Source of the DNA: Bryoerythrophyllum caledonicum
Taxonomy: Eukaryota; Streptophyta; Bryopsida; Pottiales; Pottiaceae
DNA length: 64,000 nucleotides
Reading direction: 5' to 3'
Assembly: GCA_963971425.1 (NCBI GenBank)
Contig: OZ020515.1
Span: forward strand, 13,718,291 to 13,782,290
The notes below the pieces were generated by a model. That model was not told where the DNA came from and did not search any database. It worked only from the letters and a program-made list of their open reading frames with translations. Shown here piece after piece: positions 1 to 64,000 of this stretch (the stretch's first letter is position 1; each line of letters starts with the position of its first letter). A program made the translations under genes and the position numbers.

Positions 1-209
1 AGATCAGTGTCCTCTCCCAATTCTGACACCACACGTCCCTGGTAATTCCACAGTTTCCCATCTGGACGTCGCCCAAATTGAAATACCTTCCGCCTAACAT
101 CCCAATATCCGCCCATGACTTGGTAGAAGAAGTTCCGTTTTACCAACATGGTCCGCCGTGGTTCCCGATATGAGCTTGTTGGCCACTCGTACAATTTCTT
201 GGTGGTCAT
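1..209 (-). CDS. Partial unidentified ORF running off the window start
   Basis: Reading the minus strand from an ATG at 207-209 gives 69 open codons that continue past base 1. The peptide starts MTTKKLYEWPTSS and contains the stretches YQVMGGYWDVRRK and GRRPDGKLWNYQG, which look like ordinary protein rather than random translation. I do not recognise the family. It lies 130 bp downstream of, and on the same strand as, the RING-finger ORF at 340-2073, so it could be a downstream exon of that gene or a separate gene. An in-frame TAA lies shortly upstream of the ATG. Confidence 0.35.
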   Translation of the reverse strand, partial: MTTKKLYEWPTSSYREPRRTMLVKRNFFYQVMGGYWDVRRKVFQFGRRPDGKLWNYQGRVVSELGEDTD

Positions 210-339
210 TTTCCCAACCAAATTGCGTGCTTACACTGGACCTATGTAGTTGGTGGCACTGCGCACGCCAATTCCACACCAAATCTTCTCCCCACTTTTG
301 AGCATAGGCATCCCCAGGCGCATTCTCCAGGTTCAGCTC

Positions 340-2073
340 TCAACTAGGTGGCATGTAGGCGGTGAGGCCAAACACTTCATACAAGCGCTTATGAAATTGT
401 GCTCTACACTTTGCGCAAAATCTACGTGTCAAGATACCACCTAGCAGACACATCGGATGGCATAAACACCGACACGTGCCAAGAGCATATGCACCTTCTG
501 GCCTGAAAGGATTTAAACAAACCGGGCAAGCATCTTCATTTTGCGTGAAGCTTGCTGGTGTTGGCCATAATTTGCGTCGTGCTACTAAACTGCTTGGTTG
601 AAGGGCATGAGAAGACATAGCCTCTGCGTGGTCCCACTCCAACTTTGCCCAGTCAATACATTTATTATCTGACAACAGAGGCAATTTAGTTGGAAACAAC
701 TTGTCGATGTGAGCCCAAGCTGTGAGTCCAAAGTCACGGCGCGTATTATTCGTCAGATATTCGTTGTCAATCTTCTTGAATTCTATTGCCATTTGCCTCG
801 CACGGTCAACATTCAAGATGCATGCCACCTTCCATTGATAGTACTGCTCGCCCACCGATCTAATCCTCTTTCGAAGGATGTCGTTTGTAGTGCGAAGCTG
901 AACAAGTTCCGTGCTTAGATTAGCTAGGGAAAATGACAGAGAATCTTCGGTGTCGATGGAATCTACGAATGGCTGTGGTGCTACAGTCGGCGGCGGTAGA
1001 AAAATCAACGGATGACTAGCGAAGCGGTGACGCGGTGGTCTTGTCGGGGTCTCTAGCAAGCAACTAGTAATGTTGCCAATAACATTGGCGATCATTGTCT
1101 TGTCCACACCTCGAGCAACTTCGCCAATATCAGCCTGGCTGGCAACACGTTCTCGACGCAACTTTTCTATTTCGGCTGCTTGCTTGGTGATAATATCACC
1201 CTTTTCACGGGATTGCAGCTTGAGGTTTTCAATCTCTTCTTGGAGACGTTGAATCATTTCATCCTTCAAGCTGATAGTGTCCAATAACTCCTGGTGAGCA
1301 TCGACGGTCGTACTTCCGGACCCTGATACTACATGCCTGGTGTTGGAAGTCGTGACTACGACATCCATCATTGGCATTTCATCCACAACATGGATGGGTT
1401 CTTCATCTCCAACACCTTCAAGCCTCGCGGCAGGTTCATCATCGCCAACAAGATTTACGATTGATAAATCTACCTGGCCACCTCCTTCAACCAGTAGACG
1501 TCCTACTTGATGGAGCTTCACTCGTTGGCGCTTTTTCCGTGACGCACACGCCACTAGAGAAGTCGATGAACGCCGACCTACACGTCCATCTGAGTCCGAA
1601 TCCGGTGATGAATCTGACTCTATTGGAGCTACTTCTTCTGGGCCATCCATTTTCTGTGGCCCTAGTGCCGTAAAAAGAAACACTGGATGTTGCTCCCTAG
1701 GCACATCGGCATGCATCCACACCCTCGGCATTTTGGGAGTTTTCCGCACAGTCCTCCAATCCACTCGCTTATTGAGAACGACCTCTGCATATACCATGCG
1801 AGCGAGATAGAGGGGACAATCATTGCGGGGCATGAATTCGAGCTCGTATAAGTATTGGTGAACTTGGAGGGCACGAGCTCGAAACGCCTCATTGATGCAA
1901 TACTTCAAATTTGCCTTGTTTGCGCGACGATTTATTAAATGGCGATGTGGAGGAAACATCTTCGACAAATGGCACCACTCGATGTAATCCTCGCAAGCGA
2001 CAGACGACCACGGCGATGGCTCATCTTGCCAACCCACGAATGCAATCTTCGTTGGATTGTTGAACACGTGCAT
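340..2073 (-). CDS. RING-like zinc-finger protein with coiled coil, probably truncated at the N terminus
   Basis: A 577-codon ORF. The N-terminal ~120 residues are Trp/His/Arg-rich and unrecognised. An acidic serine-rich linker follows, then a predicted coiled coil near residues 265-310 (hydrophobic heptads with many E/K/Q). A C-terminal Cys/His cluster at about 515-560 begins CPVC, continues with CRCLCHPMC and ends CAKC, resembling a RING finger; RING domains usually act as E3 ubiquitin ligases. The frame continues upstream through RARHGKLQKKR to an earlier ATG at 2185-2187, but a TAG at 2131-2133 interrupts it. The present ORF is therefore probably a 5'-truncated derivative starting at an internal Met. 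It has no introns and lies next to a degenerate kinase, which suggests transposon-associated or retrocopied sequence. The E3 role is inferred from the Cys/His spacing only. Confidence 0.55.
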   Translation of the reverse strand: MHVFNNPTKIAFVGWQDEPSPWSSVACEDYIEWCHLSKMFPPHRHLINRRANKANLKYCINEAFRARALQVHQYLYELEFMPRNDCPLYLARMVYAEVVLNKRVDWRTVRKTPKMPRVWMHADVPREQHPVFLFTALGPQKMDGPEEVAPIESDSSPDSDSDGRVGRRSSTSLVACASRKKRQRVKLHQVGRLLVEGGGQVDLSIVNLVGDDEPAARLEGVGDEEPIHVVDEMPMMDVVVTTSNTRHVVSGSGSTTVDAHQELLDTISLKDEMIQRLQEEIENLKLQSREKGDIITKQAAEIEKLRRERVASQADIGEVARGVDKTMIANVIGNITSCLLETPTRPPRHRFASHPLIFLPPPTVAPQPFVDSIDTEDSLSFSLANLSTELVQLRTTNDILRKRIRSVGEQYYQWKVACILNVDRARQMAIEFKKIDNEYLTNNTRRDFGLTAWAHIDKLFPTKLPLLSDNKCIDWAKLEWDHAEAMSSHALQPSSLVARRKLWPTPASFTQNEDACPVCLNPFRPEGAYALGTCRCLCHPMCLLGGILTRRFCAKCRAQFHKRLYEVFGLTAYMPPS

Positions 2074-2271
2074 CCGCTTCTTCTGGAGCTTCCCGTGCCT
2101 CGCCCTATCTCTGTCTTTCTCCCTCTTCCTCTACGCGGTGGACATTGGTGGCTGTTGTTCGGCATCCGGCTCACTCTCACTCTCCATAGCCGAACACTGT
2201 AAAAATAATCTACCAAAATGTTCGTTAACTACGCTAAGCTCTATCGGAAAAAAAAACTAACAAAAATTACC

Positions 2272-2298
2272 ACCTTGGATTTCAAAATAATCCAAGGT
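2272..2298. other. Perfect 10-bp stem hairpin
   Basis: ACCTTGGATT and AATCCAAGGT form a perfect inverted repeat separated by 7 nt. It lies upstream of the RING-like gene (minus strand) and left of the GC-rich minisatellite. It could be a foldback scar or a regulatory hairpin; no further evidence. Confidence 0.5.
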
Positions 2299-2439
2299 AG
2301 CGATGTTAATTAATTAGAACGGTGATCGATGCGGTGATGCAATATGTCGTATGGATGTGTGCAAATCTGGAGCCCCAATCAAAGATCACGCAATCAGAAA
2401 CCTTAAAAAGATAATTAAAGGCCACGATTTCCAATTGGA

Positions 2440-3010
2440 GTTTGTGAGATGGGCTGGGCGTGCGCGACTATTTATACTAGTGGGCCGGGCGCGCACGCCG
2501 CATGGGGAACGTGCGCATGCCGTATGGGGACCGAGCGCATACGCTGGGGTCTCGCGTGTACGTTTCGGGGTCTCGGGCGTAGGATTTGGGGCCTCGCGTG
2601 TAGGATCCACGGTCGAGCGCGTGGACATTAGGGCCGGGCGCGTGCGGAACAGGCCGGGCGCGAACGGGAACGGACTGGGCGTGTGCGGGAACGGGCTCTA
2701 TCCGTGCGGGAACAGGCTCTATTCGTGGGGGAACAGGCTCTATTCGTGGGGGAACAGGCTCTATTCGTGGGGAACATGCTCTATTTGATTACGGGCCGGG
2801 CGCGTACATTGGAGGGACGGGCGCGTACGCTTGAGGGCCGGGCGCGTACGCTAGAGGGCCGGACGCGTATGCTGGAGGGCCGGGCGCGTACGCTGGAGGG
2901 CCGGGCGCGTTCTCTGGATGGCCGGGCGCGTTCGCTGGAGGGCCGGGCGCGTACACTGGAGGGCCGGGCGCGTACGCTGGAGGGCCGGGCGCGTGGCGTC
3001 TTGGTCAGGC
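2440..3010 (+). repeat. GC-rich ~21-bp minisatellite, left array
   Basis: Degenerate tandem units of about 21 bp with consensus near GGGCCGGGCGCGTACGCTGG. The most regular part is 2790-3000. A subarray at about 2690-2775 uses the variant GGGAACAGGCTCTATTCGTG. Long Arg/Gly-rich ORFs cross it in several frames only because 21 is a multiple of three. The same unit occurs in opposite orientation at 4990-5440, on the other side of the kinase-like gene. Confidence 0.85.
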
Positions 3011-3387
3011 GTATGCAGACGCGCATGCGAGGCCAGGGTTTTCCATTTCACTATAAATGGAACAGATTCTAATATCAATCACATAGGCTCCTCTCAAGTG
3101 GCTCCTTGTCCTAGTACTATTTGTACTTTGCTAGGAACTAAGAGGGGGGCCACCACACATTGGGTCCGGGGGAGGTTTTGATTTTTTTTATAAAATTATA
3201 GTTTGTGTAGGGTTGTGATTATTGCAATGGCCACTGATCGTAATACTGGAAAGCGGCCCGCGTATGTTGATTTAGATGCTCCAGATGCATCGGAGCTTCC
3301 ACCTACTAGTGGAAGCTAAATGATCAACAAAATTGCAAAATGATCAACAATTGAAACCTTCACTATCAATACGCTAAGTCAAAATAT

Positions 3388-4518
3388 CTATATCTCATAG
3401 CGGAAGCAAGCGTCCGGAACTTCAAAGTTGAATGGTTTAGCCATTAGCTCGTCAACCACTTTGCAGAGTATTGGACGTTTGAGGGGATCTCGCTCCAGTA
3501 ATTTCTCGATCTTCACTTGAAAAGCTGCGTAGTTGACAGTTGATTTGAAGAATGTTGAGTCACATTCTTTCTCCCAAATCGCTCTAGCCATCCATCCAAC
3601 GGAGTACGAATCGGCGAGCTGGGTGTATTGGTGACGCCGCTGCATCACATCCAATGCCGTTTCCGAATCTTGTGGGCCGAATTTGTAAAACAACTCTGGA
3701 CCTACCCAATGTCGTCTACGGCGTTGATGGTCCAGCTCCGTGTCTGTCCGAAATCCATATTTTGATGGTTCTTCGTGTGATACTCGGCTCGCAATTCTCC
3801 AATCACAAACGCCTATGAAGACGGATCCTGGTTTCTCTGGACGAAAGTGGAGAAGCACGTTTGTGGGAGCGATGTGATTGTGAATGACATTTGCCTTGTG
3901 GACTTGGGCCATGGTGCACATCAAAGCCCAGGCAAGTCTTGCTCTATTCTTTCGGAAGGTTAAGATTTGTGTTGTATCCTCCGCCGAAATATATGGAGCT
4001 GAAAGGATTGAGTTGCTCGAAGCCGCCGGATTTGCCTTTGAATCGATGGTTTTAAAATGGGCCCAGCTACCACCATTCCACCACAATGTGTACGCCTCCA
4101 TATTCTTTGTATTCACCGCCCAAAACTTTATAACTCCTGGGTGTGCAACATGACATATCATGGCCTCGTGAGACCGTTGTCTAAATTTCTCCTTCGAATG
4201 AGACGCCGTTGGCATTTTCCCGGCAAACTCCATGTATGCCGAAATGGCTCGTACACCCACGATGCGGACCTTCCGAACCTTTCCGTATCCACCAACGGCG
4301 TCATATCCGGAAAGTCCATAAACTCCGATATCGTTGCAGAGTCGAGCCGCAATCCTTCCGATGCACCGAAGGCACCGTTGAAGAAGGCGAAACAAAAAAT
4401 GTCTGCGCACGAGAAGGATGCCGGTTATCCACCAAAGGAGTATACCGCATTTCTTCGAGGTGTGGCAATACAATACAACCGTCGATGGTGTGAAACTGAC
4501 GTGGTGCGATTCCGTCAA
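3388..4518 (-). CDS. Degenerate protein-kinase-like ORF (pseudokinase or decaying kinase)
   Basis: A 376-codon intronless ORF with the order of a protein kinase: a glycine-loop-like GGYGKVRKV near residue 76, a possible VAIK-type lysine in FAGKMP near 100, a catalytic-loop position HNHIAPTNVLL near 215, a DFG position reading CDWRIA near 240, an APE-like VGPEL, a subdomain IX-like DSYSVGWMARAIW and a final RDPLKRP (subdomain XI). The HRD aspartate is replaced by His and DFG by DWR, so classic phosphotransfer is unlikely. A hydrophobic stretch lies near residues 25-37. The gene sits between two inverted GC-rich minisatellites, so it may be cargo of a mobile unit. Either a pseudokinase or a pseudogene is possible; the open frame over 376 codons argues for a recent or selected ORF. 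Confidence 0.6.
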   Translation of the reverse strand: MTESHHVSFTPSTVVLYCHTSKKCGILLWWITGILLVRRHFLFRLLQRCLRCIGRIAARLCNDIGVYGLSGYDAVGGYGKVRKVRIVGVRAISAYMEFAGKMPTASHSKEKFRQRSHEAMICHVAHPGVIKFWAVNTKNMEAYTLWWNGGSWAHFKTIDSKANPAASSNSILSAPYISAEDTTQILTFRKNRARLAWALMCTMAQVHKANVIHNHIAPTNVLLHFRPEKPGSVFIGVCDWRIASRVSHEEPSKYGFRTDTELDHQRRRRHWVGPELFYKFGPQDSETALDVMQRRHQYTQLADSYSVGWMARAIWEKECDSTFFKSTVNYAAFQVKIEKLLERDPLKRPILCKVVDELMAKPFNFEVPDACFRYEI

Positions 4519-4989
4519 GTTTATTTGGAGAAGGGAGAGCCATGAATCATGTGCTTACAGGCCGACCTCTAGTTGAAATTCGAGCGCGCTCTGGAGAGTT
4601 TTGAATCGTTCAAGGATGCATATGGCATGTATCACTATGCTTCATTCATGGAGAGAGTAATCATTCAATGTACGAGTAATGCATTGCATGTATTTGATTG
4701 TGAGGTAAAAAAACCTCGCGGGGGCCAGCATCAGCTACGAGACTTGGAACTCCCCAAGTTCCTCGAAGGTGTGAGACCACCATCGGCAGGTTTTCAAGCT
4801 CTTGTACGAGAGGTATGCCTTGGAATGAACAAGCGATGAAGTCAGCCATGGAGGCGCATATGTTGCACATCGTGCACTTTCTTCCAGAAGTACTAGCATT
4901 GTGATGTAACGGTGTTTTTTGCCCATCTCGTGATAAATAAAAGATTAATATTTTTCATACACATTGCGATATGAAGCTCATGCATGTTA

Positions 4990-5440
4990 AGAAGTGAGAG
5001 AGCGCGCGCGACCCCTAAATTCAATACCCGTGCCCACGCGACCCCAAAGACCACGCGCCAGGCCCAGCCCCCTTCTCGAACGCGCCCAGTCGTCCTCCAC
5101 GAACGCGCGCAACCCCTCTACGAACGCGTGCAACCTTGGCCGGACGCGCCAGCCCGTCCAAGTATGCGCCCGACCCTTCACCGCGCGCGCCCGGACACTT
5201 GCGGTACGCGCGCGGTCCTCCCTGCACGCGCCCAGCCCCTCACAGTACGTGCCCGGTCCACCTCTGTACGCGCCCGACCCAACACGATACGCGCCCGGTC
5301 CTCTCCTGCATGCGCCCGGCCCCTTCAGTGCGCGCCCGACCCATATCCGCACGCGCCCGGCCCCTTCAGTATGCGCCCGGCCCATCTCCGTACGCGCCCG
5401 ACCCCTTCATGCGCCCGCCCTCTTGTCTGCACGTGCGCGA
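4990..5440 (-). repeat. GC-rich minisatellite, right array, inverted relative to 2440-3010
   Basis: Tandem units of 20-24 bp carrying CGCGCCCGGCCC on the plus strand, the reverse complement of the left array's GGGCCGGGCGCG. Units are more diverged than in the left array. Together the two arrays bracket the kinase-like ORF symmetrically. Confidence 0.8.
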
Positions 5441-5602
5441 CCCTGTTGACGACGTGTCAGCCACGTAGTCGCCTTCGTGGCAGTGGGTAAATTGATTTAC
5501 CTCGAGTCATGGTCAAACTAGGGTTGACCCTTATCGGAAGGACAACAGCCTCTACTGGACGGACGGACACTACCGGACGGACGGACGGCCGAACAACCCT
5601 GG

Positions 5603-6687
5603 GCTTGATTCTTGAACTCTGTCCCATTGTCGCTTCGGATCTTCACAATGCGTTGATGTAGTTGCGATCGAATGAGACTGTAGAGCTCTTGGAAACGGGC
5701 CAGCACCTCATTCTTATGCACTAAAAAGAAGACAAACCGAAAATGGCTGTGGTCATCTGTGAAAATCACAAAGAATCTGTGACCTCCATGAGAAGTCACA
5801 TCAAAAGGCCCTACCACATCTGTGTGGAAAAAAAAACCCGGNNNNNNNNNNNNNNNNNNNNNNNNNNNNNNNNNNNNNNNNNNNNNNNNNNNNNNNNNNN
5901 NNNNNNNNNNNNNNNNNNNNNNNNNNNNNNNNNNNNNNNNNNNNNNNNNNNNNNNNNNNNNNNNNNNNNNNNNNNNNNNNNNNNNNNNNNNNNNNNNNNN
6001 NNNNNNNNNNNNNNNNNNNNNNNNNNNNNNNNNNNNNNNNNTGTCGCTTCGGATCTTCACAATGCGTTGATGTAAGTTGCGATCGAATGAGACTGTAGAG
6101 CTCTTGGAAACGGGCCCAGCACCTCATTCTTATGCACTAAAAGAAGACAAACCGAAAATGGCTGTGGTCATCTGTGAAAATCACAAAGAATCTGTGACCT
6201 CCATGAGAAGTCACATCAAAAGGCCCCTACCACATCTGTGTGGAAAAAAAAACCCGGTGATCTGGCTCTCTTCAAATCTCGGTCAGCATCCGAATTCGTA
6301 GGAAACGATAAGCGATGTTGTTTCCCATGCAGGCATCCTTTGCATAGCGGTAGTGAACAGTCACCAGTTATACTCAATACCGAAACAGAGTGGTGCTTGG
6401 CCATAAACTTGACTACCTTAAGGTTTGCATGGCAGAAGCGCTCGTGCCAACGTCGGAGATCACGAGTATGAAGCGCAGCGGAAGCGTTGTGGGCCCATAA
6501 CCTAATGGAGATTCTTCCTCTTATTACTGAACTTCAATACACACGTACTTATGGTAGAGCAACAAGAACGACAAGAACATGAAATGACACAAAAACAACT
6601 AACTACAAGAGTCTCTTGAACATCTCTTGAACATCTCGACCAACGTCCAGAACATTCCATTGTCCAGAACATTCCATCCTCTAGAAC
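5603..6687 (-). mobile_element. Inverted, internally deleted copia remnant
   Basis: Read on the minus strand this shows the 3' part of the same LTR as the intact copia (6503-6687), a primer-binding site GGTTATGGGCCC (6491-6502), a few leader bases, and then a jump into the integrase-coding region (about 6465 down to 5603). That region matches 8740-9190 of the intact element. Gag and protease are missing. The intact element begins exactly where the inverted LTR breaks off, which suggests insertion into it or recombination. Confidence 0.75.
5842..6041. other. Assembly gap of 200 N
   Basis: Exactly 200 unknown bases. Sequence left of the gap (about 5630-5841) is repeated almost identically right of it (about 6042-6256), with a few single-base indels. 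The gap probably joins two overlapping contig ends, so one copy may be an artefact. Confidence 0.9.
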
Positions 6688-6977
6688 TATTGGAGTAAGT
6701 TGGAAGACCTTCACGTTTAGTGAGAGATTATGGACGTTTAGTTAGAATCTCTTGACGTGTTAGTAAGGTTTCCCCATATTAGAACAGTGACTTTTCAGTG
6801 GTTGGAATTGTTCTGGACGATGGAATGTTCTGGACATTGGTCGAGATGTTCAAGAGATGTTCAAAAGACTCTTGTAGTTAGTTGTTTTTGTGTCATTTCA
6901 TGTTCTTGTCGTTCTTGTTGCTCTACCATGAGTACGTGTGTATTGAAGTTCAATAATAAGAGGAAGAATCTCCAATA
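6688..6977 (+). repeat. 5' LTR of copia element (290 bp)
   Basis: Begins TATTGGAG and ends CTCCAATA, a perfect 8-bp terminal inverted repeat. Its first 100 bp recur at 11857-11956 with two differences. The primer-binding site follows immediately. The flanking bases on the left are AGAAC. Confidence 0.85.
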
Positions 6978-6990
6978 GGTTATGGGCGCC
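6978..6990 (+). other. Primer-binding site, half-tRNA type
   Basis: GGTTATGGGCGCC abuts the LTR. It resembles the copia-type site that pairs with the internal part of initiator methionine tRNA rather than its 3' end (family knowledge). The inverted copy at 6491-6502 has the cleaner form GGTTATGGGCCC. Confidence 0.6.
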
Positions 6991-7249
6991 TTCTCGTGCT
7001 GTCTCTGCTGCACTGATTTTCGAGAGAATTGTCCGATTTTGAGACCGGCAGTTCAGTTCTTGAATCTGGCTATGGTGATAGGATTAGACTTGGCTATCTC
7101 GCGATTTTTCAGTTGATCGAAGGTGTCTAGCATTGTTTTTCACCGGTTTTTTTTCAACAAGTGATCGTGTGTTTTGCTTAGCTTTGTTTACATTGTTTTT
7201 TTTAGTCATTTTTCTTTCTTAAAGTTTGTATCAATACACTTAAATAGTC

Positions 7250-8161
7250 GTGATGGCTGAGCGTTGTGAGAATAGTGACATGACGTCTGTTGATAAATAC
7301 GATGGCACAAATTTCCAGCTCTGGAAACTTCATATGCAATTCCTATTTCAGTCAAAAGAGTTGTATGACATCGTCACCGGAGAGGAGCCGAAGGTTTTGG
7401 CGCGTGACTCAGCAGCTTGGGAGAAGAAAGATAAAACTGTTGCAGTCGCCATTTTAAACTCTGTAAGTCAAAATCACAAGGTTGATGTCCTTCATTGCTC
7501 AACATCTGCTGAGAGGTGGTCTCAAATTGCTTCGTATCATGTTGATCACTGTGAAGAGAGTGCAAATATTCTCCAAGAGAATTTCTATCGTTGCAAGCTT
7601 GAGGAGCGTGAGTTAGTGATTCCTTTCATGACTAAAGTCCAGCATCTGGCACGTCAACTTACCGACCTAGGCGAGCATATTTCTGAGGCTCAGGTGCTTA
7701 GTAAAATTAAGTGTAGCCTGCCTCCTAGCTATGAGTCGTTGTTGTTAGCCTGGGACAATGTCCCTGCGGAGAATCAGAACTTACGCTCGTTCAAAACGAG
7801 ACTGATCAAACGGGAAGCCTCTCTTCGAGAGCGTCAAGGGAAGACTGATGTGCAACTTGATCAGGCGTTTTTTACATCTGGTCAACCTCCTCGCTCCTCT
7901 AATCAATCATCTGATTGTTCTTCTCGTTCTAGTGCTCGTAGTTCCAATCCTGCTAGCATGAAGAGGTCACGCAAGCAGCTTCTAAAACTGAAACCTAAAA
8001 CTACTTGTCACAATTGTGGAGAGCCTTCACACAGGAAGAACGAGTGCCCTAATGAATCTATGAGCGATGGTAGTGACGTCTCACCACCTCCGTTTTTTAA
8101 ACGAAATCCCCGAGGCCTGTTGCTGAAGAAAAAGAAAAAAAAGAAAAACAACCGCAGCTAG
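7250..8161 (+). CDS. copia Gag
   Basis: A 303-codon nucleocapsid precursor that packages retrotransposon RNA. The N terminus YDGTNFQLWKLHMQF is the conserved copia Gag start (DUF4219/UBN2 type). A CCHC zinc knuckle CHNCGEPSHRKNEC lies near residue 255, followed by a lysine-rich tail. The frame ends at TAG 8159-8161 and continues in the same frame into pol, so gag and pol are separated by one stop codon rather than a frameshift. Confidence 0.85.
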   Translation: MMAERCENSDMTSVDKYDGTNFQLWKLHMQFLFQSKELYDIVTGEEPKVLARDSAAWEKKDKTVAVAILNSVSQNHKVDVLHCSTSAERWSQIASYHVDHCEESANILQENFYRCKLEERELVIPFMTKVQHLARQLTDLGEHISEAQVLSKIKCSLPPSYESLLLAWDNVPAENQNLRSFKTRLIKREASLRERQGKTDVQLDQAFFTSGQPPRSSNQSSDCSSRSSARSSNPASMKRSRKQLLKLKPKTTCHNCGEPSHRKNECPNESMSDGSDVSPPPFFKRNPRGLLLKKKKKKKNNRS

Positions 8162-11100
8162 GCTCATGTCTCGAAGAGTACTATCCTAAATTCTGACTCT
8201 GAGGACTCTGGTTTTTCTCAATCTTCAGAACTGGCAAGTGATGCCTATTGCACTAGCTCAGTTCACTCTGGTTCCCGAAATTCTGGAACAGATGATACCA
8301 ACCGGTTTGCTGACAGTGCGGCCACAGAGCACATGACGAATGCACGTTACTGCTTTACACGTTTTGAAAGTATTCTTGATCTGACCTCGAGTGTTTCTGT
8401 GGCGGATGACTATAAACTCTATGTTCGTGGCATTGGCGACGTTTTGGTATTTTTGACAATTCATGGTGCTACAACCATTGAGATGCTGTCGAATGTTCTG
8501 TACGTTCCAAACCTTCAGCAGAACCTTGTATCCATTCCTCAGCTAATGGCTTCAAGCCTTGCTGTCATCTTCTTACATGACAATTGCGAAATGATTGCAA
8601 ATCATGGAAATGGACGGTTGATCTATACCGCTCATATGGATCAGGGTTTGTTAAAAATGGATTTCACGTTATGTGAAAATTCTTCATCTGCTCACCTGGT
8701 CTCTTCTGATCCTGCTGAGCCCCTTCAGAAGCTTCCTCATGCCACTCGTAATCTTCGACGTTGGCACGAGCGCTTCTGCCATGCAAACCTTAAGGTAGTC
8801 AAGTTTATGGCCAAGCACCACTCTGTTTCGGTATTGAGTATAACTGGTGACTGTTCACTACCGCTATGCAAAGGATGCCTGCATGGGAAACAACATTGCT
8901 TATCGTTTCCTACGAATTCGGATGCTGACCGAGATTTGAAGAGAGCCAGATCACCGGGTTTGTTTTTCCACACAGATGTGGTAGGGCCTTTTGATGTGAC
9001 TTCTCATGGAGGTCACAGATTCTTTGTGATTTTCAAAGATGACCACAGCCATTTTCGGTTTGTCTTCTATTTAGTGCATAAGAATGAGATGCTGGCCCGT
9101 TTCCAAGAGCTCTACAGTCTCATTCGACCGCAACTACATCAACGCATTGTGAAGATCCAAAGCGACAATGGGACAGAGTTCAAGAATCAAGCCTTCAGGA
9201 ATTTTTGTGCCAAGCATGGGATCAGGCATGATTTCACGTCCCCCTATACCCCTGAGCAAAATTCGGTGGCAGAGAGAGACAATCGCATTGTCGTCAAAGC
9301 AGCTCGCTATATGTTGCACTCACGAAGTGTTGATCGGCATTTTTGGGCAGAGGCTATTGCAAATGTTGTATACACCATGAATCGTGTGGTATCTCGAACT
9401 ATACAGAGTGTGACACCTTATGAAAAATTCTACGGTCAGATTCCTTCTGTAGCACATCTTCGTACCTTTGGCTGTCCAGCCTATGCCCATGTGCCTACGC
9501 AGCTGCGCCGGAAGCTTGACAGCAAAACGCATGAGTGTATTTTTCTCGGTTATTGTGACACTTCGAAAGCATACCGCCTCTGGAGCCTCGAGAAATACCG
9601 CTTACTCATTTCTCGCGACGTCGTTTTTTATGAGGATTCGTTGGAGCCTGTTGCCTGTCGATCGCATCTTTTGCCTGATCCATACCTTGGAAATTTATTT
9701 CCTGAAGATGTCTCCCCGGTGGATACTCCGTTGTTTCATACAGTTGATTCTATTCTTCAACATCCTACTATGACTAATACTCTTTCTCGAGCATCAACTA
9801 CCAGTGGGAGATCTCAGGTCCCTGCTCAAACTCTCAATGTGTATCCTTCTACTCCATGTGTGCAAACCAGTGGGAGTCAATTGGTCTCGTCCCCTTGCCA
9901 AAGTGCCAGCATTCAGATGCATACTGGAAGTGACCTTCGGGAGGTCTCTTCTCCCAGTGGGAGTACCGTGCATTGTTCACCTCGAAGTATCACCCGTTCT
10001 CACACCAGTGGGAGTCAACTGGACTCGTCACCTTCTCGTAGTACCAGTACTTCTTTGCCTACAATCGGTGATTCTAGGGAAACCTCTCTTTCCAGTGGGA
10101 GTGCTTTACGTATTTTTACTTCTCCTAGTTCTAATTCTACTGATGAACTAAACCCTGTCATCAAGACTCGGTCTATTAATGAGCTGCTACGTCTTTTACC
10201 TCCAGTTGCCTCAGCTGCAAATCTTGTTTCAGAATCTTTACTGATTATTGAACCTGCCACCTACAAGGCCGTATTAAACTCTGCACAGAGTTCTCAGTGG
10301 ATCGCTGCTATGGATGAAGAATTTCAGTCCCTCGTTCAGAATCATACCTGGGATTTGGAGCGTCTTCCTCGTGGACGACAGCCAGTTACTTGTAAATGGT
10401 TGTTCAAATTGAAACATAATGCAGATGGTTCAATTGCGCGTTACAAAGCTCGACTTGTGGCAAGAGGATTCTCTCAAGTTCCTGGCCTTGACTATGCTGA
10501 AACTTTTGCTCCTGTAGCAAAGCTTGATAGTATCCGCACAATCCTTTCTATTGCGGCTGCCGAAGATCTTGAGATGCGGCAGTTTGATATCAAGACCACG
10601 TTCCTGCATGGTGATCTTTCTGAGGAAATCTATATGGTGCAAGTCCCTGGCTATGAGGTAGCTGGTGATCACGTCTGTCGACTCAGGAAGAGTCTTTACG
10701 GTCTCAAGCAGGCTTCCAGGGCCTGGAACATAAAATTTGACCGCTTTATTCGTCATTTTGATCTTCATCCCATAGTAGAGGATCCATGTGTCTATGCTTC
10801 AGTTTCATCCCCTCGCCTCATCACTACTATCTTTGTTGACGATGGACTTGCTGTCTGCAAGTCGCTAGATCGACTTATGGAGCTGATTGCGTATCTTCGA
10901 CAAACCTTTGACGTTACAGATGGACCAGCTGATGTCTATTTTGGTTTCCGTATTCATCGAAATCGTTTCTCTTTTGAGCTATTGCTTGATCAAGCTCGGT
11001 TCACTTTATCCATTCTAATCAAGTTTGGCCTGGAGAATTCCAACTCGGTCTCTACGCCAATAGACTCAAATGTTCAGCTTGAGAGCGTTCGTTTGGATGA

Positions 11101-11812
11101 TGCTGGTTTGAAGCCTACATTTCCATACCAAGAAATGGTCGGCAGCTGTCTCTATCTTGCCACCACTACCCGCCATGATCTCACTTTTGCCGTTTCAAAG
11201 GTCGCTCAGTTCTCTTCGAACTTTCGTGAGATCCACTATACTGCTGTTACAAGAATTTTCAAGTATCTACGAGGCACCAATGGTCTTGGTATCTACTATT
11301 CTCGCCCTTCTCTTCATCGAAATCATTTAACAACCTACGCTGATGCGGACTATGCGGGTGACCTCGATGATAGAAAATCGAAGAGTGGCGTGGTTATTCT
11401 CCTCAACTCTGCGCCAATTATGTGGATTTCCCGCAAGCAGCTGTGCACTGCGAGCTCAACTACTGAGGCCGAGTACATCGCTGCCTCTCTTGCAAGCAAA
11501 GAGACGCACTGGGCTCGCTGTTTGTTGAACAGTATTGGTTTTTCGCAGCCTGTTCCTACTCCTCTTTTAAGTGACAACCAAGCTGCTATCCGTTTGGTTC
11601 ACAATCCAGAGCACCATAAACGGACAAAGCACATTGGCGTTGCGTATCACGTCATTCGGGAGTACCAGGCTAATCAGGAAATTGAGATCCAGTACGTCTC
11701 AACAACTGTTCAGTTGGCAGATCTGTTCACCAAAGCATTGCCTGCGGATAAATTTCATCATCTCCGATCTGCTCTAAATATGACGCAGTGGATCAAAGAA
11801 GTGGGAGACTGA
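8162..11812 (+). CDS. copia Pol (protease, integrase, RT, RNase H)
   Basis: Open in the gag frame from just after the TAG to 11812; the first Met is at 8333. The protease site reads FADSAATEHM where copia has DSGA, so the third active-site residue is changed. Integrase has an HHCC-type zinc site (HERFCH ... CKGC) and a D,D,E core (DVVGPF, SDNGTEF, PEQNSVAER). RT has KARLVARGF, FDIKTTFLHG, YGLKQASRAW and the FVDD catalytic box. RNase H has YADADYAGD and TEAEYIAAS and ends TKALP. The stop codon and the protease change suggest a non-autonomous copy, although readthrough of the TAG is possible. There are no introns. Confidence 0.85.
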   Translation, partial: AHVSKSTILNSDSEDSGFSQSSELASDAYCTSSVHSGSRNSGTDDTNRFADSAATEHMTNARYCFTRFESILDLTSSVSVADDYKLYVRGIGDVLVFLTIHGATTIEMLSNVLYVPNLQQNLVSIPQLMASSLAVIFLHDNCEMIANHGNGRLIYTAHMDQGLLKMDFTLCENSSSAHLVSSDPAEPLQKLPHATRNLRRWHERFCHANLKVVKFMAKHHSVSVLSITGDCSLPLCKGCLHGKQHCLSFPTNSDADRDLKRARSPGLFFHTDVVGPFDVTSHGGHRFFVIFKDDHSHFRFVFYLVHKNEMLARFQELYSLIRPQLHQRIVKIQSDNGTEFKNQAFRNFCAKHGIRHDFTSPYTPEQNSVAERDNRIVVKAARYMLHSRSVDRHFWAEAIANVVYTMNRVVSRTIQSVTPYEKFYGQIPSVAHLRTFGCPAYAHVPTQLRRKLDSKTHECIFLGYCDTSKAYRLWSLEKYRLLISRDVVFYEDSLEPVACRSHLLPDPYLGNLFPEDVSPVDTPLFHTVDSILQHPTMTNTLSRASTTSGRSQVPAQTLNVYPSTPCVQTSGSQLVSSPCQSASIQMHTGSDLREVSSPSGSTVHCSPRSITRSHTSGSQLDSSPSRSTSTSLPTIGDSRETSLSSGSALRIFTSPSSNSTDELNPVIKTRSINELLRLLPPVASAANLVSESLLIIEPATYKAVLNSAQSSQWIAAMDEEFQSLVQNHTWDLERLPRGRQPVTCKWLFKLKHNADGSIARYKARLVARGFSQVPGLDYAETFAPVAKLDSIRTILSIAAAEDLEMRQFDIKTTFLHGDLSEEIYMVQVPGYEVAGDHVCRLRKSLYGLKQASRAWNIKFDRFIRHFDLHPIVEDPCVYASVSSPRLITTIFVDDGLAVCKSLDRLMELIAYLRQTFDVTDGPADVYFGFRIHRNRFSFELLLDQARFTLSILIKFGLENSNSVSTPIDSNVQLESVRLDDAGLKPTFPYQEMVGSCLYLATTTRHDLTFAVSKVAQFSSNFREIHYTAVTRIFKYLRGTNGLGIYYSRPSLHRNHLTTYADADYAGDLDDRKSKSGVVILLNSAPIMWISRKQLCTASSTTEAEYIAASLASKETHWARCLLNSIGFSQPVPTPLLSDNQAAIRLVHNPEHHKRTKHIGVAYHVIREYQANQEIEIQYVSTTVQLADLFTKALPADKFHHLRSALNMTQWIKEVGD

Positions 11813-11847
11813 TTATTTTTGGTCCTTGAACCATTGATATTTTCACT

Positions 11848-11856
11848 GAGTGGGAG
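11848..11856 (+). other. Polypurine tract
   Basis: GAGTGGGAG lies immediately 5' of the 3' LTR, as expected for the plus-strand primer of an LTR retrotransposon. Confidence 0.7.
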
Positions 11857-11956
11857 TATTGGAGTAAGTTGGAAGACCTTCACGTTTAGTGAGAGATTAT
11901 GGACGTTTAGTTAGAATCTCTTGACGTGTTAGTAAGGTTTCCTCATATTAGTACAG
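11857..11956 (+). repeat. 3' LTR of copia, first segment
   Basis: 100 bp matching the start of the 5' LTR with two differences (CCTC for CCCC, and T for A inside the target site). It stops at the left end of the MULE element. Confidence 0.9.
11947..11956 (+). repeat. Target-site duplication, left copy (ATTAGTACAG)
   Basis: A 10-bp sequence from the copia LTR, repeated at 28452-28461. Both copies have T where the 5' LTR has A, so they come from the same LTR. Confidence 0.9.
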
Positions 11957-12010
11957 GAGAAATGCTCATTCGTGAGCTATGAGCGGAGAGCGGAGAGCGG
12001 TGAGCAAAAA
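11957..12010 (+). repeat. MULE left terminal inverted repeat
   Basis: Starts GAGAAATGCTCATTCGTGAG and then carries GAGCGGAGAGCGGAGAGCGG. Aligned with the reverse complement of 28400-28451, the first 21 bp show 14 matches and the GAGCGG repeats follow at both ends. Confidence 0.8.
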
Positions 12011-12229
12011 AAATTATTACTTTTCAAGAGCGGTGAACAGAGAATTTAATTTTTTTTATTAACTTTCTAAATTAAAAGGACACTATTACTATGGATTATA
12101 TTTAGTAAAGAATACAATGAATACAACATAGATTAAACATAATCCGTTGTAATAATTGACATGTAAGTATGTGGTAAGTATGGTATTTTTTGGGCCATAA
12201 TACTTGAACAAAAATATTATGGGTGAATA

Positions 12230-12640
12230 TAATATAAAAGGAAAAACTAAGAGTTTTAAGCATATTTGTTAGAGAATTGCAATACTTTAAAGCTTTAGCA
12301 AATTTGAGCAGTTATTTTAGTTAAATTATCTTAGCTCCATTGCATATGACCAACAATGAGTGAATGAGCAAACTTTGACTCCACTTGGTATAAATTATTT
12401 TGCACTACTGAAGGTCTATATCTTCCACCATTGTATTATGCATGATGTTAGTTCCCTATATACCACTCATTAGAGGTAGAAAAGGGGTGTAGAATATTCA
12501 AAACTAGTATGCAAGGAGTACAGGTTCAAAAATCGTCGACTTTTAGAGTTTCTTTAAGAACTTGATATGTTTTGGAATGACAATAAAAACGGTCAATAAA
12601 AAGGTACACATCACAACTTGTAGTGGAAATAATAAAAAGT
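12230..12640 (+). repeat. Dispersed repeat family F, partial forward copy
   Basis: Contains the family's internal marks: an ACTTTGACTCCACTTGGT-like stretch, GCATGATGTTAGTTCC, AGAGGTAGAAAAGGGGTGTAG and the motif ATATGTTTTGGAATGAC. The same family recurs at 14385-15020 (reverse), 30560-31488, 43421-44240, 44294-45060 and 58066-58885. Confidence 0.6.
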
Positions 12641-13110
12641 AAAAACAGGTGCCTACCCGCAAGAATGAATGGGTTTCTAACGAAGCCCATAAACCAAGAT
12701 TTCATAATCTAGGTCATTCTACAGACCATGGCCCCTCTAGTTCCACGGAGAATGTTTTTGAAGCCCATGGTACTTGACAACGAGGTCATAAAGAATGGAT
12801 ACTCCCCAGAGCCGGACCTCAGAGTTCCCGTGATGTGATCGAAGTCACAGTTTACAACAGAAACCGTCCGGAACTCAAATTTTTTGCGATGATAATTAGT
12901 GCTTCACCAATATTATGTTGGCGGTCGCTTCATGTACATCATTCGTATAGATTTGCAAACTTCATAGCTTTGTTATTAGCGATGGTCACAATTAGCGATT
13001 GTCAGAGGTTGGTTCATAATGTAGATCAATTGAGATAAAGAAGCACCACTCTTGGAATTAGAGCCGTTGAAGGTCGCTTCGTCATTACTGTGGATAGTAT
13101 TGGACATTAA

Positions 13111-13939
13111 GAGCAAGCCCAGTCTTTCCCCGTCAAATGCTTCCGGCAACGGGAATTGACGGGGTCACTGTGGGAGGCGGGAGGGGAATGCCGAGACCCT
13201 GCCCCAGTCGACGCCGTGAAAGGGCTCCCGGCATGGACTTACCAGTGCCCCGTGGAGCTCTCGGAGCCATCGTGGCGGTCCAGCAGGGCATTAAAAAAAT
13301 GAGTTCCATAAGGGGAGGTTGTCAAGATGCTAACTAATTGCCTTCACAAAACAAGAGTGTCCATCACTTTCTCATAACAAATCCAAAAGAATGAATCAAA
13401 GCGACACACATAGACAAAAATTAGGCTTTAATGCAAATACAAAGTACAAAATCTATACATTTAAGTACATATATAAGAAATATATTAAAAGTCACCATCA
13501 TATTCAGAAGTTATGGAGGACCAATAATCTTTAGAAAATACTTTTATTTTTTTCAACATGCTTTTATTTTTTTCATTGGATCTCAACCAAAAGTTTATAA
13601 AAAAAAGTAAAAGCGTGTTGAGGTGTGCTTGAGGTGTACCTCAAGCACACCTCAACACGCTTTTACTTTTCTCATTGAATTTCAACCAAAAGTAAAAAAT
13701 AAAAGTGTGTTGAGGTGTGCTTGAGGTACACCTCAACACCTGCCATGGTGGCGTTGACTGAGTTTGTAGGGAGGAATATGTCTCCCTCCAAAGTTGCAAT
13801 TTTTGCCGAAACCGGGAGGTGGATGGCGAGACGCGGGAGGGTGGAGTGAGGATTATGGAGCATTTTGGGGTGCGGCTAAACCGCCGGGCCCGCCAAGCGC
13901 TGTTGGCGGGAGCCGTCAGCGTGGCGAGTGGGCTTGCTC
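13111..13939. mobile_element. PIF/Harbinger-like MITE inside the MULE
   Basis: Terminal inverted repeats GAGCAAGCCCA at the left and its complement at the right are flanked by TAA on both sides (13108-13110 and 13940-13942), the 3-bp TWA duplication typical of PIF/Harbinger elements. The 829-bp interior has GC-rich ends, an AT-rich centre and two foldback hairpins. There is no coding capacity. Confidence 0.7.
13603..13670. other. Perfect 33-bp inverted repeat with 2-nt loop
   Basis: Left arm 13603-13635 and right arm 13638-13670 pair at all 33 positions around GT; the core reads TTGAGGT-GT-ACCTCAA. A second related hairpin (12-bp arms) follows at about 13706-13739. It could form a cruciform or, if transcribed, a miRNA-like or siRNA-yielding hairpin. 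Confidence 0.9.
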
Positions 13940-14384
13940 TAAGAAGCGCAAATGGAAGATTATATTAGAGGAGGGACCCTTTATGTACTTCAGATCAGAT
14001 CATAATGAGTTTTTGTTGACTCAGGAGGTCTTCCGGTTGATTTGAGCCTATAATAGTATATATTTAACATGTGCTACACCGTAATTTGTTTGTGAAATTG
14101 AGGTCTATTCACAACATTGTAGAAATATACAATTGAACTGGCATTGTTTGTTTATATGCATGTTATTTAAGATGCACGTTTGCGTCAATGTCAGATGCAT
14201 GCCACACGGTTTGGTATTGCAATTTGGATGTGTAGAAGGGTGATTGAGAACTTTTGAGTGGGGATTTGAGGAAGATATTAGAGAACAAATTTGAAACATA
14301 TTATAGTTCAGACTTAAATTTGAGATTGTCAATACTAGCAAGTAACAATCTTTCCTTTCATATTGTTAAAAAACTTTGTGTGTA

Positions 14385-15020
14385 ATTAGTGAATAATTGC
14401 AATTTATACCAAGTCAAAAAATTTCACACATTGCCACACATTGTCATGCAAGGAACCAAAAAATCTCCTTTTTACATAAAACTTTGAGATCTTGTTATTT
14501 TCCACTTTTTTTTCTATTACTAGACATGGTGTAAACCTTCTCATTGACGGTTCGGATTATCATTCTAAAACATACTCTATTCCCAAAAATTAAAACGTGA
14601 ATTGGCACTTTTTGAACCTATACTCCTTGCACAACTATTTTGAACATGCTACATCCCTTCTTTACCTCTAAAAAATGGTGTACAAGGAATTAATATCATG
14701 GTGAACAGAATGGTAATGCATTTAGACCTTGTGTAGTGAAATAATTGGACACTAAGTGAAGTCAAAGTCTGCTGATCCACTAAACAATGGGATGAAAATG
14801 AACCATTTTTCCTACCTCGAACATTATAATCTTCCAATCTGTGCGGTCAAAGTTGATTAAATTTTGTGAGGATATTGTTTTTTAAGTGTCAAATGAGATC
14901 CTACGGTTAAATTTGGATGTACAATGTTTTGTTTCCTTCCACTCATTGCACTAGAATTTATAATTTTAAAGTGCTTTTGGTGTGAATTTGTCAAGGACAT
15001 TTAGGAGTTTAGGGTTAACA
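14385..15020 (-). repeat. Dispersed repeat family F, reverse copy
   Basis: Reverse complement of the family described at 12230. Its end reads GGGTTAAC near 15018, the family terminus (TTAACCC...). With the forward copy at 12230-12640 it forms an inverted pair around the MITE. Confidence 0.6.
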
Positions 15021-15309
15021 CGATCAATATTGAAAATGCTCGTTCGGGATGTCATAATTCTCATTATCAATGGGTCTGCACAAACAAAAATGATGTTGAA
15101 TAGGACAAATGTAACATCCACATTCCGAGGACCAGGTGCAAAAGCATATTAAAAAAGTAAAAGCACATGATTGAAACAAGGAGATATCATCCGATGGATC
15201 GCACATCCATGGGTCTGAGAACATGGGCGGCGGCGAAACCCTAGGACCATTTACCCTAATTTGAAGTATATGAGCGGGGGCATCGACTGCCTCTATCACT
15301 CAATCGTGG

Positions 15310-16200
15310 CTTTGCTCCTCACCACCTGCTCCACAGCCATCTCTCCTGCTCGGCAAGACTCGAGGTATTTCTCGTGCCTCGTGCAGCCCCTTCCCTCTTC
15401 TTCAATATGTTCTCTGCTTGCCGCTCAGGATTTGCGTCGTGAAGATCTTGATGCTGATGGACTGTGCACATGAACGTGAGCAGTTTCGAGAAGGAGGCAA
15501 GAAGGAGGCGGGGGTGACGTACAACTTCGAGGGGGCGGCGGTGACGAACGACTTGGCCGTTTCGAGTGCACAGGCACGTCCTGCCCTCCTGCACCGCAGT
15601 CCTTGAAGTACGTCCGCTGACCCAGCTTCAGCCCGATGTGAAGGGAATCGCCCCCGCCGCTCATGACGTCCGCTGCCACTGCTTTGCCTTCCACTGGCGT
15701 CCCTCTCCAGCGACTTCTCCTCGCTCCCACCTGACCGAACAGCGCCCAGGTTGAAGAACAGCCGGTCCTTTGCGGACCCCGGCGTCGCGAGAGTGTCCTT
15801 CACATTCTACTCGTCCGGCTCGCTCTTCACCAGCGTGCCAGGCTCGCCCCCGCCGCTGCCCCGACCCATGCCCACGCCCGGGATGCCTGACGTCACCGAC
15901 GTCCCCGAAGGCGTGCTGCTTCCCGCCGCTCTGTCGCTGCGCCGCTTTGTTGCTCGAACGCGTGGGAGTCGGAGAATCTGAGCGACAGACTTCACCTCCC
16001 ACTCCAGCCGCGCGCCTCCGCCGTACTTGCGCCCGCGGCTGCCCTCCATCCACAGGGAGGCGCCGTGACATCGTCGTGGGAGACCAAGGGTTTCATGTGG
16101 AGAACTTCGCAGTGCTCGCGTGCGCGGCTGTGTTGAGATGCGTTGTGAGTTTGAGAACGAGGAGGACGCCAGAAGAGTTTGAGAGACGAACAAGCTCAGG
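15310..16200 (-). pseudogene. Decayed coding fragment, possibly the N-terminal part of an SBP-box transcription factor
   Basis: A GC-rich island of plant-exon-like composition. Read on the minus strand, three overlapping frames give a discontinuous protein: RLEWEVKS near 16000, an in-frame stop near 15807, more open sequence, then a frame change into DSLHIGLKLGQRTYFKDC near 15640. The motif GLKLGxRTYFxD is a conserved N-terminal element of several SBP/SPL proteins (from memory of the family). The zinc-binding SBP domain itself is not present. The likeliest reading is a captured and decayed gene fragment, as in Pack-MULEs. The stop and frame change make it non-functional. Identity rests on one short motif. 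Confidence 0.4.
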
Positions 16201-16987
16201 CGAGAGATACTTCAGGTAATCTGTTTTGCGACCAATTTTATCTTTTTTTAATCACTGAAACTATATGTACGCGGTATTGTTGAAATTATATTTTACTTTT
16301 TCTAATCACTGAAACTATATGTACGCCCGGTCCCACAGTGGTAGTGGGCTGGCTGCATGTTATTGTTTGCACAATTGTTCTGTTAAGAATTTGAACGCGC
16401 TGACGGTACCAACGCTGGGCACAGTGGTTAGTCTTCGGACGAGGGGTGAAGGCCTCAAATTCTTAATAAGTTCATTTGTTGCATCTTTGGCATGTGGTTG
16501 GAGTTGGTTCAAAACCAGCACTTGGCAAAATCCTAACTAATTAATGTAGACTTTTCAGCTTAATGCTCATCCTTTTGACTTCTGAACTTTTGTAAGCATG
16601 TTAAAAGACTCGTTTTATGCTGATTTAACACATTGATCATATTGTAATTGTGATTGTATATTTATGTTGAACGTTATTTGTGGAGATAATTATTTCGCTT
16701 CATGTGCAGGTCAATTGCTTTGATGGAATGTTGTATGTTGTGCATACTTCTTCAACAAGGGAAGGGCAGATACTATTTTGACTACAATAACGGTCATAAA
16801 TTATATCTAAACAATAATATTAAATGTAGAAATTTACCAAATTGCAAATTGATTCTACAATAAATAGAATTTAGAAAAGGTCTAAATTTATAATTTGAAA
16901 TAGAAAATGATATTTCGAAAATAGAAGCCAACATTCTTTCCACTGAAGCGCAACAAACAGGGGAATGGAACATATTCAAAGAAATCG

Positions 16988-17115
16988 TCTCGTTGACCCT
17001 ATTTTGAAGTAGAACACTTCGGAGCTACAAAGAAATCGTCTCGTTACGAGACCTTGTTTTCAGGTGACCGTGGCATCAACTATCGGATTAGGCTATTCGC
17101 CTCTCGGTAACGAGA
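16988..17115. repeat. Left palindrome cluster of the MULE
   Basis: Three related sites lie just beyond the 3' end of the ParB-methyltransferase gene: GTCTCGTTGACC (half site, 16988), GTCTCGTTACGAGAC (17038-17052, 7-bp arms around one base) and TCTCGGTAACGAGA (17102-17115). They match the core of the intron array at 20077-20730. Confidence 0.8.
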
Positions 17116-17618
17116 AGTGAAGGCCAACCCTCATGCCACATTCTATATTATATTTAAAAAGAAAACAAACAATATAGAGAATAGATACATAACCTTTATG
17201 GTCTTCAAGCTTCATGATGAATTGTTTACTTGCATCATCTCAAAGAAACAAGTTATACATTATAAACTTTATTCCATTATTTTGAATGCGTTGTAAAGGG
17301 ACAATGGAGTTTAAATCTTCAAAGTGGAGTCAACTGACGACTCTAATCACTTATCAACGACGGCATCAATTTCAAAAAGCCTTATCACTGCAGGATCATA
17401 GAGTTGTCGATCTTTTTGTCTTCGTGGAGGGGACTTCATTGCTGCATATATGCTTGCCATTTGCAATGCGTATTCTGGCATATATGCAAACCGGGTAGGG
17501 CTGCATTTTATTCTTCTGCTGCGTGACATAAAAAGGATAAACATTGAGCTATGTCCATTACACAAACTGCGTTGTAAATGCCGAAAGCCCGAAAATATTA
17601 CTACACGAGCAATACTAC

Positions 17619-20600
17619 TTACTCGTTCACGCTGCGCTTACGCTTCTTTACACGTCCTGAAAGGTCGACGTCGATGAAGTCTTCTTTGTCAAACTGAACG
17701 AGGGCAGGCTTGATGGGCACCTCATCTTGATCAGTGGAGGAGCTTCCTTCATGGTCGCGTTCAATTTCACTTTGTAACGGCAACAAAAAGGTGTTGAAAA
17801 CCTCCTTTTCGGCCTCTAAAGCCACAATATGTCTTCCATATTCCTTACACAGCTTCACCGAGGTACCTGCAAGAAGCCAACATCAGATTGGTAGAACATG
17901 ATTTTCATTACCTCGAAACACATCAATCATACTTACCAACGCCTGCTGTGGCATCGAGAACAACACCCTTGACATCGGTGGCGGATAATATTAGCGATGT
18001 TAAGAAGTGAGTCCCACGCTCCTTTGGTCCGCGCCACACTCTACCATTTGTTGTCGTTTGAGTATCATTTGTGGTGAAGTTCCAGATTGCATCTCCCTGA
18101 CAGATGTCTATTGAATTTCCAGCAAGCGCAGGATGGGTCCGAAAATGAAACCGGGATATCCGGCGAATTGTAGCGGTTGAGTCGCGCACAATTAGTGCAA
18201 TCTTGAAAAGCGCCGTCAAAGTAGTCCCTGTCATTGCATATGTGTACATTCGATTCACACCGACCCATTCCTTCTGAATCCTGAAACCGAGGAGTGGGAA
18301 GTAATCGGAGAACATCTGTTTGGTAACGCCACCATCATCGCTGTAGATTAAGAACAATACGCCATCGTCATGTAGAAACTTGTTAGCATAAGCAAACAAG
18401 TTTTTCAAGCCAGTAGGGTCAACCACGTTCCATGCGGGAACTTCGTCTGATACGCCCGGCACTGCCTTGCCGTCGGGGATCTCTGCAATGACAAGGTCTA
18501 CCTTCGCTTCCTTGTCAACCATCTTTCCGTCCACAATGCATTTCTTTCCGTCATTGCAATCTGCAGTAAACTCAGCAATCTCCTGCCATATATCTCGGGA
18601 GATAGAGGCATTTAGAAGCAGGTTGGAAACTAAACGAGGCACACATCCAAGGGTTGGCATGACCGTGCGGTAAGGGGTGGGATCACCTAGTGAAGCTCCA
18701 GATGCAATTGAACGAGTTGGCTCCATTGACGCCGAGATAAGTGTGCCTGGAGACTTGACCAGTTGGCGCGTCTCTCTTCGCCGGATTGGCGCTGAACGCT
18801 CGAGTATCAATTCATTCACCGTAACCTCTTCCTCTTGTAAATCAAGGTCCTCATTCTCTCGTTCATCCTCTTGGCCGCCTTCATTGTCGTGAATGTGGAC
18901 AACGTCTTGAGAAAATGCGGTATCAATCTCTGTGGGTTCCGGTTGGCACTCTTCTTCCTCAGGTAAAGGAGACTCGCCGCGTTCTTCGCGTACCTTGTTT
19001 TCCGCCGCTCTCTTCAACGCATTCTTCTTTGCAACTCTACGTTCCTTGGCCTTGGCGTACTGTTTCTTCTTCTTTGATTCTGGACTCAGTGGTGGTAATC
19101 TTGGCTGCCGGGAAGCACGGCCTCTTCCCGTGGGCGCTACCTGCACCGCTTCAACTTCGGGTCCTGAAAGTGGACCAAGAAAATTCTTCGAATCCAGCTC
19201 TGTGTCATAGCAGTAGTTCTTGTTACACTCAACGTACCACAAGCATTCCTTCAGATGGTCGAGGGAAAACACGGACTTCTGATATGCATTATACATGCAA
19301 GTGTCTGAGTTGGTTGGATAGGCAGACTTCATCCAGTCGGGTACTCTAAAAATCGCATTCTTGCCAAACAGCTCATGGCGAATGTAGCGGTAAATGAACC
19401 GCTTGGCAATATCTTTCCGGCCCTTCACGTCTTCCCACTTTGTTAATCGTTGGAACGGTGAAGTTCCACCAAAGACACCCGGGTATGCATGCGTCCATAG
19501 TCGACATTTCCAAGTTTCCAAGTACAATGTCCATTCTTCTACTTCAACATCTGGATTCAGGTTGAGCTGCTCCAATACATCGTCGATGTCCTCCGCGATT
19601 TCTTCTTGAAGCTGCATTAGCAAACAATAGATTTAGCACATTCAACCTCACATCATCACATGTTGCATGATCACTTACAAGTGCCCAGAATACTGCTCGA
19701 TCGAGGTACAACTTCATTTGAGATTCTGAACATGGTTGAGGCCAGTGCTTCTCCTTCCGGTAAAAACTGGGACTATTCCAGATTTTCAACCACTCCACTT
19801 TATACTTTGCAGGCACGGGCGATGTCGCAATAATTTGGAGCTTTTCCAACCCCATGTCAACCTTGTCAATGTGATACTTTCCGTAGTGTAGACGAACCTG
19901 ACCAATCCAACAACATGAATGATAAATGTGCAAATTTTACACTAACCATTCCTTTGAGCAATTTTTCTCTACTTCTATGCATGATGCAACATATTGGTGC
20001 ACTTCACATTGGAAAACCACTTAGAAATTACCAAAATCACCCGTTGACATGGATCCGCCATAGGCCCTGAAATCGGGTCTCGTCACGAGACTTGTTTTCC
20101 GGGTCTATGGCGCATCAATGCCGAGCTTGCTAACGGCCTCAATGGCAAGCCGGTCGTTGATGCCTAGCTCACCCAAAAAGCATGCCTCGTTACGAGACTT
20201 GATATCAAGGCCACCGGGTGATCAATGCCAAATTTGCCATTTGGTTCCAAGGCAAACGGGGCATTGATGCACCGGAGGCCTTGAAAGTGTGTCTCGTTAC
20301 AAGACCTATAATCAAGGCCACCTTCCATCAAGGCCGGGCTTGCTAATGGCTACCACAGCAAGCCAGGAAAGTACGCCCTAGACGTCGCTAAAACATGTCT
20401 CGTAACGAGACATGATAAAAGGGTCACCGAGGCATCTATTCCAAAATTGCTATTAGGTATCACAGGGAACTTGGTATTGATGAAATGGAGGCCCATATAA
20501 TGGGTCTAGTTACGAGATCCAATTTCAAGGCCTCCGGCGCATCAATACCAAGAGTACTAATGCTCATCAAGGCTCATTATAGACTGATGCCTCGAGAACC

Positions 20601-23183
20601 AAAAATATTGGTTCTCGTAACAAACCCGTGTTTTGGGCTTCCAAGGCATCACTCTATGGGGTGCTTGCTGAACTCTAATGCCCTGATGTTTCATGGCCTA
20701 GCGGCCTTGAAAACACGTCTCGTTACATCCTCAGATTTCAGGCCCCTGACAACCAATAAAAAACATCATGGCATCCCATACCATCTTGACCATGATGAGG
20801 AAGAACAATGACATTACAAAAAGATGACAAGAAAAACTTGGTTGATTCAAACCTGATCAAGGAACTCACGCCCTAATTCAGGGTTGGCCACAGCCGCGAG
20901 CTTCCCAAAGCGCTTTTGGAGTTTCATCTTCTTGGCACATAGTCCCTCTTCGACAAACTTCCGTAACTCCACACCGCTCCGCTTTGTCTTTTCAATCTCT
21001 AATTTGTATGCAACTCGCTCGTTTGAGGCTGCCTCTTGTATCTCGTCCTACTCCAGCATATATCAACATTAGAAATACTGAAATACTTGATTTGCAATAG
21101 TATATGTATGACACCTTACCTGGAATAAGATTTTCACCATTTGACTTGCAGGAATTGGATACCACGCATCCCTTTGTCTCTTGAGACACTTGTTGTACGC
21201 CATCTCAGGAATCAAGTCCTTGAAGTATGAAATGTCTCGTTGTCCAAATATGCTCACCCTGTCCAGTTCGTGCATTGTATTCGTCTTTATGTGCGCCTTC
21301 TCTGTAGCACTGTTTATCATGCACAAACATTCAGTCTTGATTTCAAATCCAACAATGTGCATAATATGTAGTAGACTTACTTGTTCACAGCATGCATAGC
21401 CGCAAGTATCTTCGGAAATCCTTTCGGCCCAACATCAAGGATGATGCTCTCTGGTTCACCATTCCTTTGCATGAACTCCATGTCACCAGCCTTTCTTTCC
21501 TCCAAGAACTCCCTCCAAGCTTCATAGCGGTGGTTGCCGTCGTAGATATAGAACATCTTTCCACTCAGATGCTCAAGATCCGCATCTCCCTTCAACCGTT
21601 CTTCAAAGTCTTTGTTGATTATGATCCACTCTTCCGACCACTGCTCGACCACTGCGCTTGACACTGCCATCTCCTCTCCTTCACGACCCGTTAGTGCAAG
21701 ATAGAAGACGGCCGTTCCAGGTCGATAACCATGCTCGAACTGGTCCATCAATCTGTGTTTGTCAGTCTCTTGCACGCTACGAAGCTCCGGCATTGGCACC
21801 ATGCGGCAAAGAGGCACGCGTAACCTGTCGAACTTGTCCTGTGGCTGTCGACGCATGTACGTGATGGCTGCAAAGGAATCAGGGTTGTAAAGTATTCCCA
21901 TCCGCTTCTCAATCTCCTTCACATCAATCTCTTCCTCCCTGCCAAGATTGTCACCGTCGTCCTCCACCATTGCCATCTTCCGTCCCCTCCCCTTCTTCCT
22001 CTTCCCTTCAATCGCTGGGCTACCATCTGACCCTTCCATTGAGAGATCCAGGATGGCATCCACATCAGCCTTGGCGCCTTCAACATCGGCGTCTGAGGCG
22101 TAGGCATGTTCACCCTCTTCCGCACTCATCTCTTCATCATCACCCACAACGTTTTCGGCATTTTTCTCCTGGCCGTCGCCGCTACCGTTGGCGCAATAAG
22201 TGTTCTCACCCTCCTCGTCCACATTCTCCATAGCCTCGTCACCCCTCTCCTCCTGGTCAGCCGCCTAAACCAATCACACAAGGACAAAATCCGGATTATA
22301 CCTATAACAAACAAATTTCACACCCAGAAATCCAGAAAGCCTTCAAAACCCTCAAAACGCACAAACCCACAAACCCTAAACCTCAAAAACCGAGATAATT
22401 GTTCAAACCCTAATTCCTCCAAGACCGCAAAACCTTTCAAACACACCTAATTTCAGACCTACAAACTATCCAATCTATTGTGAACGGACCTGTTTTTGCA
22501 ACTTCCTCTTGCGAATGTTCCTCTCAGACTTCCTCACACTCTTCCTTCCGAACTTTTTGTATGAATTGACTCCATAACCTTTTACCAATCTCACATGTGT
22601 TCCCCTCATGGCAATGCGCTCAACTTAATGACCAGCATACAAGCAACGCTACAAAGTGATAGCACTAACTCGACCCACAAATTCTATCCACCACATGAAA
22701 AGGAAAGGACTTCAGCTTGGCCTCCATCCCTCTCTTTATTGTGAGAAATTGGTGACATGGCAACCGCGACTAATCATCATTATTTAACACCTTGACTTCT
22801 AGAAGGCGGCTTTTCATTTTCTACATCCTTGTAGCTCCAAATCAGAACCCACTAGACGACACATTAGATGAAAAAAATACCTGAATGTCTGTTAAGCGGG
22901 ATGGCTCGAAAGCTACTTCAACCTCCCTAGCGACGCACTCTGCTGTATGTGCTCCAATCACTTCCAATGGCGACATGTCAACTAATACTAGTACCTCTTC
23001 TTCGAGGATGGGAGTTGTTGGTGAAATCCGTCTAGCCACTGTTGTTGCAGGTAACTTAGCAAACTCTCCACCTAGGCGCCTCTTCGTCACCCCAACGTCT
23101 GCGGGCATTTTGCAAATCTCCTTTCCCTCGCGGCGCCGTCTTGCACGCGTGATCGCACCGCATTCCTCCTCGCGCAGATCCAT
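17619..23183 (-). CDS. ParB/DGNHR-like domain fused to a DNA-methyltransferase-like domain (multi-exon)
   Basis: Exons (minus): 22881-23183 (optional first exon), 22490-22609, 21381-22264, 21120-21309, 20853-21047, 19679-19897, 17937-19611, 17619-17866. All junctions are GT-AG and in frame from the ATG at 22609, giving 1176 residues. Joining the optional exon needs an unusual GAG acceptor, so the start at 22609 is preferred. The N part is acidic with a basic KRKKGRGRK patch. A ParB-like segment follows: RLRVPLCRMV, then YIYDGNHRYEAW with the DGNHR signature near residue 282. A basic, nuclear-signal-like linker follows. The C part has the circularly permuted (beta) methyltransferase order: a motif IV position DLVIAEIPDG near 907, motif X-like ERGTHFLTSLI, then motif I VVLDATAGVGTS across the last intron, followed by GRHIVALEAE. 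The catalytic DPPY/SPPY is changed to EIPD, so activity is uncertain. ParB-methylase fusions are known mainly from phages and bacterial mobile DNA. Here the gene is intron-rich and sits inside a eukaryotic transposon. Confidence 0.75.
20020..20790. repeat. About seven ~107-bp palindrome-bearing tandem units in an intron
   Basis: Located in the intron between exons 19679-19897 and 20853-21047. The 15-bp core starts at 20077 (GTCTCGTCACGAGAC, perfect arms), 20184, 20291, 20397 (perfect, extended to 9-bp arms at 20395-20413), 20504, 20612 and 20717, a spacing of 105-108 bp. Later units are more degenerate. Between cores each unit has a second dyad: AAGGCC...GCATCAATGCC on one side and GGCATTGATGC...GGCCTTGA on the other, so a whole unit could fold as a long hairpin. 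It is not a protein-coding repeat. Confidence 0.85.
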
Positions 23184-23299
23184 CTGAAAGAGAGGCTACT
23201 TACGGTCTGATATCCACCCTTTCTACTAAGTCGATATATCTAGGGCTATCTCATTCCATGCTACATTCAAACCTCGTTCCCTATAACACCCTCCATCGG

Positions 23300-23785
23300 C
23301 ATGTGCTCACATCTATTTTAAGTCCAAAATATCTGTCTACTGACCTTTCCACTGACGATTTGTTCTATCTTTACAATTAGGTGATTTGAGAATCCTACAA
23401 GGATTTTATATGAATTCATAATTTTTGGTAGTATTATTTTCTTAACTAAGTAGAGACTTGCGCCGCTTCTCTACCTCATTTCAACCGATACTTCCCAAAT
23501 ATGAAAATCCGTCGAAGCAAGGACTGTCTAATTCTTGACTGCGGAAGGCTGCTTTACACCTTCTTCATCAGCATTCTACTTAAGTCCAAAAGATCTGTTC
23601 ACTAACCTTCCCACTGACGAATTGTTCTATCTTTAAAATTAGGTGATTGTTGAGAATCCTACAAGGAGTGGAGATTTGCGCCGCTTTTCTCCCTCCTTTA
23701 AAGCAAGACTTTCCAATTATGAACATCCATCCGAGCAAGGACTGTCTAATTCTTAAATGCGGACAGCTACTTTACACCTCCCTAG
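23300..23785. promoter_or_regulatory. Tandemly duplicated ~260-bp block between divergent genes
   Basis: The 838-bp spacer between the ParB-methyltransferase gene and the transposase gene contains two diverged copies of a block. AAGTCCAAAATATCTG at 23320 recurs as AAGTCCAAAAGATCTG at 23582, and both copies contain GCAAGGACTGTCTAATTCTT followed by TTTACACC. It probably forms part of a shared bidirectional promoter region. No clear TATA box was identified. Confidence 0.55.
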
Positions 23786-24021
23786 GCATCCACTGAAAGA
23801 ATAATGATTGTTTTGAATTATATTCATGGTTACAATTCAAATTTTATTTTAGATCCCTTCTTTTAGCCCTGGCAAACGCTGTTTTTCAACGATCACCCTT
23901 TCAATATCCAATGGCTCCTTCTCTCTTAAAGTATCTTGATGTAATACATATATTGACCTTCCATCTCCATATTCCAATACCCTTCTAGAGTTTAATCTCA
24001 CTTACCTGTCTCGATATTCTC

Positions 24022-27000
24022 ATGACTTCCTCCTCTCGGTCTACTTTTCCCGCCATGGTTATGCTCCGTGCAAATGGCATTGGCGATCCTGTTGCGTATC
24101 CTTTGAGTGATGAGGGGTTTGCAACAGTTACCAGTGCGGCGTTAAGTGTTCGATTTTGTTTTCAACAGCAGAGTATATGTGTCGAGGAGGAAGTCTATGA
24201 TGATGACTGTTTGAAGCTGTTGTATACAACACCTCGACAAACGGTAGTGAATGAGAGTTTTGACAAAGAGTGGAAACTTGGAAAAGGCCAATACAGGGTC
24301 TATGGTCGCCTAGATTCACAGGTAAGTGCGTCCTCTATAGACCTTACTTCTCGTCAATCCACAACATGTAGTATGCAGACACTGCTTCCTGCTCTTGTCA
24401 ATGTTAAGATCGAACCAGACACTGAGCCTGTCATCCTACTCTCATCTGACAATGAGGACACCCCCCCTAAGACTTGCCCTCCAAAGCTAAGTGTTCTTAA
24501 GTCGTGTCGTCCTAGAGCCACTTCTTTTACATCTACTCCACCGATATCCTGTCCCCCCATGTCTTGCTCTCCGAAACAGGACAAGGTACTTGGTATCGTC
24601 AGTGTTATTGCAGGTCTGAAGCGGTTGTCTTCTCGTGTTGGCGGCAAGAATCCATTGAAGAAATTGGACTTTGACATCATACCACACGAGCAGGTCAACT
24701 GTCTTCCCGCCGATTTCAATGGCAATGTGATATTCGAACTACCACCCGCTCCACGATCAGCGTCATCTACACAGGCTCGTAACATGCATGGCATGGACAA
24801 GCGGTACGATGGTCACCTCTGGACTAAGACAATCACGACAAACATCATGAATGACGATGGCCTCCACTTTCGTACATCTAAATGCGTTGGGCATCTGCGT
24901 TGCGAGAACGTCAACTGCGCGTTCGTTCAACGAGATAATCGTATTTCGGAAGTGAACGAGCTGGAGTTTGATGGAATGACATCGATGACATTTGAGGTAG
25001 GTCAGAAAGCTCCCAAAAACACGCTACTTTGCAAGATCTGTGGAGAGCCACCAATGTGTATTGCCACGTGTGATGCTGTAGTGTATTATGTGAGTGGTCA
25101 GCGCCACTGCACTCGTGCTTGTATCCACCTTGGTAGACATGTGCATCCTGTTAAGATTGGTGCCTATCGTGAGGTGAAAGATAAGATCAATAGTCTAATA
25201 AGTGAGCAAGTAGAGAGAACTCCACGAGCGACTAAGAGTGCCATTGTGTTAGAAGCTAGCAAAGAACTCCTTGGAGAGTTCCTGTTGAGTGAAGAGGGTG
25301 AACCGCGGAACATCCTCAGTGTCGATGAGTTAGCCCCCATGCTAGATAAATGCAAAGACCTAGGATCCCCTAGCATTCGAAACAAGGTGGTGACGTTTCG
25401 GTACCTTAAGAGGTACGGTGTCATGGACGCTATCCTTAAACTTAGGTCAATGAGTAATTGGGCGTTTGTACAAAATAACAAATTCCCGAGTCAAGGTTCA
25501 GAAGCGGCTGTAGGAGGAGAAGCCAAAGTCTTTGTCTTCAAGATGTCCGAAGTTGGACCAGGCTCGGGCGTTGACCTTGTAAAGCGGATGCAACCGGGCA
25601 ATGATCTGGAGAATGCATGGTTGATGTTCGACCACGTCAAACGCCTAATGGATTGGACAACCATGGGTTGTCACGTTTATGACACAACATATTGCAGGGT
25701 GATGACCATTGCATGCTGCGACTTGATGTCGGAGGATAAAGACGCGCAAGTACTATTCTGGGAGAACCTAAATGACGTGATGGGACGACATGGTGTGGCA
25801 TGTCCGGCTTTCAAAGGATTCATGGCAGACGGTGCTCAGGCAAACTGGAATGCGGTGAGAGCTGTATATGGAGGCGGAGAAGCCATGGTGGACAAGGAGC
25901 GAACATGTCTTTTTCATTGGGCACAAAGTATGATCAAGTATACAGAGAAGTGCATTGCCGAAGGATTTCAAGAGCAACATAAGAGCCTGTGTAACCAATA
26001 CAAGAAGGCAACCACCATGGAGGATGCCGATAGACTATACGACGCGCTTCAAGCATGGTATAGGATATCCGGAGCTGTTTCGGAAAAGGGTTTCGAAAAA
26101 ATCACTACTTGGCTTGGATTCTGGCATTTTCGTTACCGTCAATGGGGTGGATTTATGACCACGGTATTGCTTCTCTTTCGGATCTGTATGTTGTCTTGCG
26201 TCCCTATATGATGTGATTGATACCCTAGGTCCCTGAGGTTTCGCTTTTCATGTGTTGTTACAGACATGGGTTTTTATGACTGGTCACTTGGCTTTTTAAT
26301 TCTTGATTTTTCACATTGTTGTTGTTCTATTGCAGAACATGACCGCCGATGAATTGGCCGAAGTGCCTTCATGCAATCTAGCCGAGACCATTCACAACAA
26401 ATGGAAGCAAGCCTCGGGGAATAGAAGTCCCGACTTATACGTCGCAACCGTCGACGACTACGTGCGTGCATTCCTGCAGGTTGTGAACTATTATCAATTC
26501 CTCAAGGGTGATGTAGGTGGAACGGGGCCTAGTAAGGAAGAGCTAAAGCTCCGAGTAGCCGAGAGAAGAGCTCAAAGGACTGGCGATCCTAGTGTGCTCA
26601 AGGAGTCTATGCTAGGTATGCCTGGGGCGGTAGAATTCTGTATCCGCACAACAAACAAGGCCGGCGAAGAGGTTTTTGGTTCACGCAAGCGCAAAGCAAA
26701 CGTGCCAATTGGTGCAGAGGAGGAATCTCATCGACCGGATAAGGTCAACTTCTCTTATCCCCGCTATACTTCCAACCCTCTTCCCATCATCGATGAAGAT
26801 AACGGCGTCCGTGTTGACCTAGGCGTCTCTGATGATGATCTGTCTCCGATACAACAAGCACAAGTGACACCATTGTTGTCTCTAGTTCAAAGGGTTGGAC
26901 TACGCCGTGTCACAGCAGTTCAAGAGACCCATGTTGCATTGACGGAGTGGCACATTGCTCGGTTGCCAAAGAACTCAGCAAAGGCTTGTTGGGCACAACG

Positions 27001-27811
27001 GGCCGTAACAAAGAAGAAATGTGAGGAGAGGATTGTGAGACGTGGAATAGCAACTCCGGCACCAACATACAGTGGTTTTTATCGACACCCAACGAAGACT
27101 GTCTTGGAGCCCACTGAATTCTACTTTTGCAACGATGACATTGATCGGTGTGTGAAGGATACAAGGCGTAGGTGGGTGGTTCAATATAAGAAGAATCAGG
27201 ATAGGCCTCCTATCCCCGATGTATGGCCTGTTGTGGTGGGTACTAATCTTACACGTGGGGAGGTTGAGGATCTCGAGGCGGCTGGATTTCAACTCCCTCA
27301 AAGGCAACACGTTCCTCCAAGTCGATTGTTTTCCAACGATCGGCCACCAAAAGACTTGAGTTCGATCCCTGTGCCCCTTGATGCTGCCAAAGTTCCTTGC
27401 AAGAGGGATGGAAAGGGGGTGAAGCGCACCTCCAAGGCTCGCAATGAGAAACAAAGAAAGTCAATGGGGTCCGTTGACTCCCTCACGGCGTCCATTAAGT
27501 CCGTCAGAATGCTCCCAGGTCCTGGGTTGGGGTGTCACATTTCCCTTGTTTCTCTTGGTACTCCACCCGAAATAGCAACCTATTCCGTTACAGTGAGTTC
27601 ATTCCCCCACTGTTCATGTCCTTCGTACAAGAAGATGTCAAAGACATTTAGGGGGAGGAACCAATATTCTCATTGCAAACATCTCTATTTCATCCTCTTG
27701 AAGATTTGTGGATTCAAACCTACCATTGAATTCATCCATGCTTCTACCTTTAGCTGGAATGAGGTGAAGGAGGTGCTTGAACATGGCATTTTGACACACC
27801 CTTGGACTTAG
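24022..27811 (+). CDS. MULE-type transposase with zinc domain and SWIM finger
   Basis: Two exons, 24022-26163 and 26336-27811, joined in frame through a GT-AG intron, give 1205 residues. Residues ~280-375 form a Cys/His-rich zinc domain (TSKCVGHLRCENVNC ... CKICGEPPMC ... HLGRHVHPV), like the WRKY/GCM1-type DNA-binding domain of some transposases. The DDE core shows HVYDTTYCR near 553, GFMADGAQANWNAV near 599 and the CxxH motif CLFHWAQS near 629. NLAETIHNKW, directly after the intron, is a candidate for the Glu region. The C terminus has a SWIM zinc finger CSCPSYKK...HCKHL near 1140-1163, as in MuDR/FAR1-type proteins. The frame is unbroken. It is divergently transcribed from the ParB-methyltransferase gene inside the same terminal repeats. 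The superfamily call is from motifs only. Confidence 0.8.
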
Positions 27812-27989
27812 TATTTTTTTGTCTATTTCTTAATATAGAGGGAATCACAATTCTAGCCCAAGACTTCAAAGTAGTGGCAAAGAGAACATGGAAATGTAGT
27901 TGGTGTATTTGGATTTATTCAAATCATTATGTTTTTTAGCATTCATGTCAAATTAATTCCATTCATTTCAGTAATCGTAGTGTTTGATG

Positions 27990-28062
27990 TCTTGGTACCG
28001 AGAGGTGACGGATTTGATATCCTGGTACCGAGAAGTGACAATTTGATGTCTTGGTACCAAAA
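27990..28062. repeat. Right palindrome cluster of the MULE (three ~30-bp units)
   Basis: Three tandem units with palindromic core TCTTGGTACCGAGA (27990-28003), TCCTGGTACCGAGA (28020-28033) and TCTTGGTACCAAAA (28049-28062), lying 3' of the transposase gene. The outer TCTyG...CGAGA resembles the intron core TCTCGTTACGAGA and the left site TCTCGGTAACGAGA. Confidence 0.75.
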
Positions 28063-28399
28063 GGAGACTGTAGGAAGACAATTTCATCTTTGATTGTATT
28101 CTTCATTCTTACAGTTGTTGTGTGCAATCTTTTTATACCTTTATATCATTGAATATGGTGAAGGAGATAACAGTCATTATAAAATACAAATAAGTACAAA
28201 TTTGTCATAATATATCATTGTTTATTTAAAAAAATTAAGAAGGTGCTGCAATAATTTACACAATTTTGAGACATTGAAAAATTCTAGTTTTAGTTTTTTT
28301 TTTAAATCTAAAAATATACCAATTCTTTCCTGAATTTTAGAAATATATTTGAATATTCTTGATATCCTTTATTTTTCTCTGCTCTCAATGGCTGGAATT

Positions 28400-28451
28400 T
28401 TTGCTCATTGCTCTCCGCTCTCCGCTCTCCGCTCATGAACAAGCCTCCCTC
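28400..28451 (-). repeat. MULE right terminal inverted repeat
   Basis: Reads CTCCGCTCTCCGCTCTCCGC on the plus strand and ends ...CCTCCCTC at 28451. Its complement starts GAGGGAGGCTTGTTCATGAG, matching the left end. Confidence 0.8.
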
Positions 28452-28461
28452 ATTAGTACAG
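28452..28461 (+). repeat. Target-site duplication, right copy (ATTAGTACAG)
   Basis: Identical to 11947-11956, and followed by TGACTTTTCAGTGGTTGG, the continuation of the copia LTR. Confidence 0.9.
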
Positions 28462-28510
28462 TGACTTTTCAGTGGTTGGAATTGTTCTGGACGATGGAAT
28501 GTTTTGGACG
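28462..28510 (+). repeat. 3' LTR of copia, second segment (truncated)
   Basis: Matches the 5' LTR from 6788 for about 48 bp. It then passes into four ~17-bp repeats of GATGGAATGTTCTGGAC (to ~28560) and unrelated sequence. The rest of the LTR is not found here. Confidence 0.75.
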
Positions 28511-28559
28511 ATGGAATGTTCTGGACGTTGGAATGTTCTGGACGATGGAATGTTCTGGA

Positions 28560-29060
28560 CGTCTCTTTTCTCTTCTCCTGATCCTCACCACGGCTTCACT
28601 ACGACTCCGATTGGAGTGTGTGATACATCACTGGAAAGCTAACATCAAGAGGAACAACACTCTAAAAATTGACAATCAAATTCTAAAAACTCTCGATGAT
28701 ACAAGCAGAAACCTGAGGCTATTTGTAGTCTTGGGGAGAAGAGCTCGAGCGGGGGAGAAGGGCAAGAAAGCCAAGAATTAACATCAGCCCACGTCTTCAA
28801 GCCTCCTTCTTTGACCAAAGTTTGGTCACCTAAGTCAATTTACCTCCAATTTTTGCCCACAACTTCCCACATAAACCTAGATTCCCTCTTATCTCTTATC
28901 TACAATGTCAACAAGTAGCTGCCCCTATTTTCTTCCCTCCAACTTGACTCTAAACACTAACATTTCTTACTTTTACTACAAACTAAACTACCATAACACT
29001 CTGTTTAGGTTTTTTGATCTTAGAAGCGTTAGAAAATGGCTTAAATACCATCAGTGCCCA
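28560..29060. other. Stretch without a recognised gene
   Basis: Contains a 5' part possibly left from retroelement sequence and no convincing ORF or repeat. It lies between the truncated copia LTR and the SINE-like element. Confidence 0.4.
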
Positions 29061-29069
29061 CGTACTGTC

Positions 29070-29280
29070 ATCGACCGCGGCTCAGTTCGGCTGGCTGAGC
29101 ATTTTGTTGCACCTCGCCGGTCCGGGTTCGATTCCTTGGCTTGTCAGAGTGGCTGGCGCACGCGTGGTCAGGGGACTGCTGGAATCAGCAGGAAAACCAG
29201 CTGGTGGACGCTCCTAAGCCCTGAGCTAGTGACAAGAGGCAGTAAAAGATCCTCTAAGATAAAGATGCTGTTTGGTGAAA
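29070..29280 (+). mobile_element. tRNA-derived SINE-like element
   Basis: Has a pol III A box (CGGCTCAGTTCGG, 29078-29090) and a perfect B box (GGTTCGATTCC, 29125-29135) at tRNA-like spacing, with no folded acceptor stem. The body continues to the region of GACAAGAGGCAGTAAAAG. Ends and target duplication were not resolved. Confidence 0.5.
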
Positions 29281-29406
29281 TATGACTGCGTAATTGAGGA
29301 TGAATCCGCTAGTCATGTCTTCACCTTCGGCCCTAAACATTCTCTTTCCCCTCTTTTTTAATCCTTTTACAACATCTACTGATTTCCTTCACGACATCGT
29401 GCTCCA

Positions 29407-30451
29407 ATGATTTGGAAGATTGAAGAAGATCCGGAGATGAGATTGGAACTTCTACCGAAAGCTTTTGTTATTAAAACCTTGGATCCTGTGATGTACGAGC
29501 AAGCCCACTCTTTTGTGCTTCAAAATCATCCTGCATTGGAGATTTGGAGGGAGAAGTACGAATTTGAGCACAGTAGGACACAGGGAAATCTGCCAACCTT
29601 TCGGCATTGGGTACGGGAAGCTGTGATTGCGGAAATGGCTAACATTTCTAATGAGGTGTTGGATATCACTGCCGGGCCATTGAAGAAAGGTAAGTTCTAT
29701 GCTGGAATGTGGTGTAAAGGGCGGCATTTTAGAGTAGCAATACGAGACTCTACTGCGAAGACAACACAAAATTCGTTTATTTCAGCCCTGTTTGACATGG
29801 GTTACCCTGAGAAAGTTGAATATATAGGCCAGGTGGATTCCATTATTCAACTAGACTATGACTCGGTGAAGCAGACTTTGATTTGCGGCAAATGGTACAA
29901 CAACAACAAAACTCCATGGCAACTACATATGCAGTACAAAACTAATCGAAGACGAATGTGGATACAATAGAGTCATGGCCAAAGAGTTTATGAGCTCTAA
30001 TCATCTTAGGAATGAGCCCTTCGTTTACCCAGAGGACTGTAATCAAGTGTTCTTAGTGAACGATAGATTACATGCACATTGGAAGATTGTAGTGGATGCG
30101 GAGGTGCGAGGCGTAAGGGTTTACGAAACAAACACATTAGAGACGCTGAACAATGAAGTTGGAGACTCTAGTGCTCCCAACGAAGTCATTGACAACAATC
30201 TAGATGGAAATGTGGAGGTTGAAGAAGAGTACGTCTCTGACGTGGAAGAGCGAAACTTTGAGGACGCTGCAATGAATGACGGATTGGAAGAGGAGGATGT
30301 CATTTTGTATTATAGACGAAGACGTAGGGTAGTAAATAATCATGAACTTGAGCAAGATCAAGATCAAGAACTTATAGCAGATGAAGAAACAACGTTATCT
30401 TTGTCAGACGCTGAAGAAGTATATGAAGCTGAACGAGAGGTAGATGTGTAA
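29407..30451 (+). pseudogene. CACTA (En/Spm) transposase C-terminal remnant with frameshift
   Basis: Two frames make one protein: 29407-29970, then 29975-30451. The change falls near 29945: in the second frame IEDECGYNRV leads into the Met at 29975, replacing RRRMWIQ-stop in the first. HPALEIWREKYEFEH, NSFISALFDMGYPEKVEYIG, LDYDSV...CGKWY and EPFVYPEDCNQVFLVND follow the order of the DUF4218/DUF4216 region at the C terminus of plant CACTA TNP2 proteins. The tail is acidic. The N-terminal transposase core is absent here. Confidence 0.65.
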
Positions 30452-30559
30452 ACGCAAGATACAGACCACATGGAATTGCACGTGTAACCGGTTCACCTTG
30501 AGTATGTGTTACCATAGACCTAACTGTACATGTTAGGCATTACTTATGGATGAATTCAA

Positions 30560-31488
30560 TGAAAATCCACCAAAAACACCAAAAACACTTCGAAATAGTT
30601 GGACACTACTATAATGAATAAAGAGGGAAATAAAAACTTTGATTTCTAGTTTTGATCGTAGGATCTAAAAAACGACTTATTAAATAATGAACTCACAAAA
30701 ATTCATAAACTTGACCGCACTGATTGAAAGATTATAGTGTTTACAGTCAAATAAATGGTTAATTTTCTTCCCTGCATTTAGTGGATCAGCGGACTTTGAC
30801 TTCACTTGGTGTCAACTTTATGCACTACACAAGGTATAAGTCCATTACCATTGTGTTAAGCATGATGTTTGTTCCTTATATACCAATATTTAGAGGTAGA
30901 GGAGGGGTGTAGCACATTCAAAACAACTGTGAGGAGTAGAGGTTCAAAATTGCCAATTCGCGTTTTAATTTCTTGTGAAACTAATATGTTTTAGATTGAT
31001 GATCCAAATGGTCAATAAGAAGATTTTCACTACATATTGTTGTGGGGAAAAATGTAAAAAATATGAAAATCTCTAAGTTTTATGTGGAAAAGAAGAAGTT
31101 TTTCTAGTACCTTGCCTGACAATGTGTGAAAATGTTTGACTTGGGTTAATATGCTTTTTTTCACTAAAGACAAGAACTTTTTTTTGACAACATGAAGGGA
31201 AAAAATATTACTTGCTAGTATTGAAAATCTCACATTCAATAAACTGTCATAGCAAAAGATTTTGGAGGTGCCCGAAGTGCCCGCTCTTTTCATTTGAAAT
31301 TCAAAACCTTTAAACTTTTTAATTATATGTCGGATTTTGGATAACATTGTTCTCCCACTAAGGTCTTAGTATTGTCCTTCTACTATAAAATTTCAAAGTG
31401 GAATGGTAGAAATTGACACCATTTGAACCAGACCAAACTTTCAAAAAGCCCATTTTTGACACTTGGTCCTATAGGGGTTAATCAAGGA
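30560..31488 (+). repeat. Dispersed repeat family F, nearly full copy
   Basis: Shares the internal motifs of the family (TTGACCGCACTGATTGAAAG, GGTGTAGCACATTCAAAAC, CTTGCTAGTATTGAAAATCTC). Its right end is TTGGTCCTATAGGGGTTAAT near 31486, an inverted form of the TTAACCCCTAAAGGACCAA terminus seen at 58066. The left end is not clear. Confidence 0.6.
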
Positions 31489-31489
31489 A

Positions 31490-32560
31490 GTCGTTGCCTT
31501 AATTTGGAAACGTAATGTGTAGCGGTTTGGCTACCAAGGGTCACATGAGTGAGAATTTAAAATCATAGGCTACTTTCACAACAGTATTCACCAAAAATAA
31601 TGTGTATAGGAGTATCACAAATTTCCTGTAGTATTTCTTGTACATACAAATTACAGTGGTCCACCTCAATTCTCAGTCCACATCAAGTCATGTTCCTCAT
31701 AAAATCCCCATGTAAATTCCCAACCCCCCTCCCCAACCTTGGTCCCCACGTACAGACCCATTATCCTGAATGGAGTCATATAGAAATTTCTAATAAAAAA
31801 TTGTTTAGAGATCATGTTGGCCAGACCTACAATTGTTGCAATGTATTCCTTGGATTAGCTATGGATGTAATAATATAATGAGGACAAAAATATTGTCCTA
31901 AACAAAGGTTTGTAAATATTGATTAACCCCTAAGAGACCAAGGCATTGTTTCCTCATAAAACACTCCCAAGCAGCCAATGCCAAGAGGTAGCAACAACGT
32001 TTCATTTTAATATGATTTTTTTACTGTTGACCATATATAATATCTTATAATAGTATTCAATTTGAAGTCCCCTTATTTTTGGAGTTGCAGTCCAACACCT
32101 AGATGGAGAGTTTATAGTGCTGAAAGTCAAGAAAATTTCTTGACTTCGTAAACTGGATAAGATGACTTTCGCTTCAACTGGTATGAATTCGATCTTCTCT
32201 CCTGCAACGCACTCCAAAGTTGCACACAAGGCGCTCACGTACCAGCGAGTCTGCATTCACCAGCATCAACACATCCGAAGCAGAAAGCTCTCCCAAACGC
32301 GTGCAAGGCAGAGGAAATGAACGAAGGTGAAGGTAGGGGCAGAGCGGAGCGAAAGTCTTTTGACAGTAACACGGAGACGTTCCGCAAATTCGGTTACCAA
32401 TTGCCGTTCATTGCAGATACCATCATACTGTACCAGTGGTGTGCACAGCTGGGCCACAGGCTGTCGCAGTGACAAGGGCCAATCCGCAGTGAGATCTACG
32501 ATGCCACATCGGACAGGTTTGCCCAAACCTGCCTGATCATGAGCCACGCTATAAAGTCGA
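31490..32560. other. Gene-poor stretch, probably internal CACTA sequence
   Basis: A further family-F-like terminus ATTAACCCCTAAGAGACCAA lies at about 31922. ORFs of about 90 codons on either strand match nothing I recognise. It lies between the CACTA transposase remnant and the CACTA right end, so it is likely element interior. Confidence 0.4.
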
Positions 32561-32741
32561 TGTTGGAGAACGCACGGGGAACAATATCGTCACACTGAGA
32601 GCCAACTTCACGCTGAGAACACCTAGGGGAACGTAGTCTCCTGCATCGAACGTCATGGGGCCAAAAAGAAACCCAGAAACGTAGTTTCCGCTACCAAACG
32701 TTGCTAGCAGACGTTGCTATAGGGGGGGATTTCTTGTAGTG
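32560..32741 (+). mobile_element. CACTA right terminus with subterminal repeats
   Basis: Ends ...ATTTCTTGTAGTG at 32741. The complement starts CACTACAAGAAAT, the standard plant CACTA end. Inside are short repeats such as AACGTAG and AGCAACGT in both orientations. The orientation fits the plus-strand transposase remnant at 29407-30451. The matching left end was not found. Confidence 0.7.
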
Positions 32742-33525
32742 TCGTGACGTCTTTTTAAGATGTTTTGAAAGTTCTGCTTCTTACTCAATCTGTTTCACAA
32801 ATAACCCTTGGTTTATGGTGACACCGAAGGATGCATAAGAGAAAAGGCCTCCTGCAACGTGAGGCATTCATATTACCAAATTACGGATGAGTTGTAGAAA
32901 CTTGTACCAATTTTGTTGATGCTGTCAGTTTTTCGATACGAGCCTTAATTCCATGATCAAGATCTCGAACCTGATGATCTGGACTTACACATGAAGTGCA
33001 AGGCTCAATGAAATATTTTTATGTTCTTACGTCAGTTCCAGTTAACCCCGAAACCAGTGGTGAGAAGATTTGAGGACTTGGAACAGTACCATCATGGTCT
33101 TGGATTCGCCAAGTCAATTGGTCTATGGTCTTCAAAGAGTTGTGTCAGACCTGACTAGAGTTACAAGTGATGTTTCAGAGAATGCACGATGATGGTATTG
33201 ACTTCAGAAAAAAGATGCCTCTACACTCGACGAGTGATATTACTTTCGAGGAAACCGACGTGGTGACCCGCTTTTAGCGACGTTCATACATGCATGATCT
33301 CCTTCAAACTGCATGATGCATGATCTCATCTCGTACTGCATGCAAATGATGACGAAAATCCACCCAGTGTGGATAATCTTCAGAGTTCCACTTGCTCCTT
33401 CTGCACCAGTAGCCACAAGAAGAAAAAATCATAGACAACTTTCGCACGTGGATAAAGCTGCATCGCCCGATCTAGTCATCGTTTCGCCACAGCACTAGTT
33501 ACTAGAGCATCTGAGCCGCTCAGAC
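32742..33525. other. Intergenic stretch upstream of the secreted-protein gene
   Basis: No credible ORF. The distal part (33288-33350) has several TGCATG/GCATGATC repeats upstream of the TATA box at 33526. Confidence 0.4.
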
Positions 33526-33535
33526 CTATATAAAG
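33526..33535 (+). promoter_or_regulatory. TATA box (CCTATATAAA)
   Basis: A strong TATATAA element about 125 bp upstream of the preferred start codon at 33654. The ATG at 33549 is too close to the TATA box to be the start. Confidence 0.65.
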
Positions 33536-33653
33536 CCCTCCAGCTCCCATGCAAATCATCGCTCACCACTGCTCCTGCACTAGTCCGCTAGCTACTCCTG
33601 CACCTCCTCGTGATCTCTCGCGTTTTACTCCGCCTTCGATCGATCCCTTCGCA

Positions 33654-34070
33654 ATGGCGGTCAAGTGCTCCTCCTCCGGCGGCAACAGTGCCATGAAGGC
33701 GAGCCTAGTGCTCATGCTCCTCTTCGGGGCCGTCGTGGCGGCGCACGCCGACGACTATGTGGACGTCCACAACGATTTGCTGAAGGACATCAAGGCGAAT
33801 GGCCATACGATCGGAGCCAAAGCCACTGTGAAGGTGAAACTCGACCCCATCCTCAAGCTCACCATCAGCGTGGTCGACAAAGCGGGCGACGTCGTTCACG
33901 GCGTTTACAAGGTACCATCGAACGTGATCAAAGTCAAGGTGAAGGCGAAAGTGGCCGTCGGCGTGGAGGTCGAGGTGGTCGACGTTGTGCTCGGGCTGGT
34001 CGGCGCCGTGCTCCCGGTGGTCGGCGACATCCTCCACCTCATATCCTTGGCCACTGTCGTTCTGTACTAG
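33654..34070 (+). CDS. Small secreted protein of unknown function
   Basis: A single-exon ORF of 138 residues starting MAVKCSSSGG. A signal peptide is evident: an N region with MKAS, hydrophobic LVLMLLFGAVVAAHA, and a likely cleavage before DDYVDV. The mature part of ~105 residues has alternating Val/Lys strands (KVKLDPILKL, IKVKVKAKVAVGVEVEV) suggesting beta structure, and a hydrophobic C-terminal half (LGLVGAVLPVVGDILHL). Only one Cys occurs, before the cleavage site. A TATA box lies upstream and an AATAAA at about 34497. Codons are GC-rich compared with surrounding DNA, typical of a highly expressed plant gene. I do not recognise the family. Confidence 0.65.
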   Translation: MAVKCSSSGGNSAMKASLVLMLLFGAVVAAHADDYVDVHNDLLKDIKANGHTIGAKATVKVKLDPILKLTISVVDKAGDVVHGVYKVPSNVIKVKVKAKVAVGVEVEVVDVVLGLVGAVLPVVGDILHLISLATVVLY

Positions 34071-34495
34071 AAATTGGCCTACCGTCCGCAGCATGTACAG
34101 CTCGTGATGTTGCAGCCGGCGAGTCATCACATCGGCAGGAGGTTCACGTCCGTGCGATGTGTGCGTAGTCGGACGCATGGTCTAGGCCGATTCATGCACG
34201 TGGGTAGCGGTTCGCTTACTCGTTTCTGTTTCCAGTTGTTTTTGAGTCATCCCATTCTCTATTCCAGATGTAGTACAGGTACATATGAGCCATGTATGTG
34301 TGTGTGCGTGAGTGAGAAGGCACCCTGGGACATATGTATCTGAGCTTCTTGTTTTTCTCCAGCGACATGTCAGCTTCTGTGGAGGCTGCTGTTGTTGTCG
34401 TTGCCGCCGAAGGGGAGCCATGTCGTCCTGTTATGGTGCATGTCGGTGTCGGAGGAGGGGTGGGTCCCTTCGCTCATCATGCAGCAGTTGATTGT

Positions 34496-34503
34496 AATAA
34501 AAC
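34496..34503 (+). terminator. Polyadenylation signal (AATAAA)
   Basis: TAATAAAAC about 430 bp after the stop codon of the secreted-protein gene. Plausible 3' end of that transcript. Confidence 0.4.
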
Positions 34504-34519
34504 ACAATGGAATATAATG

Positions 34520-35784
34520 GGTTTTATACCGTGAATCTGTCAAAGCTCAAGTTATTGTGTAGTGTAGTTACATCTTGTCAATGCAGTGTGCAACAGGTTA
34601 CGTTATAATTGAGTCTCAGACGTTTTCAGTTGTTTTCACATGATCATTTTCCATCAAATTCAGACCGTTAGCACATTTTTGTCGCGCTGGTTGTTACCAT
34701 GCATCAACCACGGCCATATCGATCAGAGTATATGTCATTAAGAAAGGGACTCTTGATCTCAAACTATGTATGTAGCCAGTGTTGGGTACTGCGAGCTGCT
34801 TAAAGCTCGCAGGTCAACGCAGGATCTACACTTCTGGCTATTTCTTTGTACTGTGACAGCGGAAGAATGTTTTTAATATACAGAGTCAGACTGAAGGACT
34901 GACTAGCCTGTCCAGCTTTCAGATCAAGGAAAGTGGTCATTACTTCGCACACAGTGATACTACTCTTCGAGATCAATATATACAAAGTATGCGTGCAAAT
35001 CTTGGTACGGTCAAGAACACCACTCTTGAAGATCGAGTGTGGCTGATTATATAATCTTCTGTGGTTAGTCTGCATTCCATATTATACATGGGACTACTGT
35101 TAGTTCTGTTGATCTTTTATGCGAATAAGCATAAATTGCGTACATGGCAAGTGCCTTATTTGTTAATGGCCGGCATACAAATCATGACATTGTTTCTGTT
35201 TTCTGAAAGGTCATCTAAACTTCCTAAGAGCTGATGACTTCGCATGTCGATGGATCAGCTAACGGAATAGTATACTTGCATGAATATCCGCCTATGATAC
35301 GAAGAAGTTCTTATAATTCATATGATACGACTATATGAACCCCCTAACCCTTTCGGGTGGTTCCTTGAATGAAGTCACTGCTACCTCTTAAAACACGACG
35401 TTGTCTGGAGAATAATCCTAAGAATAACCTCAAGAGACATGCATACATACATACATGATTGAGTGAGCAATTTCTCACAGCACAAAGTATGAACACGTCA
35501 AAGTTGGTGCAAGTTTGATTTGAAAGTTGGACTGAATTCTGTATGCTGGAGATCAGAGTTCATGAAAATGAAATCTTTCAGTCGCATCCGCATCGATCAG
35601 CTGGAAATTGTGATGAGTGGAACTTTGAAGTCTTGGCGTTGGTGATCTAAGATCTTTAAGGCAGCTAGTCTAAGGGTTTAGGGTTGAGGGCAGTACTTAT
35701 TGGTGATGCAGCATAGATGTACATTTCATCATTAGTATGTAGCAACGTGAGCACGTACAGACTGTACAGTAATGTACTGTAATC
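34520..35784. other. Intergenic stretch, nothing recognised
   Basis: AT-moderate sequence with no long ORF and no clear repeat or RNA gene. Confidence 0.5.
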
Positions 35785-36530
35785 TGTTACCATAGTTTAG
35801 TTAGTCTGGCGGGCTCATGTACCACAATCCTAGTTTAGCCTGTCTGTGATGGAGACATGTGCCATAGTCCTTGATAGTCGTTTGTGTCCTGTGGGGACAG
35901 ATAGAGCATGAACGTACAGCTTATGTACACCACACGTAGATGTCATATCCAGTCGTCTCTCTCGTGTGGTGTACTTTATGCAGTTGCCGGACACCTGTCA
36001 AGCGGTGTTGTTGTTTATCTGTGCTTCGGAATAAAAAGAGATGTGTCCAGAGCATGAAATGGCCTGGGATCCGTTAGAGAGTTTTATATCATGTGTGATC
36101 GTGTGAGTGGTGTATAAATCAGTCAGGTATTCTTGTAACAGTAGGTTATGGACCTTTAGTTTGTTTTTAGAACCACAGAGAGCGCTCGTTTTTTTATTCC
36201 ACAATAGTTTCGGCGCTGTGTTTCCCTACTTTGAGAGATAGTCCTGTATTTTGGTTAGAAGTGACGTGAGCTTGGCAGATCGCGCTTGATGAGCGATGAG
36301 TCAACAAGGACAGGACATGTGTAGAGCGTTATGATGGCTCAAGTTTTCCTACGTGGAAGATGCCTATGCAATTTATCTTTCAGTCTTGAGATCTATTTTA
36401 CAGTGTGAGCGGCAGTGAACAGAAGAGTGCGTGGAGTACTGATGACGATAAGGCTCGTTAGTAGAGACGTGATAAGCAAGCAATTGAGGTGGTGCTTATG
36501 AATCATCAAATTGTCCATCCTTATTTCTAA
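35785..36530 (+). mobile_element. Degenerate copia remnant: LTR plus gag start
   Basis: An LTR of about 356 bp (35785-36140) starts TGTTAC and ends GTAACA, with an AATAAA near 36031. A PBS-like GGTTATGGACC follows. Translation of about 36325-36525 gives DGSSFPTWKMPMQFIFQS, then a stop and further Gag-like sequence (KSAWSTDDDKAR). This parallels YDGTNFQLWKLHMQFLFQS of the copia at 7250. Several stops make it non-coding. It belongs to a different LTR family from the intact copia. Confidence 0.6.
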
Positions 36531-38670
36531 GGAATTTCAATGATTTTTTAAGATTTTGTCAGTTACAAGAATTAACCACTTTGTCCACATGAAATCTTAG
36601 TGGTTGACACCTAAAGCCTCATGACTATATTTCTCCAAAACCATTCCAGATCGGCTCTTCTACGTTAAGATGCATCATCCTGTGAAAAGCTTTTAGGCAA
36701 TGTATTTGAACTAATTTTAACCATAGGATCTTCAAGTTCACTACTACAAGAGGACACTGAAAACATTTTGTTAATTTTGACAATGTAGATTTAAAAGGTA
36801 CAATCATTTGAATTGAGTAATGTAGTTTTTTCCTTCTTTGTGCGGATGGGGTCAACATACTTTGATTCAAATTAATGGCATATTATTCCATTTACAAATT
36901 GCATGAAATTTATGGAACTATGTTCTACCATGTATTAGGTCATTGCATGCTAAACATTACAAGTGATCATGATAACCTTCTCAGAGTGCCCGTCGATACA
37001 CCTTGGCGGCAGGATGGATACCATGTCAACCGTCGCGGTTCATAACCTGGACCCCGTGTTGATGCATACCCGGAACCTCGGGAAGAGGTTATTCATATCT
37101 GAGATCATGCCAGACATCAGGTTAACATGGAAAACGCAGAGGCAGCCGCGGGGCGACCCGCGTCACCCTCTCAACCACAAACGGCGTCAACCTATACAAC
37201 TAGGAAGGCGTGGAAATCTGCAGAGTAGAAGTTAAACGAAATTGACCGGGACGAATGAGAACAACCTCATGAAAGTGGCTCTAGGGAGTTGAAGATCTTC
37301 CCCGCTCAACTCCCCAAATCACTAATTTGTGCAAATGCCTACTTCATCACGTAGAAAATCTAATTAAGGGGCAATTTACACTACGGACCAAGAACTCTTC
37401 CCATGCACCTCTAAAATTTGTGATTGGCTCCATCAACTCGTCCCCGGATGACTTGGATTTACTCTACGAGGAAAAAAGAAAAGTGACCAAAAGATTAAAG
37501 GTCCTGAAAAGGCCTAGAAACAGGCCTAGTGGATAATGTTGAAGGATCTTCCCGATTTTGCGGCAAGAGAGGCAAAAAGGGTTCTTTCATTGCTAAACGA
37601 GGAGACCATGGGCCTAAAATGTCATTTTATAATTTTTATTTTTTATTTTTTTAGGGGGCCCAATGTTATTGTAGATACAATGGCAGCCACCCTTTATTAC
37701 GTCATACAGTTACACTTTGAACTTGAAGTAGAAAAGGTCATTACTTTCCTTGTATCATTCCCTCATTTGTCTTGTGTGCCTTGATTCTTGTTGTATTTAG
37801 TCGTATAGGCTTGTTTTTTTTTCCTGCTTTTTTTAAGGAAAAATTCCCTTTTTATGCAAAACTGCCTTTTTTAAGCATTCATTAAAAAAATCAGCACGCC
37901 CACTTTTTAATACATGGTCATTCCTCCCGGTCCAAGTTCTGCTTACACTTAGTGAGAGGACCAAGGGCTTTAAAAATTACATTTTTCTGAAGTGTGACCA
38001 TGAAAGTGTGACCATGAAGTGTGACCATGGAATTATTCCATTTTCCTTGGTCATTTTTCTTGGTCTGTAGTGTAAACCGCCCCTAATTTTAAGCTTTTTC
38101 AAAGAAACAGTATTCCTTCCCACATTCATGAAAGTTCATTTCCATGAATAGAAAATACTATGGAATACCAGTATTCAAAAATAAAATTGGAAAAGAACAA
38201 GACCCTACGGATAATCATCATCTGGATAAGCATGTTACCGTAGTATCAGCTACGACGACTGGTACTGTCGTTATATAAACACGTGAACTGAAATGTAAGT
38301 ACAAAATATACATGAATAAGGATAGTACAGTACAATTTCCTTCAAATATCAACGCACAAGTGCAGCCGTTACGTATAGCTGGCTAATCGATGTAGGAATG
38401 AACTGTGTACAATTATGCAAATGAACTATCATTAGTCAATCTAAAAATCAGAAAATAGGTGTCTCTCTTCGACTGTAAAGAAAAATCCTATTAACCATGT
38501 AATTAATGCACTAAAATAAATACCATACCCTTGAATCGAAATGAATGAAACGGATGTAGTCATTCAATGCAAGTCTAGTGAAGAAGAAACTTTGCACCAG
38601 CTATGAATGGAGACATGAGCTACTGCTGCTGTACATTGTTGTAGGCTTTTGATTTGATGAGAGGATCCTT
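36530..38670. other. Intergenic stretch between copia remnant and legumain
   Basis: No convincing gene. A GC-richer island lies at about 36970-37230. A short tandem AGTGTGACCATGA repeat sits near 37990-38030. Confidence 0.4.
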
Positions 38671-41209
38671 TTACGCGCTGAATCCAGATGTGACCGGGCT
38701 CCAAAGTCCAAGTAGAGCGCTGGGACTGTGTTTGCACGCCTCAGTTGCCGCCACTGACATCTTCAAGGGATCCACTCCACCATTGCAAATATTTGCAAAT
38801 GCACGCATGTGCTTCATGCCATACTCGGTCAGCGGGCCACAACGTGCTTCAAAATTGCGAACCTGCACATCATAGTAAAAATCCAACATATTGAATTCTT
38901 TCATGGATGGAAGAAAAATCAATTACATGTAGCTACTCTGTAGAGTTGATCACTTATTTAATTGCAACCACTGCATGTGACTCTTTGAAAACTGATTGAA
39001 AATCTTTGTTTTTCCATGAAAACCATTTCCTAATGTTTCCATCTTCCATTTGATGGATTCTTTTCAGATGAACTAAGGAATGAGACTTCAAATTTTGATG
39101 ACCCATTATTCTTACCATGGTCTTGAGACATGCCCAATCATCCACAACAACTGACCCTGGTGGGCGAACTGTGGTGAGCTTCTCAAAACTGTTCTCTCCA
39201 GCAAACAAAATCTCGCCAATGACCTTCACACTGTCGTCCAAGTGACGGCGGTGGAGAATTGTATGGGCCAGCTCTTTTGCCGCAGTGGCTTCCCTCAACG
39301 ACCCCTTTCCAGCATTTTGGATCTGCAACCACATACAAACATCTTTAGTTCAACAATCAACATCCTCGATGATAACAGCATAAACCACTTGGGTCATAAT
39401 TCAACATACATGCAAAAGATACATTACCTTATGCCTAAGATAAAGAACGTCAGCTTCTCTTTGAAGGACATGTGTCAAAATTTCACGGTTAGACGACAAA
39501 AACTCCGGAAGCTCAGGCTTTGTAACGTTCTCATTTGCTGGGTCAAAGCCAAGGTAGCGCTCCAGCTCTTCCACATCAATTTTCATGTCACCATACTGCA
39601 TCACGTGGGAGCCAGTCCTGTATGTGTTGTGGTTTGAGGTTCTTGACTTGACCTGCACAAGCAAACCAAAAACTTTTCATGTCAAAAACCAAAACCTTCA
39701 AAATATCACAAATCACACCACGTACATGCAATGAAGACCATGCATGTTTTATAGATTTCATACTACGACAAGCAAATTAAAAACCTGGTTTGTTAAACCA
39801 AAACCTTACATACCCTGTATTACAACATGAAGGCCATGCATGTTTTATAGGTTCGGCAATGAGAGAACAGTGACTTACAATGACATACTGGTCCTCAAGT
39901 GTTTCCCTCTTCAAATTCTCCTTCTCGCTGATACAAAACAAAGTGCGCAAATATCAGAACTTGGGACTCCTTGAAATTCATATCAAAGAACACATAAAAA
40001 TCAAATATTATAGCAGAAAATTCCATATAGTAGCATGTAAGTTCACATATATTCATGTAGTCATGGATGTTTGAGATTAAGTTTTTACTTACGTGTCTTC
40101 CATCCAGGCAACACTGTAGAGGTCACCCAAACAAGTCTCATACTCTGGAGGCGGCGGCGGGTACATGCCAGGGCAGTAGGTGCCCCAGCTGCTCTCCTCA
40201 GCATTGGAGGCAGTGGTGACATAGATGTTCAGCCCTTCGGGTAGCAAGCCCTCAAAAATACTCCCACTCTCACATGCCTCAAGGTATATCACCTGCCAAA
40301 AAACAAGAAAAGAAACATGTCAGTATTTAATGCTTATCATGCCATGGACATCTTCATCGAGGATGAGATCCATACCAGTTCTTTATAGGTCCCGGATGCA
40401 GCCTTCTTTTTTAAAGTGGCAATGAGGTCATCTGCATACAAATTGGGCGATGTCGGCATACCTGTGGAGAAAAGGAGGGAAATATATAATTAGCTTTTAA
40501 ACACCACATCAAAATATTAACCATTACTAAATATTTGACTTACCAAGCACGCCAGGGCCACCGTGATCTGTGTAGTATATGAAGATGTGGTCATTAGGAC
40601 CACTGTTGACCACCTTCCCGCTGCCACCTTTGATGGCGTCCTTGTCGCCCAGAATTGCAGCATAGAAGTTGCTCACAGTCACATCTTTTCCCGTGTAATC
40701 CTAAAAAACAAACAAATAACAAATTAGTTTGAGAACTTCTACCCTGATGCAACTAACTAGTTGTGAAGTAAGCCAAACCTTGGAGACGCCTTCATACACA
40801 TCAGGTCCATCAGGTTTGTTGATGATTTTTCCAGGATACGGATTTTCCGAGTTGTATGCAATGTCATCGTACATGAACACGATGATGTTCTCATCCTTCA
40901 AGCCTCCGCGCTTGAGTATTTGGTATGCATGGCATACATCTGCCTGGAAACATGGCATATCAGAGAGTCACAAGGCGCATTTACTTTGATGGCTTGGAAA
41001 GCATGACATGATCTTGTACATACCTGGTGGCGGTAGTTCCCATACCCAGCAGATCCAGCAATGAGGATGGCCCACCGCGTGCCCTGATTGTCCTCCGAGC
41101 CTTCTGTTGGCATTGTGATCTTGGGGTCCCATGAGGGTGCCCGGGCAGACACACTCAGTATGCATAAGACTAGTGAGAGGGCTGCAAGGAGTGCCCTTTT
41201 CGATGCCAT
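38671..41209 (-). CDS. VPE: Legumain / vacuolar processing enzyme (C13 cysteine protease)
   Basis: Nine exons (minus): 41024-41209, 40779-40943, 40544-40700, 40376-40461, 40093-40292, 39879-39927, 39428-39652, 39116-39322, 38671-38862. All introns are GT-AG and all junctions keep frame, giving 488 residues, the usual size. An N-terminal signal peptide is present ([17 protein letters not shown]). The chain enters the secretory path to the vacuole, where legumains cleave after Asn/Asp and mature other proteins. [29 protein letters not shown] sequence crosses the first junction. The catalytic His is in [12 protein letters not shown] (~163) and the catalytic Cys in [11 protein letters not shown] (~205). 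The C-terminal prodomain (LSAM) ends with [12 protein letters not shown]. The nine-exon structure is that of plant VPE genes. It appears complete and functional. Confidence 0.95.
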
Positions 41210-43420
41210 GCTAGCTCAACCTCACACTTCCTGCTTCATCCAAAAACATGTTCTCAGGTCACAATGACAAACAAACACAATTGTAAAGAAAAAAATTAAA
41301 TTAAATCAAAAACATTGAGCATATTTTGCAGGAGGCAAAAAAAAAGGAATTTTACATGTGTTTTATTTTTTGAACTTCTCAACGACTCCAGAAAAATCTT
41401 CCTACACGCCATCTATACTGCAATGACCTCTGACCAAACATCAAAGCACCATGCCAAAAAAGGTGCCTACAACCTGAAATCCAACAAAAAAACGCTGTTG
41501 CATAGAAACCATAGTTCTAAGATCTCCCGCGCCGAAATTCACAAGAAACACTCCAGCAAAAGAAATTCACTTCAAAACCAGACCAGAGCTCGAATTCCTC
41601 AAAAACAGAGCAAAAACTAACCAGAAAAGAAACAGAAAGAAGATCAGCACTACAGAGAGGGAAAAAGAAAAACGAAACTCCACCACCAGAGACCTTCGAA
41701 TTCATAACCACACTCTTCTCAGACACCAAAAATCCTCACTCTGATCATGAGAATTACCAGGAAAAGAAAAGAAAAAAACCACCTCCACAGCAAGCATTAA
41801 AAGCTCAAGAGCAACAACAGACAAGAATCTACACCCAACCACCACCTCAACTCCAAAAAACACACACCAACAACACAACGCAACCACAACACAGAAGCTC
41901 AAGCAGCAACAAGAACAACACGCACAATAGAAACACACGCTGACATGAAAATTCACTTCACCGGATCCACAAGAAAACACGCACAATATTCTGCGCCAGT
42001 GAGAACCCATGAATTCGTGGAGGAGGAGGTGGGAGATGAGGTTTCGGATACCTTCAAAGAGATCCGCAACGCGAGATGTGCTGCAGAAATGTGAGCAAGC
42101 TGCGCGATGAGCACTGCGAGGGAGACGTCTTGAACCTCTTTCGCTCCGACTGTGAAAGAGGTTCGACAGATTCTCTGCTCATTATATGGATGACTTCCGT
42201 TGGTGAAAATGAGTCCCGATCTGATGATTTTAAGGTTTTGGATGAGTTCCGTGATTTGCAGAATCTGGATGAGTTTCATGTACTTTAGATAGACTCCGTA
42301 GGAAGTGGAGTCATTCATCGTCTTTGGATGAATGTGGTGGTTTTTGGATGATTTACCTCAAAGGTGAGAGGATCTCGGGTAGAAAGGATGGAATTGTGAA
42401 AATATTCAGCAAGAGTAAAAACTTTATAACATTTAAAAAATCAATCACTGAGGATATTCAAAACATCATTTTTAGAGTAGTGGATTTTGGATTGGTTTTG
42501 GATAAATATTGGATGAATTTGATGGATCTAGATGAATTTTGGATGGCTCTTGGATGAATTTTGGATGGCTCTTGGATGAATTTTGGATGGGTTTTGCATG
42601 TTTTTGGTGGAGTTTTTTCCGAGGTTTTGGAGATGATTCGAGAGGGGAATTTTGGGAGGAGGGGATTTTGGGCAGGGTGCGATTAAAGCGAGGGTCACAT
42701 GTGCAGATTGATTCCATGGGGGGAGGGTGTAGTGTGGGTTACGGCGCTCATGTCGTATTCCTCTCTCCAATGAATGGGATTCAGTGCGGTTGGGATTACC
42801 CACTCACCAACACTCGGGGCAAAGAAAAAACACATTCCCGCAAAGATAACCCGTAATCTTCTTCTTCGGAGACTTTTCAATAATTAATCTTCAATTTGAT
42901 CTGACAAGATCTTAGCCGTTAGATTAAAACTATAACATTTATTTATTTTTAAATTACCTCAAATTTTAATCCAAATTTTAACCAATTTTTGTTAGTCCTG
43001 GAGCTTGCATTGGAAATTTTTGTATAATGGTCATTTTGGCCCTTTTTTATTATTATATACCAAAACCGTGTTCTCTTTTATACTCAATGACTATATAGAG
43101 TGAGGAAATTTCAAAAAGTAAAGAACTTGAAGCCTTTAAGGTTGAGGAGCTCTTTTAGCCCTCAAGAATCTACAAGTGTTCTAGATCATGCAGAGCAACA
43201 TCTATGCACAGGATACATTTCATCGCAACCCTACTTCACGGAAACCATTGTAGCTCGCTGATGCTTGCACCGATTTTTGTGGCGCCGCTCTCACTAAATA
43301 TCCATCTTCTTCCACCTCTTTATCATAGTTTAAGTCTTTCATGGAGGTGGCCTATAGCATTTGCTATCGAGATTATTGTGCTGAAAAAATCTAGAAAATG
43401 GTCTCCCGCCCTTAAAGGGT
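41210..43420. other. Region upstream of legumain, no gene recognised
   Basis: A-rich then mixed sequence containing the presumptive legumain promoter. A short tandem repeat TTTTGGATGGCTCTTGGATG lies at about 42535-42590. ORFs are short and low-complexity. Confidence 0.45.
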
Positions 43421-44240
43421 TATCCTCTAAGATACTTTGACAATTTTGCACCAAAAACACTTCAAAAGTGTTTTTTCTAGTGAATCAATACGGAGGAAAA
43501 ACAAAAGTTTCATTTATAGTTTAAACCGTAGAATTACAATAAAGACTCATTCAGTTACATATTCGCAAACTAACATAAATTTTGACCGCATGGATTGTAA
43601 GATTATAGTCTTTGAAGTGAAGAAAAGGGTTCATTTTCTTCCTTGCATTTACTCAATCAACAGACTTTGACTTCATTTGGTGTCCAATTTTTGCACTCCA
43701 CAAGGTCTTAATTCAATACCATGATGTTAAGCATAATATTAGTTCCATGTACACCAATTTTCAGAGGTAAAAAAGGGTGTAGCATATTCAAATAAATTTT
43801 GCAAGAAGTGGAGGTTCAAAAATTGTCAATTCAAGTTATATTTGTTTGTGAACTTAATATGTTTTAGAATGGAAATCCGAATGGTCAATGAGAAGGTTTA
43901 CATCAGATAATGGAGTGAGGAAAATAAAAGAAAAAAATATGGAGATCTCTAAGTTTTACGTGAAAGGAAGAAGATTTTTTGGTACCTTGCTCGACAATGT
44001 GCGACTATATGTAAAATTGTTTGACTTGTGTTAATATGTTGTTTTTCACTTAGTTCAAGAGTATTTTTTTGACACTATGAAAGGAAATAATATCATTTGC
44101 TAGTATTGAAAATCTCACATTCAATAGAGTGTCCTAGCAAAAGCTTTTGAAGTTGCCTGACATGCCTACTCTCTCCATTTGAACTTCAAAAACCTATAAA
44201 TTTTTCATCAAATGTCAGTTTTAGGAAAAATTGGACTCAC
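43421..44240 (+). repeat. Dispersed repeat family F, copy
   Basis: Begins with a degraded terminus (TTATCCTCTAAGATACTTTGAC) and carries the family's internal motifs. It is followed almost directly by a second copy at 44294. Confidence 0.6.
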
Positions 44241-44293
44241 ACAAAGCTTTTGGAAAAAAAATTCTAGAATAAAAACTTCAAAAAATCATGTTA

Positions 44294-45060
44294 TTAACCC
44301 CTAAATTTCTTTGACAAATTCACAACAAAAATACTTCAAAATTGCTTGTTTTAGTGCAATGAGTATGGACAAAACAAAAATCTTTAACTTCTAGTTTTAA
44401 CCGTAGGATCTCAATAAAGAATTATTAAGTAACATTCCAAAAAAATTCTTAAAGTTTGACTGCACACATTGTAATATTATAGTGTTTGAACTTTGAAGTA
44501 GAGAAAAGGGTCCATTTTCTTCCCTACGTTTCATAGGTCAGCACACTTTGACTTCACTTGGTGTCAAATTTTTGCACTACACAAGGTCTAAATTCATTTC
44601 CATCATGTTAAGCATGATATTAGTTCCTTGTACTCCAATTTTAAGAGGTAAAAAAAGGGTGTAGCATATTCAAAAAAAATGTGCAAAGAATGGAGGTTCA
44701 AAAATTGTCAAATTGCATTACATATTTTTGTGAAGTTAATATGTTTTAGAATGAGAATCCAAATGGTCAATGAGAAGGTTTACACCACACAATTCTGCGA
44801 AAAAAATAAAAAGTAAAAAATATGATGATCTCAAAGTTTTATGTCAAAAAGAAAAAGTTTTTTTTGGTACCTTGCCCGACAATGTGCGACAATGTGTGAA
44901 AATGTTTGGCTTGGATTAAAAAAAAAATTCACTAAAGACAAAAGATTTTTTATGAAAATTTGAAAGAAAAAAAATATGACTTGCTAGTGTTGAAAATCTC
45001 ACATTCAATAGAGTGTCCTAGAAAAAGTTTTTGAAGTTGCCCGACGTGTCCGTTCTACCC
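44294..45060 (+). repeat. Dispersed repeat family F, tandem second copy
   Basis: Starts TTAACCCCTAAATTTCTTTG, the clean family terminus. Internal motifs are in the same order as at 43421 and 30560. The right terminus is lost near 45060. Confidence 0.65.
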
Positions 45061-46136
45061 ATTTGAACTTCATGGTTGGCATGCACGAATGGACGGATAC
45101 GAAGTCTTTCATGGGCCACATTGGAGGATCCTTTGGCCTACATGCAGATCCTTTTTTCCTTTCCAAGCCTGATCCCTCTTTTCCGTCTCTATTCATGTTT
45201 TTTTCTTTTTCTTTCGACACAACAAAAGTGAAGGCCCACTTCAGACCAACAACCAGACAAAAGTCAAATGTACTGGAGGCGTACATGATGTCCTGCATAA
45301 TCTCCTTTGGCGTAGGGTATCTATATTGTCCAACTATTAGTCATCTAGTGACTAGACAAAAATGGAATGTACTGTAGACATAGATGATGTTAGGTGAAAT
45401 CCATTCCTTTCATGGATTTCCCTTTCATCCAGTTGTTGGTGCGCCTACAATTCCCTTTTACTGATAGAAGAGGAACATAACATTAAATACCAATTGTAAC
45501 TACGCCCAAAATGCAACATAGCATTCATCAACTAGATAAACCTTAATCTTCTTCGTGATGGGATATCAAAGAGCAAATTAGAAAAGGGAGAAGAAAGACG
45601 AGGAACTTATTAGAAAACAATAAACTATGGACTCCATCACATCATATCTTCTTGTGCTCAACTATGGTTTAAAACAATCTGAAGTAGGCATAGGATCATG
45701 AGAGTAGTTCAACTATGCCTCAAATTCACCACCATCCATCACAAAAAGAGAAGATTAGTTTGACTATCAAATGTTACGAGCTTGTGGATTGGCGTAACTC
45801 TAAAGGAAGAAAGATGAACTCTAGTCTCCAATGAAGACCTCATGAACAAAGTATCTCTCCATTTCAATCATTGGGCCAAAGTCCAAAGGAAATGGTTGGA
45901 GGGATCCTAACTCTAACTAGTTAATTCCTAAAGTTGTGGAAGGTTCATTGGTGGGACTGGAACATGACCAGGTGCATTCTGGTGTTGGATGGAGTGAAGA
46001 ATCTGGGAAAGCTAAAAGGGAAGGAGAAGTGTTGATTCATGAGGCTATGCAGTTGTGCTATGGATTTTCATGGAAGGTTCCCAAAACACTCCACACTACA
46101 TTTAGGCTGGGAATCTGAGCTCTTCTTACTCGATGT
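45061..46136. other. Intergenic stretch, nothing recognised
   Basis: Short ORFs only. There is a partial internal duplication around 45240-45390 (AGACAAAAGTCAAATGTACTG and AGACAAAAATGGAATGTACTG). Confidence 0.45.
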
Positions 46137-46373
46137 ACCGTACGCTACGGTCAGTTTCGGCAGGCAACTGCCGAAGTATTTTATTTTTTTCTGTCACATT
46201 GATTCGACACAATGGATATGACATAGATATTGCACGAGTATCACCTAGATCTTGTACGGGTGTCACCTTGGTATTACATAGGTATCGCCTAGCCAAATCT
46301 CTTGAAATTTCCAAAATTTTGGACAAGTCCCCATTTTGAATTAATTATGTACGAAACTGACCATAGCGTAGGG
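46137..46373. mobile_element. 237-bp MITE with TA target site
   Basis: Terminal inverted repeats CCGTACGCTACGGTCAGTTT and CCCTACGCTATGGTCAGTTT differ at two positions in about 22 bp and are flanked by TA on each side, as in Tc1/mariner-type (Stowaway-like) MITEs. It lies about 300 bp downstream of the fructosamine kinase stop codon. Confidence 0.75.
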
Positions 46374-46670
46374 TAATAATTCTTTATGTGAAAGATGAAT
46401 ATTTAATCGAAAATGGAGGGTTGATATCATTGACATAAGATAATATAATTATGCCTACGAAATAGAAGGGAACCACCTACAAAAGGGAGAAGACAAGAAT
46501 CCTAACAAACAACAATAAGTTGTGGACTCCATCAAGTGTTACAAGTAAAATGGTCACAACTGTAATCTCTCCATTCTCATTCTTAAAGCTAATCAAATAC
46601 AGAATTGAGGTCATGAAGGCATTGTGTTGCCTAATCACTTTACTAAAGCTAGATTTCTTAGATTTTACTT

Positions 46671-49535
46671 TCATTTACTGATCAAAATGCGATCCACCAT
46701 GTCCATCACATGAGTGTAATATTCTCCTCCATCTGCACCAGTCCAACCAATAAACAACAAATTAACGATCCATGATTGATCTAATCAACCTCAATTAGAT
46801 AAAGCTTTTAGGCAACCAGAAAAATATGTATATTTCAACTTTCAATGTGGCACTCAAAGAGAGGTTTATGAAAAAAAGTTCCACTACTCTTGAGCAGTCG
46901 TAAAAGTTCATAAGAATAATCCAGATATGCTTTATTTTTAATTTTTTTTGCGGAATCCAACTTGTGCCTAATGTACATATCTTACACAAACATCAGCAAA
47001 AAAACTGAAATTCCAGGGTAAAAATCTGAAGCTTCAGGGTAGAAAAGGGACTTACATATGACAAAATGGTTGAGCAAGTGGAACAACTGGTACAATTGAT
47101 GGCGCTTCTCAAATCCTGGCGCTTGTGGAAGCAATTGATGATAAGCGGCGTAAAAGTCTCTAGCTGAAATGAAAGAGCAAGGGAAACAAATTTAGGTCAA
47201 AATTACTAAAATGCAAGACAACATCATGTTTACAGTAAAAATAAATGCAATCGTGAGTTTAAAGCGATTCACTTACAAAGGCCAGGAAAGTCTGCAACAG
47301 GCTTCCATCCTTCAAACGCAAGATCTATCCAAAAAAAACACCACTTTAGGTGAGCGATAATAAAACGGTAAAGCCTTTACTTCTCTAGTACCTTAAAGTC
47401 TCTATTCAAGTGCCACAAAAAAATGAAAAGAAAAGATCAAAATTCTGAGTAAAGAAACTTGATTTCATTCTTGGATAGATGAGCGTTGAATCTGACCCTT
47501 AATTGGCGAGCATGCTTAATTACTCTTGATCACAAATGCCATATAGATCAAGAGCTTGCAGAAAAGCTTGCATAAGAGTGGGAGGTTATACCAAATTCAG
47601 CGTCTCCGATGAAACATGCTGGATCAAATATGGCAACTTCTCCTGTCGCCACAAGCCCTGAGTTGCCCATCTGGTGATGATTTGTACCAAGTGATGAGTA
47701 ACATGATAGTAGGAGATTCAACGTGAGACTGAGAAGAATGGGGTTCAAGGTTTACCCATAGATCGCCGTGGAGGATACTCGGGTGAGGATTGTGGCGTTT
47801 CAGGAGCGTGTGTGCTGTTTCAAGCACCATGGCGCCCTTCGCCTCCACGTCTGTCTTATCATCCCCGAGTCTTTCATATACCCTCTGTAAGAAGATCACA
47901 ATGAAGTTCTTAGTGTGAAGACCAGGTGCAAATTAGAAGGCAAATAGCTGGTTCGTCTGGAAATCAAATAGTAGGAAGTTATTCTTCCAGAAAGCAAGCT
48001 TCTTACGAAGGGTTTTAGTTGCAAAGAGTTGAATGCAATTGTTGCAATATTCAAGTTAAGCCTGACGGTATACTAGGTCAACCTGAAATCTGTCCCTGAG
48101 TCGCTGCTCAACGAAAAACTCGCACCAAGAGGAACTCCAGCGATTGACTAGTGGAACAATCCCAACCCTGTTGCGTATCATCCAAACAACACTTCAGATT
48201 TAAAGCTCGAGAGATTCGAATTCCTAGTCCCTAGACCCAAAAGGAAGGAAGCCTGTCATTCAACTAGGCACACGAAGAATGAGAGCGATGAGCCCAGGTA
48301 AATCCTAAGCCTTAAACCCTAAACCAAAGAGAAAGGAGGTCAGTCAATCAGCCAGGCACAAGAAGAACGAGACCGATGCCTAGACGCTAACAAATTCTAG
48401 TTGGCGCTTCAAACCTAGATTCATTCCCAAATCACCAAATCAAATTAGGGAACCAACCTTGTCTGCATTGGAAACCCGAAGAGGTCCCCAGACTCGGCCA
48501 AGTGCATCCGTGCCAAGTCGCGGCCTAGCGCACCTTGACTGCTTTCTTGCATCTGCAAACATTACGAAGAGAGGGAAATCAGGACATGGTTCATAAATCG
48601 TTATAATTTGCATATAGAACCAGCACTTTTGGCAGAATCACTGACCATGCCAAAGGGGCGGAAGCGCAGGTGCTTCATGATTATGTAAGATTCTCCGTTC
48701 GGCAGATCGCCACATCCAAGTGGAGTGGGTACCACTATTGTTTTTGTAGCCTCCATCCTTTTCAACCTGTCAAGAGAGCGAGAGAGAGCACAGATTCAGG
48801 AACAAGTTTTCAGAGGATTAGATTTGACGTATGGAAATTGCAATGTAATAGAATGTGGCATTAAGGTCGCATACCTACGCTTCAGATTCGCCCATAAACA
48901 TGCTGCCCACGTCAAACGCCCTGAAAAACATAACAACCATGTTAGCCCTAAACCCTAAAAACTTGGCTGCTACGACATTTACATGAGAAACACGGACCTG
49001 TTGATCTTGACGAAGAAGTCGCCGCCGGAGCAGTGGAAGGCGTAGGACTCGTTGATGCAGCCACTGAAATGCACTTCGCGCGGCCGCCGCAGCAGCTCCC
49101 CGCACCCGAGCTCCCGCAAATGCGACAGCACCGTAAAATCCCCCGCACTCATCCCGGAATCCTTCTCCGTCATGGCGCTCTCAGAGCTGAACTCAAACCA
49201 CGATGCCCTGCTGGACTTCCACCTCCTGCAAAAAAACAACAGAGTCCCTCAAACCCGAAATTCCCCGAAACCCATAAAATTCCCCTAACCTTCCAACTGA
49301 TTTTGCTATCGTGATGTGGATCTGTCGGAAGAAAGGAGGAGGTGCAAGTAAATGCAGGAGGGACTTACTGAGTTCGGCGTTGCGGTCGCTTCGGAAAGCT
49401 GATTGCGTCTGACCCCGTTAACTTGGCTCCATCGCTGCTCTTGCTTCGATCCAGCTTCACGGCACCTGCGTTTGGTGGAGGTGGTTGGCGCGGGGATGGA
49501 GTGCAGCTGCAGATCAGAATCGAAGCCGACGCCAT
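46671..49535 (-). CDS. FN3K: Fructosamine-3-kinase / protein-ribulosamine kinase, plastid-type
   Basis: Eleven exons (minus): 49369-49535, 48998-49225, 48879-48920, 48646-48766, 48458-48552, 48083-48167, 47756-47884, 47592-47670, 47277-47324, 47056-47163, 46671-46732. All introns are GT-AG with compatible phases, giving 387 residues. Exon 1 ([10 protein letters not shown]...) is Ser/Pro/Lys-rich with few acidic residues, like a chloroplast transit peptide. The enzyme phosphorylates sugars attached to protein lysines so that the adducts fall off (protein deglycation). The P loop [11 protein letters not shown] (~109-119) includes the Cys known as a redox switch in plant FN3K. Other marks are FFVKIN with the ATP-binding Lys, the catalytic loop HGDLW (~285-289), and [17 protein letters not shown]. 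The C terminus [13 protein letters not shown] is typical of the family. It appears complete. Confidence 0.93.
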
Positions 49536-49611
49536 TCTGGGTTCGGGCTTGTGATGATCCGCGCGCGAAACTTGAAGAATGTGTTGTGTCGGAGTCGGTG
49601 CAGCTCGATGA

Positions 49612-49790
49612 AACGCTACTTTAATTCCTTACAAAGTACTTTAATTCGTGAGGAAGTTCCTTTCATCCATGAGAAAGTTATTATAAAGTTACTTCAATCC
49701 ATGAGAAAGATACTTTAATTTACGAGAAAGTTACATTAATCTGTTACTTCATTCATGATAGTTACTTTAATCTTGTATTGACCAAGCAAC
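49612..49790 (+). repeat. Degenerate short tandem repeats upstream of FN3K
   Basis: Repeated AAGTTACTTTAATCCATGAG-like units of about 24-36 bp. They lie just 5' of the FN3K start codon, in its likely promoter. Confidence 0.6.
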
Positions 49791-51430
49791 TACTTTTTGA
49801 TCTTTGGATGTGTTGATTTCCACTTTGCATGAAATCCGTGAGGAACTAGATTGTGAACTCTAGACTTTGGATTTGCATGCACATAAGGGCCTTACCACAC
49901 GGGAAGGGAAGGAAGTTTCACAACTTCCTCCAACATGGCACTAGTGGCACAAAAAATATTCTTTTCCTCCAACATGGCACTAGTGCCTGTGGACTTCCAG
50001 GCACTAGTGCCTGGTAGTTTTCAACGGCAATTATTGTGCCAAGTCATTGCCATGTAGATTCCAAAGCAACATCCAATGCAAATTCCAAAGCTACAAAGTT
50101 GCTCCATGTCATTCTTGCCACTCCCCCTACTTCCTCTCATGTGGCAACCACTTGCTAATTTGAACCAATGTGAGTCATCCAACTCACTGCCTTTCCTCTC
50201 GTGTGGTTTGGCCCTAACGTAGTCCAGCCCATCACCACCACCCTCCTATCACTGCCACTATATACAATCGGCCCTCTTTAAATGTTACCCCTATATATGA
50301 TGTAATTCAATAAATGTCATGAAAAACTTTGCTCTCTAAAAATCTACACTACTAAATGTCATATGTTATGTGCTACAACATTTTTTTGCACCTCTTTTGT
50401 TGATTTTACCTCTAAAATTGTTAAAGTTGGTAAAATCGGAGAAATTTCGGGATAGTAGATAGGAGCAAGGGCAGTAAAACGTAATGCAGGGCAGTAAGAC
50501 TAATCGGGTAAAACACTTTTAGGGTTTAGAATGACTATTTTGGATGAAAAATGTCATGATAGGTGAAAAATGTTGGATGATAATTGGTTGAGAAAATTGG
50601 TTGAAATCTTCATAGGTGTTATTTTTTTATATGTGTTATGCTTTTTTCCGCCGCCGACGATTAATAGTTAAAGAAGACAGACTGTATTTGGTCCCAATTC
50701 CACCTCATATCCGCCATATTTCCACCCATTCACTCTTTGTTAGCTCCTACTTAGGCTTACTATTTTTTCGTATAAAAAAAGATGAACCCAATTGCCAACT
50801 TTTAGACGAGCTAGAATTATTAGAAATTTTGATTGAACCAATACATGCATGGTACTTAGTACTTTTCAAACTTGGAGAAATTCAATCGTAAAAAAAGACT
50901 AAAGAAATTCCGAAAACATTTCCATGCATACAAATTGATATCATGCTTAGGTGCAAAAAATTTCAAGTTATTTGAAAGTATATAAAGGAAGATAAAAGGA
51001 TTCAAAGTATAACAATTTCTATATAGATCTTTAAATCCTTTGATTACTACTTTAATCCTATTCTTTATAGCTCAAAGTTGTTTGCCATACACTAGAAAAG
51101 ACAATGAACAAAAAAGCCAAGTCATTCTACTGAGATTTCATCTTCCTATGCTTGCTCAAGTTGAATTTGCTTAATTTTTTATTTTTAATGCCCTCTTGAG
51201 CTCTATTCCACCATGGTTGAGTGGACCATGGTAGTAGCCACCTGTCAACAATAAGACTTAAATCTTAGTCACCACTCTAGTGTGCCAATGCCAAAGCTAC
51301 TAAGCCAAGTCATTAATAGCATACAAAATTATATACAACAAAGTTGCCACTCTTTACCATCACAAAATATATGATATAAGGTACTTGTTCAAAATCAATT
51401 GGTGTGAAAGGTGTTCAACATATCCAAAAA
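49791..51430. other. Intergenic stretch with a perfect 18-bp palindrome
   Basis: TCCTCCAACATGGCACTAGT occurs twice (about 49926 and 49966), and CCAGGCACTAGTGCCTGG at 49997-50014 is a perfect palindrome. Otherwise no gene is recognised. Confidence 0.55.
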
Positions 51431-51915
51431 CAAATGTGCAACAAGAATGGGTCTGAAATTACAAAAGAAGAAGAAGAACTCTAGTTCCCAAAGGGAAGGC
51501 CTGCGTGAATAAAGTGTTTGTTTGTTCCACCAGTAAGTCCATGTCCAGCAGACATGGGTTAGTAGTATGGAACTACTTTCCCCTCTCCAAGGTAGACACT
51601 ATGTACCATGTAACAAGTAACCAAGAACAAAGAGCCAATGATGCCAAGGTGGCTAATGTGATGAAGTGTTTAGTCGGTTTCCATGGGGGTTCTAGCGTGT
51701 TCTGGATGGGTTGGTTGTTTTCAAATATCCTTTTGCGTAGGAGTATGGACATAGCGTGTTGGATTGCAATAGTGTTAATATTTGTAAAGGTGGTCTTGAT
51801 TGAAGCCATGGGAATTTCGAATGTTTCTTCAAGGGTTGTCATTGAGGGGATGAAGGTGGTGGCTTTAGCACCCGCGGTGATGACAATGAGAGGATCTACT
51901 TTCCATCTGAGTGCT
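51430..51915 (-). mobile_element. 5'-truncated LINE fragment (3' end)
   Basis: Minus-strand translation in one frame gives VITAGAKATTFIPSMTTLEETFEIP followed by FTNINTIAIQHAMSILL, which parallels the end of the longer LINE at 56640-59730. The adjoining TCCATGTCCAGCAGACATGG-type hairpin and CTTCTTCTTTT tail are also shared. It is a dead 3' fragment, as left by incomplete target-primed insertion. Confidence 0.65.
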
Positions 51916-53174
51916 TGTCTGAAATCACATAAATAACACTCTACTTTTTTGTGATATTAATTTCATATAAAATCTCAATCCAAGTGGTGAACATCAATAT
52001 CATTATGTTTGTTTGAGGTAGAATTTTTTGAAAGAAAGTTGCAAGGTCTCAAATTTTTGTGCAAAATAATGAAAGTTTCTTTGAGTTGGTGGTATTCAAA
52101 ATCTCAAAATGTTTTGGATATATTAATAAACTACCCAAATTGCGTACCCAAAAAAGTGCTCCACGTAACATGCATGTTTCATCAAATGTCAAACTTATTG
52201 AAGAATTTACTACTACAAAGCAAGAGTAAAAACCTCTAAGTGAATTGTTATCACACGTATCTACCTAGGTTCCAAAAAGGCTCATTTTGTGACATTTCGT
52301 CTTGTAGGAATTAAAAGCTCAAAATCCACTTACACTATAAACTAACGATGAGGTAAAGTATGTGGTACTTGTCATGGGTTGGGTAAGATTTTATACCCCT
52401 TATTGAGCCCGATGCTAGGATCTTACCATGAGTAAGGTTGGATGACCTATAACCACCACGAACCCCATAACGGATAAGCAAAAGTGGACCAAAACCACCA
52501 CAGACCCACCCCATTTCCGAAATTTTAGGAAGTCAGATTTGATTGGGTGTTAGTTCATGATTGGTTCAAAGCTGCCAGTTTTTAGTCAATGCAGTAGTGG
52601 TTATTAGTACAATTTAGTGTGGAAATAGAGAGTTTTGTATGTCGAGGAATGGGTCACGGCTTACTATCCACTTTGAAAATTTGTAGCAATTTCAATATGA
52701 AGAAATAAATGGTCACGACAATTGCAATATTCATGAAATCCTATTTTGAATTCCCAAAAAATGTCTTACCACGTATACAAACGCTATAAATAGATCAGCA
52801 AGCTTAAGTTGGTGGTTATAGGTCATCCAACCTTACTGGAGAGAAGGTGTGCCATCCATAATTGACACATGTGGGACCTAAGACCACACCGATTTGTTGA
52901 GGATTTCCGAGCAAGGCCACCAATGACGAGCACACAAAAGATTTTCCCTTCTTTTTTTTATAATAAAAGAAGTGGGAATATGGCGCATCGCTTCTTGGTC
53001 AATACGCACAAATGCTTCTCTCACGCAAACTTGCATAAGAATAAGGTAGTACTTTCATCCCAACCCGAGACTTCCTAACCCAACCCTCAACCCTAAATTC
53101 TAAAGCCAATAATCGCCATTTTGTGTGACTTGCAGAATTGGAGCACCAAGTTTTTGCATCGGAGTGTGGCAACC
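51916..53174. other. Intergenic stretch holding a foldback element
   Basis: Apart from the foldback element at 52431-52837, no gene is recognised upstream of the quinone oxidoreductase start. Confidence 0.5.
52431..52837. mobile_element. Foldback/MITE element with perfect 28-bp inverted repeats
   Basis: 52431-52458 and 52810-52837 are perfect inverted copies (starting AGTAAGGTTGGATGACC). The 351-bp interior has no coding capacity. A target duplication is not obvious. Confidence 0.75.
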
Positions 53175-55510
53175 ATGGTGAAGGTGGTGAAAGTTTATGA
53201 ATGTGGAGGAACTGAGGTGGGTTCTCAATTCTACTCAATTTGTAGGGATAAGGTTGTGTGATATTGTAGGGCTTAAACACAGCTTATTTCTTTGTGATAT
53301 CTTTGATGAAGAAGGTGGTGAATGTTTATGTATGTTAGGTGGGTTCTTGATTTTACTCAATTTGTAGGGTTTAAGCTGTGTTTGGACCCTAAATTATCCA
53401 GATTAATGTATGAACCCCAATATCACAGGGTTTCAAACATGGCTCGATTTATTGCAGGTGTGCATGGTGATGGAAGGGATACCAGTTTCATCATCCAAGT
53501 TTTGCTGTAGGCTTTGGTCTTGCTGTAAGTTTTGATGGGAGTTTTGAAGGTTGGCCTTGCGTTGGTTGTGATGACAGAAGCTGAAATTGGAGGATGTGGA
53601 AGTGGGGAAACCTGGCCCCAAGCAAGCCAAAGTGAAGCACACCGCCATTGGCTTGAACATGATCGACACCTATTTTAGAAAAGGAGCGTACAAAACAGAC
53701 CTCCCCTTCACCCCAGGTATGCAATTTATTCTGCTCTAAGCTCACATCTACATGTCTACCTTGAATTGCATGTTATGGGTGAATCTTGAGGGTCATAGCG
53801 TGAAGAATGGAGAATTACCTGTACAAACCTGTAAAACTGCCTTGTGCAGGAATGGAGGCAGCTGGTACAGTGGAAGAAGTGGGGCCTGAGGTGACAGAAG
53901 TGAAGGTGGGAGACAGGGTGTGCTATGCAGGTATACATGAAAGTTCTAGTCTACTAATCTATGTCCTGTGGGGATCAGAGTTCATCTGTCTTTATACATG
54001 AACCTTATGCACATGTGAAATATCATGGTTTTGTTCTTTTAGTGTGATTCTCACCACCATCCATGCATAATAATACAGGAACCATGGGCGCCTACGCTGA
54101 AGAACGGCTAATTCCAGCGGACATGCTGGTGAAGATTCCGGATGCAGTGGACGACGTCACTGCTGCCGCCATTGTTTTAAAAGGCTTGACCACTCAGGCC
54201 TTCATCCACAAGGCTTTCAAGGTCTTCCCTTTGCAAATTCACAATTTGTAAGGTTTTTATGGTCTTGGTGAATGGGCGTCATTGGCATTTCAGTCTGGAG
54301 TTGATAATTAGATCATAAACTGGGAGAAGCAACGATCGTGTTTTCAACTCCTAGAATTCCACTGAATTTCATTAGGTCTAACTGAGCACTCTAGTAGCAT
54401 CACTCCACTACTGTTTCTCTTGTACCCACTTGCACTATTCATGGTTTTCAACTGCTAACATATTCGTATGGATGATTTTATTTTTCTATTACCTATCGGT
54501 CCACATGTACTCAACTGGATGTTTTTTCCAGGTTGAGAAGGGGCAAACCATTGTGGTGCATGCAGCAGCAGGGGGAACGGGCTCCCTGATGGTGCAGTGG
54601 GCCAGCAGCTTGGGCGCCACCGTCATAGGGTGTGTGTCCACGGAAGAGAAGGCCAAGAATGCCAGAGAGGACGGCGCAAAGCACGTGATTCTCTACTCGG
54701 AGAAAAACCTCGTCGAGAGAGTGAAGGAGATCACTAACGGAGCTGGTGTTCCTGTTGTGTATGACTCCATCGGCAAAGATACCTTCCAGGTGAACTATTT
54801 TCCTCGTAAATGCACTTACGTCTGACTTCTTAGTTCCTAATTAAGTTGCCTTGCATTTGATTACGAGTGGGTCAATTTGCTCACATATGTAAAGGTCTAC
54901 AAAGGTTCACTTCAATAACTCATAGGAGCATTCATCAAAATAATAGATTGGTTCTAGCCCTAGATAATTTTGTTTCACGCGGCTCCTGCTTGTGAAGAAT
55001 TTGTTGCAGTAGATTGTTGTTTACTTTAAATTCAACGGTAGTTCCCTGCTCATGCCGTTCTCAACCTTTTCAAAGAAGACAGTACAGTAGTCTTGTTAAC
55101 TGTATCCTTGTCCTATGACGAACAGACACTCTTTTCACGCCGGTCCTTCTCATCTAACCTCTAGCTTTTTATGGATGTTCCTTCAGGATTCATTGGATTG
55201 TTTGGCGATTCGGGGAACCCTGATCCTGTTCGGCCAGGCCTCGGGTCCTCCAGACCCCATTGCGGCGTCCGTCCTGGCCTCCAAGTCGCTGACCATCACC
55301 AGACCGGTCATGATGCACTACGTGCTCAGCCGCGCGGAGCTGGACGAGGCCTCCAGCGACTTGTTCGAAGCTGTCGCCAGGGGCGTGTTGAAGTGCCGCG
55401 TGCACGGCGTGTACCCTCTGTCGCAGGTCGCCAAGGCCCATGACGACCTCGAAGCGCGCAAGACCACCGGATCCACGGTTTTCGTCCCAGACGCCCTGTT
55501 CAAGCCATGA
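53175..55510 (+). CDS. QOR: Zeta-crystallin-type NADPH:quinone oxidoreductase
   Basis: Six exons: 53175-53216, 53578-53716, 53850-53930, 54079-54221, 54532-54789, 55187-55510. All introns are GT-AG and in frame, giving 328 residues, close to the size of bacterial QOR. It is a medium-chain reductase without the structural zinc cysteines. The N-terminal GroES-like domain reads HTAIGLNMIDTYFRKG, then GMEAAGTVEEVGPEV and GDRVCYAG. YAEERLIPADMLVKIPD leads into the Rossmann domain with the NADPH loop HAAAGGTGSLMVQWA (~144-158) and GATVIGCVSTEEKA, then YDSIGKDTF, and GTLILFGQASGPP at the start of the last exon. The family reduces quinones using NADPH, mostly in the cytosol; no targeting peptide is seen. 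It is complete and apparently functional. Confidence 0.94.
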
Positions 55511-56640
55511 ATCTGTGAGCATCTCTCACAGTGTGGTTTAGGAACCGTGGGCCGGTGGGCAGGACCTCATCAGATCTGGCAAATTTCTCAAACTGCAAGA
55601 AGAGAGCGTTCACAAAGGCAGACGTTTTCGAGACATGATGGTGAGGCCAGAAAGTCTCATAACCAAACATGGTGCAACAAATTCAAAGAAGGGGAAATAA
55701 AGGTATTTCCGCAGTAGCCACGGTCTGCAGAGGTGCAGCCTAGTTGATGTAGATAAACGTATTTTTAGGAGGATGCAATCCTAAAAACACCACAAAATAA
55801 TTACTTCATGAGGTATTGAGGTAGACAAGGTGTCTTCAGATTGCGTCGTCGAGCTATTGACGTCCCCTAAACATGAATGTGTGTCAAGCAAAAGAACCAA
55901 CACATGTAAACAGGCTACTTTAAACCCGATGAGAAACCTGAGAACTTGAAGCAGCCATACTCAGCAGACGCAGTGCAAGCAACAACCACGTCCAAAACGT
56001 GCACGTCGTGTCATACAGACAGTCGAGTAGACGTCTTGGAGGGATCAATATGTCTTGCCCTCCAATCTTGCGTATTGGAGAGATACTGTAGAGTACAGTG
56101 GCATCCAATATGTCTTGCAACCCATAATGAAGTCCTTTGAACTTTTTGTTTTAGGTTCTGTTTTAGAAGAATTCTATCAAGATTATTCTATTAAATCTAT
56201 AGCTTTATGGATTCTTATCCAACATGACAAATCTCAATGTCCAAAACTAAGAATTCTATTTTTGATGAATTGTTTTATTTGTTTTTCATGGGTTTATGTA
56301 TAATTTAATTGAAAAATAAATGTGATGGTTTTCTTGAATTTGATTGCACATATATTTAGACAACATCATTTTCCACATCTTTCATACTACAAAAACTTAC
56401 ACTATCTAGGTAAAATTTTCCTCTATATGACTTTAATGAGTTTAGTAAATTTTTTCAAACACATTCATTGCAGAGGAAAAGAAGCTCATGTATTATAAAA
56501 AGATTTGAACACAGAGGTAGTCATATAAAGTACCATTAGAAAGCTACAATAATGTAGAAGCCTTCTATAACACAAACAATACGTTGTATCGTGTTCATTG
56601 TAAACTACATTGAAAGGAAGTGGGACATTTAAAAGAAGAA
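55511..56640. other. Intergenic stretch, nothing recognised
   Basis: Downstream of the quinone oxidoreductase. AT-rich after 56150; no ORF with recognisable motifs. Confidence 0.5.
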
Positions 56641-59600
56641 GAATGCCGGTCCTTAAAGGGGGCCGGCATGAATAGAGTGTCCGTTCGTTCCACCACTAAG
56701 TCCATGCCCACCGGGCATAGGTTAGTAGTATGGAACTACTTCCCCCTTTCGAGGGTAGACACTATGTACCAGTAACAAGTAACCAACAACAAAGGACCAT
56801 AGGTTTCAAAGGTTTCCAAAGGGAGGGCATGTACGGTAAAATGCATAGGTTTGTCTAAACATGGGGGGTCGGAGGTGTCAGGAAGGGGTTGGTTGTTTTC
56901 AAGTTTATGTTTATGTAGGAGTATCAACATAGCATGTTGAATTGGAATAATGTTGATATTTGTAAAGGTGGTCTTGAAAGGGGATTTTGAATGTTTCTTC
57001 AAGGGTTGTCATTGAGGGAATGAAGGTGGTGGCTCTAGCACCCCCTGTAATGACAATGAGGGGGTCTACTTTCCATCCAAGTGCTTGAATATCGTTAAGT
57101 AGTGGTTGGTATTTATTGGTTTTGGTTGCAATAGTGTCTGGAGAGAATCTATCATTGCAATATGTGAATTCAATAAATTGAATAGTGAGACCAAGGTCTA
57201 TGTGGTTTGGTGGGGGGTCTTTGTATGATAGTCCTTTAACACATAGTAGGTCGGGTTTGAATCTTGCGTTGCAGTGGCATCTTTGAGTGCAACATATGCA
57301 TGGTAATAGCCAATGAGGGACCGTATTTTCTTGTGGGTTGTCATTAAAAGTTCTGGCAATCATGAGAATAAAGCAACGGGATTTGGTTGATGATATGAGT
57401 AGTTTACGTATTGCCCATACCGCTTTGTTGGGTCTTTTGACAATTAGTGAGTGTATATGGGGTTTTTGGCATTTGAATAAGACATGTAGGGCCATGTGTC
57501 CAGGTCCATGGCGTTGCAAATTGGACATGTTATGGTAGGAAATCTCTCTATTCCAAAGAAGAGTTGTTTGCAGGCATTTTCCATGTATTGTCCTGTGCAG
57601 AATTTGATTAGGCATGCGAATTGTGGATCCGTGATTATGGGGTTTTTCCAAAAATTGGTGGATAGTTCGTTGTGAATGTTTGGATTGCCGGTCCATTTAT
57701 CAATATTGGGGAATTTTTTTGTAAGTTTTTCTAAGTTATTTACCAGGTCATGTTTTTTGAGGTATTTGTCCAAGAATCATATGGGGCCTTTATCGGGGGT
57801 TTTGTCCATAGAAGGCCATTCATATCTATGAAAGTAATATGGATGGTATGGGCGTGTTTGTATGGATGTTCGGCATTCTTGTGGAGTTTTTCTCTTCCTT
57901 CCTTTGCTAGTTTGTCGGCTTGTTCATTGCCGACAATATTAGCACGAGCTCGAACTTTATGGAGTGTAGTGATTTGTGTGCGTTTTTGGAGCATTACAAC
58001 CATAGATGTGAGGATAGTTTGGTCTGGGTGGCTGTTGTGTAGAGTGAGGTGTTTTATCTGTGTATTAACCCCTAAAGGACCAAAGTCCCCTCGGGGGACA
58101 TATGAGTTTGGGTAAGGTACCACGTTCTCAGTTCTAGACATTATTTTCTGAGATTTTTAATTGAATGGACAACTTTTGATTAGCTTTGCGTAGACACAAA
58201 TTTCGTAGAATTCCGACTTACGGTTCAAAAGCTACAATTTATTTTCACTTACATATACAAATAGTGCAGCAATTTAGTGTGACATATCACAAATACTGTC
58301 ACTAAACTTTAATATCTTCTAAATTCAATAGAAATTCGATTTTTTGTCCATTTAAAAGAAAGAAAATGTCCTCTTGGAAAGGAAATTGAGATCTTTGCAT
58401 CTACCATATGGATTTGTGAATTTCCAAAAATTTGAGAAGGATATGATATATGCAAAATATAAAGTGTATTGTTGATTCTCAACACATAGTTGCATTGCAG
58501 GATTTTTTAGGACATCTTCTACACCTCTTCTGCTTCTTAAATTTGGGGCACAAGTGCCTAACATGATCCTTTTCAAGTTAACATATTAAATTCACGGTCT
58601 GTAGTGTAAAAAGTTGCTACAGAAGGTGGTCGAATTTTGTTGAAGGTGTTTAGTATGACCTCAAAAAGAGATTATGTCTCACTTCAAAGGCTGATATCTA
58701 TAATCTTTCAATCCGTGCGGTCAAACTTACCAAAATTTTCACCACACACTCTCATACAACTCTAGTACAAGATCCTACGGTTTAATTTTCAATTTTTTTT
58801 TTGTATCATTTCATGTTGAATGTGCTGAAAATGGCAGTTTTGGAGTGATTTTGAGGGAAAAATGTCTTGGTCCTTTAGGGGTTTAGGAGTATAATGCATT
58901 TATGCAATCTGTGAATATGTGAGCCGGTTCGTTTGGATATTGGGTGGTGATTATCTTAAGGGTTTTGTGCATAGCCATCAGTTCGGCAGTTAGAATATTT
59001 TGGAGTCCATGTAGTATTTTGCCTAATTTAATTTGTTTGGTTACTAGGTTGTATATTCCATAACCGGCTTTTTCTTGATGCCAATGTCCCGGGCTTACTT
59101 TGATTGGTTCTTTAAAGAGCTGTCGGTGTAATAACTAAAGTTGGGGTCAAATTTAAAGTGGGTATTAATTTGGTAGTTGGGAAGTGGAAGGCTTAATGCG
59201 GTAATTGGTGGTGCGGAAATATTTATGTGGGGGGTTTTAGACCATTTTTTGTTACGGTTTACACAGATTGGAATAGGTGTGGGTGGGGCAATTGCGGTGT
59301 ATACCTTGTTGATGTTGAGGTTTTTGCCATTAAAGTGAGATGAGTGAGGTTTTCTAGTTTACCTATCTCTCGAGTTTGGTGATGTATACATACTACATAG
59401 GATACGTAGAGTTGATGGTTTAAGACGTGGTATTTGTATTTCCGGTGGTATAATGGATTTTTGTAATTCATAGAGTCCGCTTCAAATAGTGCTATGATGT
59501 GGGAGTCCATGAATGGGCCTAAATGTGGGTTAGAGTTGTGGTACCAATTAGTGTCGGGAGTGATAATAATGGTGATGTTGTGGTTGGGATCATTGTTTGC

Positions 59601-59730
59601 CGCTAGGCGTGCCCAATGTATTGCTTTGTACGTTTCTTCTTCGTTGTGAGGGTGTGCAAGGCCTACTCTGTTCCACCTATAGTCAAAAGCTTTTTGAATG
59701 AGAACCAAATATTTTATGACATTCAAATGG
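56640..59730 (-). mobile_element. LINE remnant with RNase H domain, split by a nested repeat
   Basis: Minus-strand reading from 59730: a degenerate upstream part, then an RNase H domain: TDSSFKEPIKVS, an AELMAMHKTLK segment with the catalytic Glu, IFTDCINALY (Asp), an interruption at 58066-58885, then TQIKHLTLHNSHPDQT and VGNEQADKLAKEG (last Asp). After a frame break the C-terminal part has CPICNAMDLDTW, NKAVWAIRKLL and a late FIPSMTTLEETF. Several frame changes show that it is dead. It matches the shorter fragment at 51430. The reverse transcriptase and endonuclease core is not seen within the window. Confidence 0.7.
58066..58885 (-). mobile_element. Family F element nested in the LINE RNase H
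   Basis: Bounded by TAACCCCTAAAGGACCAA on the left and TTGGTCCTTTAGGGGTTTA on the right, giving 18-bp terminal inverted repeats. About 820 bp, no coding capacity. The right half is the reverse complement of the left part of other family-F copies. It interrupts the LINE reading frame between INALY and TQIKH. Flanking GTAT/GTATAAT may hold a short target duplication, which is unresolved. Confidence 0.75.
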
Positions 59731-61580
59731 AAAGTAAAATTCTGAAATTTTTGTGGAGCATGTAACGGGGGACAAGAAATATGAATGTGTGATATTCAGG
59801 GATGTAATAAGGTAGTCTAAGATAGGATCGGGTATTGTGCAATGTGCATTTTTAAGGGGGTCATTTTTGGGTATACGGTTGTCAGGATCGACGCATGGAG
59901 GTGTTTGTGTAGGTGGTATTCGGGTAGAAACCACCTAGAAAGTTGTGGAGTTACGAGAGAGCCCAAGACTTAGCGCTAATGGGAGATTAGGGTTAGGGTT
60001 AGTGCCGTGTGGTGGCTAGGGCAACGGTGGTGTCTTTTGACACCTCATCTCGGGACTTGGAACTCAGATGATGTCCACGTGTGGTTGAAGGAGACTCATC
60101 TTTCTCAAGTTGAGTCTCCCAAGTGATGAGGTGACGGTGTGTGCCTGTTGCACATCATTAGCCTTATCAAGATCATGTTTTCACTCTTGAAGAGTGGCAT
60201 GGGCTCGACTTATTGTGATTTGTGAGTGTTTATCACTTCTTTGTTACTTGAGAAAGATCATGTTGAGGAAATGGGTGTAACCGCAACATTATAGCACATC
60301 TATTAGTAGTTTGAGGGCATTGTTCAATATTCGTGCTTAAACACTAGAGTCTCCATGTTTTGATACTGGAGGTGGCGCTCCCTCACAATATCTGTGTCTT
60401 GGGTGCGAGCCGCTTGTGATCTGCCTCGCCTCTGGAGGGTGTGACTAGAGAAAAGCTCATCTAGAGACCTATGCGCTGAATAGTCAATAGATATGTAGAG
60501 GTAGCGAGGAGGAGGAATACGCAGCAGGACTCGAAGGAGGAGGATCACCTTCTTGCCACACAACGTGGGAGTAGTGCGCGGCAGAAGAGATGGGGCGCTG
60601 GTCGATGAGGATGCGGGTGCAGGATTGAAGCATTCGCTACGAGGGTGCGGTGTGAGGCAATGCCGTGTAGGGAAAGAGTTGATGAAGTGAAGAAGGAATA
60701 ATTCTCACAGTGATTGTGAAGAACGTGAGTGCACTCACGGTTTTTGATCCAGTCTTCCCTCTCAATTTTCCCTGCTTGTGTGTGTGAGAGTTTGGGCGTG
60801 GTGGCCGGGGTGATCACGGACATCAAAGAACACGTGCGCGCGGAGCTTGCTTGCACGGGTGAGTTTAGCAGCGTGGCGCCTCAGAGCGTGGACTGGCGAC
60901 TGGAGTATTGCGCTGAGGTCGCGGAGAGAGACCAGGGTTTGGTGTCCAACTTCGAGCAGCTCCAGGATCTCGTGGTGGCAATTGAAGCACGTCTGCAAGA
61001 CCGCAGGTGAACGTTTGGCTGCGAATATGCTTCGCGGTGTGGGTGCGGTGTCTGCAGGTTCCAAAAAGGCTGAAGTTATGAAGAGGTTCACATTGTCGGC
61101 TGCGCAAATGAGCACTTGCTAGTACTCGTCCAGAAGCTCGACAAGCTTCTTGTCATACAAGACCTTCTTCTCGGTCTGGGTGCCCTGGAAACCTATGATG
61201 CCGAAGATGGGGACGACGAAATCTTAGAGGGAAGAGAGGAAGGGTCCAGAGGACTCATTCTAGAGCTCACGGCGGTCGAAGAGCTGAGCGGGGAATGTGA
61301 GCGCGGAGCAGGCAGAGCTCCTACAGCGGCGCAAGGCGATCCAGTAGGCGGAGTTCCTAGAAAGAGCTGGTACACTGCCGAGCTTCGACGTTGTTACTGC
61401 AGCATGTATCTGCAGTCCGTATCCAGTAGCGTGCTTTACATCTGCAGCCCGTATGCCGTATTCCATATGGCATATCCTATGTCCCATATCCGCATTCACA
61501 CTACCATGAGAGCGGAGGGAACGGTGTTGCGGAGGTCGTTAACGACGCCGATAACATCAAGCAAGACTTGAGCATTGACG
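59731..61580. other. Gene-poor stretch upstream of a kinase fragment
   Basis: Contains (at ~59987) a chance TTAGGGTTAGGGTTA and moderately GC-rich sequence from 60300. Overlapping ORFs of 90-150 codons at 60700-61570 show no motif I recognise; they may be decayed exons of the receptor-like kinase. Confidence 0.4.
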
Positions 61581-61581
61581 T

Positions 61582-61785
61582 TTAAGCCCGGTGAAGGAGG
61601 TTATGGAGCGATTTACAAGGGTGTGCTGCCAAATAATAGCACTGTGGCTGTGAAGTAGTTGTTTGTGGAGAACACACAGGGATGCGATTATTCTGGGAGC
61701 CTGGGGTCTGATGCATTTTGGTCATCTCGAGGTGCTCCTCACTCCGTTCACGTGATGGAGGCTGGAACCGATGCATGCTAAGGAG
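61582..61785 (+). pseudogene. Receptor-like kinase N-lobe fragment
   Basis: Translates KPGEGGYGAIYKGVLPNN and then STVAVK followed by TAG (61655-61657), where receptor-like kinases read VAVKQL, so CAG has probably become TAG. The glycine loop GEGGYGAIYKG and the ATP-binding Lys are clear. The rest of the kinase is not found. A dead gene fragment. Confidence 0.65.
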
Positions 61786-62267
61786 CAGTGCCCTATATGA
61801 GGGATTACTTCAACGAATCGTGGTGGATTCTCATGAAGTAGAGGATTGACTTGAGTGTCAAGATCGACGAAGTAGGCTGCCCCGGAAGACAGTGCCGAGG
61901 AGGTGTTGATTCGGCCGTGCAACATCCACATTGCAACCGGGTGAGTGGTTGACAATTGTGGGTTTCTTAAATCTTTATTGAATTCACTTGTGGTGTCGTG
62001 TGAATTTTTGGGGTGCTTCTGGTGATGCGGAAGCGCTGCCAAAATTATGTTTGAATCACAAGGTCTTATTTAGTTTTGGGAAAAAGGCCAGCCTCTTGCA
62101 CGAGGCATTATAAGGCATAGATTGGATTTAGGGTTTCCTCTAGGAGTAGCTAGTGGTAGCTATTTGAAGGCCCAAGACAACTTTAACACGGTAACATATC
62201 CGGATCCGTGTTGGGAGGGGATAGTAGGTTGCTTGGGGGAGTGATCTATGTATATGATGCATTGTAT

Positions 62268-62392
62268 GGCCATATTTGTTAAATTGAGACATTTCACAAA
62301 GTTTGAGACTTCAATCTCTACTACTCTTCAGTTTAAGGTCACTCATTTGAGACTCTGAAATGTCTCAATTTAATGAATATGGCATTTTGTGT
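62268..62392. mobile_element. 125-bp foldback element
   Basis: Near-perfect inverted repeats around TTAAATTGAGACATTTCA (62279-62296) and TGAAATGTCTCAATTTAA (62356-62373), extending outward into GCCATATT on both sides. The centre holds a further GTTTGAGACT/AGTCTC partner. Non-coding. Confidence 0.7.
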
Positions 62393-63534
62393 GTTTGTGT
62401 TAATGAGTGGTGAAAGTGCGGGAGAGCAGGTGCCATAGTCACCTTCTTCTTGCTCTTCGTCATTCTTGTGAGGGGTGAAGGTGTGGGATAGTGGGTACCG
62501 TCGTTGCCCACTTCTTACCCTTGTCAATTTTCTTGTAAGAGTGATTGGAAGAGTTGTGGGATTTTGGGTGCCATAGTCACCTTCTTCTTGCGCTTTGCCA
62601 CCTTTGGGGAGTGACTAGTAGAGGTATGGGATGGTGAGTGACCTTGTCGCTTTCTTCTTGCACTTTGGTTAGGAATTTAAATTGTGGGGATGTTTGACTA
62701 GGCTTTGGGTTGTTCTTATCAAATTGTTGTGCACACCATTGATGTGTTGCATCACGTCGAGTTAAGTGTGGCATATTATGATAGTGAACAAGAAGTACAA
62801 TTCTAGTATTTCCCTAATTTAGGGTTAACATCCATTGTAAGTCCACATAATCTAACCATGTAAAAAGAGTGGGTTGTATTGAGCATATGGGACATGGATA
62901 GTGGAGGTAGCAAGAAAAAATTAGAAGAGTCTAGTGCATCTAAGGTAGAGATTAGCACCGAGACACTTACCCAGTTGATTTCTTGTCTCCAAGATTTGCG
63001 ACTAAAAGCCTCATCATCCAAGGGCAACTCAAGTGGTGGAGAGTTTGAGTTATTCTCTGAATCCCTGCAGCACCGGGTCCCAAGACTTACGCAAGCCAGG
63101 CACCAAAGTGATGAGTAACAAATCCGTGAAGTGTTGAACCTCACTTGGTGGTGTACGCAAAGTTCGGGTGCTATGGGCAAAGGAGAGTGTCTGTGCACCT
63201 CTTTGTCGTGCTCGAGGACAAATAGAAACTGGAGACCTTGTTATTGGAGATAAGACAATTGTCTTGAGGAACGCTGGGTCAAAGTACGGCGTACGCTGTG
63301 GAAGTGGAAGATTTCCGTCGAGAAGATCAATCGCCCACTTTCTCCCTCATCTTTAGAGAGTTTGAGAGTGAGGGCTTTTTATTTCACACTACATGGCAGT
63401 GGAAAGTAGGTACGTGGCGAGAGCGTGCTAGCAGCCTGTGGGACATTCTCACCGTGAAGTTATTGGATTGGGAGGTTCCAGCGACCATCTATGCTCCTCG
63501 AGATGAAGGACATGCATGAGGCATGGCGCTTCTT
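62393..63534 (+). other. Stretch with short broken ORFs, probably retroelement leader or gag relic
   Basis: A plus-strand ORF at 62879-63118 (MSIWDMDSGGSKKKLEESSA) and another at 63298-63519 look like coding remnants in different frames leading into the open frame at 63535. Repeated CACCTTCTTCTTGC-type stretches occur at 62440-62670. No clear LTR was found. Confidence 0.35.
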
Positions 63535-64000
63535 TGATTGACCGTGCTAGTTGACAACCTCGAGGAGTGGAAGGGGCCAGGGTTCACTAGGAGGAACACC
63601 TCTTTCGCGGTAGGTGTTGGCAAACAAGATCGGTCAACAAGAGAGGTTGAGAACCAACCTCAGGAGATAGAGGAAACAATTCCACCACCATTTGTAGAAG
63701 AAAATGAGTTTGTGGTAGAATCTTTGACATCTGGTGCAAGTTCCCCACCAAGAAAGCCTTTGCAATCATATTTTGTTTGGGAGCAGATGCTTGAATCACC
63801 ATACGGAGGAGGAGGAGAACGAGGGGTGCGAGGGTTTTTGGGTGCTACGGGGACTATTGAAGTGGATGACTTCAAGAGGGACTTCACCATATGGTGTGAA
63901 CTCCAGAAGTTTTGCAACCCCAACTTCCACCCTTACATGGTGTGGAGGGCGTTATTTGGGTGTGTAGAGGGAGCTCCGTTAGCGGATTATGGAGAATTCG
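63535..64000 (+). CDS. Partial gag-like ORF running off the window end
   Basis: Open in one frame from after a stop near 63530 to the last base. It includes LVDNLEEWKGPGFTRRN, an acidic linker, SYFVWEQMLESP and, at the end, VDDFKRDFTIWCELQKFCN and YMVWRALFGCVEGAPLADY. The latter has the helical, Trp-rich look of a retroelement Gag capsid. No Met start is evident and the 3' end lies outside the window. The identification is tentative. Confidence 0.4.

Follow-up and report, generated by a model that had tools for sequence, protein, structure and literature searches.

What use can a DNA transposon make of a second gene that appears to join a ParB-like segment to a methylase-like fold? This question is raised by a 16,495-bp element located at 11957-28451 of the window, the whole 64,000-nt stretch of DNA analysed here (Bryoerythrophyllum caledonicum, GCA_963971425.1, contig OZ020515.1, 13,718,291-13,782,290, forward strand).

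A mobile element in a copia LTR

The element sits in a copia LTR and is bordered by a 10-bp duplication, ATTAGTACAG, which was found at these two places only when both strands of the window were searched (Table 1). When the flanks were rejoined with one duplication kept, 145 of 148 bases agreed with the uncut LTR in this copia, and ATTAGAACAG occurred once; this match is empty-site proof of the insertion. The inverted ends, 54 nt at 80% complementarity, reach 97% over their inner 29 nt. Thus, two claims of an earlier note on this DNA, an insertion splitting the LTR with a 10-bp duplication and matching GAG... inverted ends, are borne out. Misassembly was considered and dropped, since the empty site and the multi-copy family argue against it. 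MULEs make target-site duplications of 8-11 bp and have terminal inverted repeats of 14-500 bp (PMC6446971), and the duplication and the ends of this element lie within these ranges. The left arm holds a GC-rich, gene-like stretch.

The transposase gene, read as intact in the earlier note, indeed has a frame of 1,205 aa over two exons with its sole stop at the end. Its profile matches are weak: Transposase_mut (E=0.02) was below the Pfam cut-off, SWIM, one of the zinc fingers common in MULEs, gave E=0.053 (13.5 bits vs a cut-off of 19.6), the MULE profile PF10551 had no match to it, and a weak Mutator-type match was seen in 2 of 53 transposase sequences. No transposase relative was found in the viral contigs searched. 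In our reading, the element is a MULE-like DNA transposon, recently mobile and apparently autonomous.

Table 1. Features of the element and its surroundings, in window coordinates.
Feature	Position	Strand	Basis
Uncut sister copia LTR stretch (empty site)	6688..6835	+	Rejoined-flank match
Left target-site duplication ATTAGTACAG	11947..11956	+	Sequence search and empty site
Left terminal inverted repeat, GAG... with GAGCGGA repeats	11957..12010	+	54 nt, 80% complementary to right end
Isolated palindrome TCTCGTTACGAGA, just downstream of passenger gene	17039..17051		Palindrome search
Last passenger exon, after SAM motif I	17619..17866	-	Splicing, other copies
Passenger exon holding most of the permuted methylase-like fold, with EIPD in place of catalytic motif IV (18472-18483)	17937..19611	-	Splicing, Pfam, copy comparison
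Passenger exon	19679..19897	-	Splicing, other copies
Tandem array (~107 bp) of palindromes in passenger intron	20050..20727		Repeat and palindrome search
Passenger exon	20853..21047	-	Splicing, other copies
Passenger exon	21120..21309	-	Splicing, other copies
Passenger exon carrying the DGNHR (ParB-like) segment, conserved over about 21381-21826	21381..22264	-	Splicing, lineage comparison
Passenger first coding exon as used here (upstream boundary uncertain)	22490..22609	-	Splicing; present in A copies
Transposase exon 1; conserved D, D, C-x2-H; zinc-finger-like N-terminus by eye	24022..26163	+	Translation, 52 relatives, conserved residues
Transposase exon 2; NLAETIHNKW with presumed catalytic E; SWIM-like C-terminus	26336..27811	+	Translation, weak profile matches
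Tandem array of 30-bp units near the right end, containing TTGGTACCGAG-like sites	27983..28068	+	Repeat search
Right terminal inverted repeat	28398..28451	-	Pairs with 11957..12010
Right target-site duplication ATTAGTACAG	28452..28461	+	Sequence search

The second gene and its maintenance

The second gene (the passenger) runs on the minus strand, divergently from the transposase, in seven exons from 22609 to 17619. Splicing of six GT-AG introns yields one open frame of 1,176 aa, with two parts of bacterial type, one ParB-like and one methylase-like. Its C-terminal half passes the Pfam cut-off for N6_N4_Mtase (E=2.9e-6, 27.8 bits, cut-off 26.7), in a match spanning only the region around motif I (profile 141-217 of 221). 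DGNHR is invariant across 4 lineages of the passenger, and the putative ParB-like label of the N-terminal half rests on this motif. On the DGNHR stretch, Pfam gave sub-threshold DUF1015 (E=0.0023) and DndB (E=0.068) and no ParBc match; a phrog ParB-like match had E=0.057, and this part had no NCBIfam match and no relative in a PDB sequence search. Hence, of the gene described earlier as DGNHR/ParB joined to a permuted methyltransferase, the divergent gene and the fold stand, and the ParB part is recognised by motif only.

When the spliced passenger was compared with 5.8 billion proteins, no match was found among 7,218 candidates; the largest exon gave at least one match (P0053, 42%; 7,999 candidates scored). 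Weak matches around motif I occurred in 44 phage records, and of the 20 listed, all 16 that are annotated are named methylase or methyltransferase. The viral contigs and prokaryote genome contigs searched held no passenger relative.

The earlier note had named further full copies, in which the same ends enclose both genes and a duplication of 9-10 bp flanks the whole, as the check to make, and such copies were found. The element belongs to a large family, and many members carry the second gene. Duplications are 10 bp in copies W (this element), A, B, C and D and 9 bp in copy I, giving six copies; those of copy K are 8-9 bp, and none was delimited in copies E and J. Transposase matches of 93-100% identity had a passenger lying divergently within 20 kb in 18/18 cases (two being pieces of one locus), those of 68-81% in 11/34 and those of 60-62% in 9/10. 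These counts come from scored candidates (60 of 3,171 for the transposase, 77 of 3,639 for the passenger), by which 23/62 transposase matches had no scored passenger within 20 kb and 43/80 passenger matches no scored transposase nearby. At two inspected transposase loci of the passenger-less kind, K has a passenger farther off and L054 has a palindrome array. Copies with the transposase only were to count against a two-gene element; on that side stand a distant 7-8-kb group with a common TIR core, in which a degenerate transposase only was seen (3/3 opened), and the 23/62 transposase matches just given.

Over all pairs of 8 copies, pN/pS was 0.20 for the transposase and 0.24 for the passenger, indicating purifying selection on both genes. 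MULEs are known to take up host DNA, and together with the gene-like left arm this could suggest that a host gene fragment was captured once, Pack-MULE style, and is carried passively. This can practically be set aside, as the gene has been retained by several lineages without a change of place or orientation and with exon blocks that resemble each other, pN/pS is low and the main exon is open in 13/18 closest copies. The second gene is not passively captured cargo but a component that the transposon has maintained.

A methylase-like fold with an altered catalytic motif

The catalytic D/N/S-PP-Y/F/W motif was found in 0/23 passenger copies read; all 23 have EIPD, EVPD, QVPD, DIPE, DLKD or similar at motif IV, which makes the 'methylase' label doubtful. 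The suggestion in the earlier note that the element marks its own DNA is thereby weakened, for the protein may not methylate. In the excerpts of the bdelloid N4CMT study drawn on here, changing SPPY to APPA abolished activity (PMC8885841), which likewise argues against an active enzyme. Such self-marking has been proposed for the Ectocarpus relative, according to the part of PMC12477816 that treats it, and an amino-methyltransferase (4mC or 6mA) acting at or near the palindromes would agree with the N6_N4_Mtase score above cut-off, with the near-canonical SAM motif I (DATAGVGT in this element, followed by GRHIVALE), with purifying selection on the methylase exons (the pN/pS given above) and with the DQPF kept by L064, a relative in the same genome. 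Against the loss of the usual tetrapeptide in every copy read, we regard this reading as quite unlikely.

Palindrome arrays and the ParB-like gene

The best sites in the intron array of the element lie at 20078-20090, 20185-20197, 20292-20304, 20398-20410 and 20505-20517 (TCTCGN3CGAGA, 0-1 mismatch). Chance palindromes were dropped as an explanation: no window shuffle reached 7 matches, with an expectation of 0-0.2 per element. Tandem palindrome arrays accompany five lineages of the passenger gene, with TCTCGN3CGAGA or, in one (B2), TTTCGGTACCGAAA. Periods and sites are 107 bp and TCTCGN3CGAGA in lineage A, 108 bp and TCTCGGACCGAGA in B1, 129 bp and TCTCGTTCCGAGA in C, 140 bp and TCTCGTTACGAGA in D, and 84 bp and TTTCGGTACCGAAA in B2. 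The array occupies the passenger's own intron in A, the homologous place in B1, C and D, and a position upstream of the gene in B2; when its place was forecast in four unopened loci, an array was present in 4/4. No transposase was seen near lineage D, and copy K has no TCTCGN3CGAGA. The array-bearing introns of A, B1 and C gave no alignment with each other (blastn, E up to 0.01), and it is the exons and a few short pieces elsewhere that match. Palindrome columns in the intron change more slowly (2.3% vs 6.0%), a modest difference (Fisher p=0.038; second-ranked among 107 phases) at sites that had been picked by similarity.

The palindrome type appears to go with the ParB-like gene and less with the transposase that accompanies it, because the transposases of B1 and B2 are equally near that of A (75-77%), the B2 ParB-like stretch (40% to A) and palindrome have both diverged, and lineage C, with 62% in the transposase and 59% in the ParB-like stretch, shares the palindrome of A. 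Whole-exon passenger matches were 66% for B1, 48% for C and 39% for K. This co-variation, read by sequence comparison, draws on one or two loci per lineage.

A reverse test started from clusters of the motif, taken from the initial 31 Mb of contig C1. Six of nine clusters (at 5 loci) lay within 20 kb of an element feature, vs 1/16 singletons (Fisher p=0.003) and 3.3% of random places; of the remaining three, two are flanked by passenger exons and one is a C-type array with no passenger exon in the flanks read. The genome-wide count of the 13-bp motif does not exceed that of a reversed control pattern (505 vs 623); the signal lies in clustering. A general genomic satellite was dropped, as the clusters go with the passenger gene.

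The arrays might instead be transposase-binding or hairpin/replication sites, with the second gene acting elsewhere. In both A copies and in K, subterminal arrays with a 29-30-bp unit contain TTGGTACCGAG-like sites about 400 bp inside the right end, where transposase sites are usually placed. However, when B2 is set against B1, the internal arrays go with the ParB-like gene instead of the transposase, and we find this explanation improbable.

Discussion

We propose, at a probability of roughly 0.55, that the second gene serves sequence-specific self-recognition in the way that VANC does in VANDAL MULEs. The ParB-like N-terminal half would read palindromes, TCTCGN3CGAGA in the lineage of the element, arrayed in its non-coding DNA. 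The methylase-like C-terminal half, with the usual catalytic tetrapeptide lost, may be a SAM- or DNA-binding or otherwise altered module. The likely use would be to maintain active chromatin on the element itself, or to adjust how far it is expressed and transposed, a role comparable to that of VANC. Binding of the palindromes by the passenger protein is inferred from sequence, and an anti-silencing or regulatory outcome would follow from a further step of this kind. The 'silencing escape' of the earlier note is a good inference, to which the arrays lend indirect support.

A eukaryotic ParB-parS-like module taken over by a MULE lineage is possible, though tentative: the ParB-like protein with its catalytically altered methylase fold would load at lineage-specific arrays, spread and keep the transposon open, and protein and sites would co-evolve such that each subfamily protects only itself. 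The protein could also be an autoregulator or copy-number brake, binding palindromes in its own intron and close to the shared promoter and restraining both genes. The divergent arrangement of the two genes and the array positions, in or homologous to the intron or upstream of the gene, would suit a brake, but a factor of benefit to the element would account more readily for retention by selection, and we consider a brake unlikely.

In the excerpts of PMC5735166 drawn on here, VANC, like the passenger, is an extra gene of a MULE; it is a sequence-specific DNA-binding protein with tandem arrays of targets in introns and other non-coding DNA, differing between related TEs, and similar arrays are the candidate targets here. 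The same excerpts do not describe VANC as ParB- or methylase-like, and its motif YAGTATTAY is not palindromic, whereas the present arrays are. Demethylation has been demonstrated for VANC (PMC5735166), while our element is known from sequence.

Closer in gene content is Sola1-1_Ec32 of Ectocarpus, described as a 21.5-kb giant DNA transposon with a 1104-aa ParB-like and N4C/N6A-methylase gene opposite the transposase; by this description it resembles our element, but its transposase belongs to the Sola-1 superfamily (PMC12477816). Green and red algal cases are cited in the same source, those of red algae being giant EnSpm elements with accessory genes. Its portions drawn on here name no target sites, give no motif IV state and report no tested activity for the algal proteins, whereas candidate sites are given here. 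Hence the earlier statement that no MULE with a ParB-methylase was described needs amending: the passenger class is known from algal transposons (PMC12477816), and no MULE carrier was found in the literature searched. Bdelloid N4CMT also has a permuted N6_N4 methylase fold of bacterial type in a eukaryotic gene, but is presented in the cited excerpts as a host gene with a chromodomain, SPPY and active 4mC writing, unlike the transposon-borne passenger with its ParB-like part and without SPPY (PMC8885841). Fungal transposons carrying TET/JBP are, in the part of PMC12730594 concerned with them, also DNA transposons with a DNA-modification-type gene, but with another enzyme in other transposons.

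The present element and its relatives offer candidate target sites, a natural specificity series (five gene lineages and, within a single genome, two dissimilar palindrome types) and a reason for caution, in that the methylase half of this family may be unable to methylate. Together these make the role of such proteins for transposons directly testable. If our reading is true, MULEs would have a second path to self-recognition of the VANC kind.

RESULTS

The insertion and its transposase

The copia LTR in the window (C2:13718291-13782290, in a searched assembly of 437,360,962 bp) is interrupted by a 16,495-bp element, copy W, with 54-nt inverted repeats at its ends. It is flanked by a 10-bp duplication, ATTAGTACAG, which has no further occurrence in the window. 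When the flanks are joined, 145/148 bases agree with the copia's own uncut LTR, and thus the insertion is real and younger than the copia insertion. The interrupted LTR, duplication and matching inverted ends described in the earlier note are borne out, as is its intact transposase gene, whose two exons give 1,205 aa without an internal stop.

Public genomes and metagenomes contain 52 transposase relatives (45-69% identity). Across the 53 aligned sequences, D614, C640 and H643 never vary, and at least 90% keep D565. The Pfam match to Transposase_mut (E=0.02) fell below cut-off, as did that to SWIM (E=0.053). We call the element MULE-like because of the length of its duplication, its inverted ends and a D, D, C-x2-H, N-x-AE layout. 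The catalytic E is a presumed one, and the N-terminal zinc finger is a putative reading by eye.

Coordinates of the features
Feature	Position	Remarks
Run of N (assembly gap)	window 5842-6041	upstream of the copia element
Element W	window 11957-28451	
Inverted arms, 133 nt	window 12400-12532 / 14609-14741	75% complementary; inside left arm
Nested MITE-like short element	window 13111-13939	inverted ends GAGCAAGCCCA/TGGGCTTGCTC, TAA both sides; by eye
GC-rich gene-like stretch	window 15402-16219	left arm; 66% in 15500-15999
Palindrome array, 107 bp	window, between exons ending 20853 and beginning 19897	GTCTCGTWACGAGAC; passenger intron
TGCTTCGGCGCCGAAGCA in element K, three	L028:5064, 6626, 7266	18-bp palindrome; apart from 84-bp array
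N6_N4_Mtase repeat (L064)	G000:C3:24300-25700	DQPF in adjoining open frame
Second distant passenger-type gene (locus E, L020)	G000:C2:32451256-32453665	25-55% identity; near copy E

The left 5.6 kb is common to W and copies A, B, C and I, and mostly absent from D, E and J. By eye, its gene-like stretch looks like part of a plant transcription-factor coding sequence, perhaps one exon, but a hand-joined reading of it had no Pfam match. The 133-nt arms are possibly an older nested element.

Copies and selection

A genome search gave 641 occurrences of the TIR core GAGCGGAGAGCGG and 8 of a control pattern; many of the 100 places listed form facing pairs. Transposase exon 1 has at least 62 matches (60 of 3,171 candidates scored; two loci each counted as two): 18 at 93-100% identity, 34 at 68-81% and 10 at 60-62%. 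Among these scored matches, a divergent passenger gene lies within 20 kb of 18/18, 11/34 and 9/10, respectively. The main passenger exon has at least 80 matches (77 of 3,639 candidates scored), 18 of them at 91-100%, and 13 of those 18 are stop-free in that exon.

Besides W, 11 further loci were opened. The earlier note had looked to other full copies carrying both genes: seven of lineage A (A, B, C, D, E, I, J) do so, but no passenger match was found in the three short elements opened (F, G, H; 7-8 kb), whose transposase is degenerate and distant. Element K has a 76% transposase and a distant, divergent passenger (28-43%). The 9-10-bp duplications anticipated at other copies were recovered: 10 bp in A, B, C and D, as in W, and 9 bp in I. 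K has 8-9 bp, F, G and H have candidates of 8-10 bp with less certain ends, and none was found for E and J. Both genes are stop-free in W, B, D, E and J among the eight lineage-A copies (passenger from the ParB exon on), and each of the remaining three carries one or two stops. Over all pairs of these copies, which are not independent, pN/pS is 0.24 for the passenger and 0.20 for the transposase. The element is real, multi-copy and under selection.

The passenger protein

Seven exons of the divergent passenger gene splice to 1,176 aa. Of the DGNHR/ParB and methyltransferase parts proposed earlier, the second stands, since the C-terminal part exceeds the Pfam cut-off for N6_N4_Mtase; the ParB/DndB-type likeness of the DGNHR segment is only sub-threshold. 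A PDB search with the C-terminal part gave weak matches to DpnA (E=0.0024) and CcrM (E=0.066).

In the N6_N4 methylase fold, D/N/S-PP-Y/F/W (motif IV) handles the target base. This position reads EIPD in all eight lineage-A copies and in P0053, the one match to the largest passenger exon among 7,999 scored protein candidates, DIPE in K, DLKD in the second passenger near copy E, and E/Q-V/I-P/S/R-D/N in 12/12 further loci hand-picked among divergent matches. The canonical form is found in 0/23 passenger sequences; in these sequences the catalytic motif is altered. The SAM motif I of lineage A, DATAGVGT, is close to the canonical form, with changes in copies A, C and E; passengers outside lineage A have a more worn version. 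A genome search with PF01555 gave at least 8 matches, all from one different repeat family (150/235 candidates scored). L064, the sole opened member of this second N6_N4_Mtase family, keeps DQPF, close to canonical, so that loss of motif IV in the lineages read is probably derived. In N4CMT, changing SPPY to APPA abolishes activity, according to PMC8885841. Given this and the 0/23 count, ordinary amino-methylation by the passenger protein appears unlikely.

Palindrome arrays

With up to three mismatches, GTCTCGTWACGAGAC has seven matches in the window, six of them within the element (0.75 expected; maximum 4 in 100 shuffles). The 107-bp array is retained in copies D, E and J, which lie about 10% from W at passenger silent sites. 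Its palindrome columns change at 2.3% and the rest of the intron at 6.0% (rank 2 among the 107 phases). K lacks this motif; its 84-bp array holds seven TTTCGGTACCGAAA, and its TGCTTCGGCGCCGAAGCA copies are perhaps a second site type. At the homologous place, a B1 locus has a 108-bp array of TCTCGGACCGAGA and a C locus a 129-bp array of TCTCGTTCCGAGA, although the array-bearing intron does not align between lineages. Array position was then predicted at four more loci, one each of B2, B1, C and D, and an array was present in 4/4 pieces: K's palindrome at B2, where the piece covers the array and the passenger gene lies outside the sequence read, and TCTCGN3CGAGA at the others. The D passenger (45%) had no transposase among scored matches.

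No exact TCTCGN3CGAGA occurs in F, G or H, nor in the rest of the window around the element. Genome-wide it is not enriched as such, with 505 places versus 623 for the reversed control. In the first 31 Mb of C1, 34 of 50 listed places form 9 clusters. A TIR, passenger or transposase match lies within 20 kb of 6/9 clusters (two belonging to one element, three near a TIR match only), 1/16 singletons and 3.3% of random positions (Fisher p=0.003). The flanks of two of the other three clusters hold passenger exons; the third has a C-type array and C-type flank, where the sequence read showed no passenger exon.

DISCUSSION

PMC6446971 lists PMD, FAR1, SET, OTU and others as extra ORFs of MULEs and makes no mention of methyltransferase; PMC13317346, which reviews (2026) how plant TEs capture genes, makes none of ParB. 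Among the papers listed by the literature searches, which left most subscription papers outside, no other was judged by title, counts and abstract start to describe a MULE with a ParB-methylase gene or the binding sites concerned. The earlier note's statement that no described MULE is known to carry such a passenger agrees with the papers searched, in none of which a MULE-like carrier of a ParB-methylase gene was found, but the passenger itself is of a kind of transposon accessory gene that was described recently. Motifs of VANC, the DNA-binding protein of Arabidopsis VANDAL MULEs, form tandem arrays in introns and differ between related TEs, as PMC5735166 describes.

B1 and B2 have equal transposase identity yet very different passenger genes, which suggests that the passenger module may have been exchanged between elements. 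Transposase identity to A is much the same for B1 and B2 (75-77%), and only 62% for C. In the ParB-like stretch, identity to A is 40% over 148 aa for B2, 64% for B1 and 59% for C (66% for B1, 48% for C and 39% for K by whole-exon tblastn). A's palindrome half-sites are common to B1 and C, whereas the B2 palindrome differs. Over these few loci, the pattern fits palindrome sites that track the ParB-like protein rather than the transposase, and the palindromes are candidate co-evolving target sites of the passenger protein.
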